Assembly: GCF_030409505.1 (NCBI RefSeq)
Contig: NZ_JAUFPZ010000002.1
Span: 3,603,501 to 3,667,500, forward strand
Origin: Zunongwangia endophytica
GTDB taxonomy: Bacteria; Bacteroidota; Bacteroidia; Flavobacteriales; Flavobacteriaceae
Length of the DNA stretch: 64,000 nt
Reading direction: 5' to 3'
In this document: piece by piece, positions 1 through 64,000 of the stretch
Numbering within the stretch: the stretch's first letter is position 1
How the letters are laid out: each line of letters opens with the position of its first letter
The notes under the pieces: model-generated
What the model saw: the letters and a program-made list of their open reading frames with translations, nothing else
What the model was told of the DNA's origin: nothing
Database searches by the model: none
Program-made: the position numbers and the translations under genes

Positions 1-1884
1 GCTGTTAACCGTGTTTGGGAACAACAATTAAATCAAATTATTGTTGAAGAGCAAGTAGAAGAACTTGGGATTAGAGCCGAGCAGGCACAAGTAAGACAAA
101 TGATGAGAGCTCAAATGTCTAACAATCCTCAGTTTACTAACGAAGCTGGTATGTTCGATGAGAATCGAGTAAAGGAATATGTGGCAAGTATAAAACAAAC
201 TTCCCCACAAATGTACCAGCAGTGGTTAAGCTACGAAGATGGTCTTTCTGAATCTGCTGCGCAGAATATTTACGCAAATATGATTCGTACAGGTGTTGGT
301 GCAACGCTTACCGAAGGAAAACAAGCATACCTTTTACAAAATAATACAATGGATCTGCGTTATGTGCAGGTTCCTTATTCTTCAATTTCAGATGAGGATG
401 TTGATGTTTCTAAAGATGAAATTAAAGAATATGTAAATAATCATAAAGCGAAGTTTGAAACTGAAGCTGCAAGAAATATTCAATATGTAATTTTTAATGA
501 AGAAGCTTCTCCAGAAGATAAAGAAGAAGCTAAATCTTCATTAAGTGCATTATTAGAAGATAGAGTAGAATATAACTCAGTTTCTAAATCTAATGACACT
601 ATTGAAGGTTTCAATAGAACTTCAGATGATCAGGAATTTGTAAATTCAAATTCAGATCTAACACAACCAGTAGCCTTCAAGTTCAAAAATCAGTTACCAA
701 AGAAATTTGCAGACGATTTATTCAATCTTGAAAAAGGAGAAGTTTACGGTCCTTATGAAGAAAACGGATATTGGAAGTTAAGTAAGTTGGTAGAAACTAA
801 GCAGATTCCAGATTCTGTAAAAGCAAGTCATATTTTATTAGGTTACCAGGGAGCGCAAGCTGGTGGCGCCCGTACTGAAGCTGCTGCAAAACAATTGGCA
901 GATAGTTTAGCGGGTGTAGTAAAAAGCGATAAATCTAAAATGGCAGAATTGGCAACAGAATTTTCAGATGATCCTTCTGCAGCTCAAAATTCTGGTGATC
1001 TTGGTTATTTTGGACCAGGAATGATGGTGCCGGCATTTGATGATTTTGTACTAAATAATAGTGAAGGCACTGTAGGTGTTGTAGAAACAGATTTTGGATA
1101 TCACGTTATTTATATCGAAGAGCAAACAGAAAAAGAAAAAGCTGTTAAGATTGCAACAGTGGCTAGAGAAATCGAAGCAACTGAAGCAACTAGAAATAGC
1201 CTTTTTAACGAAGTAACTAAATTCGAGATTGCTGCTGGTGAAGGCGATTTTACAGAAAAGGCAAAAGCTGCAGATTATAGGATTCGTACTGTACGTGATG
1301 TAAAAGCACTTGATGAAAATATTCCTGGTGTAGGACAACAACGTCGTGTTGTGCAATGGGCTTTTGAAGATGATGCTAAAGTTGGTGATGTAAAACGTTT
1401 TGATACACCAACTGGATATATTGTCGCTCAAATTACTACCAAGAAGAAAAAAGGATTAATGAGTCCTGAAGATGCTTCTTCAGAGGTTATTCCTGTGCTT
1501 ACAAAGCAGAAAAAAGCAAAACTTATTCAGGATAAAATTTCAGGAACTAGTGTAGATCAGGTTGCTGAAAATCAGGATAAAATTGTACAAACTGCTAGCG
1601 CTGTAAACTTAAGTTCTCCAACACTTGCAGGAGCAGGTAGCGAACCAGAAGTTGTAGGTGCAGTTTACGCTTTAAAAGTAGGCGAAACCAGTAAACCAAT
1701 TGTTGGTGATAAAGGAGTTTATGTTGTTGAATTAGTAAGTAAGAGCGAAGCTCCAGAGCTTGATTCTTACAAACCATTCTCCCAACAAGAAACAAATAAT
1801 CGTCGCCAGATGGCGAATAGTAGAGCTTTTGAAGCTTTAAAAGCAAAAGCTGATATTGAAGATAATAGAGCTAAATTCTACTAG
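1..1884 (+). CDS. PpiD/SurA-type peptidylprolyl isomerase, N-terminus cut by window start
   Basis: The reading frame is open from base 1, so the start codon and the expected N-terminal membrane anchor lie outside; 627 codons are visible. The product should be an inner-membrane anchored periplasmic folding factor that helps outer-membrane proteins mature. A parvulin (PpiC) domain is visible at about residues 275-370 of the visible part, beginning KASHILLG and carrying the typical FSDDPSA, GDLGYFG and FGYHVI segments. The region before it resembles the SurA/PpiD chaperone N-domain, and the region after it a second, degenerate parvulin-like stretch. A strong hairpin terminator follows directly. 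PpiD is the more likely name because of length and domain order, but the anchor cannot be seen here. Confidence 0.85.
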   Translation, partial: AVNRVWEQQLNQIIVEEQVEELGIRAEQAQVRQMMRAQMSNNPQFTNEAGMFDENRVKEYVASIKQTSPQMYQQWLSYEDGLSESAAQNIYANMIRTGVGATLTEGKQAYLLQNNTMDLRYVQVPYSSISDEDVDVSKDEIKEYVNNHKAKFETEAARNIQYVIFNEEASPEDKEEAKSSLSALLEDRVEYNSVSKSNDTIEGFNRTSDDQEFVNSNSDLTQPVAFKFKNQLPKKFADDLFNLEKGEVYGPYEENGYWKLSKLVETKQIPDSVKASHILLGYQGAQAGGARTEAAAKQLADSLAGVVKSDKSKMAELATEFSDDPSAAQNSGDLGYFGPGMMVPAFDDFVLNNSEGTVGVVETDFGYHVIYIEEQTEKEKAVKIATVAREIEATEATRNSLFNEVTKFEIAAGEGDFTEKAKAADYRIRTVRDVKALDENIPGVGQQRRVVQWAFEDDAKVGDVKRFDTPTGYIVAQITTKKKKGLMSPEDASSEVIPVLTKQKKAKLIQDKISGTSVDQVAENQDKIVQTASAVNLSSPTLAGAGSEPEVVGAVYALKVGETSKPIVGDKGVYVVELVSKSEAPELDSYKPFSQQETNNRRQMANSRAFEALKAKADIEDNRAKFY

Positions 1885-1905
1885 AATTTAGATTATTGTA
1901 TATCA

Positions 1906-1932
1906 AAAAGCCGCTCATTGAGCGGCTTTTTT
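1906..1932 (+). terminator. Rho-independent terminator after the ppiD-like gene
   Basis: A GC-rich hairpin (arm AAAAGCCGCT, mate AGCGGCTTTT) ends in a T run and lies 22 bases after the stop codon. The A tract on the other side means it could also stop transcripts coming from the convergent GHMP kinase gene. Confidence 0.85.
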
Positions 1933-1973
1933 AGTTTATATACGAGAAACTTTTCTTGTTTTAATCTCCAAAA

Positions 1974-2894
1974 TTATAGGATCAAATCTTCGTAAGCAAT
2001 TAATACATTGTATCCTTTTTCTTCAAAATAGGCTTTAGGATCATTTTTACTGGTAACCATCACAAAATCTCCACCCCAGGCTCCTAAGCTTTTTATACTT
2101 CCTTCAAAATCCGGAAATAATTTCGTTTTTACCTTTGGTAGGTTAATCGCCTTAGAAATTAAACTTTCATGAATATTCAACAACAACTCAAATTCGGCTA
2201 AAGTCTCGCATTTTAAGAGTTGCTGAGTAATATTGGATACTTTTTCAACTAAAACTTTTTGATGAGTTTCTGTTTGATTTCTATAATGAGCTATGGCTTC
2301 TCTGCTATTTTGCTTTTGGTTTAAATAAACAAAGTATATATTTTCAGTAAAATCAGGGGTGAAAGTTGCTTTTAATGATTTTTGAGACTCATGAGTGCGC
2401 TCGTAAGTAATTGGTCCTTCAGCCTGAGCGCAGGCGATGTCGTATCCACTTCCTTTAAATGTTTTTTCTAGTAATTGGTATGCATCGATTTCTAACCATT
2501 GCGCAATATTGTTGATTAAGGTAGAAGAAGTTCCTAATCCCCAATTACGATCAAACTCTAGCTCTGTAGTAATGTCGTATCCTTCGAATAGGTTTTTTCC
2601 TGAAAGTGCTTCAGCAGCAGTTAAAATTTGAATACAGCGCTTTGAAATTTCAGCATCATTTTCTGAATTTTGAGTTTCTGAAGTAGATTTGATTCCGAAA
2701 GAAGTTTTTTCAAATTGGTCCTGAAACCAAACTTTTCCATCTTCATCCTTACTTACCCAATTTATTAATCCTGAAGTATTCTCTTTAACCTCTAAATATT
2801 GGCCTTTTTTGGTGGGAAGGCAAAAAGCCTGAGCGCCATCTAAAACGGCATATTCCGCAGTAATTAGAAGTTTTCCGTGACTATAGAATCTCAT
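1974..2894 (-). CDS. GYDIA-family GHMP kinase (mevalonate pathway kinase)
   Basis: A 306-residue soluble small-molecule kinase of the GHMP superfamily. The ATP-binding loop GLGTSSTL sits near residue 120, and the signature GYDIACAQ that names the subfamily follows near residue 150. The N-terminus (SHGKLLITAEYAVLDG) matches the substrate-side opening of mevalonate kinases. Its start overlaps the stop of the upstream HMG-CoA reductase gene by four bases, which implies translational coupling and a role in phosphorylating mevalonate or phosphomevalonate. Which of these is the substrate cannot be told from the sequence. Confidence 0.85.
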   Translation of the reverse strand: MRFYSHGKLLITAEYAVLDGAQAFCLPTKKGQYLEVKENTSGLINWVSKDEDGKVWFQDQFEKTSFGIKSTSETQNSENDAEISKRCIQILTAAEALSGKNLFEGYDITTELEFDRNWGLGTSSTLINNIAQWLEIDAYQLLEKTFKGSGYDIACAQAEGPITYERTHESQKSLKATFTPDFTENIYFVYLNQKQNSREAIAHYRNQTETHQKVLVEKVSNITQQLLKCETLAEFELLLNIHESLISKAINLPKVKTKLFPDFEGSIKSLGAWGGDFVMVTSKNDPKAYFEEKGYNVLIAYEDLIL

Positions 2895-4207
2895 TTTCTC
2901 AGTTTTTCTAATTGCGTAGCAACATCGCTGTGTGAAACTACATTAGTTTTATAGTATTCGATCAAACTTGCTTTTTCCTCTAAAGTCGCATTGTGCTGAT
3001 TAAGAATATTCATCAAGTGCATTTTCATGTGACCTTTTTGAATTCCTGTTGTAATTAGGGATTTCACGGCTGCAAAATTTTGTGCTAGTCCGGCCACAGC
3101 TACAATTTCCATAAGTTTTCTAGCATTAGGTTGTCCTAATACATCCATTGCAAGTTTTACAAGGGGATGTAGGCTGGTTAAACCGCCAACGGTTCCCAAA
3201 GCCAACGGAACTTCAATCCAGAATCTAAAGATTCCGTCTTCAATTTTAGCATGCGTCAAACTTGAATATTGGCCATCTTTAGAAGCGTAGGCGTGTACTC
3301 CGGCTTCAATGGCTCTAAAGTCATTTCCGGTCGCTAGCACAACGGCATCGATACCATTCATAATCCCTTTATTGTGAGTCACAGCTCTAAAAGGTTCAGT
3401 TTCGGCAATTTTTACCGCTCTTATAAATTTTTCAGCAAAATCTTCTCCACTAAAATTCGGGTCTTCAGAAAGTTCCTTTAAAGAACAGGTAACTTCAGCT
3501 CTAACAATACATTCTGGAACATAATTGGAAAGAATACTCATCACAATTTCAATATTGCGTTCTTCAGTATTAAAATCTTCCCAGGTTGAAGCTTCTTTTT
3601 CCAGAACTTCAGTAAATTTTTCCAGACAACTATTTATAAAGTTGGCGCCCATGCTATCTACCGTCTCAAAGTTGCAATGCAGCTGGTAGTAATTCTCAAC
3701 TTCAGTAGTGCGTTCTCTAAGCTCGATACTTTTAATACCTCCGCCACGCTTTTCCATATTTTTGGTTAGAGGAGCAGCGGCTGCTCTAAGTTTAGGCTCT
3801 AATTCGTTAAAAAAGAGCTCTAATTTTTCTTCGCTTCCTCTATAAATAAAATGAACCTGTCCCACCTTTATGGTGTCGATCACTTCGGTTTTAAATCCGC
3901 CACGACTTCCCCAAAACTTGGCCGCTTTACTGGCCGCTGCGATTACCGAACTTTCTTCGATAGCCATAGGGATAGCAAACAGTTCGTTATTGATCAGAAA
4001 ATTTGGCGCAATCCCAAAAGGTAAATAGTAATTAGAGATCGTATTTTCTGTAAATTCTTCGTGTAATTTTTGTAGTTTCTCGTCTTTATTCCAGTACTGT
4101 TTTAAAACTACAACAGCTTTTGGATCATCATTCAGATAGGTTTTAGACAACCATTTAATCTTTTCTTCCTTACTCAGCTTTGAAAAGCCAGAAATTGGTT
4201 CCTTCAT
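2891..4207 (-). CDS. mvaA: Hydroxymethylglutaryl-CoA reductase, class II
   Basis: A 438-residue enzyme that interconverts HMG-CoA and mevalonate, at the entry of isoprenoid synthesis. Class II landmarks are present: an SMGANFINS segment (family DAMG-N), the GTVGG loop, and GHMKMHLMN near the C-terminus with the catalytic histidine. Length fits the bacterial soluble form, with no membrane domain. The neighbouring mevalonate-type kinase overlaps it, so the pair is one operon. Class II enzymes were first described as degradative, but in Flavobacteriia, which use the mevalonate route, a biosynthetic role is the natural reading. Confidence 0.92.
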   Translation of the reverse strand: MKEPISGFSKLSKEEKIKWLSKTYLNDDPKAVVVLKQYWNKDEKLQKLHEEFTENTISNYYLPFGIAPNFLINNELFAIPMAIEESSVIAAASKAAKFWGSRGGFKTEVIDTIKVGQVHFIYRGSEEKLELFFNELEPKLRAAAAPLTKNMEKRGGGIKSIELRERTTEVENYYQLHCNFETVDSMGANFINSCLEKFTEVLEKEASTWEDFNTEERNIEIVMSILSNYVPECIVRAEVTCSLKELSEDPNFSGEDFAEKFIRAVKIAETEPFRAVTHNKGIMNGIDAVVLATGNDFRAIEAGVHAYASKDGQYSSLTHAKIEDGIFRFWIEVPLALGTVGGLTSLHPLVKLAMDVLGQPNARKLMEIVAVAGLAQNFAAVKSLITTGIQKGHMKMHLMNILNQHNATLEEKASLIEYYKTNVVSHSDVATQLEKLRK

Positions 4208-4230
4208 GAAATTTAATAATAGTTCTTTTG

Positions 4231-4238
4231 CAAAGATA
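4231..4238 (-). promoter_or_regulatory. Candidate -7 element for the mvaA operon
   Basis: The minus strand reads TATCTTTG, an exact match to the Bacteroidota -7 consensus TAnnTTTG, 24 bases before the mvaA start. I see no good TTG -33 element at the expected spacing, so the call rests on the -7 motif and its position. Confidence 0.4.
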
Positions 4239-4396
4239 CAATTGTTATTTGGTTGTCGATAACGCTTTCATTTTAGAAAGCTGTTTGGCAATTTTGAAGT
4301 TTGCTTTAACAAATTGTTGTATTTAACACGAGTTGGAGCGGCTTTTTCAGCAAATTTTAGTAAACTTGGCCTGCAATAAAATTTTGAAAAAATTTA

Positions 4397-6568
4397 ATGA
4401 GGTTCTCTAAAATCTTAGTTCTGCTTATGACGATGGCAGCATCTGTTGCGACTTCCCAGGAAAAGAAAATTACGCTCGAAGAAATATGGAGCGGGAAGTT
4501 TAGTCAGCAACATCTACAATCCCTACAATCTTTAAAAAATGGTGTCGAATACGTGGTGTTAAATCACGATCCAGATTCTGGAAATACTAGTATCGACGTG
4601 TACAGTTATAAAACTGGCGAAAAAACTCGAACCTTAGTTGATACCAAAAACCTGGAAGCTTTAAAGAGTTTCCAAGATTTTAGTTTAAGTGATGATGAAA
4701 CTGAAATTTTGCTTGCTACAGCGCCACAACCTATCTATCGTAGATCATCTAAGGCGATATTCTATATTTACGATGTAAATTCTAAAGATCTTACTAAGCT
4801 TAGCGATAAGAAAGTTCAGGAGCCTACTTTTTCTCCCGATAATTCTAAGCTAGCCTATGTTTTTGAAAACAACATCTATGTTTATGATGTTGAAGGAAAA
4901 ACGGAAAAGCAGATTACGCAAGACGGTAAAATAAATAGTATTATTAACGGTGTTACCGATTGGGTTTACGAAGAAGAACTTGGTTTTGTATGAGCTTTTC
5001 AATGGAATAAAAAGGGCGATAAAATTGCGTTTTTAAGATTTGATGAAGCTGAAGTTCCAGAGTTTTCTATGGATATCTTCGGAAGTGATCTTTATCCAAG
5101 TGAACAAACCTTTAAATACCCGAAAGCTGGTGAAGCGAATTCTGAGGTTTCTTTGCAGATGTACGATGTAGCTTCAGAAGCAACTGAAGAAATAAAGCTA
5201 GGGGATTATAGCGATTTTTATATTCCGCGTATAAAATGGACCAATAGAGATTACGTTTTGAGCGTTCAGGTGTTAAATAGACATCAGGATCAATTAGATC
5301 TTATTTTTGTAAATGCAGAAGACAATTCTGCTAGAATTGTGCTTACTGAAAAAGATGATGCTTATGTTGATGTTACCGATAATCTTACTTTTTTAGAAGA
5401 TCATAGTTTTATATGGACAAGCGAGCGCGACGGTTATAACCATATTTATCTCTATGATGAAAATGGAAAATTGAAAAACAAGGTGACCGATGGAAATTGG
5501 GAAGTAACCAATTATTATGGTTATGATAAAAAAAGAAATCGGCTATTTTACCAAAGCACAGAAAACGGAAGTGTAAATCGTGATGTATATTCGATTAAAA
5601 CTAACGGAAAAAGCAAAAAGCGACTTACTGAAAAAACCGGAACCAATAATGCTGATTTTAGTACTGACTTTACCTATTTTATAAATGCATTTACCAATAC
5701 CGAAACGCCTATGGTATATACACTTCATCAGGCTAAAAACGGTAAACTGGTAAGGCAAATTAAAGATAACGTGGAACTACTAGAAGTAGAAAAGCCGTAT
5801 CATTTTTCGCCGAAAGAATTATCTACGATTCCTGTTAACGGAAACGAGTTAAATATGTGGACGATTAAACCTTCAGATTTTGATACATCGAAGAAGTATC
5901 CCCTGTTGATGTTTCAATATTCTGGGCCGGGATCACAATCGGTTTCCAACACCTACTTCAATACTAATGATTATTGGTATCAGCTTTTAGCCGATCAAGG
6001 CTACATCATCGTTTGTATAGATGGTAGAGGGACTGGTTTTAAAGGAGCCGAATTCAAGAAGGTCACACAAAACGAACTTGGAAAACACGAATTAGAAGAT
6101 CAAATCGCCGCTGCAAAGCAACTTGGTCAGCTGAATTATATTGATGCTGACCGAATCGGAATTTGGGGTTGGAGTTTTGGTGGTTTTATGGCATCTAATG
6201 CGATTTTAAAAGGCAACGATACTTTCAGTATGGCAATAGCTGTGGCGCCGGTAACCAGCTGGCGTTTTTACGATACCATCTATACCGAACGCTTTATGAC
6301 GACTCCGCAGGAAAATGCTTCTGGTTACGATGAAAATTCACCTATAAATCATGTAGATAAATTGAAAGGCGACTTTCTAATTGTTCATGGTGGTGGCGAT
6401 GATAACGTACATTTGCAAAACACCATGCGAATGGTAGAAGCGCTTATCCAGGCGAATAAACAGTTCGATTGGGCAATTTACCCCGATAAAAATCACGGGA
6501 TATACGGTGGCAACACCAGATTGCACTTATATACAAAAATGACAAACTTTATTAAAGAACACCTTTAA
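4397..6568 (+). pseudogene. Dipeptidyl peptidase IV (S9B), interrupted by an in-frame TGA
   Basis: One continuous reading frame of 723 codons encodes a complete prolyl dipeptidyl peptidase except that codon 199 (4991-4993) is TGA. The frame is the same on both sides, so this is a nonsense change and not a frameshift. The 5' part (4397-4993) holds a signal peptide and the first half of the beta-propeller, including DWVYEEE with the paired glutamates that hold the substrate N-terminus. The 3' part carries the alpha/beta hydrolase domain with GWSFGG (Ser593), HGGGDDNVH (Asp at 668/669) and NHGIYGG (His700). A methionine at 5069 could restart translation, but that product would lack export signal and half the propeller. 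CGA to TGA is the simplest origin. A sequencing error or a recent null allele are both possible. The family normally cleaves X-Pro dipeptides in the periplasm, which fits the peptide transporter downstream. Confidence 0.88.
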
Positions 6569-6592
6569 TTTACAAAAACACAACCGAAAATC

Positions 6593-7969
6593 ATGGCAAA
6601 TACTGCACCCCCAGCTAATCAAAAAGAATTATTTGGACATCCGGTAGGATTATATATTTTATTTTTTACTGAATTATGGGAGCGTTTCTCTTATTACGGA
6701 ATGCGCGCTCTATTTGTTTTATACCTTGTGGCTGAAACAACTTCTGATAATCCAGGATTTGGATGGACTAATTCTGAGGCTTTAAGTTTATATAGCTGGT
6801 ATACAATGTTAGTATATGTAGTATCCATACCAGGTGGTTGGGTAGCCGATAAATTTTTGGGCCAAAAGAAAACAGTCTTAATTGGTGGAATCTTGCTTTG
6901 TATTGGGCACGGTATATTGGCATTCGAATCTGAAACTTCTTTTTATATTGGCTGTTTATTCGTTATTCTCGGTGTAGGTGGATTAAAGCCAAACATATCT
7001 TCAATGGTAGGTGGCTTATATAAACAAGGCGATGAGCGTAGAGACCTTGGTTTCTATATTTTCTATATGGGAATTAATATTGGTGGTTTCCTTGCACCAA
7101 TTGCTTGTGGATTTTTAGCTGAATATTACGGATGGCACTGGGGATTTGGTCTTGCAGCTATCGGGATGCTTTTAGGGCAGATTGTTTACATGATGGGGCA
7201 AAAACACTTAGCACATGTTGGGAATTTAATTTCCAGAAAGAACGAAGCAGATCGTGCAATTTTAGATAAACCTTTAACTTCAATAGAAAAAGATAGAGTA
7301 AAAGTATTACTGCTTTCATTCTTATTGATAATTCTCTTTTGGGCCGCCTTCGAGCAAGCAGGAGGATTAATGAATCTTTATGCAGCAGAGAAAGTAGATA
7401 GAACTATTTTAGGAATGGAAATTCCGGCTTCTGTATTTCAATCTGTAAATTCATTCTTTATTATCACTTTAGCTACGCTAGTAGGAAGTTTTTGGTATAA
7501 ATGGAAACAAAAAGGTAAAGAGTCATCTTCGATCTTTAAGATGGCAATAGGTTTAATTATCATGGCCTTAGGTTTTAGCTTTATGAGTGCAGCATCTGTA
7601 CAGTATCAGGAAACTGGTTCTTCGGGAATGTACTGGTTAATATTGGCTTATTTATTTCATACTATTGGTGAGCTTTGTGCATCGCCGGTTTCACTCTCAT
7701 TTATTACAAAGCTTGCGCCTGTAAAATATGCTTCAATAATAATGGGTATGTATTGGGCAGCGACAGGATTAGGTAATAAAGTAGCGGGTCTTATTGGGCA
7801 ATACGCACAAGATCTTGGAGAGTTTGAAACCTTCACCGGTATTGCGATTATCTGGACATTAATTGGATTATTAGTAATAGCAGTATTAAAGCCACTAAAG
7901 CGTCTAACCCATGGTGCAGAGGATTCGAAGATGGAAGACGGTATTCCTCAGGAAACTACGATAGAGTAA
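6593..7969 (+). CDS. POT/PTR family proton-coupled peptide transporter
   Basis: A 458-residue inner-membrane MFS protein with about 12 or more hydrophobic helices. The family signature ELWERFSYYGMRALF near residue 27 contains the ExxERFxYYG motif that couples proton and peptide binding. Further family marks are GLKPNISSMVGG and the FWAAFEQ helix. It imports di- and tripeptides with protons. The start lies 24 bases after the DPP IV gene, which would release dipeptides in the periplasm, so the two probably form one peptide-use unit. The C-terminal tail is short and charged. Confidence 0.92.
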   Translation: MANTAPPANQKELFGHPVGLYILFFTELWERFSYYGMRALFVLYLVAETTSDNPGFGWTNSEALSLYSWYTMLVYVVSIPGGWVADKFLGQKKTVLIGGILLCIGHGILAFESETSFYIGCLFVILGVGGLKPNISSMVGGLYKQGDERRDLGFYIFYMGINIGGFLAPIACGFLAEYYGWHWGFGLAAIGMLLGQIVYMMGQKHLAHVGNLISRKNEADRAILDKPLTSIEKDRVKVLLLSFLLIILFWAAFEQAGGLMNLYAAEKVDRTILGMEIPASVFQSVNSFFIITLATLVGSFWYKWKQKGKESSSIFKMAIGLIIMALGFSFMSAASVQYQETGSSGMYWLILAYLFHTIGELCASPVSLSFITKLAPVKYASIIMGMYWAATGLGNKVAGLIGQYAQDLGEFETFTGIAIIWTLIGLLVIAVLKPLKRLTHGAEDSKMEDGIPQETTIE

Positions 7970-7988
7970 GTTTTTAAAGTAATTAATA

Positions 7989-8018
7989 AAAAAACGTTCT
8001 GTAAAAGGAACGTTTTTT
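7989..8018 (+). terminator. Rho-independent terminator after the peptide transporter
   Basis: The arms AAAACGTTC and GAACGTTTT with an eight-base loop are followed by T residues, 20 bases after the transporter stop codon. The thioredoxin-like gene begins shortly downstream. Confidence 0.8.
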
Positions 8019-8043
8019 GTTATTATAAAAGAAAATTTTGAAA

Positions 8044-8598
8044 ATGAAAAAACTATTTTTTATAGCCTTAATGATTCTTGGAATCACTGCGCATGCGCAG
8101 CAGGAGAATGTCGAGATCAACTGGATGACGATGAACGAGGCTTTGGCTGCACAAACAGAAGCGCCTAAAAATATCATTATGGATGCGTATACGGTTTGGT
8201 GCGGTCCCTGTAAAATGTTGGACAAAAACACTTTTGGGCATCCCCAGGTAGCGCAGTTTATTAACGAAAATTACTATCCGGTAAAGTTTAATGCTGAAGG
8301 AGACCAAGAAATCAACTACAAGAACAAGGCTTTTAGTAATCCGCAGTACGATCCAGAATTAAAAGCGAGAAGGAATAGTCCGCATGAGTTTGCAAGAGCT
8401 TTAAAAATTACGGGATATCCAAGTATCGTATTTTTTGATGAGCAAGGCGAATTAATAGCGCCACTCACAGGATATCGTTCGCCAGAGCAAATCGAAATTT
8501 TTCTAAAAATCTTCGCAAAAGATGAGTATAAGAATTTAACTTCAGAAAAAGCCTGGAAAGAATACAATGAAAACTTCAAACCTACGTTTACAAAGTAA
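8044..8598 (+). CDS. Exported thioredoxin-fold protein
   Basis: A 184-residue protein starting at the ATG at 8044; an in-frame TTG two codons earlier is less likely. A signal peptide ends near AHAQQ. A thioredoxin-like active site VWCGPCKMLDKNTF lies near residues 52-65, and a cis-proline segment TGYPSIVFFD follows near residue 125. Between them the sequence is of the thioredoxin_7/DUF255-like kind, with an insertion. It is likely a periplasmic disulfide reductase or chaperone; the partner is unknown. It is separated from the transporter by a terminator, so it may have its own promoter. Confidence 0.8.
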   Translation: MKKLFFIALMILGITAHAQQENVEINWMTMNEALAAQTEAPKNIIMDAYTVWCGPCKMLDKNTFGHPQVAQFINENYYPVKFNAEGDQEINYKNKAFSNPQYDPELKARRNSPHEFARALKITGYPSIVFFDEQGELIAPLTGYRSPEQIEIFLKIFAKDEYKNLTSEKAWKEYNENFKPTFTK

Positions 8599-8630
8599 GT
8601 GTTAGTTGTATCATAAACAATAGTTTGTGG

Positions 8631-10637
8631 TTAGTAGTTAAAAGCTCCCTTTTTGCCAGTGTGGTAGAAAGGGATTTTTTTATTGGCGCAGGTTGCTCTC
8701 CAAAGTTGAATAAAACTCTGGTAATTGCTAGCATCAGCCATTATCATAGGTGGATCTAAAACTTCAATAACCCGCTTTAAATTTACTTTTGGAGAATTCG
8801 AGAGTAATAGGATATCTGGATTAAATTTAGGGAAATTATAAAGCCCGGTGCTATCGATTAGCAATATTCGTTTTTCTTTCAGAAGATAAAAATTCTGTAG
8901 TTTATGAACTTCAATATTCGAGATTTTTTCATGCAGTTTGAAGTTTTTCAAATACTGCCAATTCGTATCTTTTTCATTATTTCCATAGAGAGTCAAATTC
9001 TGCGATTTCTTTTCAGCAATTACAGTGCTACCCGATTTATTCAGAATAAAAAATTCTTCGGAAGAATGCTCAAATTGTTCAAAAAGCATACTTATTTGAA
9101 ATAATATAATTCCGCAGAAAACATAAAAGATGTATTTTTTCTTTTTATGCTGAAGTGCAAAAAAGGTACTCAAAATAATTCCGAATAGAAAAATTACCGC
9201 AGGAACACTAAGATTAATTTCTCTAATAATGAAAGTTTCCTGGCTGGCAATCCATGAGATGTATTGGTTTAGTTTTTCAATTAGAAAAGAATATAGGTCG
9301 ATCAGCATTTTAGGAAGTATGCCAAAAACACTCAATATTAAAATGAATATTCCTGAAATTAATAAAACTCCCAAGCCGGGAAGGATGACGATATTGGTGA
9401 GCAAAAATAAGCCCGGGAATTGATGAAAATAGAAAAGACTCAACGGTAAAACACCAATTTGTGCACAAATGCTCACCGTTAATGTTTGGTACAATAGTCG
9501 GATGAGCTTGTTATTCGGATACCAGAGTTTGTTGAATTTTGGTTGAAATAAAGCGATGCTGAAAACCGCAGCAAAACTCAGTTGAAAACCTACCTGAAAT
9601 ACATAGAATGGATTGATAAGTATGAGAACGAAAAATGCGGAGAAGAGCGTGTTTAGTAAGTTTACCTTTCGGTTAATCTGCAATCCGAAAGCAATCAGGC
9701 TAAACATCAAAGAAGCTCTAACTACCGATGCTGAAAATCCCGTTAGTATAGCAAATCCCCAAATACCTGCTAAGGTGAGTAGAAATTTCAGCCATTTTAA
9801 TTGACGAATCGGTTTTAAGATGAAGTTGAGTAGCAATAATACAATCCCAACGTGCAATCCTGAAACAGCCAGAATATGAATCGCACCCGCCGAGGCATAT
9901 TTGCTGTAAATTTCATTTGAGATTGAAGTACGATCGCCTAAAATTAAAGCTTTTATTACGGCTAGCTCCTCTTTTTCAAACCCCGAGGAATTTAGGCTTT
10001 TTAATAATCTAGTTCTGGGGTTTTCTATAAAAGAAGTTTCGAGGTTTTTGCTGAATAATATTTGATCTTCGGAAAGTTGAATTTGATGAAATATTCCTTG
10101 AAATTTCATGTATTCTGAATAATCAAATTGATGCGGATTTAAAGGAGATTTTATAGGTTTAACTGATGCCGGAATTATTAGTTGCTGCCCAACTTCAATT
10201 TCAGATTGTAAAGGAACAGCAATTAGAATGTTGCCTTTCACAGCTGCCTTTAAAGTATTTTCACTAGAGATGATGTGATCAACTTCAGCAATAAATCTTT
10301 TTTGAAAGTTTGGTTTTAGTTCTTCTTTCAGTTTTATGCTTAACAAATCATTTTCAGAAGTAATAAAATGCGAAAAATAATTATGCTGATTTTCGGGGAA
10401 TTTTAGTTGATATGAAATGCTTCCGAAGAGAAATAATAAAACGTAACAGCAAACGCCAAAATAACTTTTCTGGTAGAGTTGTCTTGCAGATCTAAAAAAT
10501 GAAAGCAGGAAAAAGAGAATTGTAATTCCTGCTGAAATAAGGAAATACGAGAGCGCTATTTGTGTATAATGCGCAGTCAAAATCCCGCATAAAACTGCAA
10601 TCGAAAATTTAAGAATCTTGATATTGGTATAACCCAT
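8631..10637 (-). CDS. ComEC/Rec2 family DNA-uptake channel protein
   Basis: A 668-residue polytopic membrane protein. It has an N-terminal DUF4131-type region, then the Competence domain beginning about residue 225 with ALILGDRTSIS and the signature HILAVSGLHVGI. The C-terminal 170 residues stand where other phyla carry a metallo-beta-lactamase-like nuclease domain, but no HxHxDH metal motif is visible, so only a degenerate remnant is present. The family moves single-stranded DNA across the inner membrane during natural transformation. It ends a minus-strand run with surE, lpxB and an NlpC/P60 gene, an order often seen in Flavobacteriia. Confidence 0.88.
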   Translation of the reverse strand: MGYTNIKILKFSIAVLCGILTAHYTQIALSYFLISAGITILFFLLSFFRSARQLYQKSYFGVCCYVLLFLFGSISYQLKFPENQHNYFSHFITSENDLLSIKLKEELKPNFQKRFIAEVDHIISSENTLKAAVKGNILIAVPLQSEIEVGQQLIIPASVKPIKSPLNPHQFDYSEYMKFQGIFHQIQLSEDQILFSKNLETSFIENPRTRLLKSLNSSGFEKEELAVIKALILGDRTSISNEIYSKYASAGAIHILAVSGLHVGIVLLLLNFILKPIRQLKWLKFLLTLAGIWGFAILTGFSASVVRASLMFSLIAFGLQINRKVNLLNTLFSAFFVLILINPFYVFQVGFQLSFAAVFSIALFQPKFNKLWYPNNKLIRLLYQTLTVSICAQIGVLPLSLFYFHQFPGLFLLTNIVILPGLGVLLISGIFILILSVFGILPKMLIDLYSFLIEKLNQYISWIASQETFIIREINLSVPAVIFLFGIILSTFFALQHKKKKYIFYVFCGIILFQISMLFEQFEHSSEEFFILNKSGSTVIAEKKSQNLTLYGNNEKDTNWQYLKNFKLHEKISNIEVHKLQNFYLLKEKRILLIDSTGLYNFPKFNPDILLLSNSPKVNLKRVIEVLDPPMIMADASNYQSFIQLWRATCANKKIPFYHTGKKGAFNY

Positions 10638-10707
10638 CTTTCTGATAATTAGAAAGTAGGGTCAGTTTAAAAATAATAAAATTTCTAAATTTGGCGAAAT
10701 TTGTTTA

Positions 10708-11280
10708 TTAAATCACTCGCCGCGCCATTACAAACGTATTGTTCCAGTAATTTTCTGAAAGTTTACTAATCACCACACCCAAAGAAGTTGTTGAATGGAT
10801 AAAAAGGATGTCACCTTGTGAGATATCGACGACCATCCCAACATGATTTATCACCTTTTTATTTTTGTTAGTTTCGAAAAACAAGAGATCGCCAACCGTA
10901 ACATCTTTTAAATACAAACGCTCGCCTTGAAGAGACATGGCCCGAGACGTTCTTGGTAATTGAATGTCGTTTTCCTGAAAAGAAACATATAAAAGGCCAG
11001 AGCAATCCATCCCACGTTTTGTTGTACCGCCGTATTTGTATTTGGTACCCTCAAAACCAATCGCATAATTTACAATATCATATACGCGCTCGTCTTTTGG
11101 TTTTATGGTGTTGTTGCGTTTGGTAACTTCAGGATTATAATGTCTGGTTTTTTTAGTTCTAACTTCCTTTTTAGTAGTGACTACTTTGGGTTTAGAACTT
11201 CCGCAGGAGCTTAAGAAAATCGCAGTACATAGCATTAAGCTATATTTTAGAAGCGGCTTCATCATCATTCTTCTTTTCAT
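10708..11280 (-). CDS. NlpC/P60 (C40) cell-wall peptidase lipoprotein
   Basis: A 190-residue protein with a lipoprotein signal ending SSC at Cys26. The catalytic NlpC/P60 domain spans about residues 65-190: the nucleophile is in MDCSGLLY (Cys93), the general base in NHVGMVVD (His146), and the third polar residue in FIHSTT (His162). Such enzymes cut peptide stems of peptidoglycan, often between D-Glu and the diamino acid. Methionines at residues 1, 5, 6 and 7 are all possible starts; the longest gives a normal positively charged leader. It sits between lpxB and comEC on the same strand. Confidence 0.9.
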   Translation of the reverse strand: MKRRMMMKPLLKYSLMLCTAIFLSSCGSSKPKVVTTKKEVRTKKTRHYNPEVTKRNNTIKPKDERVYDIVNYAIGFEGTKYKYGGTTKRGMDCSGLLYVSFQENDIQLPRTSRAMSLQGERLYLKDVTVGDLLFFETNKNKKVINHVGMVVDISQGDILFIHSTTSLGVVISKLSENYWNNTFVMARRVI

Positions 11281-11305
11281 GTTCGGGGCTTAATAAATTT
11301 TCAAA

Positions 11306-12418
11306 CTACTTTACAGCATTATAAATTAGACTGGCAGTCTCTAGACTGGCACCAGTTCCTCCTAATTTTTGCTCTAATTGATCATAATCTTTTAAAAGTC
11401 TCGCTCTATTTTTTTCTTCTAAAATCTTATGTAATTCTTTTTTCAGGGAATATGAGTTAAATTCTCCCTGTATTAATTCTTTCACAACCTCACGATCCAT
11501 TATTAGATTTACTAGCGAGATATAATCTAAATTAATAATTCTTTTGGCAATGTGATAAGAAATATAGCTGCCTTTATAACAAACAACTTCGGGAACTTTA
11601 AAAAGAGCGGTTTCTAAAGTTGCAGTACCAGAGGTGACCAATGCAGCATGAGCACAACTTAGAATGTCGTAAGTCTTGTTCATTACTAAATTGATATTGG
11701 TCTTTTTTAGGTAAGGTTGATAGAATTCTAGTTCCTGACTTGGAGCACCGGCAATAACAAACTGATATTCTTTAAAATCCTGAGTGATACTAAGCATCAC
11801 TTCTAACATTTTAGAGATCTCCTGTTTTCGGCTTCCTGGTAGCAGTGCAATAATCGGCCGATCATCAAGATTGTTTTCTGCTTTAAAAGAAACTATATCT
11901 GTTTCTTTCCGATTAGCAATAGCATCGATAAGTGGATGTCCCACAAAATTGACCGGAAAATTATGTTTCTTTTCGTAGAATTCTTTTTCGAAAGGTAAGA
12001 TCACATACATGTGATCGATATCTCTTTTAATCGCTTTAATTCGGTTTTCTTTCCAGGCCCAAATTTGAGGAGAAATATAGAAGTGATTCGCGTAGCCTTG
12101 CTCTTTAGACCATTTTGCTATTCTTAAATTAAAACCCGGATAATCTATAAAGATCAAAGCATCCGGTTTATAGGCAGTAATATCTTTTTTACACACTGAA
12201 ATATTACCCATTATGGTGCGAAGATTCATAACGACTTCAGCAAAACCCATAAACGCAAGATCGCGGTAATGTTTTACCATGGTACCGCCTTGGGCTTGCA
12301 TAAGATCGCCTCCCCAAAATCGAAATTCAGCATTTTGATCTACTTTTTTTAGAGACTTCATAAGATTAGAAGCATGTAGATCTCCCGAGGCTTCTCCTGC
12401 AATGATATAATATTTCAA
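11306..12418 (-). CDS. lpxB: Lipid-A-disaccharide synthase
   Basis: A 370-residue glycosyltransferase of family GT19 that joins UDP-diacylglucosamine and lipid X to make the lipid A disaccharide. The N-terminus KYYIIAGEASGDLHASNL is the family hallmark. FIDYPGFNLRIAK, YISPQIWAWKE and LLPGSRKQEI follow in the usual order. Length is typical. It lies in a compact minus-strand group with a small membrane gene and surE upstream. It proves an LPS-type outer membrane. Confidence 0.95.
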   Translation of the reverse strand: MKYYIIAGEASGDLHASNLMKSLKKVDQNAEFRFWGGDLMQAQGGTMVKHYRDLAFMGFAEVVMNLRTIMGNISVCKKDITAYKPDALIFIDYPGFNLRIAKWSKEQGYANHFYISPQIWAWKENRIKAIKRDIDHMYVILPFEKEFYEKKHNFPVNFVGHPLIDAIANRKETDIVSFKAENNLDDRPIIALLPGSRKQEISKMLEVMLSITQDFKEYQFVIAGAPSQELEFYQPYLKKTNINLVMNKTYDILSCAHAALVTSGTATLETALFKVPEVVCYKGSYISYHIAKRIINLDYISLVNLIMDREVVKELIQGEFNSYSLKKELHKILEEKNRARLLKDYDQLEQKLGGTGASLETASLIYNAVK

Positions 12419-12443
12419 GCTTTATAATTTTTATTCTGAATAA

Positions 12444-12731
12444 TTAGAAATTTCGAATTTTAACAACGGCAATAGCAATAGCCACTACGAGACATGCCAG
12501 TAAAATTCCGCGTGCGTGAAACACTTGTTTTTTCCGCATAAAAACAAAAAATGGTAGAAAGTTTAGAATCGCACCTATTGCTATTAACTTTCCGAAGTAA
12601 TCATTGGTGATAGAATCACGAAGGCTGGCTTCAAAACTATAATCAGAGAAAAAAGTGGTAAAGAGAAATACTCCGGCAATAGTTGTAGAAATGCCTATCA
12701 AAAATCCTATAATCACATTGCTTTTACTCAT
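12444..12731 (-). CDS. Small conserved membrane protein of unknown function
   Basis: A 95-residue protein with three predicted hydrophobic helices: an N-terminal one (VIIGFLIGISTTIAGVFLF), a central one (AIGAILNFLPFFVFM) and a C-terminal one (ILLACLVVAIAIAV). It starts inside the last codons of surE (8-base overlap), so translation is probably coupled. I recognise no enzymatic motif. Its steady place between surE and lpxB suggests an envelope role, but that is inference only. Confidence 0.75.
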   Translation of the reverse strand: MSKSNVIIGFLIGISTTIAGVFLFTTFFSDYSFEASLRDSITNDYFGKLIAIGAILNFLPFFVFMRKKQVFHARGILLACLVVAIAIAVVKIRNF

Positions 12732-13506
12732 CCAGTTTCCAATCGTTTAATTCTTTTATAAAATGATGTGCCGTTAAATCAAACTGAACCGGCACTAGAG
12801 ATACATACCCATTTTCTAAAGCCCATTCGTCGGTGTCTTTACCACTGTCATTATTTTCAAAAGTTCCTGTAAGCCAGTAATAATCTCGTCCCTGCGGATT
12901 GGTTCTTTTATCAAATTCTTCTTTCCACTGGGCATCAGCCTGTCGACAAACTTTAATGCCTTTGATTTCTTCAGTAGGTAATTTGGGGAAATTTACGTTT
13001 AAAACAACCCCTTTTGGCAATCCATTTTTAAGCACATTCTTAGTAATGGCTTTTACGTATTGCTTGCAAGGCTCAAAATCGGCATTTAGCGAATAATCCA
13101 AAAGCGAGAATCCAATCGCGGGAATCCCTTCTACACCGGCTTCTACAGCAGCACTCATCGTGCCAGAATAAATAACATTTATGGACGAGTTAGAACCGTG
13201 GTTAATACCGCTAACGCAAAGATCGGGTTTGCGATGTAAAATTTCCTGTGTGGCGATTTTTACACAGTCGGCTGGCGTACCAGAGCAACTATATTCTTTA
13301 TGATTATAGTTTTCTTTTAATGTTACTGAATCGCAAAATAAGGTATCGCTAATAGTGATGGCGTGCCCCATCCCGCTTTGAGGACTGTCGGGAGCCACAA
13401 CTACTACATCTCCAATCTCTTTCATAACCTGTAAAAGTGCCCGTATTCCTGGTGCTGTAATACCATCATCGTTAGTTACCAGTATTAGCGGTTTTTCTTT
13501 GCTCAT
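12724..13506 (-). CDS. surE: 5'/3'-nucleotidase SurE
   Basis: A 260-residue metal-dependent nucleoside monophosphate phosphatase. The motifs VTNDDGITAPGI at the N-terminus, GTPADCV, SGINHGSN and YSGTMSAAVEAG place the metal ligands and the dimer elements as in the family. It works in the cytoplasm on nucleotide stress and salvage. It is the first gene of a minus-strand group (surE, membrane protein, lpxB, C40 peptidase, comEC) and is divergent from the S41 protease gene. Confidence 0.94.
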   Translation of the reverse strand: MSKEKPLILVTNDDGITAPGIRALLQVMKEIGDVVVVAPDSPQSGMGHAITISDTLFCDSVTLKENYNHKEYSCSGTPADCVKIATQEILHRKPDLCVSGINHGSNSSINVIYSGTMSAAVEAGVEGIPAIGFSLLDYSLNADFEPCKQYVKAITKNVLKNGLPKGVVLNVNFPKLPTEEIKGIKVCRQADAQWKEEFDKRTNPQGRDYYWLTGTFENNDSGKDTDEWALENGYVSLVPVQFDLTAHHFIKELNDWKLDE

Positions 13507-13652
13507 AGCTTAAATTTTATAGATGCTAAATTAGTAATTTCAAACGGAAACCGTATTTTAGTAGTTTAACAAATTATTAGAGGCCTTGCCAGGGAATGGC
13601 ACAGTTTTTAATGTATTTTGGACAGAACCTAATGACGAAATCTATGCGATAT

Positions 13653-15794
13653 ATGAGAAGGAATTTAAAAATTCTGGTATTAGCGGTTTTAATGGCGGCA
13701 ACCTCATGCAGCTTTACCACTAAAAAGTTTGATGATCCTAACAAAGACAAACTTTTAATCGACCTTATTACCTATGTTCTTAGTCAGGGACATTATGATG
13801 CGAAAGAAATCAATGATGACTTTTCAGTAAAAGTTTACGATCATTATGTAGAAAGTTTGGATCCTTCAAAACGCTTTTTCTACAAAAAAGATATTGAAGA
13901 GTTCGAAAAATATAAGATGTTGATCGATGATGAGATCAATAATAAAGAACTTAATTTCTTCGATCTAACCTATTCTAAGTTAAGTAAACGTAACGAAGAA
14001 GCGAAAAGTCTTTATAAAGAAATTCTTGCTGAACCTTTTGATTTTAGCAAAGAAGAGGATTTCGTTGCAAACGGGGAAGAACTTGATTATGTGACTTCTA
14101 AAAAAGAATTGAAAGAGCGTTGGAGAAAGCAGCTTAAATTTTCTACTCTTATCACCTACTACGATCTAAAGCAGGATGAAAAAAACAAGAAAGAAAATGA
14201 TGCTGATTATGAAGTAAAGAGTGATAAGGAATTAGAGAAAAAAGCACGTGAAACTACTGAAAATAGTTTATCTGAATATTTTGATCTAACCGACGACTTA
14301 GAAAGAAATGATTATTTCTCTGTTTTCATAAATGCTGTTGTAGAGGAATTTGATCCTCACACGTATTATTTCGCACCACGAGACAAAGATAGATTTGACG
14401 TTGCGATGTCTGGGAAAATAGAAGGAATCGGTGCTAGATTACAGAAGAAAAACGATAATATCACCATTATGGATGTGATTTCAGGTGGTCCCGCATGGAA
14501 GAGTGATGAGTTAGCTACCGGAGATGTTATCCTAAAAGTGAAGCAGGAAGATGAAGACGAGCCGGTAAATATCGTAGGGATGCGTTTAGACGATGCAGTA
14601 GATTTGATTAAAGGTCCAAAAGGATCTGAAGTTACGCTTACCGTACGTAAAAAATTACTTGGCAATATAGAACAGGTTAAGCTTACCAGAGATATAGTTG
14701 AGATCGAAGAGACATACGCAAAATCTGCAATGGTAGAAAAAGAAGGTCAGCAATATGGTTTAATTAATCTTCCAAAATTCTATTTCGATATGGAAGATTA
14801 CGATAGCCGTAATGCAGCTTCAGATATGCGTAAAGATATCGAAGCATTAAAAGAGCAAGGTATGGAAGGTCTTGTAGTGGATCTTCGTAATAACGGCGGT
14901 GGATCTTTAAAAACCGTAGTTGATATTGCAGGTTTATTTATTGAAAAAGGTCCGGTTGTTCAGGTGAAATCTAATGGAGAGCGTAAAGAAGTTCTAAACG
15001 ATGAAGATTCTGAAATTGTTTGGGACGGTCCTCTTGTTATTTTGGTAAACGAATTGTCTGCTTCCGCTTCAGAAATTTTGGCGGCTGCTATGCAAGACTA
15101 CAAAAGAGCGGTGATTATAGGTAGTAAACAAACGTATGGTAAAGGTACTGTTCAGAATGTAGTAGATTTAAATCGTTGGTTAAGAAATAGTGACTATGGA
15201 GACATGGGCGCGTTGAAAATAACTACTCAGAAGTTTTACAGAGTAAACGGTGGTTCTACTCAGTTAGAAGGCGTAAAGAGTGATGTTGTGGTTCCAGATC
15301 GTTATAGCTATGTAGATGTGGGCGAAAAAGATCAGGATAATCCATTACCATGGGATAAAATTGATCCTGCAGATTATGATATTTGGGATGGTTATGTTGG
15401 ATACGAAGAAGCGATCGAAAATAGTAAGAAGCGTATGGAGCAAAGTGAGCAAATAAAGCTTATAGAGCAAAATGCAAAGTGGATCAAAGACCAAAGCGAA
15501 GATGATACCTATTCTTTAAACTTCGATCAATATTCAGCAAATGCAGAAGAAACTAAAGAAGTTGCAAAGCAATATGACGCTTTGAAAAACTATAAAACAG
15601 ATCTTTCTTTCGTTTCGTTGCCTTACGAAAAGCAAATGTTTGAAGCAGATTCTACGCTTCAGGAGAAAAGGGATAGATGGCATAAAGATCTAAGTCGCGA
15701 TGTTTATGTAGAAGAAGCGATAAACGTGCTTTCTGATATTAAAACTAATAGTATTAAGCATAAAGTAGCAGATTCAGATAAGCTGAAAGATTAA
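13653..15794 (+). CDS. Carboxy-terminal processing protease (S41A, Prc/Tsp-like) lipoprotein
   Basis: A 713-residue protease when started at the ATG at 13653, which gives a clean lipoprotein leader ending ATSC (Cys19); in-frame starts at 13596 and 13632 only add an unusual N-terminal extension. After a long helical N-domain comes a PDZ domain (about residues 250-340, IEGIGARLQKKN onward), then the S41 catalytic core with DLRNNGGGSL, the nucleophile in ELSASASEI and the catalytic lysine in YGKGTVQ. It trims or degrades periplasmic proteins by their C-termini. A C-terminal DUF3340-like helical region completes the Prc architecture. Confidence 0.92.
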   Translation: MRRNLKILVLAVLMAATSCSFTTKKFDDPNKDKLLIDLITYVLSQGHYDAKEINDDFSVKVYDHYVESLDPSKRFFYKKDIEEFEKYKMLIDDEINNKELNFFDLTYSKLSKRNEEAKSLYKEILAEPFDFSKEEDFVANGEELDYVTSKKELKERWRKQLKFSTLITYYDLKQDEKNKKENDADYEVKSDKELEKKARETTENSLSEYFDLTDDLERNDYFSVFINAVVEEFDPHTYYFAPRDKDRFDVAMSGKIEGIGARLQKKNDNITIMDVISGGPAWKSDELATGDVILKVKQEDEDEPVNIVGMRLDDAVDLIKGPKGSEVTLTVRKKLLGNIEQVKLTRDIVEIEETYAKSAMVEKEGQQYGLINLPKFYFDMEDYDSRNAASDMRKDIEALKEQGMEGLVVDLRNNGGGSLKTVVDIAGLFIEKGPVVQVKSNGERKEVLNDEDSEIVWDGPLVILVNELSASASEILAAAMQDYKRAVIIGSKQTYGKGTVQNVVDLNRWLRNSDYGDMGALKITTQKFYRVNGGSTQLEGVKSDVVVPDRYSYVDVGEKDQDNPLPWDKIDPADYDIWDGYVGYEEAIENSKKRMEQSEQIKLIEQNAKWIKDQSEDDTYSLNFDQYSANAEETKEVAKQYDALKNYKTDLSFVSLPYEKQMFEADSTLQEKRDRWHKDLSRDVYVEEAINVLSDIKTNSIKHKVADSDKLKD

Positions 15795-15814
15795 TAACTA
15801 AAAAATGTAATTTC

Positions 15815-15857
15815 AAAAAACGCCCAAAGTTCTCTAACTTTGGGCGTTTTTAATTTT
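15815..15857 (+). terminator. Rho-independent terminator after the S41 protease gene
   Basis: A ten-base GC-rich stem (CGCCCAAAGT with ACTTTGGGCG) bounded by an A tract and a T run, 20 bases after the stop codon. Confidence 0.88.
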
Positions 15858-15863
15858 AATAGG

Positions 15864-15944
15864 ATGAAACGAAAAATTGTATATCCATTTTTGATTTTAG
15901 TCGTTGCTGCGGTGCTTTTAATGGCCGAGCGATGTACTATGTAA
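15864..15944 (+). CDS. Possible 26-residue membrane peptide
   Basis: A short ATG frame directly after the terminator encodes a basic start (MKRKIVYP), a hydrophobic run of about 14 residues and a short polar end with one cysteine (MAERCTM). The charge and hydrophobic pattern look like a small single-helix membrane peptide. There is no promoter I can point to, and a frame of this length can occur by chance, so this is a candidate only. Confidence 0.25.
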   Translation: MKRKIVYPFLILVVAAVLLMAERCTM

Positions 15945-16094
15945 TTTGAATCAGTTGATTCTCTTCAGCGCTTTTATTTTAGATCTCTAAGCTAGATCCG
16001 TTCAGTTTTTCTTCGGAAGAAAGATCGGAAATATGTCAGATTAGTCAATTTTCGTTCGAATTTTCGGCTAATTTCAATACTTCTGAAATCTTAA
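15945..16094. other. Non-coding stretch between a short frame and a convergent gene
   Basis: About 150 bases without a convincing gene. The only structure I see is a seven-base hairpin (TTTCTTC, GAAGAAA) at 16008-16022 without a clear T run on either strand. Confidence 0.4.
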
Positions 16095-16781
16095 TCAGCT
16101 ATTTTGATAGGACAGATTTCTTTCTAATGCATTCTGAATTTTACGGATTGTCGCTGCGCTATTATTCAAACTTTGAATATTCGCTTTGTATGTTCTTATT
16201 TCCTTTAGATTAGGAAAACTAAGTTTCTTGCTCGCGAAGGATTTTGTGCAAATTAGGTTCGGGTAATTTAAAATAAGTATGATAAGTTGTACCATATTCG
16301 TTTTGCGAACGTCAAATCCCATCTTCTCGGCGGTTCGTTGATTAAGAATATATGTTGAGCCAATAATTTCTAAGCTCAAATTATCCTTATGCGAATCTAA
16401 AATATGAAGTAATCCTTTTAAATATTCTGAAAGAATTAAATTCTTCCTCTCTTTTGCGGAGCTATTTTTGTTTAATGTAAAATAGTAATCAAACAAAGTC
16501 CCTCCATGAATAGTGATCTGATTATTCTTTTCTTTTTCTGAAATAAGAAACAGCGACTCATATTTCAATTTACCAGTTTTTATCATTGAAGGCACATCGA
16601 AAAAAGGGGCTAATACCGATAATAGAATCCAGAGAACAAAAACGCTTAAAATATAGCTGCTGAAATAGATTGAAATAACGACTATCAGAATTAATATAGC
16701 GAGACAACAGAAAATCAACTTGAGTTTAAAGCTAGTTTTCTGTCTAGCTGAAAGCTGATAATATCGATTTTCTAAGTTCAA
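16095..16781 (-). CDS. Membrane-anchored protein of unknown function
   Basis: A 228-residue protein that I do not recognise. Two adjacent hydrophobic helices lie at about residues 20-45 and 46-62 (LKLIFCCLAILILIVVIS, then ILSVFVLWILLSVLAPFF), followed by a mostly soluble, lysine-rich domain to the C-terminus. No signal peptide or catalytic motif is evident. It stands between the S41 protease and rodA with about 90 free bases before rodA's end, and may be transcribed from the cell-shape operon or on its own. Codon and base use look like the neighbours. Confidence 0.65.
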   Translation of the reverse strand: MNLENRYYQLSARQKTSFKLKLIFCCLAILILIVVISIYFSSYILSVFVLWILLSVLAPFFDVPSMIKTGKLKYESLFLISEKEKNNQITIHGGTLFDYYFTLNKNSSAKERKNLILSEYLKGLLHILDSHKDNLSLEIIGSTYILNQRTAEKMGFDVRKTNMVQLIILILNYPNLICTKSFASKKLSFPNLKEIRTYKANIQSLNNSAATIRKIQNALERNLSYQNS

Positions 16782-16868
16782 TTCTTACTTAATGCTTTTG
16801 TTGAAATTTGAAGTATTTAAAATACTTTTTAGTAGTTATATAAAAATTTTAAACTTAAATATTCAGCA

Positions 16869-18122
16869 TCAAAAAGAGAGACGGTCTGAATCAAGTCTTA
16901 TAAAAATAAATACTAGAATAGTAAAACCCCATAATCCCGAGCCACCATAACTGAAGAATGGTAATGGAATTCCAACGGTAGGAAAGATCCCTATAACCAT
17001 CCCTATATTTACCATAAAGTGGAGGAATATTATTCCCACTACACTATAGCCATAAATTCTATTAAACTGCGATTTCTGGCGTTCTGCTAGAAAAATTAAT
17101 CTGAGCATTAGACAGACAAATAGAAAGACAACAGCAGCACTCCCAAGGAAGCCCCACTCTTCACCTACAGTACTAAAGATATAATCGGTGTGCTGTTCTG
17201 GTACAAAGTGCCCTTTAGTTTGTGTTCCTTCAGTCCAGCCTTTACCTGTCCAGCCACCACTACCAATGGCAATTTCACTCTGATTGGTGTTATATCCAAT
17301 ACCACGACTATCTACTTCTTTCCCTAATACAATATTAAAACGATCACGATGTCGTTGTTCAAAAACATTATTAAAGATATAATTTACCGAAAATGAAAGT
17401 CCGATAGATGCAATTACTATAAATAGCAATAATGGAATTCCAGGTCGCTTCTTTTTCTTCAGAAGAAAACTTAGTGCAGCTAAAACAATAACTGCAGCGG
17501 TAACCCAGATTGGCCCTAAAAGAAGGGTGCCTACAAATATGAATACACCAGATAATGCCAATACTAAATACAATGCAGAAATACCTTCTCTGTACAAAGG
17601 AAAAAAGAATGCGGCATAGACCATTGCGCTCCCGGGATCAGGTTGCGGCACGATTAAAATTGCAGGTAAAGCAACAATTATAAATGCCTTAAATTGATGA
17701 GAAAAGAGCTTAATATTAGTTTGTATATCACTAACATATTTTGCCAGAGCTAATGCTGTAGCAATTTTTGCAAACTCAGAAGGTTGTAGCCTGAACGAAC
17801 CTATAGCATACCACGAGGTTGCTCCAGAAATTGTTTTACCAAAAACAAAAAGTCCCGCCAATAAAACAAGAGCGGTGATATAAATAACACTTGAGAATCG
17901 CTGATAGAATTTGACTTCGATCGCGAGAATAATTACAATCAGGAAAATACTTAGACCTATCCAGAGAGCCTGTTTACCGTAGACTTCATTAAGATTAAAG
18001 TAACTGCCCGACGGATCCGAGCCTAGTGAGGCCGAATAAATATTGGCCCATCCAAAACAAATTAGTAGTAAATAAATTAAAATCGTTAGCCAATCAAAGC
18101 CAGCCGTTTTTCTTGCCATCAT
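16869..18122 (-). CDS. rodA: RodA, SEDS-family peptidoglycan glycosyltransferase
   Basis: A 417-residue polytopic membrane protein of the SEDS family that polymerises lipid II during side-wall growth with its PBP2 partner. Marks include LQPSEFAKIA in the fourth helix region, the periplasmic loop with EQHTDYIFSTVGEEWG, and the C-terminal GIPLPFFSYGGSGL. Length is a little above the E. coli protein because of an extra hydrophobic and lysine-rich segment near residues 190-240. Its start overlaps the end of the PBP2 gene by 29 bases, consistent with a coupled pair. Confidence 0.94.
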   Translation of the reverse strand: MMARKTAGFDWLTILIYLLLICFGWANIYSASLGSDPSGSYFNLNEVYGKQALWIGLSIFLIVIILAIEVKFYQRFSSVIYITALVLLAGLFVFGKTISGATSWYAIGSFRLQPSEFAKIATALALAKYVSDIQTNIKLFSHQFKAFIIVALPAILIVPQPDPGSAMVYAAFFFPLYREGISALYLVLALSGVFIFVGTLLLGPIWVTAAVIVLAALSFLLKKKKRPGIPLLLFIVIASIGLSFSVNYIFNNVFEQRHRDRFNIVLGKEVDSRGIGYNTNQSEIAIGSGGWTGKGWTEGTQTKGHFVPEQHTDYIFSTVGEEWGFLGSAAVVFLFVCLMLRLIFLAERQKSQFNRIYGYSVVGIIFLHFMVNIGMVIGIFPTVGIPLPFFSYGGSGLWGFTILVFIFIRLDSDRLSF

Positions 18123-19989
18123 TGATTAGGAAAGGTTCTCCGCTATAGGGTTTTTCATACTCATCTTCTAAACTATTCTTAGGATCCATAATAAACTTTT
18201 CTAAATCTGTTCTTGTTATGGTTCCTTTTAAATATTTTTCAATCATCAAACTGGCAATTTTACCGCCATATCTACCACCCCAATAACCATTCTCTACAAA
18301 AACAGCGATGGCAATTTTAGGATTGTCTACCGGCGCAAAAGCTACAAATATAGAATGATCTGTAAGCTGCATTCTTTTACCATTAACTCTCACAAAATTT
18401 TCAGCAGTGCCAGTTTTACCGGCAATTTCGATACCGTCAATCTGTAAAGCACTAGCAGTACCGTTTTTATAAACCTGGTGCATTCCTTCAACCACTGGTT
18501 CAAAATTTTCAGGGTCGATAGTGGTATGATGTTTTTTAGTAAAATTCTCGTCAGTAATTCCTTTACCATCAATTTCTTTAATGATATGCGGAGTATAATA
18601 CCAGCCTCGATTAGCAATGGTCGCCGTCATGTTTGCCAATTGTATAGGCGTTAACAAAACTTCTCCTTGGCCAATCGCATTAGATAGCGTAGCGGTAGCA
18701 AACCATTTGTAAGTAGGATAATCGTATATTTTATTGTAATATTCTGAAGTCGGTATTTTTCCGGGTCTTCCGGTGCTTAGATCATTACCCATATAATCAC
18801 CAAGCCCAAAACTTGCGACATGCTTATGCCAGGCATCCATGCCTTCTTGCGGAGTTGGGTACTTTTCTATGATTTTACGATAAACCTGGGCAAAATAAGA
18901 GTTGCAGGATTGTGCAATTCCTTGTGTCATGGCTAACGGGCTGGAATGGGAGTGACATCCCATTTTTCTACCTCGACCATAAGTATATCCATGATGACAC
19001 GAAAATGTATCATCGGTATCTACAACGCCTTCCTGAAGTCCGATTAAAGCATTCATTGTTTTAAATGGAGAACCGGGAGGATATTGCGCAAGTATACTGC
19101 GATCGTAAAGTGGTCTTGCTGTAGAATCTAACCACATTTTACTGAAATTTGGAGACCTTTTTCGTCCAACTAAATCTGAAGGATCATAAGTAGGTGCCGT
19201 AATCATCGATAAAATTTCTCCAGAAGCAGGCTCTATAGCAATTATTCCACCGCGCTTATTGGTCATTAGATATTCACCATAAGCCTGCAAGTCGGAATCT
19301 ACCGAAATTTTTATATCCTTTCCTCTTTCTGGTAACGTATCGTAAATTCCATCCTTATAAGGTCCAATATCACGATTCAGCTTATCTTTCTGAATATATT
19401 TTACACCTTTAACGCCTCTAAGTGTATCCTCATAAACGCTTTCTACACCTTTACGACCAATAAGATCACCACTGGTGTAATACGGATTGTTTTTTATAGT
19501 ATTTGGGCTTACTTCAGCAATAAAACCCAGCACATTGGCGCTGTGATCTACATGATAATCCCTTAAAGATCGCTTCTGAATATAAAACCCTTCATAATTA
19601 CGCATTTTCTCCTGTAAAAATGCATACTCGCTTTTTGTAAGTTGAGGTACTATAACTGAAGGTAAAAACGGAGAATATATCTTAGCCTTATCTAGTCTTC
19701 TTTCTAGTTCTTTTCTTTCCAAACTTACAATATTGCAAAGTTCGGTAGTATCAAATGGTTTTAGGTTTCTCGGGATCACCATTACATCGTAGGAAGGCTG
19801 ATTGGAAACCATCAATTCGCCATTGCGATCGTAGATATAACCACGTTGAGGATAATCGTAAACTACTTTTACAGCATTATTATTAGAGCGAACCGCAAAA
19901 CTGTCGTCTACTACCTGAAGGTAAAATAATCTTCCTAAAAAGATCATTCCCGTGGTAAGTATAATAATATATAAAAGAATTCTTCTCAT
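18094..19989 (-). CDS. mrdA: Penicillin-binding protein 2 (elongasome transpeptidase)
   Basis: A 631-residue class B PBP with one N-terminal membrane helix (ILLYIIILTTGMIFLGRLFY), a dimerisation domain, and a transpeptidase domain. The acylation motif is YPPGSPFKTM, where the family usually has SxxK; here the serine is followed by PFK. The second motif is SCN in AQSCNSYFA and the third is KTGTAEN. It cross-links peptidoglycan in the periplasm with RodA. It overlaps mreD by four bases and rodA by 29, making the five shape genes one tight transcription unit. Confidence 0.94.
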   Translation of the reverse strand: MRRILLYIIILTTGMIFLGRLFYLQVVDDSFAVRSNNNAVKVVYDYPQRGYIYDRNGELMVSNQPSYDVMVIPRNLKPFDTTELCNIVSLERKELERRLDKAKIYSPFLPSVIVPQLTKSEYAFLQEKMRNYEGFYIQKRSLRDYHVDHSANVLGFIAEVSPNTIKNNPYYTSGDLIGRKGVESVYEDTLRGVKGVKYIQKDKLNRDIGPYKDGIYDTLPERGKDIKISVDSDLQAYGEYLMTNKRGGIIAIEPASGEILSMITAPTYDPSDLVGRKRSPNFSKMWLDSTARPLYDRSILAQYPPGSPFKTMNALIGLQEGVVDTDDTFSCHHGYTYGRGRKMGCHSHSSPLAMTQGIAQSCNSYFAQVYRKIIEKYPTPQEGMDAWHKHVASFGLGDYMGNDLSTGRPGKIPTSEYYNKIYDYPTYKWFATATLSNAIGQGEVLLTPIQLANMTATIANRGWYYTPHIIKEIDGKGITDENFTKKHHTTIDPENFEPVVEGMHQVYKNGTASALQIDGIEIAGKTGTAENFVRVNGKRMQLTDHSIFVAFAPVDNPKIAIAVFVENGYWGGRYGGKIASLMIEKYLKGTITRTDLEKFIMDPKNSLEDEYEKPYSGEPFLINDGKKNGWL

Positions 19990-20498
19990 CGATATTTTTT
20001 GCTGAAAAGTGCGATACTAAGTAAAATAACAAGCACAGTAAATATACTTGAAAATAACGTCTTATTAAGTATAAGTATTATATGACTAAAACTAAACATT
20101 TCCAGAGAAAATAATACTAAGTGATGAATTACGACCATAAGTACCACATAACTTATTCTAGCTCCTAGTGGAGTAGAAGAAAGACGTAAGGTTTGATGAT
20201 CATAACTTATACCAAAAGAAAATCGAAGTAAATTAGGTCTTAAAAAAGCGGCAACTAAACATGCAGCGGCATGTATTCCTCCGCTATCTTCAAAAATATC
20301 TACCGATAATCCTAATAAAAAAGCCAAGAATAAAAACAAGCTTTGATTGGAATTAAATGGATAGAGTAACAGGAACAAAATATAAAGATAGGGATTTACA
20401 TATCCCATGAAATTTATATTGTTTAGTACAAGAACCTGTAATAACACAAGACCTATAAAACGTAAAATATTTGAAATTAAATTGCTATTCATCGTCAT
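19986..20498 (-). CDS. mreD: Rod shape-determining protein MreD
   Basis: A 170-residue membrane protein with about five hydrophobic helices, matching the small integral MreD proteins that complete the MreBCD complex. Sequence conservation in this family is weak; the call rests on size, topology, the GLSVDIFEDSGGIHA segment near the middle, and its place between mreC (14-base overlap) and mrdA (4-base overlap). Confidence 0.9.
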   Translation of the reverse strand: MTMNSNLISNILRFIGLVLLQVLVLNNINFMGYVNPYLYILFLLLYPFNSNQSLFLFLAFLLGLSVDIFEDSGGIHAAACLVAAFLRPNLLRFSFGISYDHQTLRLSSTPLGARISYVVLMVVIHHLVLFSLEMFSFSHIILILNKTLFSSIFTVLVILLSIALFSKKYR

Positions 20499-21306
20499 CC
20501 ACTTCTAAAGAAAGAATTTCTTCTTTGTTCTTGTTTTCAATTACGTAGACATATCCGATATTGGTCATGTCGTTGAATAGCTTAACATTTATAGTATAAT
20601 AGCTTTCGGTATGATCCAATTTAAAATCCTCGATTGTTCCAACCAAAAGGCCTTTAGGAAAAATTAAACTTTTACCACCGGTGATAATAGTATCTCCTTT
20701 AGATACCGGCGCTTGTTTTGGCACATCGGTAAGCTGCATAAGATTAGGATTTTTACCATCCCAAACTAAACTTCCAAAATGGTTAGACTTTTTTAATTGC
20801 GCATTGATTTTAGATTGCGAATTCAAAATAGAAATAGCACGAGAATAGCTGGTATTGGTTCGATCTATAATACCAATAATACCTTTACTGGTAACCACAC
20901 CATTTTCTGGAGCGATGCTGTCGTCTTCACCTTTATTAAGCGTAATATAATTGTCTCTTTTTGAAAAATTATTGTTAATAACATCGGCACTTCTAAATAT
21001 ATAATCTGAAATGTACGTAGTATCTGTATAATTCGGGATTGTATCTTTTCCGCTTAATTGTCTTATGACATTACGAAGATTTTTATTTTCTTCTACCAAA
21101 CGCTGGTTGTATTTTTCCAGATAAAAGTAATCCTGAATGTTATTATTCCAAGAATAAATTCCGCCAGTAACAGAATTGGCGGAACTTATAAATTTACTTT
21201 TATGAAACGAATGGGTTTGTATCGTTAAGAAAACAGAAAACGCAAGCAAGACCAAGAACAAAATGTTATTCTTGTTCCGAATCAGAAAATTGAATATCTG
21301 CTGCAT
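20485..21306 (-). CDS. mreC: Rod shape-determining protein MreC
   Basis: A 273-residue bitopic protein: a single helix at residues 13-28, a coiled-coil segment around YNQRLVEENKNLRNVIRQ, then a beta-rich periplasmic domain containing GVVTSKGIIGII and TGGKSLIFPKGLLVG, which are typical of MreC. It links cytoplasmic MreB to PBP2 and RodA. It starts 15 bases after mreB on the same strand. Confidence 0.93.
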   Translation of the reverse strand: MQQIFNFLIRNKNNILFLVLLAFSVFLTIQTHSFHKSKFISSANSVTGGIYSWNNNIQDYFYLEKYNQRLVEENKNLRNVIRQLSGKDTIPNYTDTTYISDYIFRSADVINNNFSKRDNYITLNKGEDDSIAPENGVVTSKGIIGIIDRTNTSYSRAISILNSQSKINAQLKKSNHFGSLVWDGKNPNLMQLTDVPKQAPVSKGDTIITGGKSLIFPKGLLVGTIEDFKLDHTESYYTINVKLFNDMTNIGYVYVIENKNKEEILSLEVDDDE

Positions 21307-21321
21307 AAGCTATTGCTTCTC

Positions 21322-22350
21322 CTACTTTATCAATATGCCTTTATATCTATTAAGTGTTTTTAAAGTAATACCGGTTCCTCTAACAACAGCTCTTAATGGA
21401 TCTTCTGCAATATAAACCGGTAAGTCGGTTTTGGTAGATAAACGTTTATCTAAACCTCTAAGCATCGATCCACCGCCGGCAAGATAGATACCAGTATTAT
21501 AAATATCTGCAGCAAGTTCTGGAGGTGTTTGTGATAAGGTTTCCATTACAGCATCTTCGATACGAAGAATAGATTTGTCTAAAGCTTTAGCAATTTCTCT
21601 ATAAGAAATGTTTACCTGTTTTGGTTTACCTGTAAGTAAATCACGACCCTGTACACTCATTTCATCTGGTGGAACTTCCAAATCTTCAGTAGCAGCACCA
21701 ATCTGAATTTTAATTTTTTCCGCAGTACGTTCACCAACATATAGGTTGTGTTGCGTACGCATGTAATACACAATATCATTAGTGAAAACATCACCAGCAA
21801 TTTTAATAGACTTATCACAAACAATTCCGCCAAGCGCAATCACAGCGATTTCTGTAGTACCACCACCTATATCTACAATCATGTTCCCTTTTGGCTGCAT
21901 GATGTCTACACCAATACCAATAGCCGCAGCCATAGGTTCATGAATAAGGTAAACTTCTTTACCGTTTACACGCTCGGCACTTTCTTTTACCGCACGCATC
22001 TCTACTTCTGTAATACCAGATGGGATACAGATCACCATTCTTAAAGCTGGCGTAAACATTTTACGCTTAAGTGCCGGGATTTCTTTAATAAACATGGTGA
22101 GCATTTTCTCACTAGCATCAAAATCGGCAATTACACCATCTTTTAATGGGCGTATCGTTTTGATATTCTCATGTGTTTTTCCCTGCATCATCGCCGCTTC
22201 TTTCCCCACAGCCGTAATCTTTCCAGATGTACGGTCTCTGGCTACAATCGAAGGACTATCTACCACCACCTTATCATTGTGAATGATAAGGGTGTTGGCA
22301 GTTCCTAAATCTATCGCTATTTCTTCAATGAGAAAATCAAAAAATCCCAT
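21322..22350 (-). CDS. mreB: Rod shape-determining actin-like protein MreB
   Basis: A 342-residue actin homologue that forms filaments under the inner membrane and steers wall synthesis. The phosphate 1 motif IDLGTANTLI is at residues 13-22, the phosphate 2 motif DIGGGTTEIAVI lies near residue 165, and the adenosine motif GIYLAGGGSMLRGL near residue 290. Length and motif order are normal. It heads the shape genes. purH lies 33 bases upstream on the same strand, so a common transcript from the purH promoter is possible. Confidence 0.96.
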   Translation of the reverse strand: MGFFDFLIEEIAIDLGTANTLIIHNDKVVVDSPSIVARDRTSGKITAVGKEAAMMQGKTHENIKTIRPLKDGVIADFDASEKMLTMFIKEIPALKRKMFTPALRMVICIPSGITEVEMRAVKESAERVNGKEVYLIHEPMAAAIGIGVDIMQPKGNMIVDIGGGTTEIAVIALGGIVCDKSIKIAGDVFTNDIVYYMRTQHNLYVGERTAEKIKIQIGAATEDLEVPPDEMSVQGRDLLTGKPKQVNISYREIAKALDKSILRIEDAVMETLSQTPPELAADIYNTGIYLAGGGSMLRGLDKRLSTKTDLPVYIAEDPLRAVVRGTGITLKTLNRYKGILIK

Positions 22351-22383
22351 ATGTTATTTTATGTATTGGTAAAATGTATTCTA

Positions 22384-23916
22384 TTAATGTTTAAAATGGC
22401 GGGTCCCTGTCATCACCATTGCAATATCATTATCATTACAATAATCGATACTTAACTGATCTTTGATAGAACCACCTGGCTGAATTACTGCTGAAATTCC
22501 TGAATTTCCTGCAATTTCTACACAATCAGGAAATGGGAAAAAAGCATCACTCGCCATTACCGCTCCTTTAAGATCAAATTTGAAAGAACCTGCTTTCTCG
22601 ATGCTTTGTCTTAATGCATCTACACGAGACGTTTGCCCGGTTCCGCTTGCACAAAGCTGTTTATTTTTAGCTAGAACAATAGTATTGGATTTTGTATGCT
22701 TACAAATTTTTGAAGCAAATAAAAGATCCTCAATTTCCTGTTCTGTTGGCTTATTAGTTGTCGCGTAAGATAAATCGTCTAAAACATCGGTTTTATTGTC
22801 TTTATCCTGAACTAAAACTCCATTTAAACAAGTACGAACTTGATTTTTTGGAAGTTCAGTTTCCTTTTGTATTAAAATAATTCTGTTTTTCTTTCCTTTT
22901 AAAGTTGCTAAAGCTTCTTCAGAAAAAGATGGTGCAATTACCACTTCGCAAAATAAAGAGTGAATTTCTTCCGCAGTAGCGTTGTCAATTTCTGTATTTG
23001 CAATTAGAATTCCGCCGAAAGCTGAAACAGGATCACCTGCCAAAGCATCTACATACGCTTGTTTTATGGTCTCGCGTTGTGCAAGTCCGCAGGCATTATT
23101 ATGTTTTAAAATGGCAAATGTTGGTGCTTCACCTTTAAACTCGTTCATTAAAACTACTGCAGCATCAACATCTAAAAGGTTGTTGTAAGATAATTCTTTT
23201 CCGTGGAGTTTATCGAACATGGCGTCGAAATCTCCAAAAAATGTTCCTTTTTGATGTGGATTCTCTCCATAGCGTAAAGATTTCCCTTCCTGAACGCTCT
23301 GTTTGAAAGCAGGAATTTCTTCTGAAGTATTGAAGTAGTTGAAGATAGCCGTGTCGTAATGAGAGGAAATATTAAAAGATTTAGCCGCGAAATTTTTACG
23401 TTGCGCTAGGCTTGTCTCTCCATTTCCTTCATTCAAAATGTCCAAAAATTCAGCATAATCGTTTACAGAAGAAACACAAAGTACATCTTTAAAGTTCTTT
23501 GCAGCTGCACGAATAAGAGAAATCCCGCCGATGTCGATTTTCTCGATGATATCTTCTTCAGAAGCTCCAGAATCTACTGTTTTTTCAAAAGGATAAAGAT
23601 CCACAATTACAATATCAATTTGTGGAATTTCGTATTGAGCAATTTCTTTAACATCACTTTCGTTATCCTGGCGATTTAAAATTCCACCAAAAACTTTAGG
23701 ATGTAAAGTTTTAACACGTCCACCTAAAATTGAAGGATAAGAAGTTACATCCTCTACAGGAACAACTTCTACGCCTAGATCTTTAATGAATTTTTCTGTT
23801 CCGCCGGTAGAATAGATCGTGATTCCCAGTTCGTTAAGCTTTTCAACGATGGGAGCCAAACCATCTTTATTAAATACTGATATTAATGCAGATTTGGCTT
23901 GTTTCAAATTGCTCAT
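22384..23916 (-). CDS. purH: Bifunctional AICAR transformylase / IMP cyclohydrolase
   Basis: A 510-residue enzyme for the last two steps of IMP synthesis. The N-terminal MGS-like cyclohydrolase domain (about residues 1-195) shows ALISVFNKDGL, YSTGGT and GGRVKTLHPKVFGGIL. The transformylase domain follows, with LRYGENPHQKG and the catalytic KH pair in KHNNACGLA, where most relatives have a proline before the alanine or cysteine. It ends in GTRHFKH, as is usual. It lies immediately upstream of mreB on the same strand. Confidence 0.96.
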   Translation of the reverse strand: MSNLKQAKSALISVFNKDGLAPIVEKLNELGITIYSTGGTEKFIKDLGVEVVPVEDVTSYPSILGGRVKTLHPKVFGGILNRQDNESDVKEIAQYEIPQIDIVIVDLYPFEKTVDSGASEEDIIEKIDIGGISLIRAAAKNFKDVLCVSSVNDYAEFLDILNEGNGETSLAQRKNFAAKSFNISSHYDTAIFNYFNTSEEIPAFKQSVQEGKSLRYGENPHQKGTFFGDFDAMFDKLHGKELSYNNLLDVDAAVVLMNEFKGEAPTFAILKHNNACGLAQRETIKQAYVDALAGDPVSAFGGILIANTEIDNATAEEIHSLFCEVVIAPSFSEEALATLKGKKNRIILIQKETELPKNQVRTCLNGVLVQDKDNKTDVLDDLSYATTNKPTEQEIEDLLFASKICKHTKSNTIVLAKNKQLCASGTGQTSRVDALRQSIEKAGSFKFDLKGAVMASDAFFPFPDCVEIAGNSGISAVIQPGGSIKDQLSIDYCNDNDIAMVMTGTRHFKH

Positions 23917-23938
23917 TTTGTTGTGTTTGTTAAAGTGG

Positions 23939-23946
23939 CAAAAGTA
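23939..23946 (-). promoter_or_regulatory. Candidate -7 element for purH
   Basis: The minus strand reads TACTTTTG, matching TAnnTTTG exactly, 22 bases before the purH start. The base pattern 19 further upstream (TTTA) is only a weak -33 match. Confidence 0.4.
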
Positions 23947-24062
23947 AGTATTTAAGGCAAAAATTTAAAGGTGTTTTTGCTTATTTCTAAATAAATTTTG
24001 TAACGAATATTTAAGCTGTGCGTCATATAAACAATTCAGTCTAAAAAAGCAGCCGTTTTATT

Positions 24063-25316
24063 ATGCTTATATTTCTAAGAGTGCTTGGTGAGAGCTTTAA
24101 TTTTGCGATTAACGCCCTTAAAAATAACCTTTTGCGTACTTTTCTTTCGCTACTTGGCGTTGCGATAGGTATTTTTTCCATTATTGGAGTGCTTGCGGCT
24201 GTAGATTCTTTAAAGAATGAAATTTCAGGATCTTTAAATAGTCTGGATAACAGTACAACCATTGTTATGCGATTTAATTTTGGTCCTTCTGATATTCCCA
24301 GATGGAAGCGACAACAATTTCCAGATGTTACTTATGAAGAATATCAATTTCTGAAACGAAATGTGCCAGATGCCAAGGCGGTTACTTTTACTCAAAATGT
24401 TCCTGCTGAAACTATAAAATATCAAGAAGCAAGTAGTCTTGGCGTTGACATTGTAGCAGCTGGAAGTGAGGTTTACGATATCGAAGCAATTAATATTGCA
24501 GAAGGTCGTTTTTTTAACGAATCTGAGGCTGCCAGTGGATCACCTGTGATCGTAATGGGAAGTGAAATTGCTGAAAATCTATTTGGAAGTATAGATCCTA
24601 TAGGGAAACAAGTACGAATGTATGGTAGAAAATTTACGGTAATCGGCTTGCTCAAAAAAGAAGGTGCCTCAATGTTTGGCAGCAGCAAAGACAGCCAGGT
24701 TTATGTGCCTGTAAATGTTACTCGAAGAATTTATGGGGAAAATAACAGAAACATTTTTCCGCAAATATTACTAAAACCTGAATATGATGTCGATAATGCC
24801 GAATTCCTTGCAGTATTAGAGCAGCGCCTAAGAACTTTCCGCGGAATAAAACCCGGTGAGGTAAGTACCTTTTTTGTTAATCAATTAGAAGGATTTACAG
24901 ATATGATCGATAATATTACGGGAACTTTAAATATGATCGGACTCGTAATTAGCGGATTCTCTTTACTGGTAGGTGGCTTTGGGATTGCAAACATCATGTT
25001 TGTAAGTGTTAAAGAGCGCACCAATCTTATAGGAATACAAAAATCCCTTGGGGCTAAAAATAAATTTATACTTTTTCAATTCCTTTTTGAGGCTATTATT
25101 TTAGCCATAATTGGTGGTGCCGCCGGACTATTTTTCGTCTGGATTACAACGATTATTGCCTCTAATTTTACCGGCGATTTTGAATTTATTCTTTCCTTCG
25201 GAAATATAATTTTGGGAACTACCGTTTCAGCGATAATTGGTTTAGTCTCTGGGATAATTCCTGCAATTTCAGCATCGCGTTTAGATCCTGTTGAAGCAAT
25301 TAGAACAGGAATGTAG
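24063..25316 (+). CDS. MacB/FtsX-type ABC transporter permease
   Basis: A 417-residue permease with an N-terminal helix (LLRTFLSLLGVAIGIFSIIG), a large MacB_PCD periplasmic domain (about residues 45-270), and a C-terminal FtsX domain with three helices. FtsX marks are GFGIANIMFVSVKERTNLIG followed by QKSLGAKN and the final ASRLDPVEAIRTGM. Members couple ATP hydrolysis in the cytoplasm to moving lipoproteins, peptides or drugs in the envelope. No ATP-binding subunit or adaptor lies next to it here, so its partner is encoded elsewhere. Confidence 0.9.
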   Translation: MLIFLRVLGESFNFAINALKNNLLRTFLSLLGVAIGIFSIIGVLAAVDSLKNEISGSLNSLDNSTTIVMRFNFGPSDIPRWKRQQFPDVTYEEYQFLKRNVPDAKAVTFTQNVPAETIKYQEASSLGVDIVAAGSEVYDIEAINIAEGRFFNESEAASGSPVIVMGSEIAENLFGSIDPIGKQVRMYGRKFTVIGLLKKEGASMFGSSKDSQVYVPVNVTRRIYGENNRNIFPQILLKPEYDVDNAEFLAVLEQRLRTFRGIKPGEVSTFFVNQLEGFTDMIDNITGTLNMIGLVISGFSLLVGGFGIANIMFVSVKERTNLIGIQKSLGAKNKFILFQFLFEAIILAIIGGAAGLFFVWITTIIASNFTGDFEFILSFGNIILGTTVSAIIGLVSGIIPAISASRLDPVEAIRTGM

Positions 25317-25402
25317 ATTTTAGTTAGACCGCAACGCTTTTAGAATTTAGAATTTAGATTTGAGATAAGAGAGCAAGTATTGCTCGTAAGCAAAAAATAA
25401 AA

Positions 25403-25442
25403 AAACCTCACGATCCTGATAACCATCGGGATTGTGAGGTTT
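25403..25442. terminator. Bidirectional terminator between convergent genes
   Basis: Arms of 14 bases (start AAACCTCACG, end TGTGAGGTTT) pair with one G-U step around a 12-base loop. It has A and T tracts on its two sides, so it can serve both the permease gene on the plus strand and the GAF gene on the minus strand. Confidence 0.8.
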
Positions 25443-25485
25443 TCTATTTTTTAGGACCAATCGCTTACTGCAACTGCAAACTGAA

Positions 25486-25968
25486 TTACTTCTCCAGTAT
25501 TTCAGCAACTTTTTCGTTTACAAATTCTAAGAACGATTCGTCTTCCTTAGAGAATGGATCTGGAGTATGAGAATCGATATCGATCTGTCCAATATTTTCT
25601 GCGTTTACAAAAAGTGGAACAACAATTTCAGCTTTTACATTGATACTACAAGCTATATAATTGTTTTGAGACTTTACATCTGGTACTACAAAGTTCTCAT
25701 TAGAAACGGCGACCTGCCCGCAAATTCCTCTTCCAAAAGGAATAATATCGTGATCGGTAGGCTCCCCGGCAAAAGATCGAAGTTTTAGTTCTTCCTTATC
25801 TCCATTCTTAAAATAAAAACCAACCCAATCGTAATAAGGAATGGTTTCCATCAATAATTCACAAACCTGCGTTAATCGATCATCAACAGATAATTCTTTA
25901 GTATTTAGAATTTCTTCAACCTGTGGTCTTAATTTATCAAAGGGCATAGGGTTCAATTTTTTTGGCAA
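25486..25968 (-). CDS. GAF-domain protein, free methionine-(R)-sulfoxide reductase-like
   Basis: A 160-residue single GAF domain of the fRMsr/YebR type, which reduces free methionine-(R)-sulfoxide in the cytoplasm. The segments PFGRGICGQVA, NYIACSINVKAEIVVP and IGQIDIDSHTPDPFS match the family. Of the three cysteines used by E. coli fRMsr, the GICG one (Cys83) and the IAC one (Cys107, the catalytic position) are present. The first is replaced by histidine (His73 by spacing from Cys83), so the thiol relay would differ from the model enzyme. A plain ligand-binding GAF role cannot be ruled out. Confidence 0.82.
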   Translation of the reverse strand: MPKKLNPMPFDKLRPQVEEILNTKELSVDDRLTQVCELLMETIPYYDWVGFYFKNGDKEELKLRSFAGEPTDHDIIPFGRGICGQVAVSNENFVVPDVKSQNNYIACSINVKAEIVVPLFVNAENIGQIDIDSHTPDPFSKEDESFLEFVNEKVAEILEK

Positions 25969-26030
25969 AAGTATTTAAAATCTCATTTCTGTTACAGCCT
26001 TTTGTCTAAATTTGTTGAAACTCATTACAG

Positions 26031-26585
26031 TTGCTTCAGCTTTTTAAAAAATACAGTGTTGTTATTCGGTTTATAGCCGTTTTTCTGGGAAGTTATTTTC
26101 TGCTTTCAGTGCTTTATAATTCTTATTTAATTTATTCCGAAGGGCAAACGCAATATTACCCAGATCTAATTACTAATTTGGTAAGTAAGCAAAGTGTAGC
26201 GTTGATGGAGTTTTTTGGATACACTGTAAGATTAGAACCGCATACAAAAGAACCTGCTATGAAAGTTTTTATAGGTGATAACTTTCTGGTTCGGGTGGTA
26301 GAAGGTTGTAATAGTATTAGTGTGATTATCCTTTTTATTTCTTTTATCCTTTCTTTTTTCGCCAAAATGCGAACGAGCATTTTTTATATTTTGGCGGGAA
26401 GTGTACTTATTTATACGATGAATTTAATTCGGATTGCATTACTAACTATCGGAATTTACGAATATCCTAATTACGCATCATTTTTACATGAAATCGTTTT
26501 TCCGTTGATTATTTACGGAACCGTTATTCTATTATGGATCTTTTGGGTAAGAGTGTACGCTAATTTAGAAAAGAATGAAGACTAG
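26031..26585 (+). CDS. xrtF: Exosortase family protein XrtF
   Basis: A 184-residue integral membrane cysteine transpeptidase of the exosortase/archaeosortase superfamily. The three residues expected at the active site are present in order at membrane borders: Cys93 in VEGCNSISV, Arg134 in NLIRIALL, and His153 in FLHEIVFP. There are about five hydrophobic helices. No ATG fits; a TTG at 26031 is the best start, since a stop lies five codons upstream. Its stop overlaps the next gene, the XrtF-associated protein, by 11 bases. Exosortases recognise C-terminal sorting signals and cut or transfer them in the envelope; I see no candidate substrate with such a tail in this window. Confidence 0.88.
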   Translation: MLQLFKKYSVVIRFIAVFLGSYFLLSVLYNSYLIYSEGQTQYYPDLITNLVSKQSVALMEFFGYTVRLEPHTKEPAMKVFIGDNFLVRVVEGCNSISVIILFISFILSFFAKMRTSIFYILAGSVLIYTMNLIRIALLTIGIYEYPNYASFLHEIVFPLIIYGTVILLWIFWVRVYANLEKNED

Positions 26586-27024
26586 ATATCGAATATTTTT
26601 CATCGGGATTTTAGTAGTAGTCCTAGCGGCTATTCGGTACTATGAATCTATTATTTTTTATGATCCACTAATTGATTTTTTTAAATATTCAGATTATCTA
26701 AGAGATAGACTTCCAGATTTCGATCATTCTTTGTTGATTTTGAATACTTTTTTTAGGTACACATTAAACAGCCTCATTTCTATAGCGATTTTAGCCATTG
26801 CATTTATAGATCGCAATATTGTAAAGTTTGCAACGGTATTATTTCTTTTGTTGTTGGTTTTAGCAGGAAGCGTATTTACGTATCTGGTATTTACTATTGA
26901 GAATGAACATTTTCTCGCTCTTTTTTATGTTCGACGTTTTCTAATCCATCCCATATTCATATTGGTGCTTTTACCGGCCTTTTATTATTATCGGATGAAT
27001 AATCACGCAAAGAAGTCCGTTTGA
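26575..27024 (+). CDS. Exosortase F system-associated protein
   Basis: A 149-residue membrane protein with about four hydrophobic helices and a conserved-looking luminal loop (YYESIIFYDPLIDFF) after the first. It begins within the end of xrtF (11-base overlap), matching the known habit of this family to travel with XrtF. The C-terminal segment FYVRRFLIHPIFILVLLPAFYYYR is rich in arginine and aromatic residues. The biochemical role is not known; co-translation with xrtF suggests a subunit or substrate-handling partner. Confidence 0.8.
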   Translation: MKTRYRIFFIGILVVVLAAIRYYESIIFYDPLIDFFKYSDYLRDRLPDFDHSLLILNTFFRYTLNSLISIAILAIAFIDRNIVKFATVLFLLLLVLAGSVFTYLVFTIENEHFLALFYVRRFLIHPIFILVLLPAFYYYRMNNHAKKSV

Positions 27025-27068
27025 AAGATTTTCCATAAAATTTGAAATTCTCTTTATCAAATTTCTAT

Positions 27069-27076
27069 TATTTTTG
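27069..27076 (+). promoter_or_regulatory. Candidate -7 element at the head of the metal island
   Basis: TATTTTTG matches TAnnTTTG exactly, 38 bases before the HYC_CC_PP gene. A TTTG lies upstream at 27041-27044 but with a 24-base spacer, longer than the usual 19 to 21, so the -33 is doubtful. Confidence 0.35.
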
Positions 27077-27114
27077 TACTAAATTTATAATCTGACGAAT
27101 AATCGTTAGCATTC

Positions 27115-27525
27115 ATGAAACAGGTTCTAGGTAACATATCTGCTTTAGTTTTAGCCGTTTTGGTGTTGTTTTCTACGTTGTCTTTTACGGTAGATCAGCA
27201 TTTCTGCGGAAAAAAGTTAGTAGATAGTTCGGTTTTCAAAAAAGCCAAAACCTGCGGAATGGAAATGGTTTCAACTTCTTCTGAAGCTTCCGTAAAAACA
27301 GAATCCTGCTGTACCAATAAAAAGCTAGAAGTAAAAGGCCAAGATGAGCTGAAGCATAGTTTCGATAATCTAGATTTTCAGCAGCAATTATTTATTACTG
27401 GTTTTGTCTATTTTTATTGGCAAATTTTTGAGATCTCAGAACCAGATTTTATTCCTTTTAAAGATTACTCCCCGCCAAAACTGGTCTGCAATATTCAGTT
27501 GCAAGATCAGGTTTTTCGTATTTGA
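27115..27525 (+). CDS. HYC_CC_PP family metal-island protein
   Basis: A 136-residue exported or membrane-tethered protein with a hydrophobic N-terminus (residues 8-25). It shows the three marks that name the family: HFCGKKL (His29, Cys31), a vicinal ESCCTNKK pair (Cys65-Cys66), and YSPPKL (Pro120-Pro121). Cys47 adds a further thiol. Such proteins are typically encoded beside RND metal pumps in Bacteroidota, and here it is directly followed by a CusA-like pump. Metal binding in the periplasm is likely but not shown. A 22-base near-perfect palindrome separates it from the pump gene. Confidence 0.8.
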   Translation: MKQVLGNISALVLAVLVLFSTLSFTVDQHFCGKKLVDSSVFKKAKTCGMEMVSTSSEASVKTESCCTNKKLEVKGQDELKHSFDNLDFQQQLFITGFVYFYWQIFEISEPDFIPFKDYSPPKLVCNIQLQDQVFRI

Positions 27526-27544
27526 TTTTAAACACATTTAGAAA

Positions 27545-27566
27545 TCGGAACATAGCTATGTTTCGA
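27545..27566. promoter_or_regulatory. Palindrome between HYC_CC_PP and cusA-like genes
   Basis: The central 14 bases AACATAGCTATGTT are perfectly symmetric, and symmetry extends to 22 bases with one G-T step. It lacks an unpaired loop, so a dimeric protein site fits better than an RNA hairpin. Confidence 0.35.
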
Positions 27567-27631
27567 TGATTTTGTTATGCCTTTTTTTTAGGCTGAGTTG
27601 ATGTGTTTTTTAAGATCAAATATTTCTTTTT

Positions 27632-30600
27632 ATGCTGAATAAAAGCATTAAATTTTTAATTGAAAATAAACTAGTTGCCGTTATCTTACTTATTGTTTTA
27701 GTAGGATGGGGAATGGTGAATGCACCTTTCCAATGGAGTCTAGGAGCGCTGCCGCACAATCCCGTAGCAGTAGATGCTATACCCGATCTTGGCGAAAATC
27801 AACAAATTGTTTTTACTAAGTGGGATGGACGATCGCCACAGGATATAGAAGATCAAATTACTTATCCATTAACAACTTCTTTGTTGGGAATACCTGGAGT
27901 TAAAACCATTCGAAGTTCTTCGATGTTTGGTTTTTCAAGTATCTATATCATTTTTGAAGAGGATGTAGAATTTTACTGGAGCCGAAGCCGAATTCTGGAA
28001 AAATTAAACTCTTTACCAAACGGATTGCTACCGGAAGAAGTTAGTCCCTCTTTAGGGCCAGATGCCACCGCTTTAGGCCAGATTTATTGGTATACTTTAG
28101 AAGGTCGCGATAAAGATGGAAATGTTACCGGCGGTTGGGATCTCCAGGAATTACGAAGTATTCAGGATTTTTATGTGAAATATGCTTTGTCTAGCGCTGG
28201 TGGTGTTTCAGAAGTTGCTTCGATTGGTGGTTATGTTCAGGAATATCAAATTGATGTGCAGCCTGAAAAAATGCGTCAATACAACATCAGTTTACAGGAG
28301 GTTGTAAAAGCGGTCAAAGAAAGTAATCGAGAAATTGGCGCACAAACTTTAGAAATTAATCAGGCAGAATATCTGGTACGTGGACTGGGATATGTAAAGT
28401 CTATCGAGGATATCGAAAATGCGGTAGTCTCTTCTAAAGATTTTGCAGCTTTAAAAGTAAGCGATATTGCCAAAGTATCTTTAGGCCCAGCAGCACGCCG
28501 AGGAATTCTAGATAAAGAAGGCGCCGAGGTGGTTGGCGGAGTAGTAGTTGCCAGAAATGGCGCTAACCCAATGGAAGTTATCGAAAATGTAAAAGATAAA
28601 ATTGCGTCAATAAGTGGTGGTTTACCTTCTAAAAAATTAGCCGATGGGACCACTTCACAGCTTACCATTGTTCCGTTTTATGATCGGTCGGAATTGATAA
28701 ATGAAACCTTAGGCACCTTAAACGAGGCGCTAAGTTTAGAAATCTTAATCACGATTTTTGTTATTGTGATTATGGTTTTTAACCTGAGAGCTTCGATTCT
28801 TATTTCGGGATTACTTCCTGTAGCAGTTTTGATGGTTTTTATCGCCATGAAATTTTTTAATGTCGATGCCAATATTGTAGCACTTTCTGGGATTGCCATC
28901 GCAATTGGAACCATGGTCGATGTAGGCGTGATTCTTTCAGAAAATATTATTCGGCATATAGATGAAGATGAACAAAATTCACCGATAAATACGGTAGTTT
29001 ATAATGCTACGACTGAAGTTTCTGGAGCAATTATTACTGCGGTTCTAACCACAATTATAAGTTTTGTACCTGTATTTACTATGGTTGGTGCAGAGGGTAA
29101 ATTATTCCGTCCACTGGCTTTCACAAAAACCATGGCGCTTACTGCTTCTATTATTGTTGCATTATTTTTAATTCCGCCTTTTGCTGCTAGTATTTTCAGA
29201 AAAAGAACAATCCGTAAAAACTTCAATTTAGGAATTCAGGCAATTTTGATCTTATTCGGAATTGCTGCTGTTTTTTATGGAATTTGGCTTGGTTTGGTTT
29301 TAATAGCTTTAGGTATTTCGGGAATATTAAAAGCAAAACGTTTTACTTCTGAAAAACAACATAATTGGATTGTTGTGGGTATTATTTCAACTTCTATCGT
29401 GTTGATGTTAGCGATATTTTGGAGACCACTTGGTTTGGAAACGGCTGTTTTTTGGAATGTAATTATGGTCGCGATACTATGTTTTGGTTTGCTATTCTTT
29501 TTTCAATTATTCCGAAGAAATTATACTCGAATCTTACATTGGGCATTGGCGAATAAAATTTTATTTCTAATTCTTCCAATTTCAATTATTAGTGCCGGTT
29601 TTGTAATAATGCGAAACACGGGGCAAGAATTTATGCCTTCGTTAAATGAAGGTTCATTTTTACTGATGCCAACTTCGATGCCACACGCCGGAGTTTCTGA
29701 AAACAAACGAATTTTACAGCAATTGGATATGGCGGTTGCTTATATTCCTGAAATTAAAACTGTGGTTGGAAAAGCCGGGAGAATCGAGTCTGCTTTAGAT
29801 CCTGCACCTTTAAATATGTACGAGAATATTATTCAGTATAAATCAGAATTTATGCTGAATAAAAAAGGCGAGCGCCAACGCTACAAAATTGATGAAGGTG
29901 GCTTTTTTATACTGAAAAATAAAAAGCTAGCCATCGATGGAAGCAATCGGTTTACTGAAAGAGATATCCCAGATTCGATAAATTCAAGCTTTAAAATTAA
30001 TCGAAAACAACTAATTCCCGATGATGATGGTGAGTATTTCAGGAATTGGCGTCCTTCAATACATTCGCCAGATGATATTTGGAACGAGATTTCATCAGCT
30101 ACAAAATTACCGGGTATCACCTCAGCGCCAAAACTGCAACCTATAGAAACCAGATTGGTAATGCTTCAAACCGGAATGCGCGCTCCAATGGGAATTAAAG
30201 TTAAAGGACAAGATTTGGCGGAAATAGAATCTTTTGGAATGAAGCTGGAAGAAATTTTAAAAGAAGCTGAAGGAGTAAACAAAGAAGCCGTGTTTGCCGA
30301 TCGAATTGTAGGGAAACCTTATTTGCTAATTGATATTAAACGAGATCGATTAGCGAGATACGGAATTTCGGTGAGCGATGTGCAGGATGTTTTAGAAGTG
30401 GCAGTTGGCGGAAAAATGCTAAGCCAAACGGTTGAAGGGCGAGAGCGCTATTCCATTAGAGTACGTTATCCAAGAGAACTTCGCGATTCTCCAGAAGATT
30501 TAAAGAGTATTTATGTTCCGCTAGAAGGAGGAAAGCCTGTTCCGCTAAATGAGCTGGTAGAAATACGTTACGAAAAAGGCCCGCAAGTGATTAAAAGTGA

Positions 30601-31369
30601 AGATACTTTTTTAATCGGCTATGTACTTTTTGATAAAATGGATGGTTTTGCTGAGGTTGATGTCGTGGAAAATGCACAGCAAAAAATTCAACAAAAAATA
30701 GACTCCGGAGCATTAAAAGTTCCGCAGGGAATCAATTATGAGTTTACCGGAAACTACGAAAATCAGCTTCGTGCAGCCAAAACACTTTCTATAGTAGTTC
30801 CGCTGGCTTTACTGATTATTTTTATGATTCTGTATTTTCAGTTTAAATCGGTTTCCACCTCTTTTATTGTTTTTACCGGAATAGCCGTAGCCTTTGGTGG
30901 CGGTTTTATAATGATTTGGCTTTACGGACAAGAATGGTTTTTAAATTTTAGTCTGTTTGGCGAAAATCTTAGAGACTTATTCCAGATGCATACCATTAAT
31001 TTAAGTGTTGCCGTTTGGGTTGGTTTTATTGCGCTCTTCGGAATTGCAACCGATGATGGTGTGGTGATGGCAACGTACCTTACTCAGACTTTCAGTAAAA
31101 ACGAACCAGAGAATATCAAAGCAATTCGAGCTTCTGTGGTGGAAGCCGGAGAGAAACGAATACGGCCATGCTTAATGACAACAGCAACGACAATTTTAGC
31201 ATTGTTGCCGGTTTTAACGAGTACAGGTCGCGGTAGTGATATTATGATCCCTATGGCGATACCAAGTTTTGGCGGAATGCTAATCGCGTTAATCACACTT
31301 TTTGTAGTCCCGGTGTTGTTTTGCTGGAAGAAAGAGATGGTGTTGAAGAGAAGAGAATTGAGTAGTTAG
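27632..31369 (+). CDS. CusA/CzcA-type heavy-metal RND efflux pump
   Basis: A 1245-residue inner-membrane trimeric proton antiporter of the HME-RND group, expelling Cu/Ag or divalent metals. N-terminal landmarks include DAIPDLGENQQIV, the helix-4 signature GTMVDVGVILSENI with the proton-relay acidic residue, and TGQEFMPSLNEGSF. A Met-containing segment (LQTGMRAPMGIKV) lies in the porter domain. It is about 200 residues longer than CusA. One insertion (about residues 525-630) adds some four hydrophobic helices; another lengthens the periplasmic part near residues 750-830. TolC, CusB-like and DUF3347 genes follow, and DUF3347/HMBD company points to copper or silver. Substrate remains an inference. 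Confidence 0.93.
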   Translation: MLNKSIKFLIENKLVAVILLIVLVGWGMVNAPFQWSLGALPHNPVAVDAIPDLGENQQIVFTKWDGRSPQDIEDQITYPLTTSLLGIPGVKTIRSSSMFGFSSIYIIFEEDVEFYWSRSRILEKLNSLPNGLLPEEVSPSLGPDATALGQIYWYTLEGRDKDGNVTGGWDLQELRSIQDFYVKYALSSAGGVSEVASIGGYVQEYQIDVQPEKMRQYNISLQEVVKAVKESNREIGAQTLEINQAEYLVRGLGYVKSIEDIENAVVSSKDFAALKVSDIAKVSLGPAARRGILDKEGAEVVGGVVVARNGANPMEVIENVKDKIASISGGLPSKKLADGTTSQLTIVPFYDRSELINETLGTLNEALSLEILITIFVIVIMVFNLRASILISGLLPVAVLMVFIAMKFFNVDANIVALSGIAIAIGTMVDVGVILSENIIRHIDEDEQNSPINTVVYNATTEVSGAIITAVLTTIISFVPVFTMVGAEGKLFRPLAFTKTMALTASIIVALFLIPPFAASIFRKRTIRKNFNLGIQAILILFGIAAVFYGIWLGLVLIALGISGILKAKRFTSEKQHNWIVVGIISTSIVLMLAIFWRPLGLETAVFWNVIMVAILCFGLLFFFQLFRRNYTRILHWALANKILFLILPISIISAGFVIMRNTGQEFMPSLNEGSFLLMPTSMPHAGVSENKRILQQLDMAVAYIPEIKTVVGKAGRIESALDPAPLNMYENIIQYKSEFMLNKKGERQRYKIDEGGFFILKNKKLAIDGSNRFTERDIPDSINSSFKINRKQLIPDDDGEYFRNWRPSIHSPDDIWNEISSATKLPGITSAPKLQPIETRLVMLQTGMRAPMGIKVKGQDLAEIESFGMKLEEILKEAEGVNKEAVFADRIVGKPYLLIDIKRDRLARYGISVSDVQDVLEVAVGGKMLSQTVEGRERYSIRVRYPRELRDSPEDLKSIYVPLEGGKPVPLNELVEIRYEKGPQVIKSEDTFLIGYVLFDKMDGFAEVDVVENAQQKIQQKIDSGALKVPQGINYEFTGNYENQLRAAKTLSIVVPLALLIIFMILYFQFKSVSTSFIVFTGIAVAFGGGFIMIWLYGQEWFLNFSLFGENLRDLFQMHTINLSVAVWVGFIALFGIATDDGVVMATYLTQTFSKNEPENIKAIRASVVEAGEKRIRPCLMTTATTILALLPVLTSTGRGSDIMIPMAIPSFGGMLIALITLFVVPVLFCWKKEMVLKRRELSS

Positions 31370-31641
31370 AAGCTAGATTTTAGATAATAGACAAGAGATA
31401 AAAGAAACAGGATTCAATATTTTGAATGCTAAATGTTGAATTTAGAAAATAAAATATGAACGTCATGCTGAACTTGATTCAGCATCTCATAACGTTGTGG
31501 ATGAGATTCCGGATCGAGTCCGGAATGACGAAAGATTGTAAAGATTTTGATTGAAGTAAGGGAATAAAATATTTTAAATACTGATTAAAAAAGCTGATAG
31601 CTGAAAGCTCAAAAATTAAAAACTGTAAACCGTGAACTATA
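31370..31641. other. 272-base gap with a hairpin-repeat pair
   Basis: No gene is seen. It holds an inverted pair of the covarying hairpin repeat (31461-31490 and 31501-31530) and is otherwise AT-rich. Confidence 0.6.
31461..31530. repeat. Hairpin-repeat pair 1 (A1 and B1, inverted)
   Basis: A1 (31461-31490) reads CGTCAT, stem GCTGAA, loop CTTGA, stem TTCAGC, ATCTCAT. B1 (31501-31530) is the same element on the other strand with stem TCCGGA on both arms and loop CTCGA. Ten bases separate the two. It lies between the cusA-like and tolC-like genes. Confidence 0.85.
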
Positions 31642-32868
31642 ATGTTAACTAAAAAAACATATAAAATACTACCTATTTGGATGATGCTGCTGTTTTCTTT
31701 TGCAACGGAAGCCCAACAATTAGAGGCTTATATTCAGGAAGCTCAGGAGAGTAATCCTATGGTCGAGGCGATCCGAGCTAAATATGATATTTCTAAAGAG
31801 CAGATCAATGCTGTAAATTCGTTGCCAAATACCGAATTTTCTGCAGGATATTTTGTTAGCGAACCAGAAACCAGAACGGGTCCACAGCAAGCAAAATTTT
31901 CAGTAAAGCAAATGCTTCCTTGGTTCGGAACGATTTCAGCGAAGCAGCATTATGCTAGTTCTCTTGCAGAAGAGGATCAAATTGAAGTTGAAACCGCATT
32001 ACGAAAACTAAGATTGTCGGTTTCTAGTGCCTATTTTCAGTTATATGAATGGCAAAAAAAAATTGAAGTTGTACAGGAAAATATTGATTTGTTGCGAGTT
32101 TATGAAGAATTGGCTTTAAACGGAGTAGAAGTGGGAAAAGCAGGAGCCGTTGATATACTAAAACTTCAGATGCAGCAAAATAAATTAAAAGATCAGTTAA
32201 TCAATCTTCAAAATAATTTGAATGCTGAAAAAGTAGCGTTTAATCGTCTGCTAAATAAAGAAAATAATGCTTCCGTAGCAATAATCGATACGCTATTGTT
32301 ACCTGGGGAAGAAGCGAAGTTTTCAGCTATAAAAATACATCCGGAATTATCCAAACTCGATAAAACTTTGGAAAGTATAGATTTTGCTGAAGCTATTAAT
32401 CAAAAGGAAGCTGCCCCTCAATTTGGTTTGGGTTTAGATTATATTAATGTGGGAACGCGTACCGATATGGCGATTCCGGATAACGGAAAAGATATTGTAA
32501 TGCCGATGATTTCTTTTTCTGTGCCAATTTTCAATCATAAATATTCTTCGGTTACAGCTCAAAATAAACTTCGTAAAAAGCAAGTTTCAGCTACTAAAAA
32601 TCAAAGACTAAATGAATTGGAAAGTAGGTTATCTAAAGCTTTAGAAAATCGGAATTCGGCTCGAAATTCAGTAGAAATTCAGCTTCGTAATATAGAGTTA
32701 ACCAAAGATGCTGAAGCTATTTTAATGCGCAGTTACGAAAGCGAAACTTTAGATTTTCGAGATGTTTTGGATATTCAAGAAATGCGATTGGAATATCAAA
32801 TGAAATTGGCCGAAGCGGTAAGTGATTATTTTAAGCAAGCTGCGATGGTGGAGTATTTAGTAGATTAG
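31642..32868 (+). CDS. TolC-family outer-membrane factor
   Basis: A 408-residue outer-membrane efflux protein with a signal peptide ending TEAQQ. Two long helical repeats typical of the OEP domain are visible, with amphipathic segments such as LSVSSAYFQLYEWQKKIE in the first half and the closing LDIQEMRLEYQMKLAEAVSDY in the second. It is the outer-membrane exit duct for the neighbouring CusA- and CusB-like proteins. It lies downstream of the pump rather than at the far end, as is common in Flavobacteriia. Hairpin repeats flank the gene on both sides. Confidence 0.9.
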   Translation: MLTKKTYKILPIWMMLLFSFATEAQQLEAYIQEAQESNPMVEAIRAKYDISKEQINAVNSLPNTEFSAGYFVSEPETRTGPQQAKFSVKQMLPWFGTISAKQHYASSLAEEDQIEVETALRKLRLSVSSAYFQLYEWQKKIEVVQENIDLLRVYEELALNGVEVGKAGAVDILKLQMQQNKLKDQLINLQNNLNAEKVAFNRLLNKENNASVAIIDTLLLPGEEAKFSAIKIHPELSKLDKTLESIDFAEAINQKEAAPQFGLGLDYINVGTRTDMAIPDNGKDIVMPMISFSVPIFNHKYSSVTAQNKLRKKQVSATKNQRLNELESRLSKALENRNSARNSVEIQLRNIELTKDAEAILMRSYESETLDFRDVLDIQEMRLEYQMKLAEAVSDYFKQAAMVEYLVD

Positions 32869-33100
32869 AAATGAGTATTGAGTATTTAGAATAGAGAGTA
32901 TAGAATTTAGAAAATGAGATCCCGGATCAAGTCCGGGATGACTTAGAAGACATTAGCGAATGCTAAGCACATAAGAAAAAGTCCGGTCGTCATGCTGAAC
33001 TTGATTCAGCATCTCATTGGATTGAACAAGTGAAAATAATATTCAGGATTAATTATGATGATTATCGATACTGAATGGAGATCGGAATAAAAAACAACAG
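32869..33100. other. 232-base gap with two hairpin-repeat units
   Basis: No gene is seen. It contains repeat units B2 and A2 in the reverse order to the other gaps; the rest is AT-rich. Confidence 0.6.
32914..33017. repeat. Hairpin-repeat units 2 (B2 and A2)
   Basis: B2 (32914-32943) has stem CCCGGA/TCCGGG around CTTGA when read on the minus strand. A2 (32988-33017) is on the plus strand and has the same stem as A1. The order is B then A with 44 bases between. It lies between the tolC-like and cusB-like genes. Confidence 0.85.
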
Positions 33101-34813
33101 ATGAAAAAAACAGTTATATATACAAGTTTAGCTTTAATAATCGGACTCTTTATTGGGTATATGGTCTTTAGTGGAAATGTAGATTCTCAGCAGGAAACTC
33201 ATACGGAGCATAACGATAAAGTTGAAAGCGAAGAAACGAAATGGACCTGCGCAATGCATCCGCAAATTATACAATCTGAACCAGGAGATTGCCCGATATG
33301 TGGAATGGAGTTGATTCCTGCCGATCAAAATAGTACCGATATTGCTGGATTTACCATGACTGAAAATGCAATGAAATTGGCCAATATTCAGACTACTGTT
33401 GTAGGAATTTCTAGTAGAAATAAAGTAGTTAAATTATCGGGAGTATTAGAAGCTAATGAAGAATCGAATGCTATACAAGCTTCCTACTTTTCAGGACGTA
33501 TAGAGCAGCTTTTTATAAATACTACCGGAGAAGAAATCCAAAAAGGGCAAATGTTAGCTACTATTTATTCTCCTGAATTAGTTGCCGCGCAACAGGAACT
33601 GCTAACGGCTTTACGATTAAAAGAGTCTCAGCCAAAATTATACATGGCAGTACGTAATAAATTAAAAAATTGGAAACTGAGTGATTCGCAAATAAATTCG
33701 ATTGAAGAAAATGGGAAAGTAAAAGAGAATTTCCCTGTTTTTGCAACAAATTCTGGAACAGTGACGGAGAAAATGGTAAGCCAAGGGGATTATGTAGATC
33801 GAGGTCAGCCATTATTTAAAATAGCAAATCTTACTAAAGTTTGGGCGATTTTGGATGCTTACGAGCAGCAATTATCAAATTTAAAAGAGGAGCAAAAACT
33901 TCAAATTTCGGTTAATGCATTCGCCGATCAAAACTTTAGCGGTACTATAGATTTTATTAATCCTGTTTTGGATAATTCAGCCAGAACAACGAAGGTACGT
34001 GTTGTTTTAGAAAATCCTGAAGGTAAATTAAAACCGGGAATGTTTGTAGAAGCAGAGGTTGATTTGGAGGCGGCAGAAGATGATAAAATAAGTGTGCCAA
34101 AATCTGCAGTAATGTGGACGGGAGAGCGCTCTGTAGTCTATTTAAAATCCGATGCTAATTCTCCTCAGTTTGAAATGAAAGAAGTGAAATTAGGTAGCGA
34201 AATTGCCGATTCTTACCAAATTCTTGAAGGTTTGGAAAAAGGCGATGAGGTGGTAACTAACGGAACTTTTACCGTGGATGCCGCAGCGCAATTGCAAGGA
34301 AAGAAATCGATGATGAGTCGGAATCCGACTGATAATAATAGCAATGCAGAGGTAATGGAAATGGATTTATCAAAAAGTTTTCAGTTAGCACTAAAACCGG
34401 TGATTCAGGATTATTTACAATTGAAGGATGATCTGGTAGCTAGCGATGCTACTTCAACAAGGCAGGCAGCGAAAAAAACTTCAGCAAAAATCAACAATAT
34501 CGATACGGCGGAATTGAATAAAATATTGTCTTCTTATGTTAAAGCTATTCAGGATAAATTTAAAGCGATAAGTGTTTCAAAAGATATTGCGACGCAACGA
34601 GAGCATTTTATTGCGCTTTCACAAAATATGATTGCGCTGGTATCGAATTTCGATGAAATCGACGAGATTTATATTCAGCGCTGCCCAATGGCGAACAACA
34701 ATCTTGGTGCTACCTGGCTTAGTAGAAATAAGGAAATTAAAAATCCATATTTTGGCTCGCAAATGTTAGGATGCGGAGAAACGATTAGAATTTTACCAAA
34801 TAAGGATAAATAG
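33101..34813 (+). CDS. CusB-like periplasmic adaptor with HMBD and C-terminal DUF3347
   Basis: A 570-residue membrane-fusion protein. A signal anchor (residues 4-23) is followed by a heavy-metal binding domain at about 47-73 (CAMHP, then GDCPICGMEL). The adaptor body includes the lipoyl-like and beta-barrel segments (GTVTEKMVSQGDYVDRGQ, VRVVLENPEGKLKPGMFVEAEV), and a DUF3347 domain at about 430-560 ends in CPMA, TWLSRN, NPYFGSQMLGCGE. It joins the pump and TolC and probably hands metal to the pump. The next gene encodes a free copy of the same DUF3347 domain. Confidence 0.92.
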   Translation: MKKTVIYTSLALIIGLFIGYMVFSGNVDSQQETHTEHNDKVESEETKWTCAMHPQIIQSEPGDCPICGMELIPADQNSTDIAGFTMTENAMKLANIQTTVVGISSRNKVVKLSGVLEANEESNAIQASYFSGRIEQLFINTTGEEIQKGQMLATIYSPELVAAQQELLTALRLKESQPKLYMAVRNKLKNWKLSDSQINSIEENGKVKENFPVFATNSGTVTEKMVSQGDYVDRGQPLFKIANLTKVWAILDAYEQQLSNLKEEQKLQISVNAFADQNFSGTIDFINPVLDNSARTTKVRVVLENPEGKLKPGMFVEAEVDLEAAEDDKISVPKSAVMWTGERSVVYLKSDANSPQFEMKEVKLGSEIADSYQILEGLEKGDEVVTNGTFTVDAAAQLQGKKSMMSRNPTDNNSNAEVMEMDLSKSFQLALKPVIQDYLQLKDDLVASDATSTRQAAKKTSAKINNIDTAELNKILSSYVKAIQDKFKAISVSKDIATQREHFIALSQNMIALVSNFDEIDEIYIQRCPMANNNLGATWLSRNKEIKNPYFGSQMLGCGETIRILPNKDK

Positions 34814-34818
34814 TATGA

Positions 34819-34883
34819 CGTCACCCTGAACTTGTTTCAGGGTTCCCATAATGATGAGATTCCGGATCAAGTCCTGAATGAAG
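34819..34883. repeat. Hairpin-repeat pair 3 (A3 and B3, inverted)
   Basis: A3 (34819-34849) has stem CCCTGAA/TTCAGGG and loop CTTGT. B3 (34854-34883) is a TCCGGA-type copy with one mismatched stem position, so it seems to be decaying. The pair lies six bases after the stop of the cusB-like gene. Confidence 0.82.
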
Positions 34884-34922
34884 CAAAATAATGTTCGAAA
34901 TTAAATTTAATAATAAAGAATT

Positions 34923-35465
34923 ATGAAACGTATACCTAGAAATCTATTTTTTATCGCTTTTTCAGCTGGAATTATAAGCTTTACCAGCTGTAAGGAAAAC
35001 AAAGAATCTGCTACTGATGCTACGCAGGAAGATGTAAAAATGACTCAGGATGATAATGCTAAAACGATAGTCCAAAATGCTAAATTTAATGATGAAAAAG
35101 TAGCTTCAGAATACGCTGCTTATTTACAATTGAAAGATGCTTTGGTGGCTACCGATGCAAATGCTGCGAAAAAGGCAGCCAAGAAAATGACCGGTTTCGA
35201 GAATGCTGAAATTGCTGAATTAGCGACTAAAATTTCAGAAGAGACGGCTATAGAAGCACAACGAAAAGTATTTTCTGAATTAACGGTTTTGATAGAACCG
35301 GTGCTCGAAAATGCTATTGCTTCCGGAGAAATTTATAAGCAGTTTTGCCCAATGGCTTTCGACGGAAAAGGAGCATCTTGGTTTGCAGCTTCCGAAGAAA
35401 TTAATAATCCGTATTTTGGAGATAAAATGTTGCATTGCGGTAGAGTAGAAAAAACTATTCAGTAA
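34923..35465 (+). CDS. DUF3347 lipoprotein
   Basis: A 180-residue lipoprotein with signal ending TSC at Cys23. A single DUF3347 domain covers about residues 60-180, with a helical part (YLQLKDALVATDANAAKKAA) and the C-terminal FCPMAFDGKGASWF, NPYFGDKMLHCG. The two cysteines and the methionine of CPM and MLHCG are arranged as in the tail of the preceding adaptor, so a soluble metal-binding or metal-transfer role is likely. The similarity of the two copies suggests that one domain arose by duplication. Confidence 0.85.
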   Translation: MKRIPRNLFFIAFSAGIISFTSCKENKESATDATQEDVKMTQDDNAKTIVQNAKFNDEKVASEYAAYLQLKDALVATDANAAKKAAKKMTGFENAEIAELATKISEETAIEAQRKVFSELTVLIEPVLENAIASGEIYKQFCPMAFDGKGASWFAASEEINNPYFGDKMLHCGRVEKTIQ

Positions 35466-35493
35466 AAAAGCGTCCGCGATTAATTATAAATGT

Positions 35494-35578
35494 CGTCACC
35501 CTGAACTTGATTCAGGGTTTCATAACATTAATTTTTTTTCGCATTTGTATGAGATTCCGGATCAAGTCCGGAATGACG
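35494..35578. repeat. Hairpin-repeat pair 4 (A4 and B4, inverted)
   Basis: A4 (35494-35523) has stem CCCTGAA/TTCAGGG around CTTGA. B4 (35549-35578) is a perfect TCCGGA-type unit on the other strand. Twenty-five AT-rich bases separate them. They lie between the DUF3347 gene and the AraC-type regulator. Confidence 0.85.
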
Positions 35579-35608
35579 AAAAAAGTAAGTATATAAATTA
35601 AGCATCAT

Positions 35609-35642
35609 TCTCTCGTTCATATATTGAGCGAGAGATCTTTTT
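35609..35642 (+). terminator. Terminator or attenuator just before the AraC-type gene
   Basis: Eleven-base arms (TCTCTCGTTCA and TGAGCGAGAGA, one G-U step) surround a five-base loop and are followed by TCTTTTT. The structure ends 12 bases before the TTG start of the regulator, so it either ends the efflux transcript or gates read-through. Confidence 0.75.
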
Positions 35643-35654
35643 AAAATTAGAGTT

Positions 35655-36218
35655 TTGGCAGATAACGCGATTCCTATTAAAAATATAGTTTGTGGCCGTT
35701 GCATCGCGACGGTAGAAGCTATTTTGTCTAAACTCGATATTCCGTATAAAGAAGTGAGTTTAGGGGAAGCGATTTTAGAAAGAGATCTTTCTGCAGCAGA
35801 ACAAAATGAGTTGTCTTCGGAATTGGAAAAAGTAGGTTTTCAGCTTTTACAATCTAAGAATGAACGTATCATCAATCATATAAAATCTGTTTTGATTAAT
35901 GAGATTTCAAATAGTACCGATCAAAAGAAATTATCAGAAATCTTAAGTGCAGAGCTTCATCACGATTATAGTTTTATTACCAATTTATTTACTGCGGAAG
36001 AAGGACAAAGCATCCAGTCGTATTTCAATAAACTAAAGATTGAAAAAGCCAAAGAACTTTTAGAATATGATGAATTGAGTATTGCTGAAGTTGCCGATCA
36101 ACTTGGTTTTTCTACTGCGGCTTATTTATCGACTTCCTTTAAAAAACAAACCGGGATTACTCCTTCAGCCTACAAAAAAAAGCAACTAAAAGGTCGAAAA
36201 GGCTTAGATTCTGTTTAG
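35655..36218 (+). CDS. AraC-family regulator with N-terminal CxxC metal-site head
   Basis: A 187-residue protein. The head (about residues 1-75) begins IPIKNIVCGRCIATVEAIL and resembles an HMA copper-chaperone fold, with Cys13 and Cys16 as the likely metal pair. The C-terminal half is a two-helix-turn-helix AraC DNA-binding domain, with IAEVADQLGFSTAAYLSTSFKKQTGITPSAYKK. Only a TTG start fits, since a stop lies ten codons upstream and no ATG precedes the CxxC. Its place between the efflux genes and the copper ATPase suggests that it senses Cu(I)/Ag(I) and controls both; that is inferred from context. Confidence 0.85.
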   Translation: MADNAIPIKNIVCGRCIATVEAILSKLDIPYKEVSLGEAILERDLSAAEQNELSSELEKVGFQLLQSKNERIINHIKSVLINEISNSTDQKKLSEILSAELHHDYSFITNLFTAEEGQSIQSYFNKLKIEKAKELLEYDELSIAEVADQLGFSTAAYLSTSFKKQTGITPSAYKKKQLKGRKGLDSV

Positions 36219-36442
36219 TTGTTTGTAATCATTTCACCACATACTTACTTCACTAATTATTAAGCAAAGCATATCATGCTATTTGATAATTAAATCTTCT
36301 AGTCGCTTTAAAATTGAAATAACTTACCATAATTTCAAAAGAGAATTTATTAGGACTATTTTACTTTTGTGTATTAGAATACTATTTAGATTGAACTAAA
36401 AAAGGACGGAAGTCTGTAATTCAGAATTTCAAGTCTATAATT
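36219..36442. other. 224-base gap upstream of the copper ATPase
   Basis: No gene is visible. It is AT-rich and carries an exact -7 promoter element near its end. Confidence 0.5.
36362..36369 (+). promoter_or_regulatory. Candidate -7 element for the copper ATPase gene
   Basis: TACTTTTG matches TAnnTTTG exactly. It lies 73 bases before the ATG, leaving a long leader. A -33 TTG at the right distance is not visible. Confidence 0.35.
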
Positions 36443-37132
36443 ATGAAGCATACTTGTACTATAAGCGGAATGAGTTGCCAGGGATGCAAATCTCATGTAA
36501 CCAAAGCGCTTGAAAATATTCCGGAAGTAACAAAAGTTGAGGTAAATCTTGAAAAAGGTATTGCTGAAATTTCTATGAAAGATAATGTTGAACTTGAAAA
36601 GTTTCAGCATGCTTTAAAGAATGCAGGTGGAAATTATCAAATATCGATTCCTACTGAAAACAATACTTCCGAAGAGAAACTAATGACGCATTCTTATACA
36701 ATAAGCGGAATGTCTTGTAATGGTTGTCGCTCTCATGTAGAAAAAACTTTAAATGAAGTAGAAGGAGTCGAAAATGCCAAAGTGAATCTTGAAAAAGGTA
36801 TTGCCGAAATTTCTATGAAAGATCATATTGAACTTGAAAAATTTCAGCAAGCTTTAGAAAATGCCGGTGGAAATTATCAAATATCGATTCCTACTGGAAA
36901 AAATACTTCCGAAGAAAAACTAATGACACATAATTATCATGTAAGCGGAATGTCTTGCAATGGTTGTCGCTCTCATGTAGAAAAAACTTTAAATGATGTT
37001 GAAGGAGTCGAAAATGCTGAAGTGAACCTTGAAAAAGCAGAAGCGACTATCAGTATGCATCATCATATCAAGATTGAAAAGTTTCAGGAAGCTTTAAAGA
37101 ATGATGGTGGTGGATATGAAATTCATTCAGCA
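36443..37132 (+). repeat. Tandem triplication of the HMA unit, 240-base period
   Basis: Three units start at 36443, 36683 and 36923. Units 1 and 2 share most bases over their second half and linker (NAGGNYQISIPT, NTSEEKL). Units 2 and 3 share the first half (GMSCNGCRSHVEKTLN). The third unit differs after residue 198 and loses the linker. The exact 80-residue period without indels points to a recent in-frame duplication. Confidence 0.9.
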
Positions 37133-39421
37133 GATCATAAGCATCATCATTCAGAAAAAACTAAAAAGAAAAAGAAGCCTAAAGCTAAAGGAAATGGTAA
37201 GTGGTATTGCCCAATGCACTGCGAGGGAGATAAAATGTATGATGAGCCGAGAGATTGCCCCGTATGCGGAATGGATTTAGTGCAAGAGCAAATTTTAAGT
37301 GCTTCAAATACCACATATACCTGCCCAATGCATCCAGAGATCGAGGAAGATGAGCCTGGGGATTGCCCAATTTGCGGTATGGATCTGGTTGCTAAAGATC
37401 CTGAACCCGATGCGCAAAATTCAACTTATTTAAAACTGCGTAAAAAGTTTTGGCTTTCTATAGCCTTTGCGTTGCCGATTTTTCTCATTGCAATGTCTGA
37501 TATGCTAAATGAGAATCCGCTTTACCAAATTATGGATTTACAATATTGGAATTGGGTGCAATTTGGATTATCGATCCCGGTAGTATTTTATACCGCCTGG
37601 ATGTTTTTTGAACGCGCCTGGAAATCTATAGTGAAATGGAATTTAAACATGTTTACACTGGTAGGAATCGGTTCTGGGATAGCTTGGGTTTTTAGTGTGT
37701 TAGGATTATTATTTCCAGATATTTTTCCCGATCAGTTTAAAACGGAAGCGGGAACGGTGCATGTTTATTTTGAAGCCGCTACGGTAATTTTAACTTTGGT
37801 ACTATTAGGCCAAATGTTAGAAGCCCGAGCACACGATCGTACCAATTCGGCTATAAAAGAATTACTGAAACTGGCGCCCAATAAAGCGACTAGAATTAAA
37901 GATGGAAAAGAAGAAGTTGTAGCGATTGATGAGATTGAGGAAGGTGATATTTTAAAAGTAAAACCCGGAGAAAAAATCCCGGTAGACGGAATAATTAAAG
38001 AAGGAAAATCTTCTATTGATGAAAGTATGATTACCGGAGAACCTGTTCCTGTAGAGAAATCTGCTGAAGATAAAATAACTTCAGGAACTATAAACGGGAA
38101 TTCTTCTTTCACGATGATTGCCGAGCAAGTGGGCGATGAAACCTTGCTTTCGCAAATTATCCAGATGGTAAACGATGCTAGTAGATCGCAAGCTCCAATT
38201 CAACGTTTAGCCGATAAAATTTCAGGGTATTTCGTGCCGATTGTGGTATTAATTTCGGTTATCACTTTTGTGATTTGGGCTATTGTTGGTCCGTCGCCAT
38301 CGTATGTTTATGCTTTTGTAAATGCTATTGCGGTTCTAATTATTGCTTGCCCTTGTGCTTTAGGTTTAGCTACGCCAATGTCGGTTATGGTAGGAATAGG
38401 GAAAGGAGCGCAAAATGGAGTATTGATTAAAAATGCTCAGGCTTTGGAGCAGATGAATCAGATTGATATACTAATTATCGATAAAACCGGAACCATTACA
38501 GAGGGTAAACCTTCCGTAGAAAAAATAGTGAGTGTTGGGGATTATTCAGAAGATGAGATTGCACAATTTATCGCTGCTTTAAATAGCCATAGCGAACATC
38601 CATTAGCTTCAGCAACGATAAAATATGCTAAAGAGAAGGAAATTAAAATTGAAGAAGCTTCAAATTTCGATTCGATTACCGGAAAAGGCGTAATTGGAGA
38701 ATTTCAGCAGAAAAAATTAGCGCTGGGAAATAAGGCGATTTTAGATGAAATGAGTATTAATACTTCAGAAAAAATAGATCGTCAAATTGAAGAATTTCAG
38801 CAACAAGGAAAAACGGTTTCTTATTTAAGTGTGGCAAATAAGGTTGAAGGCTTCGTAGTGATTTCAGACCCGATAAAGAAAACAAGTAAAGAGGCGCTTG
38901 CTAAGCTAAAAGAAGATGGCGTTGATGTTATTATGCTTACCGGCGATAACGAACGTACAGCCAAAGCAGTTGCCGATGAAATGGAAATTGATTTTAAAGC
39001 TGGAATGCTGCCACAGGATAAAATGAGAGAGGTTGAAAAACTTCAGCAACAAGGACGAAAAGTAGCTGCTGCGGGAGACGGAATTAACGATGCCCCAGCT
39101 TTAGCAAAAGCGGATATCGGAATTGCGATGGGAACCGGAACCGATGTTGCTATAGAAAGTGCAGAGATTACTTTGGTAAAAGGCGATTTAAAAGCGGTAC
39201 TAAAAGCACGGAAACTAAGTGATAAAGTAATGGCGAATATTAAGCAAAATCTATTTTTTGCTTTGATTTATAACAGTATAGGCGTACCGATTGCTGCCGG
39301 AATTCTATATCCTTTCTTCGGAATTTTATTATCACCAATGATTGCTGCTTTGGCGATGAGTTTTAGTTCGGTTTCGGTAATTGCAAATGCGCTGAGGTTA
39401 CGTGCTGCGAAACTTGATTAG
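36443..39421 (+). CDS. copA: Copper-translocating P1B-type ATPase with three HMA and two HMBD domains
   Basis: A 992-residue pump. Three HMA domains begin at residues 1, 81 and 161, each with GMSCxGC; metal pairs are Cys12/15, 92/95 and 172/175. A His/Lys-rich linker leads to two HMBDs at about 255-280 (YCPMHCEGD, DCPVCGMDL) and 292-317 (YTCPMHPEI, DCPICGMDL). The core shows the CPC metal site (ACPCALGLATP, near 636), the phosphorylation loop DKTGTITEG (near 680), HSEHPLA, and GDGINDAPAL (near 880). It exports Cu(I) or Ag(I) across the inner membrane. The permease gene follows after 28 bases. Methionines open repeats 2 and 3, so internal starts could give short chaperone-like products, though nothing shows that they do. 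Confidence 0.95.
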   Translation: MKHTCTISGMSCQGCKSHVTKALENIPEVTKVEVNLEKGIAEISMKDNVELEKFQHALKNAGGNYQISIPTENNTSEEKLMTHSYTISGMSCNGCRSHVEKTLNEVEGVENAKVNLEKGIAEISMKDHIELEKFQQALENAGGNYQISIPTGKNTSEEKLMTHNYHVSGMSCNGCRSHVEKTLNDVEGVENAEVNLEKAEATISMHHHIKIEKFQEALKNDGGGYEIHSADHKHHHSEKTKKKKKPKAKGNGKWYCPMHCEGDKMYDEPRDCPVCGMDLVQEQILSASNTTYTCPMHPEIEEDEPGDCPICGMDLVAKDPEPDAQNSTYLKLRKKFWLSIAFALPIFLIAMSDMLNENPLYQIMDLQYWNWVQFGLSIPVVFYTAWMFFERAWKSIVKWNLNMFTLVGIGSGIAWVFSVLGLLFPDIFPDQFKTEAGTVHVYFEAATVILTLVLLGQMLEARAHDRTNSAIKELLKLAPNKATRIKDGKEEVVAIDEIEEGDILKVKPGEKIPVDGIIKEGKSSIDESMITGEPVPVEKSAEDKITSGTINGNSSFTMIAEQVGDETLLSQIIQMVNDASRSQAPIQRLADKISGYFVPIVVLISVITFVIWAIVGPSPSYVYAFVNAIAVLIIACPCALGLATPMSVMVGIGKGAQNGVLIKNAQALEQMNQIDILIIDKTGTITEGKPSVEKIVSVGDYSEDEIAQFIAALNSHSEHPLASATIKYAKEKEIKIEEASNFDSITGKGVIGEFQQKKLALGNKAILDEMSINTSEKIDRQIEEFQQQGKTVSYLSVANKVEGFVVISDPIKKTSKEALAKLKEDGVDVIMLTGDNERTAKAVADEMEIDFKAGMLPQDKMREVEKLQQQGRKVAAAGDGINDAPALAKADIGIAMGTGTDVAIESAEITLVKGDLKAVLKARKLSDKVMANIKQNLFFALIYNSIGVPIAAGILYPFFGILLSPMIAALAMSFSSVSVIANALRLRAAKLD

Positions 39422-39449
39422 AATAAGTAACATTTTAAAAAATTAATTT

Positions 39450-40673
39450 ATGAATGATTTTTTAAGCAAATGGGGAGAAGCTGCAAATACCAGTCTGGGT
39501 TTTTTCTGGATGGCGTTATGGGCTTTTGCGCTGGGATATGTGATAAGTAGTTGTATTCAGGTTTTTGTAACCGAAAAACGGATGCAAAAAACAATGGGTG
39601 AAAATGAATCTAAGGGTGTCTTGCTGGGAACATTTTTCGGTTTTATAAGCAGCTCTTGTAGTTTCGCCGCTTTAGCTTCTACGAAGAGTTTGTTTAAAAA
39701 AGGAGCAAGTTTTGTTTCAAGTATCGCATTTTTACTGGCTTCGACTAATTTAGTGATAGAGCTGGGAATCATTATTTCAATATTCCTAGGATGGCAGTTT
39801 GTTGTAGGAGAATATTTAGGCGGAGTTTTACTCATCTTGATCAGTTGGTTGCTTATTCGTTTATTTCATCCTAAAGCACTTATTAAGAACGCCAGAGAAA
39901 GACTTCAAACTGATGAGGATGACGATAATGACGACCAGAAATCCTGGAAGAAAAGAATAAAAACTGAAAAAAGCTGGGCAAAGGTTTCTCAGCAATACGG
40001 AATGGAGTGGAAAATGGTGTGGAAAGATGTGACGCTTGGTTTTACTATTGCCGGGATTGTTGCAGCTTTTATTCCGGATTCCTTTTTTCAAACACTATTT
40101 ATTAATAGCGGGCAGGGAAATACAAATTTTTCATTTTTGACGATCTTAGAACATATTATTGTTGGTCCTGTGGTTGCGTTTATAACGTTTATTGGTTCGA
40201 TGGGTAATATTCCATTAGCCGCGCTGTTATTTGGTAAAGGAGTAAGTTTTGCCGGGGTCATTGCTTTTATTTTTAGTGATTTGGTAGTTTTTCCTGTTCT
40301 GAGAATAAACGCAAAATATTATGGTTGGAAAATGTCCTTTTTCATCTTAATGCTTTTATTTATTTCTTTAGTTGGAGCTTCTTTATTATTGCATTACGGA
40401 TTTTTAAGTTTCGATTTAATTCCAGATCCTTCTAGCGTGCAGGTTCAAGATCAGACTTTTTTTAAAATAGATTATACCTTTTTTCTGAATATTGCTTTTT
40501 TGCTTATTTCAGGATATTTGATCTACTTAGGTTTCTTTAAAAGAACCGATGTAATGCAAATGAAAGAAATGGCGCCAAAAAGTAAATTGATGGAAAAAAG
40601 CCTAAAATATATTGCTTTTGTTTGTTACGCCTGGCTCGCTGGCGGGATGATCGTAAAATATTTTATTCAGTAA
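39450..40673 (+). CDS. UPF0718/YraQ-type permease
   Basis: A 407-residue membrane protein with about eight to ten helices and a charged cytoplasmic loop (residues 150-180) rich in Asp and Lys. The segment FISSSCSFAALASTKSLFKKGAS near residue 70 matches the permease family often linked to metal or metalloid export and to copper ATPase genes in Bacteroidota. It sits 28 bases downstream of copA on the same strand, so one transcript is likely. The substrate is unknown; the family includes putative arsenic-type and other permeases. Confidence 0.8.
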   Translation: MNDFLSKWGEAANTSLGFFWMALWAFALGYVISSCIQVFVTEKRMQKTMGENESKGVLLGTFFGFISSSCSFAALASTKSLFKKGASFVSSIAFLLASTNLVIELGIIISIFLGWQFVVGEYLGGVLLILISWLLIRLFHPKALIKNARERLQTDEDDDNDDQKSWKKRIKTEKSWAKVSQQYGMEWKMVWKDVTLGFTIAGIVAAFIPDSFFQTLFINSGQGNTNFSFLTILEHIIVGPVVAFITFIGSMGNIPLAALLFGKGVSFAGVIAFIFSDLVVFPVLRINAKYYGWKMSFFILMLLFISLVGASLLLHYGFLSFDLIPDPSSVQVQDQTFFKIDYTFFLNIAFLLISGYLIYLGFFKRTDVMQMKEMAPKSKLMEKSLKYIAFVCYAWLAGGMIVKYFIQ

Positions 40674-40684
40674 TTAAGAAATAA

Positions 40685-40713
40685 AAAAAGAGAAGCTAAA
40701 AGCTTCTCTTTTT
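40685..40713. terminator. Bidirectional terminator between permease and Spy-like genes
   Basis: Thirteen-base perfect arms (AAAAAGAGAAGCT and its complement) with a three-base loop. The A and T tracts are within the stem, so it works for either strand between two convergent genes. Confidence 0.88.
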
Positions 40714-40756
40714 GCAATTAAACTAGAATAAATAGGAGTTATTTGGGGTTTACTCT

Positions 40757-41173
40757 TTACCTTTTTTGACGCTCTGCGAATGCCATTCTTTTTGTTGCTT
40801 TCCAAAGCTCATATTGCTCTTTACTCAAAATTTCCAGCATAGCTTGTTGAAATGCTATTTCTCTATCTAGACGCGCATTCATTTGCTCAAATGATTGCTC
40901 TCTAAGATTACTATTTTTAGCAGCTTCTTTTCTGTCTTCTTTTAGTTCATGCTTTTCTTCAGCGTGATTTACATATAATTTCTGAAATTCTTTTTGCTGG
41001 TGTTCGGTTAGATCTAGGTCTAATGTTAATCTTTTTGATTTCAGAATAGCTTTTTCTTCAGCAGTCATATTCATAGCTGCACGTTCCTTCATTTGCTTTC
41101 TACGACTTTCTTTCTGCTGCGCAAAAGAAGATATCGAAACAAGCATCATCATTAAAAAACATAATTTTTTCAT
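40757..41173 (-). CDS. Small exported helical protein, Spy/DUF4890-like
   Basis: A 138-residue protein with a signal peptide ending SSFAQQ and a mature part that is almost all charged helix (many Lys, Glu, Arg and Gln), with LDLTEHQQKEFQKLY and LSKEQYELWKATKR repeats reminiscent of the LTxxQ motif in periplasmic Spy/CpxP chaperones. Position next to the metal island allows a stress role, but it is on the opposite strand and has its own transcript. The function is inferred from composition only. Confidence 0.65.
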   Translation of the reverse strand: MKKLCFLMMMLVSISSFAQQKESRRKQMKERAAMNMTAEEKAILKSKRLTLDLDLTEHQQKEFQKLYVNHAEEKHELKEDRKEAAKNSNLREQSFEQMNARLDREIAFQQAMLEILSKEQYELWKATKRMAFAERQKR

Positions 41174-41254
41174 CTTGAAGCGATTTAAAGTGAATTCCTT
41201 ACTAAGACTGTTAAAATACTAAAAGGTTTAATTAAATCATCTGAAAACTTCACA

Positions 41255-41288
41255 TAAAAAAACCTGCCTCGTGGGGGAGACAGGTTTA
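41255..41288 (-). terminator. Terminator after the zinc protease gene
   Basis: Arms AAACCTG and CAGGTTT with inner CTC/GAG pairing; the minus strand continues into a T run. It lies 34 bases past the protease stop codon. Confidence 0.72.
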
Positions 41289-41321
41289 AATCTAATAAAT
41301 CATATAGATTCTATGGATAGA

Positions 41322-43811
41322 TTAGTCGTTAGGGTTTAGAATTTCATCTATTCGTTCTAATGCATCCTGAAGGTGATATCTAGTTAACGTATCTCCTGAT
41401 CGGTACATAGAATTTCTTATTTGTCTTTGGAGTGTCTTTAATTCTCCTCTAACAATTGGTCGAATATCACTTTGCGCTACATTTACGTTAGTTCTACTAA
41501 CCCAACGGCGATAAGCACTAGGAATCGCTGCCTGATCTTCGGTCATTAAATGTCCTAAACGATCGATATACGCTCTTTGTAAGTTTCTACGATATCTATC
41601 GATTTTTTTACCTGAATTTAATTCGTTCCAGATTCCAGAACGTAAGTCTTCCATCATGTCTAGAAGCGTATATGCTTCTTTCCCATTAACTTCTTCGTTT
41701 TCAAGTAAACGTTGCATTCTTCCGAAGTCAAGTACGTTAGAAAGTGTACTACTTTGCATACTTCTAATTCTTTCGATATTTCCGTCGAATTCGATTTTAT
41801 TGAAAATGTCCTGATCGATTAACCAATTTGGAGTTTCAAACAATTGTTCTTGTAAAAAGTCCATTGCTCTTTCCTGTTTTTCTTTGGCAACATGCGTATA
41901 AACGGCACCTTCCTGGTCGTAGGTTTTAGAGTTCTCGTAAACACCACCAATATTAGCAGCTACGTGACCCATATAGCGATTTAGTTGGCTAAGCACCTGG
42001 CCATAAAGCTCGTCTAAGTCTTCGTAATCCTTACCATCTTCAGCAGTCCACTCTATTAATTTAGGAACAATACGCTTCAAGTTTTTGATACCGTATTCAC
42101 TAGCAAGCATTGCGTCGTCACCAAGATCTTCTGTTTGAGAAGAAGGGTCTATTACTCCGCCACTTTGCTGACTTCCGAAGCGATATAAAGGATCACCTGC
42201 ATGTTCTAAAATCCATTCATCTAAAACAGGCTTTTCTTCTCTACCTTCTTTTTCTGGAATAGGTTTATATCCCCACATAATCGCATACTTGTCGTAAGGA
42301 CCAATATTTGGCATTAAAGCAACATCACCATCACCTGGCTGAGCTACATAATTGAAACGTGCATAATCCATAATTGATGGTGCAGTTCCATATTTTGCGG
42401 TGAATTCTGGATCACGTAAGTCTTCAACTGCATAAGCCGGGCTGCTACCCATATTGTGCGGAAGACCTAAAGTGTGACCAACTTCATGAGAAGAAACGAA
42501 ACGAATTAAACGCCCCATTATTTCATCTTTAAATGCTACGCCACGAGCTTCCTCATTAATTGCAGCCGTTTGTACAAAATACCAGTTTCTAAGTAATGTC
42601 ATTACATTATGGTACCAGTTGATATCAGACTCCAATATTTCTCCAGAACGTGGATCGCTTACGTGAGGACCATTCGCGTTAGGAATTGGTGAAGCTAAAT
42701 AACGAACGGTTGAATAACGAACATCTTCTGGGCTCCAATCTGGATCTTCCTCTGGGGAAGGTGCCTCTTTAGCGATAATTGCATTTTTGAAACCGGCTTC
42801 TTCAAAAGCTACTTGCCAGTCTTCGATACCTTGCTTAATGTAAGGAACCCATTTTTTTGGCGTTGCACGGTCGATGTAATAAACGATTTGTTTTTTAGGT
42901 TCAACTAACTCACCGTTTTCAAACTTCTCCATGTCTTCCTCCTTAACCTCTAGTCTCCAACGGTCAAGATATTCAACAGTTTTACTCTTTTGTACGTCCA
43001 AACCATAATCGGTTTGGTTCGTTGTAAACCATCCTACACGCTCATCAAAGTAACGACGCTCCATTGGTTCTTCTGGCAAAAGAATCATAGAATTACTAAA
43101 TTCTACCGAAATTGATCCTGTGCTAGAATTAGACGGAGGGTTACCCGCATTGTAGGTTTTTATATGTCGAACTTCGATATTTTCAGGATAACTTCTTATC
43201 GTATCTATAAAAGAACGGCTATCATCTAATCTCGAAACTTTATATTGTTTACGGTAGCGGTCACCTAGACCTAAAGCCTGTACATCTTTTTTGTAAAGAT
43301 CGGTAACTTCGATAACAGTAGATTTGTTTATAGAATCTTTACCAATAGTTTCAACATCAAAAGAGCTTAAAATTGGCTCGAAGTTAGAGTTGACAACAGC
43401 CTCGTGAACAGGTAGCGAATCTGCAGCATAAATATCATAAGATACGACTCTTAGTAAAACCTGATCACCTTTCTTTTGCCAGCGGTGTACCTGTGTGTTT
43501 TGTTTACCACCACCAAATCCAATACCTGAGGCTGTTTTGGCGATTCTTGTTACAGTAAGCATTTCTCTATTAAAAAGGCTATCTGGAATCTCGTAGTAAT
43601 ACTTGTTTTTTACTTTGTGTACGGTAAAAAGACCTTTATCTGATTTTGCATCTTTAGTGATGACTTTTGCGTAAGGTTTTAATCCGTCTTTAGATTCTTC
43701 TTTTTGTGCATTAGCAGACTGATCTTTCTTGTTTTTCTGAAAAACAGCACAAGAGGCCATTAAAAAGGAAAGACCGACAGCACAAATCCTGATCGGTAAT
43801 TTGTTAGTCAT
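41322..43811 (-). CDS. Zinc-dependent metalloprotease, DUF5117/DUF5118 type, lipoprotein
   Basis: An 829-residue protein with a lipoprotein signal ending MASC (Cys21). The middle carries the extended zinc site HEVGHTLGLPHN (near residue 440), the HExxHxxGxxH form of metzincins, followed by SIMDYARFNYV, a plausible Met-turn. N-terminal segments match DUF5118/DUF5117. The C-terminal 200 residues are helical. Members are cell-surface or periplasmic proteases of unknown targets in Bacteroidota. It stands alone, with terminators on both sides. Confidence 0.88.
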   Translation of the reverse strand: MTNKLPIRICAVGLSFLMASCAVFQKNKKDQSANAQKEESKDGLKPYAKVITKDAKSDKGLFTVHKVKNKYYYEIPDSLFNREMLTVTRIAKTASGIGFGGGKQNTQVHRWQKKGDQVLLRVVSYDIYAADSLPVHEAVVNSNFEPILSSFDVETIGKDSINKSTVIEVTDLYKKDVQALGLGDRYRKQYKVSRLDDSRSFIDTIRSYPENIEVRHIKTYNAGNPPSNSSTGSISVEFSNSMILLPEEPMERRYFDERVGWFTTNQTDYGLDVQKSKTVEYLDRWRLEVKEEDMEKFENGELVEPKKQIVYYIDRATPKKWVPYIKQGIEDWQVAFEEAGFKNAIIAKEAPSPEEDPDWSPEDVRYSTVRYLASPIPNANGPHVSDPRSGEILESDINWYHNVMTLLRNWYFVQTAAINEEARGVAFKDEIMGRLIRFVSSHEVGHTLGLPHNMGSSPAYAVEDLRDPEFTAKYGTAPSIMDYARFNYVAQPGDGDVALMPNIGPYDKYAIMWGYKPIPEKEGREEKPVLDEWILEHAGDPLYRFGSQQSGGVIDPSSQTEDLGDDAMLASEYGIKNLKRIVPKLIEWTAEDGKDYEDLDELYGQVLSQLNRYMGHVAANIGGVYENSKTYDQEGAVYTHVAKEKQERAMDFLQEQLFETPNWLIDQDIFNKIEFDGNIERIRSMQSSTLSNVLDFGRMQRLLENEEVNGKEAYTLLDMMEDLRSGIWNELNSGKKIDRYRRNLQRAYIDRLGHLMTEDQAAIPSAYRRWVSRTNVNVAQSDIRPIVRGELKTLQRQIRNSMYRSGDTLTRYHLQDALERIDEILNPND

Positions 43812-43954
43812 AAATTAGGTTTGATTTTTATTAAAGCTGAATAAATTTTTTAAGTGTGCTACACTGAAATATTCAACCTTGTTATTAGGACTCATTTTTC
43901 TTAAAAAGGTTTAAAACGAAGTTAAGGAAAATGGAAAACATGGCATTTTGTAAT

Positions 43955-43985
43955 AAAAAAAGGCTACAAATTAATGTAGCCTTTC
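43955..43985 (-). terminator. Terminator after lysS
   Basis: Ten-base arms (AAAGGCTACA, TGTAGCCTTT), a short AT loop, and a T run on the minus strand 28 bases past the lysS stop codon. Confidence 0.85.
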
Positions 43986-44012
43986 AGGTATAATTTTAAA
44001 TAGAAGTAAGCC

Positions 44013-45704
44013 TTATACAACGCTTATCTTCATTTCTTCACCTTCCTTAAATACATTTATCATTTTATGTTTTCTAAGCGATTTTAGAGCTTTATCCCAT
44101 TTTTTATTACTCAAGCCAGATTTCTCTTTAATAAGATCCATATTATGGTTTTCGTCATCTTTCAGTAATTGGTAAACTGCTTTTTCTTCTTCAGTAAGTT
44201 CAACCTGTTTTTTCTCCGGCTTCATTTGTGGGAAAAACAATACTTCCTGAATAGATTGATTATTGGTTAAAAACATAATTAAACGATCCATCCCAATTCC
44301 TAATCCAGATGTTGGAGGCATACCATATTCTAAAGCACGCAAGAAATCCTGATCGATAAATTCGGTTGCTTCATCATCACCTTTTTCAGCTAATCGCAAT
44401 TGTTCTTCAAAGCGCTCACGCTGATCGATAGGATCGTTAAGTTCTGAATATGCATTAGCGATTTCTTTACCACAAACCATAAGCTCGAAACGCTCGGTTA
44501 ATTCTGGATTTTCACGATGCGTTTTACAAAGTGGGCTCATTTCTTTTGGATAATCGGTAATAAAGGTTGGTTGGATGTAATTTCCTTCACATTTTTCACC
44601 AAAAATCTCATCGATAAGTTTCCCTTTACCCATGGTTTCATCTACCTCAATACCCATTTCTTTCGCAGCCTCGAATAATTCTGCTTCAGATTTACCGGTA
44701 ATATCAAATCCTGTGAATTCGATAATAGCATCAGTCATGGTAACACGCTTATACGGTGCTTTAAAATCTACCTTATGTTTTCCGAAGGTAGCTTCTGTAG
44801 TTCCATTAACCGATGTTGCACAATGTTCTAATAGTTTTTCAGTAAAATCCATCATCCAGTTATAGTCTTTGTAGGCTACATAAATTTCCATTGCTGTAAA
44901 TTCCGGATTGTGAGTTCTATCCATTCCTTCATTTCTGAAGTTTTTCGAGAACTCATAAACGCCATCAAAACCACCAACGATTAAACGCTTAAGATAAAGC
45001 TCGTTTGCAATTCTTAAATATAGCGGAATGTCTAGCGCATTATGATGGGTAATAAAAGGTCGAGCCGCAGCACCACCAGGAATCGACTGAAGAATTGGAG
45101 TTTCAACCTCGAAATATCCAGATTCGTTAAAGAAATTACGCATTGCCGTAAATAACTTGGTACGCTTTACAAAAATTTCTTTCACTTTAGGATTCACCGC
45201 TAGATCTGCGTAACGCTGACGGTAACGATGTTCTGGATCTGTGAATCCATCGTATGTATTTCCTTCTTTATCTGTTTTTGGTAAAGGCAATGGACGGATA
45301 GATTTGCTTAAAAGCTCAAAATCTTTAACCATTACAGTCATTTCACCAACTTGTGTTTTAAATAATTCTCCCTGGATACCTATAAAATCACCAATATCCA
45401 GCAGTTTCTTATATACATCATTGTACAAGCTTTTATCTTCTCCGGTACAAATTTCGTCACGATTAAAGTAAACCTGAATCTTACCTTTAGAGTCTTGTAA
45501 TTCTGCGAAAGATGCTTTTCCCTGGATTCTTCGGGACATTAGTCTACCCGCGATAACAACTTTTTTACCTTCTTCGAAACTTGCCTTTATATCGGCAGAG
45601 GTGTGATCTAATGGAAATAAGTCGGCCGGATAAGGATTAATTCCTTTTTCTCTTAATGTAGCCAGTTTTTCTCTTCTTATGATTTCCTGTTCAGATAGCT
45701 GCAT
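44013..45704 (-). CDS. lysS: Lysine--tRNA ligase, class II, with C-terminal extension
   Basis: A 563-residue enzyme that charges tRNA-Lys. An OB-fold anticodon domain (VVIAGRLMSRRIQGKASFAEL) is followed by the class II core with FFNESGYFEVETPIL (motif 1), NFRNEGMDRTHNPEFT (motif 2) and GLGIGMDRLIMFLTNN (motif 3). Bacterial LysS usually ends soon after motif 3, near 500 residues. Here some 60 more follow (VELTEEEKAVYQLL to KISVV), with the helix-turn-helix look of a winged domain. Such a tail is common in Flavobacteriia, but its use is not established. Confidence 0.94.
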   Translation of the reverse strand: MQLSEQEIIRREKLATLREKGINPYPADLFPLDHTSADIKASFEEGKKVVIAGRLMSRRIQGKASFAELQDSKGKIQVYFNRDEICTGEDKSLYNDVYKKLLDIGDFIGIQGELFKTQVGEMTVMVKDFELLSKSIRPLPLPKTDKEGNTYDGFTDPEHRYRQRYADLAVNPKVKEIFVKRTKLFTAMRNFFNESGYFEVETPILQSIPGGAAARPFITHHNALDIPLYLRIANELYLKRLIVGGFDGVYEFSKNFRNEGMDRTHNPEFTAMEIYVAYKDYNWMMDFTEKLLEHCATSVNGTTEATFGKHKVDFKAPYKRVTMTDAIIEFTGFDITGKSEAELFEAAKEMGIEVDETMGKGKLIDEIFGEKCEGNYIQPTFITDYPKEMSPLCKTHRENPELTERFELMVCGKEIANAYSELNDPIDQRERFEEQLRLAEKGDDEATEFIDQDFLRALEYGMPPTSGLGIGMDRLIMFLTNNQSIQEVLFFPQMKPEKKQVELTEEEKAVYQLLKDDENHNMDLIKEKSGLSNKKWDKALKSLRKHKMINVFKEGEEMKISVV

Positions 45705-45822
45705 GATGTAATTTTAAATTTTAGCTTCTTCCTTTTTTAGGAAGCAGCTGCAAATATAATGACAATCAGAGTACCAACCAATGATCTATTTAAGATTAGC
45801 TATGAATCTGAAGCAGAAATTA

Positions 45823-45830
45823 TATCTTTG
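45823..45830 (+). promoter_or_regulatory. Candidate -7 element for the yqaE-lipB pair
   Basis: TATCTTTG matches TAnnTTTG exactly and lies 26 bases before the YqaE start. The -33 region lacks a clear TTG. Confidence 0.4.
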
Positions 45831-45856
45831 TTTTTGTTTTAGATAAAATCGATTTT

Positions 45857-46015
45857 ATGAGTATTTGGCGCGTAATTTTATCAATATTTTTTCCGCCCTT
45901 AGCGGTATTTGATAAGGGGTGCGGTTCTATTATTATAGTGCTGCTTTTAACCCTTTTAGGTTGGATTCCCGGAGTAATCGCTGCACTCATAATTTTAAAT
46001 AATCCTAATAAATGA
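45857..46015 (+). CDS. YqaE/Pmp3-family small membrane protein
   Basis: A 52-residue protein with two hydrophobic helices, starting MSIWRVILSIFFPPLAV. The pattern FPPLAV, then LLTLLGWIPGVIAAL, matches the Pmp3/YqaE family, whose members affect membrane potential and salt tolerance in other organisms. The stop codon overlaps the ATG of lipB by four bases (ATGA), so the two are translationally coupled. Too short for most gene finders, yet well supported by its family signature. Confidence 0.85.
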   Translation: MSIWRVILSIFFPPLAVFDKGCGSIIIVLLLTLLGWIPGVIAALIILNNPNK

Positions 46016-46725
46016 TGACTGTGCAACAGAACAAGAAGATTGAAGTAAGGGAATTAGGGTTTAAAGATTACAAAGACACCTGGGACTACCAAGAACAGTT
46101 ATTCAAGGAGATTTTGGAGCTGAAAGTTAAAAATAGGCGAGAAGGATCTCAAGAGGAAACGCCTAATTATCTACTTTCAGTAGAGCATCCCCATGTTTAT
46201 ACGTTGGGAAAAAGCGGAGATATTTCTAATCTTCTTATCAACGAAAAGCAATTAAAAGAAAAAGGCGCTACTTTTTATAAAATCAATCGGGGAGGAGATA
46301 TAACCTATCATGGTCCCGGACAAATGGTGATTTATCCTATTTTGGATTTAGATAATTTTTTTACCGATATTCATAAATATTTAAGGTTGTTAGAAGAAGC
46401 AGTCATTCTTACTTTACAGGACTACGGAATAAAAGCAGAACGTAGTGAGGGAGAAACCGGAGTTTGGTTAGATGTGGGTACACCATTTGCGAGAAAAATA
46501 TGTGCTATGGGTGTTCGAGCGAGTCGCTGGGTTACCATGCACGGTTTGGCATTAAATGTAAATGCAGATTTGGGGTATTTTGATAACATTGTTCCCTGCG
46601 GAATTAAAGAAAAAGCAGTAACATCTCTTAATGTTGAATTAGGTAAAGCCAGTATCGACATGGAGGTGCTGAAGCAAAAATTTCTTTCGTACTTTAAGGA
46701 ATTGTTTGATGCGGAATTGAGTTAA
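46012..46725 (+). CDS. lipB: Octanoyl-[acyl-carrier-protein] transferase LipB
   Basis: A 237-residue enzyme that moves octanoate from ACP to the lipoyl domains of oxo-acid dehydrogenases. Marks: [31 protein letters not shown], the lysine motif [23 protein letters not shown], and the catalytic cysteine in [14 protein letters not shown]. An acidic or lysine-rich N-terminal stretch precedes the core. Its end overlaps the convergent rnhB gene by 32 bases. Confidence 0.95.
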
Positions 46726-47323
46726 AGTTCAATTCTAACTGCTCTGGCAAAAGTCTAAAGCTTTTACGATGGTATTTAGTTATACCGAATTTTCTTATCG
46801 CTTCGCGATGTTCCTTGGTTGGATATCCTTTATTTTGCTTCCAGTTATACATGGGGAATTCCTCATGAATTTTCTCCATATATTCATCTCTATAGGTTTT
46901 TGCTAAGATAGAAGCAGCAGCGATACTAAGATATTTATCATCTCCCTTAATAATACATTCGTGAGGAATATTATTGAATGGTTTAAATCTATTGCCATCT
47001 ACAATGATGTGTTCCGGCAGCACTTTTAATTGCTCAATAGATTTATGCATAGCTAATATTGAAGCATTCAAAATATTGATTTCATCTATGGTCTCCATAA
47101 AGATATGTGACACTCCATAAGTGCTACTTTCATTTTCTACTATTTCTCTTAGCGAAGAACGGTTCTTTAAAGATAATTTTTTAGAATCCCTCAATATCTT
47201 ATTTTTAAAAGATTCTGGTAGAATTACAGCAGCTGCAGTTACAGGCCCTGCTATACAACCTCTACCTGCTTCATCTGTTCCACATTCATATTCGCAATTT
47301 TTTAGATGTCTTTTCAGGAGCAT
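46694..47323 (-). CDS. rnhB: Ribonuclease HII
   Basis: A 209-residue nuclease that removes ribonucleotides from DNA. The signature [15 protein letters not shown] carries the first two acidic ligands (Asp-Glu); VDGNRFKP and the [17 protein letters not shown] region provide the rest. It is convergent with lipB and the two tails overlap by 32 bases, so no terminator separates them. Confidence 0.95.
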
Positions 47324-47675
47324 TTTTAGGGTTGGATTTTTTAAATTATTCCAAAGTTCACAGCATGTATTCTGGATAATAATATATGTTTTATTCTAAT
47401 ACTAGTACTCTTAATCTCAAAACGATTCATCTTAAGATTAAAATATTGTTTTTTATGTTAAAATTACAATTTCGTTTTTCTTAAAGAAGCATTAAAAATT
47501 TCTGCGTTGTTTGAAGTATTCTCATTTAGAGACTAGTTGAACTATTTTTTACTAATGAAAGTTTTTATTTATGCTTAAACGTTTTACTTAAAAGTTATTT
47601 TCAAATTTTTCAGGATTTTGTTAAGCTCTAAATTCTTAGCATTTTTGCGACTTGCTAATTCAAATTTAACGAAAA
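47324..47675. other. 352-base divergent gap with SusC promoter
   Basis: No gene is visible. It is AT-rich and ends with a clear Bacteroidota promoter and leader for the first SusC gene. Confidence 0.6.
47617..47647 (+). promoter_or_regulatory. Promoter of SusC gene 1
   Basis: TTTG (47617-47620), a 19-base spacer and CATTTTTG (47640-47647) match the TTTG-N19-TAnnTTTG pattern with one weak position. Six bases later the leader begins GCTAATTCAAATT and the ATG follows at 47676. The same geometry is seen before the third SusC gene. Confidence 0.65.
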
Positions 47676-50600
47676 ATGAAGAAAAAATTACATGTTTGTT
47701 TAACACTAGTTTTGGTGTTATGCGGGCAACTTTTGTTCGCGCAACAAAAAACCGTTGCCGGAAAAATTTTGGACGAAAGTGGTCTTCCATTGCCCGGAGT
47801 AAATGTAATCGAGGATGGAACCTCAAATGGGACTCAGACCGACTTCGATGGGGAGTATAAAATTAGAGTAGAGACAGGTGCTACCTTAATTTTTAGTTAT
47901 GTTGGGTTTGTCACTAAGAGAATCGTAGTGGGAACAGATGATGTTTATGATATAACGTTGAATACCGATTCCGCTGCTTTAGATGAGGTCCTCGTAGTTG
48001 CTTATGGTACAACCACGAAAGAATCGTTTACAGGTTCAGCAAGTACGATAAAGGCTGAGCAATTAGAACAGCGATCTCTTACTTCTCCATTATCTGCAAT
48101 TGAAGGGAATTCTACCGGAGTTCAGTTTTTATCAGCATCCGGTCAGCCGGGTTCGTCACCAAATATCATTATTAGAGGTGTAGGTACTCTTAACGGAGAT
48201 ACAGATCCATTAATTATCGTTGATGGAGTTCAGTTCGAAGGCGCTTTGAATGCTTTGAATCAAAATGATATTGAATCTATGACCGTTTTGAAAGATGCGG
48301 CTTCTACATCACTTTACGGTTCTCGAGCTGCTAATGGTGTTGTTCTAATAACAACTAAAAATGGTAAAGGGAGTCAAGAATTACGTGTAAATGTAGACTC
48401 TCAAATAGGTGTTGTTAATCGTGCAATCTCGCTTTATGATAACGTAAACCCAGGAGAGTACTACGAACTTATGTGGCAAGGTTATAAAAATTCTTTAGAT
48501 GTCGATAATCCTGAGGCTGAGGCTTCAGCAACGATTTTTAATCGTTTAGGATATAATCCTTTTAATGTACCTAATGATCAAATTGTTCAAGAAAATGGAC
48601 AGCTTAATCCTGAGGCAGAAGTTATTGCAAAAGGTTTAGATTGGTACGAGCCTTTGGAAAGAACAGGAGAAAGAATGTTTAATTCAGTAGATGTTTCTGC
48701 TGGGGGCGAAGATCATAATGTATTTTTTTCTGTCTCTAATTTGAAAGAAGAAGGATATGTTGTGACTAGTGACTTTGAGAGAACTACTGCTCGAATCAAA
48801 GGGAATTTTACTCCTACAGATTGGTTAACATTGGGAGGTAATGTTAACATGGCACTTTCTGAATCGAACGGGCCGTCTTCTAGAGGTTCTTCTGTAGCAA
48901 ATCCATTTGGCTTTGCGAAAAATATGGGTTCGATTTACCCAACTTACATAGTAGATCCGCAAACGGGTGATTACATTAGAGATTCAGCCGGAAATTTACA
49001 ATTTGATAGGGGAGAAGGTTATGCTGACTACGGAATTCAATCACGACCAACGAATGTTGGTAGACATGCAATTGAAGAAGTTTTATTGAATAAAGATAAG
49101 ACTGAGACTAATAATTATGGTGTAAGAATGAACGCAGGTATTCAAATTATAGATGGTTTGAAGCTGGATATCTTATATGGTCAGGATGTTAATGACTATA
49201 AAAACAAACGTTACGAGAATAACCTCGTCGGAGATGGGCAACCAGCGGGTAGATATAGAGAAACCAGATTTAGAAGAACAGTAGAAAACTTCAACCAAAT
49301 CTTGAATTATAATAAATCTTTTGGAGACCATAGTTTTGATTTGACTTTAGGTCATGAAAGTTTTGATAGAACTTATTCTGAAGTATATGGTTTTAAAAAT
49401 ACACAGACAGCTGAAGGTATATATGAATTTGATAACTTCTCTACAATAGCGACTTTGGATGGTTACACCTCAGATAAAACGCTAGAAGGATATTTCTCTA
49501 GGCTTAACTATAATTTTGAAGAAAGATACTACTTAAGTGCATCTATTAGAAGAGACGGTTCTTCTGTTTTCGACGAAGATGTTAGATGGGGTAATTTTTA
49601 CTCTATAGGTGGTGCATGGAGAATTGATCAGGAGGAATTTATGGACAATGTAGATGTTGTTAATAATTTAAAGCTTCGAGCTTCTTACGGTGAGGTAGGT
49701 AACGATGACCTTGATGATTATTATATTTCGCAACCAAGATATTCTTTGCTTCCAAATGCGGGTAGTCCAGGAATTTATTGGTCAGACTTAGGTAATAGCT
49801 CATTAACATGGGAAACTATAGAAAGTTATGATGTAGCAGTCGAATTTGGTCTTCTTGATTATAGATTGAGTGGATCTTTAGAGTATTATAGAAGAAATTC
49901 TTCAGATCTTTTATACAATGTACCTCTGCCAATATCTATGGGATTAAATGAAGGTCCAGATAATATTGGAGATATGTATAACGAAGGATTTGAATTAGGA
50001 TTGGAAGGTATCTTAGTTGATAATGAGAATTTTAAATGGAATTTAGGTTTACAATTTTCTACTTATAAAAACAGAATTACGTCTTTACCAGATCCTTTTG
50101 TTACAGGGTCTAAGAGATGGATGGAAGGTAGATCCAGATATGATTTCTTTTTGTACGACTATGCAGGTGTAGATCCAGAAAATGGAGACGCACTTTACTA
50201 TTCTTACGAAGAAGACGCTGAAACGGGAGAATACGTTCCGGTAATCAACGAAGAAGGGGAACATGTTACTTTAACAGATCCCACTGATGCTAATAGAACT
50301 TATGTTGGTGCAACCGCAATACCAGATTTAATAGGATCAATTAGAAATCAATTTAATTATAAAGGATTTGGTTTAAACTTCCTTTTTACCTACCAACTTG
50401 GTGGCGAAATATTGGATTATGGTTATGCCAATATGATGCATGAAGGTGCTTATGGTGAATCAATGCATCCAGACGCTTTAAATGCATGGAAAAATCCTGG
50501 TGATCAAACCAATGTTCCAAGGTTAGAAAATGGGAATACCAATTTATCACCATCTTTGTCGTCTAGATGGTTAACAGATGCTTCTTTCATTTCTTTACGT

Positions 50601-50807
50601 AATGTGAATTTATCATATAATTTCAATAGTGGATTTATTGATACTATAGGTGTTAAAAACTTACGCTTATTTGTGTCTGCCGAGAATTTATTTATGGTGT
50701 CCGAAAGAAAAGGACTTAATCCACAATACAATTTATCAGGAACTCCAAGCGGAAATGATTACAATCCGAGTAGAATTATTTCAGCTGGTTTAAATATTTC
50801 CTTTTAA
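47676..50807 (+). CDS. SusC/RagA-type TonB-dependent transporter 1
   Basis: A 1043-residue outer-membrane receptor. A signal peptide ending LFAQQ leads to a CarboxypepD_reg-like domain (about 25-115, LDESGLPLPGVNVIEDG to IVVGTDD), a TonB-box-like run (LDEVLVVAYG), the plug (about 120-230, with IIVDGVQFEGAL and TVLKDAASTSLYG), and a C-terminal barrel ending ISAGLNISF with a terminal Phe. It imports bulky nutrients bound by the SusD partner that follows after 21 bases. No glycoside hydrolase or sigma factor lies near, so the ligand is unknown. Confidence 0.93.
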   Translation: MKKKLHVCLTLVLVLCGQLLFAQQKTVAGKILDESGLPLPGVNVIEDGTSNGTQTDFDGEYKIRVETGATLIFSYVGFVTKRIVVGTDDVYDITLNTDSAALDEVLVVAYGTTTKESFTGSASTIKAEQLEQRSLTSPLSAIEGNSTGVQFLSASGQPGSSPNIIIRGVGTLNGDTDPLIIVDGVQFEGALNALNQNDIESMTVLKDAASTSLYGSRAANGVVLITTKNGKGSQELRVNVDSQIGVVNRAISLYDNVNPGEYYELMWQGYKNSLDVDNPEAEASATIFNRLGYNPFNVPNDQIVQENGQLNPEAEVIAKGLDWYEPLERTGERMFNSVDVSAGGEDHNVFFSVSNLKEEGYVVTSDFERTTARIKGNFTPTDWLTLGGNVNMALSESNGPSSRGSSVANPFGFAKNMGSIYPTYIVDPQTGDYIRDSAGNLQFDRGEGYADYGIQSRPTNVGRHAIEEVLLNKDKTETNNYGVRMNAGIQIIDGLKLDILYGQDVNDYKNKRYENNLVGDGQPAGRYRETRFRRTVENFNQILNYNKSFGDHSFDLTLGHESFDRTYSEVYGFKNTQTAEGIYEFDNFSTIATLDGYTSDKTLEGYFSRLNYNFEERYYLSASIRRDGSSVFDEDVRWGNFYSIGGAWRIDQEEFMDNVDVVNNLKLRASYGEVGNDDLDDYYISQPRYSLLPNAGSPGIYWSDLGNSSLTWETIESYDVAVEFGLLDYRLSGSLEYYRRNSSDLLYNVPLPISMGLNEGPDNIGDMYNEGFELGLEGILVDNENFKWNLGLQFSTYKNRITSLPDPFVTGSKRWMEGRSRYDFFLYDYAGVDPENGDALYYSYEEDAETGEYVPVINEEGEHVTLTDPTDANRTYVGATAIPDLIGSIRNQFNYKGFGLNFLFTYQLGGEILDYGYANMMHEGAYGESMHPDALNAWKNPGDQTNVPRLENGNTNLSPSLSSRWLTDASFISLRNVNLSYNFNSGFIDTIGVKNLRLFVSAENLFMVSERKGLNPQYNLSGTPSGNDYNPSRIISAGLNISF

Positions 50808-50828
50808 GAATCTAAAAAAGATACAATA

Positions 50829-52451
50829 ATGAATATACTTAATAAATCTCGTTTTTCTTTTTGCCTAATGCTAGTTGCTTTAATTAGTGTTAGCTGTTCG
50901 GATGATTTTCTCCAAAATTCTCCAACAGATGCAATATCTGCCGAAGATGCGCTGTCAAGTACAGATAACATGATGCTAGTTTTAAATGGTTTGCATAGGC
51001 AGGTTTATTCTCAAGCACAATTACCTGGTTCTTCATCCAGTAGGAGTGGTGAAAGTCATTTTATACCTTCACTAGATGCAATGGGCGGAAGTATAATACA
51101 TTCTTCTCCTGGAAATGGATGGATGACATCAGACTTGCAGTGGTTAACGCACACAAATCCAACTTATACAACTGTATATAATTTTTGGTACCAGCGTTAT
51201 CATTTTATTGCGAGCTCTAACTCGATAATTAATACTGTTTCAGAAGGTGATTTTGCTGAAACTCCACGCCTTAATAATGTTCTAGGGCAGGCTTACGCTT
51301 ATAGAGCTTGGGCTTACCACAAACTCGTTACTACCTATGCTAAGGGTTATACGATTGGGAATCCATCGACAGATCTTGGTGTGCCTATCGTTTTTTCTAC
51401 TGAAACACCTTACGAGAGTGCACCACGCTCTACTGTAGAAGAAGTTTATGCTCAAATGGAAAAGGATATTGATGAGGCAATTGCCCACTTGGAGAATGCA
51501 AGTAATGCAGCTAATAAATCTCATATTTCTTTAAATGCTGCCTACGGTATAAAGGCAAGAATTGCACTATCTAAAGGAGATTGGGAAACTGCTGCCGAAG
51601 CTGCTGCGTTAGCAAGAGACGGTTACCAATTATTAGACGAATCACAATGGCTATCTGGATTTAATACTGTAGATCTTTCAGAAGTTATTTGGGGAGGTGA
51701 AGTTATCGATAGCGAAACAAATTATTTTCAGTCTTATTTTTATTATGTTTCTCCTACTTTTAATGGTAGCCAGAATAGAAGTAATCCAAAGATCATAAGC
51801 AGTGGATTATATGACATGATTCCTGAGACTGACTTTAGAAAAGAAGCTTGGTTGCCAATGGCACCTAATACAAATCCTTCTGCTTCAAACGGAGAGGGAG
51901 GAAGCTATGAGTCTGATCCTAATTATGATTCTGAGGAAGAATTTCAGAACGCAAAGGATGAAATTATTGCTACATACGGGATGACTAGTGCGCACAATAC
52001 ACATCCATACATGACGGTTAAATTTCTACAACAAAATCCAGGAACTACAGATCCTGATGATGTTATTTATATGAGAGCTTCTGAAATGTATTTGATCGAG
52101 ATCGAAGCTTTAGCTATGATGAATCAAACTAGTGAGGCTCAACAATTATTGCAGGAGTTTGGAGCATCTAGAGATTCTGATTACGACGCTTCAGATTTCT
52201 CTGATCAGGCTGAGCTTATGGAAGAAGTTAAATTCCAAAGAGGTGTAGAATTATGGGGTGAAGGATTTAGTTTTCATGATCATATTCGTTGGGATGAGCC
52301 ATTAGATTATAGCGATTCTGGTGCTGCAAAAGTTCTTTATCAAGATGGTTATTTTCAAGAAAGACCATCACAGAATGATGACTGGATTTGGAAAATTCCA
52401 CAAGCTGAAATAGATGCCAATCCTTATATTACTTCTAGTGATCAAAATTAG
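50829..52451 (+). CDS. SusD/RagB-type surface lipoprotein 1
   Basis: A 540-residue lipoprotein whose signal ends VSC (Cys23) followed by SDD, an acidic lipoprotein export signal that places it on the cell surface. The N-terminal SusD-like helices (FLQNSPTDAISAEDAL and the AYAYRAWAYHKLV tetratricopeptide-like part) and the C-terminal RagB/SusD domain (ELWGEGFSFHDHIRW, IWKIPQAEIDANP) are present. It caps the preceding SusC channel and captures ligand. A terminator follows. Confidence 0.92.
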   Translation: MNILNKSRFSFCLMLVALISVSCSDDFLQNSPTDAISAEDALSSTDNMMLVLNGLHRQVYSQAQLPGSSSSRSGESHFIPSLDAMGGSIIHSSPGNGWMTSDLQWLTHTNPTYTTVYNFWYQRYHFIASSNSIINTVSEGDFAETPRLNNVLGQAYAYRAWAYHKLVTTYAKGYTIGNPSTDLGVPIVFSTETPYESAPRSTVEEVYAQMEKDIDEAIAHLENASNAANKSHISLNAAYGIKARIALSKGDWETAAEAAALARDGYQLLDESQWLSGFNTVDLSEVIWGGEVIDSETNYFQSYFYYVSPTFNGSQNRSNPKIISSGLYDMIPETDFRKEAWLPMAPNTNPSASNGEGGSYESDPNYDSEEEFQNAKDEIIATYGMTSAHNTHPYMTVKFLQQNPGTTDPDDVIYMRASEMYLIEIEALAMMNQTSEAQQLLQEFGASRDSDYDASDFSDQAELMEEVKFQRGVELWGEGFSFHDHIRWDEPLDYSDSGAAKVLYQDGYFQERPSQNDDWIWKIPQAEIDANPYITSSDQN

Positions 52452-52472
52452 TTTTGATTAAATGATAGATTT

Positions 52473-52504
52473 AAAAGGTTGCTCTAAAAAAGCAACCTTT
52501 TTTA
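52473..52504 (+). terminator. Terminator after SusC/SusD pair 1
   Basis: Eleven-base arms (AAAAGGTTGCT, AGCAACCTTTT), a seven-base loop and a T run, 21 bases after the SusD stop codon. Confidence 0.85.
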
Positions 52505-52602
52505 ATTTATGGAGATGCTTTTGTATTTTGTTAAAATTAAGATACCTCAGCAATATCAAACGTTTTCATTGATTTTCTGTTAAGAACTTCACTTCATATT
52601 TC

Positions 52603-52633
52603 ATTGCTTCTTTATGAAAAATTAACAATTTTG
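52603..52633 (+). promoter_or_regulatory. Candidate promoter of SusC gene 2
   Basis: ATTG (52603-52606), a 19-base spacer and CAATTTTG (52626-52633) roughly fit the Bacteroidota pattern. The inverted repeat ATTAACAA-TT-TTGTTAAT (52621-52638) overlaps the -7 part and could be an operator. Confidence 0.45.
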
Positions 52634-52656
52634 TTAATTCATTTTGAAATTAAATA

Positions 52657-55600
52657 ATGATGAAGAAAAATCTAAGTAGAATGCTAACGCTGCTAATGGT
52701 GTTAGTGGTACAATTATCTATTGCACAAGAAAAATCCATTACCGGGACAGTAGTAGATGAAGATGGTTTACCATTGCCTGGTGTAAATGTTATTGAAAAG
52801 GGAACTTCAAACGGAGTGCTCACTAATTTTGATGGTAAGTATAGTATTTCAGCTCCAAAAGGTGCAACATTAAGTTTTAGTTATATAGGCTTCGGCACTA
52901 AATCAATAGTAGTTGGTTCAGATACTGAAGTTGATGTTACTATGGTTGTGGATGCTTCTGCTTTAGATGAAGTAGTCGTTACCGGTTATGGATCTACTTC
53001 GAAAAGAAACGTAACAACTGCGATATCTCAAGTAGATGCAGAAGATGCACAAAGAATTTCTGTGGCCAACATCTCCGCAGCGCTACAGGGAAACTCAACG
53101 GGAGTTCAATCAACTCAAGCTTCTGGAGCTCCTGGAGGTGAGGTGAGATTAAGAATTCGTGGAGCAACTTCTATTAATGGATCTAATAGTCCGTTATATA
53201 TTGTTGATGGTGTACAAATAGAATCTGGATCAACAATTTCAGATAGTTATGGAGGGCAGCAAAATAGTGCGCTATCCAGTATTAGTCCTTCAGATATAGA
53301 ATCTATAGAAGTATTAAAGGATGCAGCAGCAGCGGCAATCTATGGTTCTAGAGCTTCGAACGGTGTAGTAATTATAACTACAAAAAGAGGTAAATCAGGG
53401 AAACCCAAAGTTTCTCTAAGTTCTTACATTGGTATTCAAAACCCAATAGAGAAATACGAAACGATGAATTACGGCCAGTGGTTGAAATTCAGCGATGACT
53501 ATTATCAGGCTTCAGAAGGATCGGGATATGCTTCATCTCAATATTCTGGTAATGAATCTCTAGCCGGCGCAAGTGATGCTGAACTCAGTCAATATTATAA
53601 CTCGGTATCAAATCGTGGAGATAGTTATACGGATGCTATTTATAGAGATGATGCTGTGGTTCGTAATATCTCTGCTAGTGTTTCTGGTGGATCTGAAGGT
53701 ACACAGTATTATTTAGCAGGATCGTCTTTTGACCAGGAAGGTGTTATTCTAGGACAAGATTATCATAGAGATAATTACACCATGAATCTTAACCAAGAGA
53801 TTACAGATAAATTTAAATTCAACGGAGGGGTAACTTTGACCAGTGAGGAACAAGTTATGGCTAATGGTGATAATAATATATACGGAGTGCTATCCAATGC
53901 GGTTCTTGAATCACCTGGTAATGGAATTTTTAATGAAGACGGTTCTTACAATAGTACAACTTGGCAATTTTCAAATCCTGTTCAAAATGCTCTTTTAGAT
54001 CAGGGGAATTTGGAAACATTTAGAATTTTGGCAAACGCTGAATTTACTTATGATTTTACCGACTGGTTGAGTTTTAGTTCCAAATATGGTCTTGATAATA
54101 TGGATATTGATGAGAAACAATATAATCCATCTACAACTGCGAAAGGAGCTGGGACTAATGGCTATGCTTACCAAAGAATGGCTAGAATTAGAAGATTTAT
54201 GACAACTCAAGCTTTAAATTTTGATGTAGATATCAATGATGATATCGCATTTACAGGATTATTGGCGGGGGAATATAATGGAAGAAAGTACAATTTCGTG
54301 AATGCTGAAAGAACTAATTTCGCGTCTCCAGATTTGCAAGAGGTATCACAAGGTGCAACTGTTTCAGGAGCGTTGGGAAGTTACAATGAATCAAAATTAT
54401 ACTCATTGATCAGTAGAGCCTCTTTCAATCTATATGGAAAATATATCATTGAAGGAAGTTTAAGAGCTGATGGATCTTCGAAATTTGGAGAGAATGAAAA
54501 ATGGGGATATTTCCCTTCAGTTTCTGCAGGATATATTCTTTCAGAAGAAGAGTGGTTTAATAGTGAAGCCTTCAATTTTGTAAAATTGAGAGCATCTTAC
54601 GGTGTTACAGGTAATGATACAGGAATAGGTTCTTATGATGCACTTGCAGGGGTAAGTTCTACACCCTACGCGGGAACCGTTGGTACAGCGATTACAGACA
54701 TCGGAAATTCTGATGTAAAATGGGAGGTGACCAATCAGCTAGATTTAGGTTTCTCGTTAGGACTATTTAATAATGTTGTTTCTATTGAATATGATTATTT
54801 CGATAAAAAGACAGACGATCTTCTATTAGAAATTCCTCTAGCGTACTCCTCTGGTTTTAGTAGTTTTTACGGAAATGTAGGAGAAATGACTAATAAAGGT
54901 CATGAAGTTTCTTTAGATGTTCAAATCTTCGATACTCAGGATTTTAGTTGGAAGTCTTCGTTAGGATTCAGTACTTTAAAAAACAAGGTAACTTCACTTG
55001 ATGGAAATTCTCCATTTACAAGAGGCTTTGCAAGTAGAGTTCAGGAGGGCGAAGAGTTAGGAGCTTTTTATGTTTTAGAGGCAGATGGATTATATCAAGA
55101 AGGTGATGAAATACCAGAGGCCCTTGTAGCTGATGGTGTAAGTACTGGTGATGTTAAATATGTCGATCAGAATGGTGACGGAGTTATAAATGATGCAGAT
55201 TATATAATGGGAGGATCTCCATGGGCAGATTTTACAGCTTCTTGGACAAATAATATAAAATATAAAAACTTTGATTTATACTTTTTATGGGCATGGTCTG
55301 AAGGTAACGATGTATTAAATTCTACACTTCAATATACAGGTTCTGCAGCTAATCCAGTTTACGGGAAATTCGCTAACCAATTAAATTATTGGACGCCTGA
55401 AAATACCAACACGAATATTCCACGACCAAACTATGCTACATCGGCTTACAATAACTACGATTCAGCAAGATTAGTTGAAGACGGGTCTTTTATAAAACTA
55501 AGAAATGTAACCTTGGGATATACACTTCCTAATGATGTTTTAGGTTTTGCCAGTGTTCGTTTTTATGCATCAGCAGATAACTTATTAATGTTTACCGATT

Positions 55601-55719
55601 ATTCAGGATTAGATCCAGAGGTTAACTATTCTGGTGATTCAGCAGTTACGAGCGGAACGGATTTTCTAACTCAAGGCGGGAATAAGGTTTATAAGTTTGG
55701 TGTAAATATTAATTTCTAA
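52657..55719 (+). CDS. SusC/RagA-type TonB-dependent transporter 2
   Basis: A 1020-residue receptor with signal peptide ending SIAQEK, a CarboxypepD_reg-like domain very like that of the other two (VDEDGLPLPGVNVIEKG), the TonB-box-like LDEVVVTGYG, a plug with YIVDGVQIESGS and EVLKDAAAAAIYG, and a barrel ending KFGVNINF. It pairs with the next SusD, 10 bases on. The methionine at 52660 is an equally good start. The ligand is unknown. Confidence 0.93.
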   Translation: MMKKNLSRMLTLLMVLVVQLSIAQEKSITGTVVDEDGLPLPGVNVIEKGTSNGVLTNFDGKYSISAPKGATLSFSYIGFGTKSIVVGSDTEVDVTMVVDASALDEVVVTGYGSTSKRNVTTAISQVDAEDAQRISVANISAALQGNSTGVQSTQASGAPGGEVRLRIRGATSINGSNSPLYIVDGVQIESGSTISDSYGGQQNSALSSISPSDIESIEVLKDAAAAAIYGSRASNGVVIITTKRGKSGKPKVSLSSYIGIQNPIEKYETMNYGQWLKFSDDYYQASEGSGYASSQYSGNESLAGASDAELSQYYNSVSNRGDSYTDAIYRDDAVVRNISASVSGGSEGTQYYLAGSSFDQEGVILGQDYHRDNYTMNLNQEITDKFKFNGGVTLTSEEQVMANGDNNIYGVLSNAVLESPGNGIFNEDGSYNSTTWQFSNPVQNALLDQGNLETFRILANAEFTYDFTDWLSFSSKYGLDNMDIDEKQYNPSTTAKGAGTNGYAYQRMARIRRFMTTQALNFDVDINDDIAFTGLLAGEYNGRKYNFVNAERTNFASPDLQEVSQGATVSGALGSYNESKLYSLISRASFNLYGKYIIEGSLRADGSSKFGENEKWGYFPSVSAGYILSEEEWFNSEAFNFVKLRASYGVTGNDTGIGSYDALAGVSSTPYAGTVGTAITDIGNSDVKWEVTNQLDLGFSLGLFNNVVSIEYDYFDKKTDDLLLEIPLAYSSGFSSFYGNVGEMTNKGHEVSLDVQIFDTQDFSWKSSLGFSTLKNKVTSLDGNSPFTRGFASRVQEGEELGAFYVLEADGLYQEGDEIPEALVADGVSTGDVKYVDQNGDGVINDADYIMGGSPWADFTASWTNNIKYKNFDLYFLWAWSEGNDVLNSTLQYTGSAANPVYGKFANQLNYWTPENTNTNIPRPNYATSAYNNYDSARLVEDGSFIKLRNVTLGYTLPNDVLGFASVRFYASADNLLMFTDYSGLDPEVNYSGDSAVTSGTDFLTQGGNKVYKFGVNINF

Positions 55720-55729
55720 AAATTAAAGA

Positions 55730-57073
55730 ATGAATAAATATATAGTATTATTTGTATTGCTAATAGGGAGTCTATTGGCGAGCTGCGAGGACGAGTTGGA
55801 AGTTGCCGATCCAACCACTATAGGGCAGGATCAGTTTATCACCGATATGACAACTGCACAGCAGGCTGTTGATGGTATCTATGATGGTATGCAAGATGTT
55901 TATGTTGCCGGAGCCTATCCAATTATGTCACTAGGATTGTATGCAGATGAGTTTGCACATAGTGGTTCTTATGGCATATTCGACGAGTTGGTTATTAACA
56001 ACGTTCCTGCCACGAATACTGCAGTAGCTAACTTTTGGTTCTATCGTTATAAAGTAATTTTTAGAGCTAATGCTGTAATTAACGAAATGGAATCTGTAAC
56101 CGGTATAGAAGAGTCAGATAAAAATGCAATAATTGCAGAAGCTAAAGGTTTAAGAGCACTAATGTATTTTGACTTAGTAAGAATGTTTGGTGGCGTTCCA
56201 TTACCACATGAAAACGATTTGGTCTCAAATAATGGAGCTTCTGCTGCTAATGTTGCAAGATCTTCAGAACAAGAAGTTTACGATTATATATTAGCTGATT
56301 TGTTAGACGCTAAGGGTAATGTAGCAGATAGTGATGTTTATCATTTTTCTAATGATGCTTTAAATGTATTGTTGGCAAAAGTTTATATGAATCAAGAAGA
56401 TTATGAAAATGCAACTACAATTTTGGAGAGTGTTATAAGAGAATATTCTTTAGTTAGTGATTATTCATCTGTATTTTCTAATGGTTCCAATTCTGAATCT
56501 ATTTTTAGAGTGAATTACAGTACTGACGATCAAAATAGTTTAGCATTTTATTTCTATCCATCCGGTTTGGGAGGTAGAAGAGAGGTTGCACCTTCTTCTA
56601 ATTTACTAGATGCGTTTGTTGATGGTGATAACAGAATAAGTCTTATTACAAATGCAGATGATCTTAGCTCGACATATATAGCAAAATATAATGATGTATC
56701 AACAGGAACAGATCAAAGGTATATTTATCGTTATGCAGAAGTTGAGTTGCTTTATGCTGAATTGTTAGCGAGAAATGGAGATTTTGATACAGCTTCAACT
56801 TATATCAACGATGTACGTAGCAGAGCAGGTTTGGATGAAGTGGAATTAAATTCTTCTAATTTTATTGCTTTAATTTCGAAAGAAAGAAGAGTAGAATTCT
56901 TTGCTGAAGGTAAAAGATGGTATGATGCTAAACGTTTAAATATTTTAGACGAAGTTGTTGAAAATAAAGGAACTTCTTCTTTGAATACAAATAGACAAAT
57001 TTGGCCAATCCCCCAGTCAGAAATTAATGCTAATAAAGAAATGTCTCAGGAAAGTCAGAATCCAGGATATTAG
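55730..57073 (+). CDS. SusD/RagB-type surface lipoprotein 2
   Basis: A 447-residue lipoprotein, the shortest of the three SusD proteins here. Its signal ends ASC (Cys19) followed by EDE, a surface-export signal. It has LRALMYFDLVRMFGGVPL, a hallmark of the family, and the C-terminal RRVEFFAEGKRWYDAKRL with IWPIPQSEINAN. It presents ligand to SusC 2. A very long symmetric hairpin follows the stop codon. Confidence 0.93.
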   Translation: MNKYIVLFVLLIGSLLASCEDELEVADPTTIGQDQFITDMTTAQQAVDGIYDGMQDVYVAGAYPIMSLGLYADEFAHSGSYGIFDELVINNVPATNTAVANFWFYRYKVIFRANAVINEMESVTGIEESDKNAIIAEAKGLRALMYFDLVRMFGGVPLPHENDLVSNNGASAANVARSSEQEVYDYILADLLDAKGNVADSDVYHFSNDALNVLLAKVYMNQEDYENATTILESVIREYSLVSDYSSVFSNGSNSESIFRVNYSTDDQNSLAFYFYPSGLGGRREVAPSSNLLDAFVDGDNRISLITNADDLSSTYIAKYNDVSTGTDQRYIYRYAEVELLYAELLARNGDFDTASTYINDVRSRAGLDEVELNSSNFIALISKERRVEFFAEGKRWYDAKRLNILDEVVENKGTSSLNTNRQIWPIPQSEINANKEMSQESQNPGY

Positions 57074-57080
57074 ATAGAAT

Positions 57081-57132
57081 TTTTATAGAAAACAAAAAGC
57101 CGGCATTTGCCGGCTTTTTGTTTTCTATAAAA
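57081..57132. terminator. Very long symmetric hairpin terminator
   Basis: Two perfect 25-base arms (57081-57105 and 57108-57132) flank a two-base centre. The GC-rich core GCCGGCA is bounded by A and T tracts inside the arms, so it can end transcription in both directions, starting seven bases after the SusD 2 stop codon. Confidence 0.85.
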
Positions 57133-57588
57133 TGTTGTCATAGTTTCCCGTTTCAAGATTAGTATGATCTTAAAATTTTTTTTGGCCTGTTTCGAGTATA
57201 ACAATCATATCTAATTTAGTTAAGGTTGCTATAATTACCAATCTATTAGCAGAAAAATAATTCTTTATCTAGATAGATCATTTTTTTATTGTGTAATTAT
57301 AAAAACCTTGAAATTGGATAACCAATCACATTTCTTTAGAAATTCTAAAAATTAGCTGTGACTATCTCAATTCTTATCAATATACCGAAATATTAGCCTT
57401 TATATAATTAAAAACTCAAATACTAAATTTCAAAGTAGTATAAAATTAACATATCGTTAGTTTTTAACTATACTAACAATTTTTTATCAAAAATAGTGTT
57501 TGGATAAGATTTTGTAACTAAAATAGAGTTACTAAAACGGTTTACTGTCTATTTTGGCAAAAAAAATGACAAAATAAATATCAAAAGT

Positions 57589-57619
57589 TTTGTTTATTAA
57601 GTTATTATTATGATTTTTG
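57589..57619 (+). promoter_or_regulatory. Promoter of SusC gene 3
   Basis: TTTG (57589-57592), a 19-base spacer and GATTTTTG (57612-57619). Six bases later the leader reads GCTAATTCAAATT and the ATG follows at 57647. Spacing from each promoter element to the leader motif equals that of SusC gene 1 to the base. Confidence 0.65.
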
Positions 57620-57646
57620 GCTCAGGCTAATTCAAATTAATAAATA

Positions 57647-60610
57647 ATGAAAAAAACATTACATGGATTGCTAACACTTTTTATGGTGTTAGTTGTGCAA
57701 TTAGTTTTTGCACAGGAAAAAACGGTTACTGGGACTGTTGTGGACGAAGATGGTCTTCCTTTACCCGGTGTTAACGTTATCGAAAAAGGAACTAATAATG
57801 GTTATCAAACTAATTTTGATGGGGAATACGCTATATCTGTCCCTCAAAGTGCTATTTTGGTTTTTAGTTACGTAGGTTATACTACGCAGGAAAAAAGCGT
57901 AGGAAACACTACTAATATAGATGTGACTTTAGCTGTAGACGCTGCTGCTTTAGATGAGGTTGTAGTTATAGGTTATGGTACCAGAGATAAAACTGACGTA
58001 GTAGGTTCAGTTGCTCAGGTGTCTTCTGATGTCCTAGAGGATAGGCCTGCAGCTAACGTAGCAGATGCACTTCAGGGTAGAGTAGCGGGTTTACAGGTTT
58101 ATACATCATCTGGAGAGCCTAATGCTGTTCCATCAATTCGTTTAAGAGGAGTTGGATCATTGGGAGCAGGTGATACTCCATTAATTTTGTTGGATGGCTT
58201 TCAGGTGGATGCAGGTATTTTTACTCGGTTGAATCCTCAGGATATTCAGGATATCTCTGTTTTAAAAGATGCTTCTGAAACAGCTATTTATGGTTCTAGA
58301 GCCTCTAATGGAGTGATAATTATTACTACAAAATCAGGTACTAAAGAGACCGATCCGAGTATTACAGTTGGTGTTCAACATGGGGTTTCAGAACTTGCTA
58401 ATACAGATTATTTTGAGAGCGTTATGAATACAGAAACGCTTACAAATTTTTGGGTAGATGCAGGCATTTATAGTCAAGACCAGATTGATGGTATTTTAGC
58501 TGAAAACAATGCGGATACTCAATGGTATAAATGGTATTATAAAGACAATGCACCTACTACACAAGTTAATGTTAGTGCTAGTGGTGGGAGTGAAAGCACA
58601 AAGTATTTCTTATCAACTGGATATTTTGAACAAGAAGGTCTTGCATTTAGATCAGACTTTAAGAGATATACTTTAAGGAGTAATTTAACATCAGACATCA
58701 CAAGTTGGATTACTGCTGGTCTTAATTTGGGAATGACTTATAATACAGATTCGGAAAATCCATACGGAACTAATAGTACGAATCGTGGTTTAGCTCTTTT
58801 AGCTCAACCTTTTTATTCCCCAATTAATCCCGAAACTGGAAATAGGTATGAAGGAGTGATACCTGGATGGAATAGATATGATCCTCAATATCTTGCAAAT
58901 AATAACCCTTTTCAAAGAACTCAATTTCAAATTAATCCTTCAGGGTATGTTGAGCTAACACCTCTTGAAGGTTTGACTTTACGATCTGGAATTGGTATTA
59001 ATGCATTTGATCGTAGAGAAACAAGTAACAGGTTGCCTTCATATGTAGGGTCTTTAAACGATGGTAGTTCTAGCGAATATTTCAGAAGAGATATCCAGAT
59101 GACTGTAACAAATACTGTTTCTTACAGTATTGATTTTAATGACATTCATAATTTCACTTTATTAGGAGGTCACGAATGGCAAGATTATGATAGAGAAAAT
59201 TTTTCAGCATCTTCGACCGGCCAATCAGATGATAGATTGATTATGTTAGGACAGGGACCAAACAATGCTAGTGTGGGTCAATTTAAGGCTGAGTGGAGTT
59301 TAGAGTCTTATTTTGGAAGGTTAGATTATAATTTTGATAATAAATATTATGTAAACTTTACTCTTAGACAGGATGGTTCTTCTCGATTTGGTAGAGATAA
59401 TCGCGAAGCTACATTTTGGGCAGCTGGTGCTAGGTGGACAGCTACAGAAGAGGTGTTTTTACAGGATGTTTCCTGGTTAGATAATTTAGTTTTCAGAGCG
59501 AATATAGGTACTTCTGGTAATTCTGATATTGGAAACTATAATAGTTATGCTCTTGTTGGTACGAACCAGTATCAAGGACAAACTGGGTGGGGTCTAGCCA
59601 CTCCTGGAAATCCTTCATTGCAATGGGAAAGTCAAAGATCAGCATCTGTGGGTATTGAGATTGAATTATTTGACAGATTGAGATTAGGAGTAGAATATTA
59701 TGATCGTTTAACCGAGGATATGTTAATAGATGTTCCTTATCCATTCACAAGTGGTTTTGCTGAAGTAACCGAAAATACAGGTTCCTTGAAGAACTATGGA
59801 TTTGATGTCAATTTAGAGTACGACATTATTAATCAAGCGGATTTTCGTGTAACTCCTTATGTTGCTTTTAACTATAATCAAAACAAGGTTACTGAACTTT
59901 TCCAGGGAAGAGATTATTGGATAATTCCTAATACCGGTGTGTCTTGGGTGGTTGGTGAACCTGTGTCCTATTTTTATCCTGTGTTTGCAGGAGTTAATCC
60001 AGAAAATGGAGATGCCGAATGGTATTTACCGAATGAAGATCCTGATGAAATTGTTTACAATAGAGAGGATCCTAATGCTGTAACTAATCAATTTAATACG
60101 GCTGCTCTACAGCAAAGTACAGGTGACGATAGATATCCGCCATTGAATGGTGGTTTTGGTTTGAATGTGGACTTTAAAGGATTTTATTTACAGTCACATT
60201 TCGCTTTTAGCAGCGGTAAAAATTTAATTAACAATGATAGATACTTCTTTGAGAACCCTTTTCAGTTCCCTGGCTTTAATCAGACTGAAAGAGTTTTAGA
60301 TTATTGGCAGGAGCCTGGGGATCAAACATTATTCCCAAGAGCAGGTGTGCAGTTCACACAATTTGATTCAAGGTTGATAGAAGATGCTTCATTTATTCGT
60401 TTAAAGACCCTAACAGTAGGTTATAATATTCCTGCAAGTGCTTTAGTACAAACTGGAATATTGAAGGGTGCTAAAGTTTATTTTGCTGGAAGAAACTTGG
60501 TTACTTGGACTGATTATTTAGGGCCAGATCCTGAAGTAGATTCTAATATTGGATTAGGTACCAACCCTAATACAAAGCAGTTTACATTTGGTATTGATCT
60601 ACAATTATAA
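57647..60610 (+). CDS. SusC/RagA-type TonB-dependent transporter 3
   Basis: A 987-residue receptor with signal peptide ending VFAQEK, CarboxypepD_reg-like domain, TonB-box-like LDEVVVIGYG, a plug (ILLDGFQVDAGI, SVLKDASETAIYG) and a barrel ending FTFGIDLQL. Its first 100 residues are nearly those of SusC 2, while the barrel differs, so it should import a different ligand. The SusD gene follows after 12 bases. Confidence 0.93.
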   Translation: MKKTLHGLLTLFMVLVVQLVFAQEKTVTGTVVDEDGLPLPGVNVIEKGTNNGYQTNFDGEYAISVPQSAILVFSYVGYTTQEKSVGNTTNIDVTLAVDAAALDEVVVIGYGTRDKTDVVGSVAQVSSDVLEDRPAANVADALQGRVAGLQVYTSSGEPNAVPSIRLRGVGSLGAGDTPLILLDGFQVDAGIFTRLNPQDIQDISVLKDASETAIYGSRASNGVIIITTKSGTKETDPSITVGVQHGVSELANTDYFESVMNTETLTNFWVDAGIYSQDQIDGILAENNADTQWYKWYYKDNAPTTQVNVSASGGSESTKYFLSTGYFEQEGLAFRSDFKRYTLRSNLTSDITSWITAGLNLGMTYNTDSENPYGTNSTNRGLALLAQPFYSPINPETGNRYEGVIPGWNRYDPQYLANNNPFQRTQFQINPSGYVELTPLEGLTLRSGIGINAFDRRETSNRLPSYVGSLNDGSSSEYFRRDIQMTVTNTVSYSIDFNDIHNFTLLGGHEWQDYDRENFSASSTGQSDDRLIMLGQGPNNASVGQFKAEWSLESYFGRLDYNFDNKYYVNFTLRQDGSSRFGRDNREATFWAAGARWTATEEVFLQDVSWLDNLVFRANIGTSGNSDIGNYNSYALVGTNQYQGQTGWGLATPGNPSLQWESQRSASVGIEIELFDRLRLGVEYYDRLTEDMLIDVPYPFTSGFAEVTENTGSLKNYGFDVNLEYDIINQADFRVTPYVAFNYNQNKVTELFQGRDYWIIPNTGVSWVVGEPVSYFYPVFAGVNPENGDAEWYLPNEDPDEIVYNREDPNAVTNQFNTAALQQSTGDDRYPPLNGGFGLNVDFKGFYLQSHFAFSSGKNLINNDRYFFENPFQFPGFNQTERVLDYWQEPGDQTLFPRAGVQFTQFDSRLIEDASFIRLKTLTVGYNIPASALVQTGILKGAKVYFAGRNLVTWTDYLGPDPEVDSNIGLGTNPNTKQFTFGIDLQL

Positions 60611-60622
60611 AAAAACAGAAAA

Positions 60623-62128
60623 ATGAAAAAACAAAATATAAAAAAGGGAATTTTAGGATTGTTTTTATCTATATCTTTTATCGGATGTGATGATCTTGAG
60701 AGATTTCCCTATGATGCTATAGAGCAATCCCAATCATTTCAGACTATCAATGATGCTGAAACTTGGAATACTGGTATGTATGCAACACTTAGGGGCAACG
60801 TTTATGGTGCATTCATGTTTCCAACAGATATTCAGGCTGATCAATTAAATGCAACTTCTGATTACGGTAATAGAAATGGAAATCCTCATAGATGGGAAGG
60901 TTTTCTTGCAGATGATGGAGCTCTACAAACAATTTGGTTTTCCCATTATGCAGCAATTAAAAATATCAATGCAGCATTAGAAGGATTTGAAACGATTTCA
61001 GTTGAAACGGCTGGCGATCAAGCTAATTTAGATCAATATACAGCTGAGGCACGTTTAGCGAGAGCTTTTTACTATCATAATTTAGTTGTTAGGTTTGGAA
61101 ATGATTACGATCCTTCTAGTGCTTCTTCAGATTTAGGAGTACCTCTAGAGCTGGAATATGATATTTCAAGTAGACCATCGAGGAATACTGTTGCGGAAGT
61201 TTATAATCAGATTTTAGTTGATATTGAGGCTGCGAGACCAGGATTGTCTGATGTTGAAGGAGAACAGGGTGCTCAAAGATTTAATATAGATGTGTTAACT
61301 GCTTTGGAGGCAAGGGTTAAGCTGTATATGCAAGATTGGGAAGGTGCAAAATCTGCCGCGGATCAGCTAATAAATTCAGGTCGCTACCCTCTTATTAATA
61401 ATGAGGAAGATTTTCGTAGTATGTGGGTTGATGACTATGCTCAAGAGGATATAATGCAACTTTTCGTAAGTGCACCTAATGAACTTGCAAACACCAATAG
61501 TATATATTTAGGCTACAATGGAGCGACTAATAGATTTACTCCTGATTTTATACCTTCTCAATGGGTTATAGATATGTATTCTGAAGATGACATAAGAAAA
61601 GATGTGTACTTTACTACTGGAGATGTTAATGATACTGTAGTTGTTCAGGGTGTTACATATACCGATCTAATTATGGTCAATAAATATTCAGGAAATCCTG
61701 ATTTATGGACAGGAGCGAACACTAATTATCAGCAAGCTCCTAAAGTATTTCGTATAGCAGAAATGTATTTGATTTCTGCTGAAGCAGCTTTAAATATTTC
61801 AGATTCACAAGCCCTTGATCCATTAAATGAACTTAGAGATTCGAGAGGTCTTGAACCAATTGATTCTTCTGGTGATGGTTTGGTTGAAGCTGTTCGGGAT
61901 GAAAGATTTAGGGAATTGGCTTTTGAAGGTTTTAGACTCGATGATTTAAGAAGGTGGGATTTAGGTTTCACACGTAGAGATCCTCAAAACATACAGCCTT
62001 TAGTTCAAGGGCCTAATTATTATACTAAGTCAGTAGAGGCTACAAATCCTAAATTTACTTGGGGTATTCCAACTAATGATATAACTATCAATCCAAATTT
62101 AGCTGGGCAGCAAAACCCGGGTTGGTAA
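60623..62128 (+). CDS. SusD/RagB-type surface lipoprotein 3
   Basis: A 501-residue lipoprotein with signal ending IGC (Cys22) followed by DDLE. ARLARAFYYHNLVVRFG and the C-terminal RDERFRELAFEGFRLDDLRRW are typical SusD features; it ends QQNPGW. It pairs with SusC 3. A terminator follows the stop codon. Confidence 0.92.
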   Translation: MKKQNIKKGILGLFLSISFIGCDDLERFPYDAIEQSQSFQTINDAETWNTGMYATLRGNVYGAFMFPTDIQADQLNATSDYGNRNGNPHRWEGFLADDGALQTIWFSHYAAIKNINAALEGFETISVETAGDQANLDQYTAEARLARAFYYHNLVVRFGNDYDPSSASSDLGVPLELEYDISSRPSRNTVAEVYNQILVDIEAARPGLSDVEGEQGAQRFNIDVLTALEARVKLYMQDWEGAKSAADQLINSGRYPLINNEEDFRSMWVDDYAQEDIMQLFVSAPNELANTNSIYLGYNGATNRFTPDFIPSQWVIDMYSEDDIRKDVYFTTGDVNDTVVVQGVTYTDLIMVNKYSGNPDLWTGANTNYQQAPKVFRIAEMYLISAEAALNISDSQALDPLNELRDSRGLEPIDSSGDGLVEAVRDERFRELAFEGFRLDDLRRWDLGFTRRDPQNIQPLVQGPNYYTKSVEATNPKFTWGIPTNDITINPNLAGQQNPGW

Positions 62129-62150
62129 GCTTATTTTTTAAAACTTTTAT

Positions 62151-62179
62151 AAAACCACCCAACTTTGGGTGGTTTTTTT
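62151..62179 (+). terminator. Terminator after SusC/SusD pair 3
   Basis: Ten-base arms (AAAACCACCC, GGGTGGTTTT), a six-base loop and a T run, 22 bases past the stop codon. Confidence 0.88.
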
Positions 62180-62241
62180 GTTTTTATACCAAATCCTGAA
62201 TAGTAGCGTTATTTTTATATTTTTGTTGGATAAATTTTAGA

Positions 62242-64000
62242 ATGAAGAAAGTATTCCTTTTAATTACGATTTTTAACTTTAGTTTTTTTAGTTATGCCCA
62301 GGAGCAAAAGCTGCCAAATAGAGGGGCTAAAGGCGAAGCAAAAGATTCTATAGTTGAGCCCACAATCGATCTATTCAAAATAATTTCAGTAGAGAACGAT
62401 ACAACACAGGTCGATACTTCGCTTACTATTCAGAAAGACTACAAATTCAATTATCTTCGAAAAGATTTGTTTGGGTTACTTCCTTTTGCAAATACAGGGC
62501 AAACATATAATGCTTTAACTGAATTTCGAGATTTCACTACTATAGCACCTAAATTCGGAGTCAGGGCAAGGCATTATAATTTTATGGAATCTGCCGATAT
62601 ACGATATTACAATGTTCCCACTCCTTTAACTGAACTTTATTTCAAAACTGTGCCAGAGCAAGGACAGCAATTGGATGCATTTTTTACAGTAAACACGTCC
62701 GAGCGTTTAAACTTTAGTGTCGCTTATAAAGGTGTACGGGCATTAGGGAAGTTTAGGCACATGTTAACTAGCACAGGCAATTTCAGGACTACCTTAAACT
62801 ATCAAACTAAAGATAGAAAGTATAGGGCCAAATTGCATTTCATCAGTCAAGATTTAATGAATGAAGAAAATGGAGGTTTAACCAATGATGCTTTAGCATC
62901 ATATATAGGAAAGGAAGAAGAATTTGAGGATCGGTCGGTATTGGATGTAAATTTTGAAAATGCAGAAAGTACTCTGTACGGGAAAAGTTTTTTTCTGGAT
63001 CATAAATATTTTCTAAAAGGAGCTCAGGATAGTATAAATAATAAACTTTATCTTAGTCATAGATTAAACTACAGCTATAAAAAATTTCAATATCTCCAAT
63101 CTAACGCTGCCAACAATATTCTTGGGGCATCATTTCAAAGTACAGGACTAAGAGATGAAGTTAGATATGAAAGTATGTCAAATACTGTAGCAGTCAATTT
63201 CGATAACGCTGTTTTAGGGGAAATATCTGGGAGAGCTGGGTTCACATCATTAGATTATTGGTATGATTCCGTTTTTGTAGGGGAAGACGGAGTTGTAGCA
63301 GATCGTTTGGATGGGCAAATGCTAGAGGTTGGCGGAAGTTATGATAATTATTTAGGAGGTTTCAATCTTCATGGAGATGTAGCTTTTTCTTTCGGTGATA
63401 ATTTTTCAGGAAATCACATCATTGCTTCGGCAGGATATCAACTAGATTCATTCAATTTTCTAAACTTCGGGTTGAAGCAAACGAGCCGTGCTCCTAATCT
63501 TAATTTTTTGCTGTATCAAAGTGATTATATCAATTACAATTGGCAGCATGATTATGACAATGAAAATGCACAAAGTCTATTTTTCGAACTTTTTGCTAAA
63601 AAAATAGCGAATTTGAGCGGAGAGCTGACGCAAATTCAAAATTACACCTACTTTGGTGAAAATGGGGAGGGGGCAATTAAACCCTTTCAGTCAGGAGGCG
63701 ATGTGCGATATGTGAAGCTTAAAGCCCAACGGGAGTTTGAATTCGGGAAATTCGCTTTCGATAATACCGTATTGTATCAGAAGGTCTCTGATGGGAGTGA
63801 CGTATTTAATGTGCCCGAGCTGCTCACTAGAAATTCCCTTTATTTTAAAGACTTTTGGTTTGATAATGCCTTGTATTTACAAACCGGTTTCACTTTTACT
63901 TATTTTTCTTCGTATCAAATGAACGGGTATGATCCCGTTCTGGCAGAATTCTACGTGCAAAATGATACCAATTATGGTAATTATCCTTTAGTAGATTTCT
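62242..64000 (+). CDS. Putative Bacteroidota porin, cut by window end
   Basis: An ATG frame open to the last base, 586 codons seen. A signal peptide ends SYAQEQ. The mature part is rich in alternating aromatic and polar residues typical of an outer-membrane beta barrel (for instance KYRAKLHFISQDL, NLSGELTQIQNYTYFG). The opening, with KDYKFNYLRKDLFGLLPFANTGQ, matches the putative porin family (Porin_10 type) that is encoded once in many Flavobacteriia. It is separated from the SusD gene by a terminator and is likely an independent gene. The C-terminus is outside the window. Confidence 0.75.
   Translation, partial: MKKVFLLITIFNFSFFSYAQEQKLPNRGAKGEAKDSIVEPTIDLFKIISVENDTTQVDTSLTIQKDYKFNYLRKDLFGLLPFANTGQTYNALTEFRDFTTIAPKFGVRARHYNFMESADIRYYNVPTPLTELYFKTVPEQGQQLDAFFTVNTSERLNFSVAYKGVRALGKFRHMLTSTGNFRTTLNYQTKDRKYRAKLHFISQDLMNEENGGLTNDALASYIGKEEEFEDRSVLDVNFENAESTLYGKSFFLDHKYFLKGAQDSINNKLYLSHRLNYSYKKFQYLQSNAANNILGASFQSTGLRDEVRYESMSNTVAVNFDNAVLGEISGRAGFTSLDYWYDSVFVGEDGVVADRLDGQMLEVGGSYDNYLGGFNLHGDVAFSFGDNFSGNHIIASAGYQLDSFNFLNFGLKQTSRAPNLNFLLYQSDYINYNWQHDYDNENAQSLFFELFAKKIANLSGELTQIQNYTYFGENGEGAIKPFQSGGDVRYVKLKAQREFEFGKFAFDNTVLYQKVSDGSDVFNVPELLTRNSLYFKDFWFDNALYLQTGFTFTYFSSYQMNGYDPVLAEFYVQNDTNYGNYPLVDF

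Follow-up and report, generated by a model that had tools for sequence, protein, structure and literature searches.

CGTC-tagged REP hairpins in a metal-efflux operon of Zunongwangia endophytica: genome-wide copies, unlike pairing and one-sided change at matched units

Eight hairpin units in a metal-efflux operon

In Zunongwangia endophytica, the gaps of a metal-efflux operon hold short hairpins whose two arms change together from copy to copy, which raises the question of whether these stems serve the operon or belong to repeats that settled there. An initial annotation, made on a window of 64,000 nucleotides (the whole stretch of DNA that was analysed), had listed eight such units, confined them to these gaps and read them as a direct sign that folding is under selection. 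A covariance model, for which 26 distinct Z. endophytica units were aligned (seven of the eight window units among them), indeed recovered all eight at the positions listed below, in four gaps of the operon.

27632..31369, plus strand: RND efflux pump gene, which we take to be CusA-like (Pfam ACR_tran)
31461..31490, plus strand: REP unit A1, stem ATGCTGAA/TTCAGCAT, loop CTTGA (covariance model); at the same place in the sister genome G100
31501..31530, minus strand: REP unit B1, stem ATTCCGGA/TCCGGAAT, loop CTCGA (covariance model)
31642..32868, plus strand: outer membrane efflux protein gene, which we take to be CusC-like (Pfam OEP)
32914..32943, minus strand: REP unit B2, stem ATCCCGGA/TCCGGGAT, tag AGTC (covariance model)
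32988..33017, plus strand: REP unit A2, with the stem of A1; B2-A2 is a TT dimer, tags inward
33101..34813, plus strand: membrane-fusion protein gene, which we take to be CusB-like (HMBD and DUF3347)
34819..34849, plus strand: REP unit A3, stem ACCCTGAA/TTCAGGGT, loop CTTGT, irregular tail
34854..34883, minus strand: REP unit B3, decayed, with tag CTTC and one stem pair broken
34923..35465, plus strand: DUF3347 protein gene
35494..35523, plus strand: REP unit A4, stem ACCCTGAA/TTCAGGGT; G100 and Z. pacifica each have a palindrome, of a different type, inserted in the loop of this unit
35549..35578, minus strand: REP unit B4, stem ATTCCGGA/TCCGGAAT
35609..35635, plus strand: intrinsic-terminator-like hairpin 3' of the A4-B4 dimer, a consensus match only, in a region where the count of such matches equals the shuffle count
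35655..36218, plus strand: AraC-type regulator gene, followed by a heavy-metal P-type ATPase gene

The Cus-like names are our own labels; Pfam gives the domains only. The eight units scored 34.6-52.7 bits and the next match in the 64 kb dropped to 8.8 bits (E = 4.1), so that the window indeed holds no further unit. Restriction to the metal-efflux gaps is thus true of the window but not of the genome, where the model gave 83 matches at E ≤ 1. The arrangement was also as first described, with tags outward (A-B) in three gaps and inward (B-A) at 32914-33017, and the broken pair of B3 is an A opposite a G. Other details required correction. The stems, first described as having six or seven pairs, are 8 bp long (as in ATGCTGAA/TTCAGCAT), because the bases adjoining the tag and the tail pair as well. 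Neither the loop (CTCGA in B1, CTTGT in A3) nor the outer ends are fixed, the tail of A3 being irregular and the tags of B2 and B3 altered; the tag is CGTC in six of the eight units. The larger, two-level palindrome was predicted as an RNA fold for three of the dimers (z = -3.9, -3.7 and -5.1), but not for the third gap (z = -1.6).

Copies across the genome and stem change at single sites

A pattern blind to the inner arms gave 53 matches in the Z. endophytica genome and one when reversed, which argues that the repeats are not due to chance. With the covariance model, copies were found in all six Zunongwangia genomes searched: at E ≤ 1, G100 gave 79 matches, and at E ≤ 0.01 Z. atlantica (G249) gave 55, Z. 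mangrovi (G250) 61, Z. pacifica (G251) 137 and G252 24. Among the matches at E ≤ 1, 79 in Z. endophytica and 67 in G100 were listed and analysed. At the family level, 228 of 249 Flavobacteriaceae genomes showed at least one pattern match; since the reversed control gave some matches too, up to a few in a genome and 14 in one, the term repeat-rich is kept for the 23 genomes, Z. endophytica included, that have at least 20 matches.

The operon itself was unevenly occupied within the genus. G100 carries all four dimers in the corresponding gaps, in Z. pacifica gaps 2, 3 and 4 are occupied (model, E ≤ 1) and G252 has one weak pair in gap 2, found by the model and missed by the strict pattern scan. 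The model detected no unit at E ≤ 1 in the operons of Z. atlantica and Z. mangrovi, where the same genes are kept. In gap 2 the tags point outward in Z. pacifica and G252, and inward in Z. endophytica and G100, so this gap may not hold one same old pair in all of them.

The sites are clustered, 13 of 35 adjacent gaps being shorter than 5 kb against 1.4 expected under uniform placement (gene layout ignored). Among same-strand pairs of neighbouring sites (within 5 kb), 10 of 34 had identical arms in Z. endophytica, against 10% by chance (p = 0.006), and 6 of 24 did in G100 (p = 0.015). Both features are in line with an origin of the units inside the operon, through local copying or gene conversion, rather than by dispersal, the origin that the initial annotation had set against its own reading, and this objection is partly borne out. 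As a full account it is nevertheless very unlikely, and is contradicted by the presence of copies genome-wide: the same stem types are spread all over the Z. endophytica and G100 genomes, the model finds matches in six genomes, and the four gaps of the operon hold several stem types.

The stem families are genuinely paired, genome-wide. In all 53 pattern matches, 280 of 318 free inner stem pairs were Watson-Crick, when 10,000 shuffles averaged 186 and never exceeded 214; in the subset of 48 matches with at least four of six pairs, the count was 271 of 288 (shuffle maximum 216). The 71 model-found units of 30 bases gave 530 of 568 stem pairs against a maximum of 428 in 5,000 shuffles, the model itself favouring pairing. 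In an alignment of 26 units, which took in only units with at least six of eight pairs, six of the eight stem pairs show changes in both arms (46 cells; sliding by 1-3 columns leaves only 0-7). The paired changes noticed in the window are therefore real, and recur in the genome-wide copies.

Change at single copies followed a different pattern. Sites of Z. endophytica and G100 were matched by their flanks outside the units, the G100 regions being taken only around model matches. Both flanks could be compared for 29 of the 47 Z. endophytica sites: 26 had a unit at that place in G100, one of them degenerate and recognisable only by eye, and 3 had none, a share of empty sites that is underestimated because of the way in which the regions were fetched (18 sites left out). 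The comparison covered 27 matched unit pairs, each with the same stem type in both species and without loop insert. Sites 10, 11, 23, 26, 27 and 28, which have entirely different arms or units that do not match up, were set aside as replacements, together with site 5 (flanks on two regions) and the gapped, odd-length or loop-insert units of sites 3, 13, 25, 35, 41 and 45. At the 27 matched pairs, 38 stem pairs differ, and in 37 of them only one of the two sides has changed. Pairing is lost in one species at 28 of the 38 and kept as a wobble at 10, and none of the 38 is a compensated standard pair. One-sided transitions led to a wobble pair in 10 of 23 cases, which equals chance. With no compensated pair among 38, the covariation is read as a mark of subfamilies rather than of present selection on each copy. 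The claim of direct evidence for selection on folding thus stands for the paired changes seen genome-wide, but not for the matched units, and covarying stems in scattered repeats need not imply selection on every copy.

Pair 5 of site 42b is T-A in Z. endophytica and C-C in G100; it could hide a compensated change in Z. endophytica if the ancestor had C-G. The six replacement sites, if read as stepwise change, would likewise contain compensated pairs.

The same figures bear on a further explanation, namely that palindrome-correcting template switching in replication, and not selection, makes the stem covariation. Many perfect stems would then need no function, and the loops carry further palindromes (see below), but at the matched units stems are often less perfect in one species, pairing being lost there in 28 of the 38 pairs that differ. 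We therefore regard it as most improbable.

Stems were more conserved than their surroundings. Between the two species, 39 of 432 stem positions differ, as against 42 of 182 in the spacers of nine dimers (p = 7e-6), and the stems of gap 2 are unchanged in G100 despite an identity of only about 78% in the flanks. Detection bias (the model found most of the units), constraint or conversion could each explain this. Constraint would be expected if the hairpins were host elements for 3'-end formation or processing of the efflux transcript, setting the relative amounts of the pump proteins. In line with such a role, the folds predicted for three dimers are much stronger than those of shuffled sequences, some units occur at the operon in four of the six congeners, and the units lie between codirectional genes, as do 22 of the first 30 of the 53 pattern matches (4 convergent, 2 divergent and 2 inside an ORF; these 30 include several that share a site and two that are not real units, and the ORFs come from a simple picker). 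Gap 4, moreover, precedes the terminator-like hairpin at 35609..35635, which suggests that the A4-B4 dimer belongs to the 3' portion of the transcript rather than acting as the terminator. Yet the 83 matches are genome-wide, two congeners with the same genes have no unit at the operon, and the stem changes between species are neither compensated nor biased toward wobble. No Rfam family passed its threshold, the best match below it being Chlorobi-1 at 35424-35475 (E = 0.044). In the terminator scan only B2 matched among the eight units, on the antisense strand, which does not qualify the units as intrinsic terminators, and the region had 3 terminator-like matches against 3.2 in shuffles. A terminator, an Rfam family and operon-specific regulation were each tested and found unsupported. 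A host regulatory role is thus unlikely, and the units probably play no essential part in the efflux operon.

Unlike dimers and the question of the mover

The pairing of the units was far from random. Neighbouring units form 26 pairs with tags outward (HH), 5 with tags inward (TT) and one in tandem (HT) in Z. endophytica, and 20 HH and 3 TT pairs in G100; single units occupy 19 of 47 and 22 of 44 sites, respectively. All 31 inverted pairs of Z. endophytica have unlike arms. Indeed, a CTGAA-type unit is joined with a CCGGA/CCGTG-type unit in 29 of these 31, when about 50% would be expected (p = 2e-7), and in 21 of 23 pairs in G100 (p = 3e-5), many sites being common to both species. In one of the two G100 exceptions, an extra base has shifted the unit. 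Avoidance of a long hairpin was considered as a reason for unlike pairing and is unsupported, because three of the four gaps are predicted to form that long fold all the same. PMC3733652 reports that unlike pairs predominate in CGTC families 2 and 3, and calls this unexplained.

From a mechanistic point of view, these repeats are very probably intergenic, non-autonomous CGTC REPs whose unlike dimer probably spreads through an enzyme that has no recognisable Y1 gene, with local copying and subsequent decay of one arm at a time. Short palindromic elements would have come to lie in the spacers between genes, often in inverted pairs whose tags face outward, the spreading unit probably being the unlike pair of one CTGAA-type and one CCGGA/CCGTG-type unit. 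Their hairpins may be recognised in single-stranded form by an enzyme that is either missing from this genome or too distant to be recognised as Y1. Local copying between neighbouring gaps would add copies, which may then ride in the transcript of a host operon while losing their pairing on one arm after the other. We infer mobility from the distribution of the copies, as the sequences analysed showed neither an excision nor an insertion product nor an enzyme.

The initial annotation had proposed Y1 (RAYT) transposases as movers, and this proposal was not supported. A profile search for Y1 (PF01797) gave no match in Z. endophytica or G100 at E ≤ 0.001, so that no IS200/RAYT-type gene was found at this threshold, and the RAYT-like protein of a congener had no match in Z. 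endophytica at E ≤ 1. RAYT-like proteins occur in G252 and Z. pacifica, scoring below the NCBIfam RAYT cut-off, and only one of the six Zunongwangia genomes has a Y1 match at E ≤ 0.001. Weak matches to the RAYT-like protein were obtained in G100 (E = 0.003, 28% over 60 residues; not returned by tblastn on the locus) and in Z. atlantica (with stop codons; not confirmed by tblastn). Across the 249 family genomes, a Y1 match was present in 11 of 23 repeat-rich genomes and in 85 of 226 others (p = 0.37), leaving 12 repeat-rich genomes, Z. endophytica included, with none. A CGTC-like hairpin lay near a Y1 match in 1 of 48 regions scanned, a subset of all Y1 matches (30 loci, 13 chosen from a list and 5 more) that includes weak ones, two inside long ORFs (L076, L077) and one with stops (L228). 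An association of the repeats with Y1 genes is thus rejected on both counts. The single hairpin, in region L046, has 6 pairs and lies 36 bases before the Y1 match; another one, with an unlike loop, lies further off.

REPINs are tagged hairpins in outward pairs, and the layout seen in Zunongwangia is the same. The units could accordingly be RAYT-type REPs that owe their spread to a Y1 transposase since lost in the lineage, a possibility that we consider somewhat doubtful. The RAYT-like genes of the genus are in line with it, one of them in Z. pacifica, which also has the most copies (137), as is the weak match in G100, limited as it is to 60 residues and not returned by tblastn. By contrast, G252 has a RAYT-like gene and yet only 24 copies, and the Y1 results in Z. 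endophytica, in G100, in the 48 regions and in the family, given above, all speak against it. The lack of a link to Y1 genes also agrees with what PMC3733652 reports for CGTC REPs, which have no dedicated transposase.

Some units carry further palindromes. Model matches of 43-52 bases, whose loops contain an additional hairpin or some other insert, made up 5 of 79 in Z. endophytica and 4 of 67 in G100. Two types of loop palindrome recur, one around CCGATAGCTATCGG and one of the form CCTGCC-GGCAGG. The loop of A4 is plain in Z. endophytica, holds the CCTGCC-GGCAGG type in G100, and in Z. pacifica the CCGATAGCTATCGG type with one change. The arms of a tagged stem enclose 8 of 15 loci retrieved for the CCGATAGCTATCGG type and 15 of 26 retrieved for CCTGCC-GGCAGG, as against 7-8% of random positions, and Z. 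pacifica has 81 sites of the CCGATAGCTATCGG-type palindrome with one mismatch allowed. No mention of the palindrome CCTGCCTGCCGGCAGGCAGG was found in the papers searched. Nesting as such is not new, since self-complementary loops are described for two GTAG families by Di Nocera et al. (PMC3733652).

A bolder reading would make CGTC REPs two-ended, an obligatory pair of CTGAA and CCGGA/CCGTG units moved by a non-Y1 enzyme, with single-stranded loops serving as landing sites for smaller palindromes. We hold it to be rather unlikely; if true, it would imply that the repeats move by a system for which no enzyme is known. The six Zunongwangia genomes, with 24-137 model matches, provide shared and empty sites, the rule of unlike pairing and natural insertions in loops, so that the question of the mover can be tested by comparing strains.

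Relation to known REP families

By structure, the window units are members of the known CGTC-tagged REP super-family, which, according to Di Nocera et al. (2013; PMC3733652), already includes Bacteroidetes. The closest family is CGTC-2, judged by stem and loop length. REPs of the super-family bear an unpaired tag, CGTC or TGTC/CCTC, at one end. Among model-found units, the unpaired tag was CGTC in 63 of 79 in Z. endophytica (TGTC in 5) and in 49 of 67 in G100 (TGTC in 7), counts that are not fully independent, as the model was built partly from units chosen with a GTCAY pattern. In line with stems of 8-9 bp in which the first two positions are complementary A-T, the first stem pair is A-T in 65 of the 71 model-found 30-base units, and the second is T-A in 53 and C-G in 15, the 26 aligned units being partly forced to A-T and Y-R by the pattern. 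Loops of 4-5 bases are likewise the rule, 71 of 79 units having 30 bases with a 5-base loop and 5 having at least 43 bases, with pattern and model preset to a 5-base loop. The predominance of HH over TT pairs (26 against 5), the intergenic position, chiefly between ORFs that are codirectional or convergent, and the lack of an associated transposase gene, as regards Y1 genes, also agree with CGTC REPs. The short tail does not: it is CTCAT in 57 of 79 units, and CCA in most, not all, CGTC REPs according to PMC3733652. The REP-like nature proposed at the outset is therefore supported, all tested structural features except the tail fitting CGTC-tagged REPs.

The kind of repeat was thus already known, and what is new is its copies in Zunongwangia. 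In the three later REP papers searched for it, the word CGTC appears in the reference list only or not at all, and no account of such repeats in Zunongwangia was found in the portions available of PMC3733652, PMC6006769, PMC12306157, PMC8266576, PMC2864250 and PMC3116915. Compared with CGTC-2 as given in PMC3733652, the Zunongwangia units share the CGTC tag, the 8-bp stem starting with A-T, the 5-base loop, the predominance of outward and unlike pairs, the intergenic position and the lack of a linked transposase; they differ in their tail, CTCAT instead of CCA, and in the further palindromes of some loops.

With GTAG REPs and with REPINs accompanied by a RAYT (TnpA-REP), they have in common tagged hairpins, outward pairs, an intergenic position and subfamilies. 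Unlike these, they bear the tag CGTC and not GTAG, Z. endophytica has no RAYT match at the thresholds used, and no CGTC unit was found by scan beside the RAYT-like genes examined. In enterobacterial BIMEs, unlike palindromic units are combined into mosaics of inverted pairs that lie between genes; their tag is different, and it is by this description rather than by sequence that they resemble the mosaic of inverted, unlike pairs in Zunongwangia.

Uneven divergence and additional DNA at the efflux operon

Divergence between the window and the sister genome G100 was unevenly distributed along the metal-efflux operon. Protein identity reached 98% over the last 212 residues of CusA, 95% for the DUF3347 protein and 93% for the AraC protein, whereas it was only 76-79% for CusC and CusB (window 31642-34813). 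This uneven pattern suggests that the middle of the operon has recombined. In Z. mangrovi (locus L033, genome G250), approximately 680 additional bases separate cusB from the DUF3347 gene; they contained no hairpin repeat (REP unit) at E<=1, and perhaps constitute a further gene.

Tandem and nested arrangements of REP units

At locus L146 (G000:C2:2450107-2450531), a unit with a nested loop and a plain unit are repeated at a spacing of about 162 bases, an arrangement resembling the tandem duplication of a REP pair. Another type of nesting occurs in the DUF3347/AraC spacer of Z. pacifica (L031 8377-8555), where a larger inverted repeat, GAGGCTGTCTAAAA...TTTTAGACAGCCTC, encloses the REP dimer.

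The CCTGCCTGCCGGCAGGCAGG palindrome family

The 20-base palindrome CCTGCCTGCCGGCAGGCAGG was present in four copies, spaced by 316 bases, on contig C1 of Z. atlantica (G249; loci L200, L209, L216, and L223). Each copy immediately follows a stretch which, by eye, resembles the 5' half of a tRNA; the sole tRNA reported by ARAGORN in L209 was a separate tRNA-Arg at 2417-2491.

This palindrome family was also seen within apparent coding regions (L218, L221, and L224, near position 1501), some of which, judged by eye only, resemble transposase genes. The family may therefore be a mobile element by itself.
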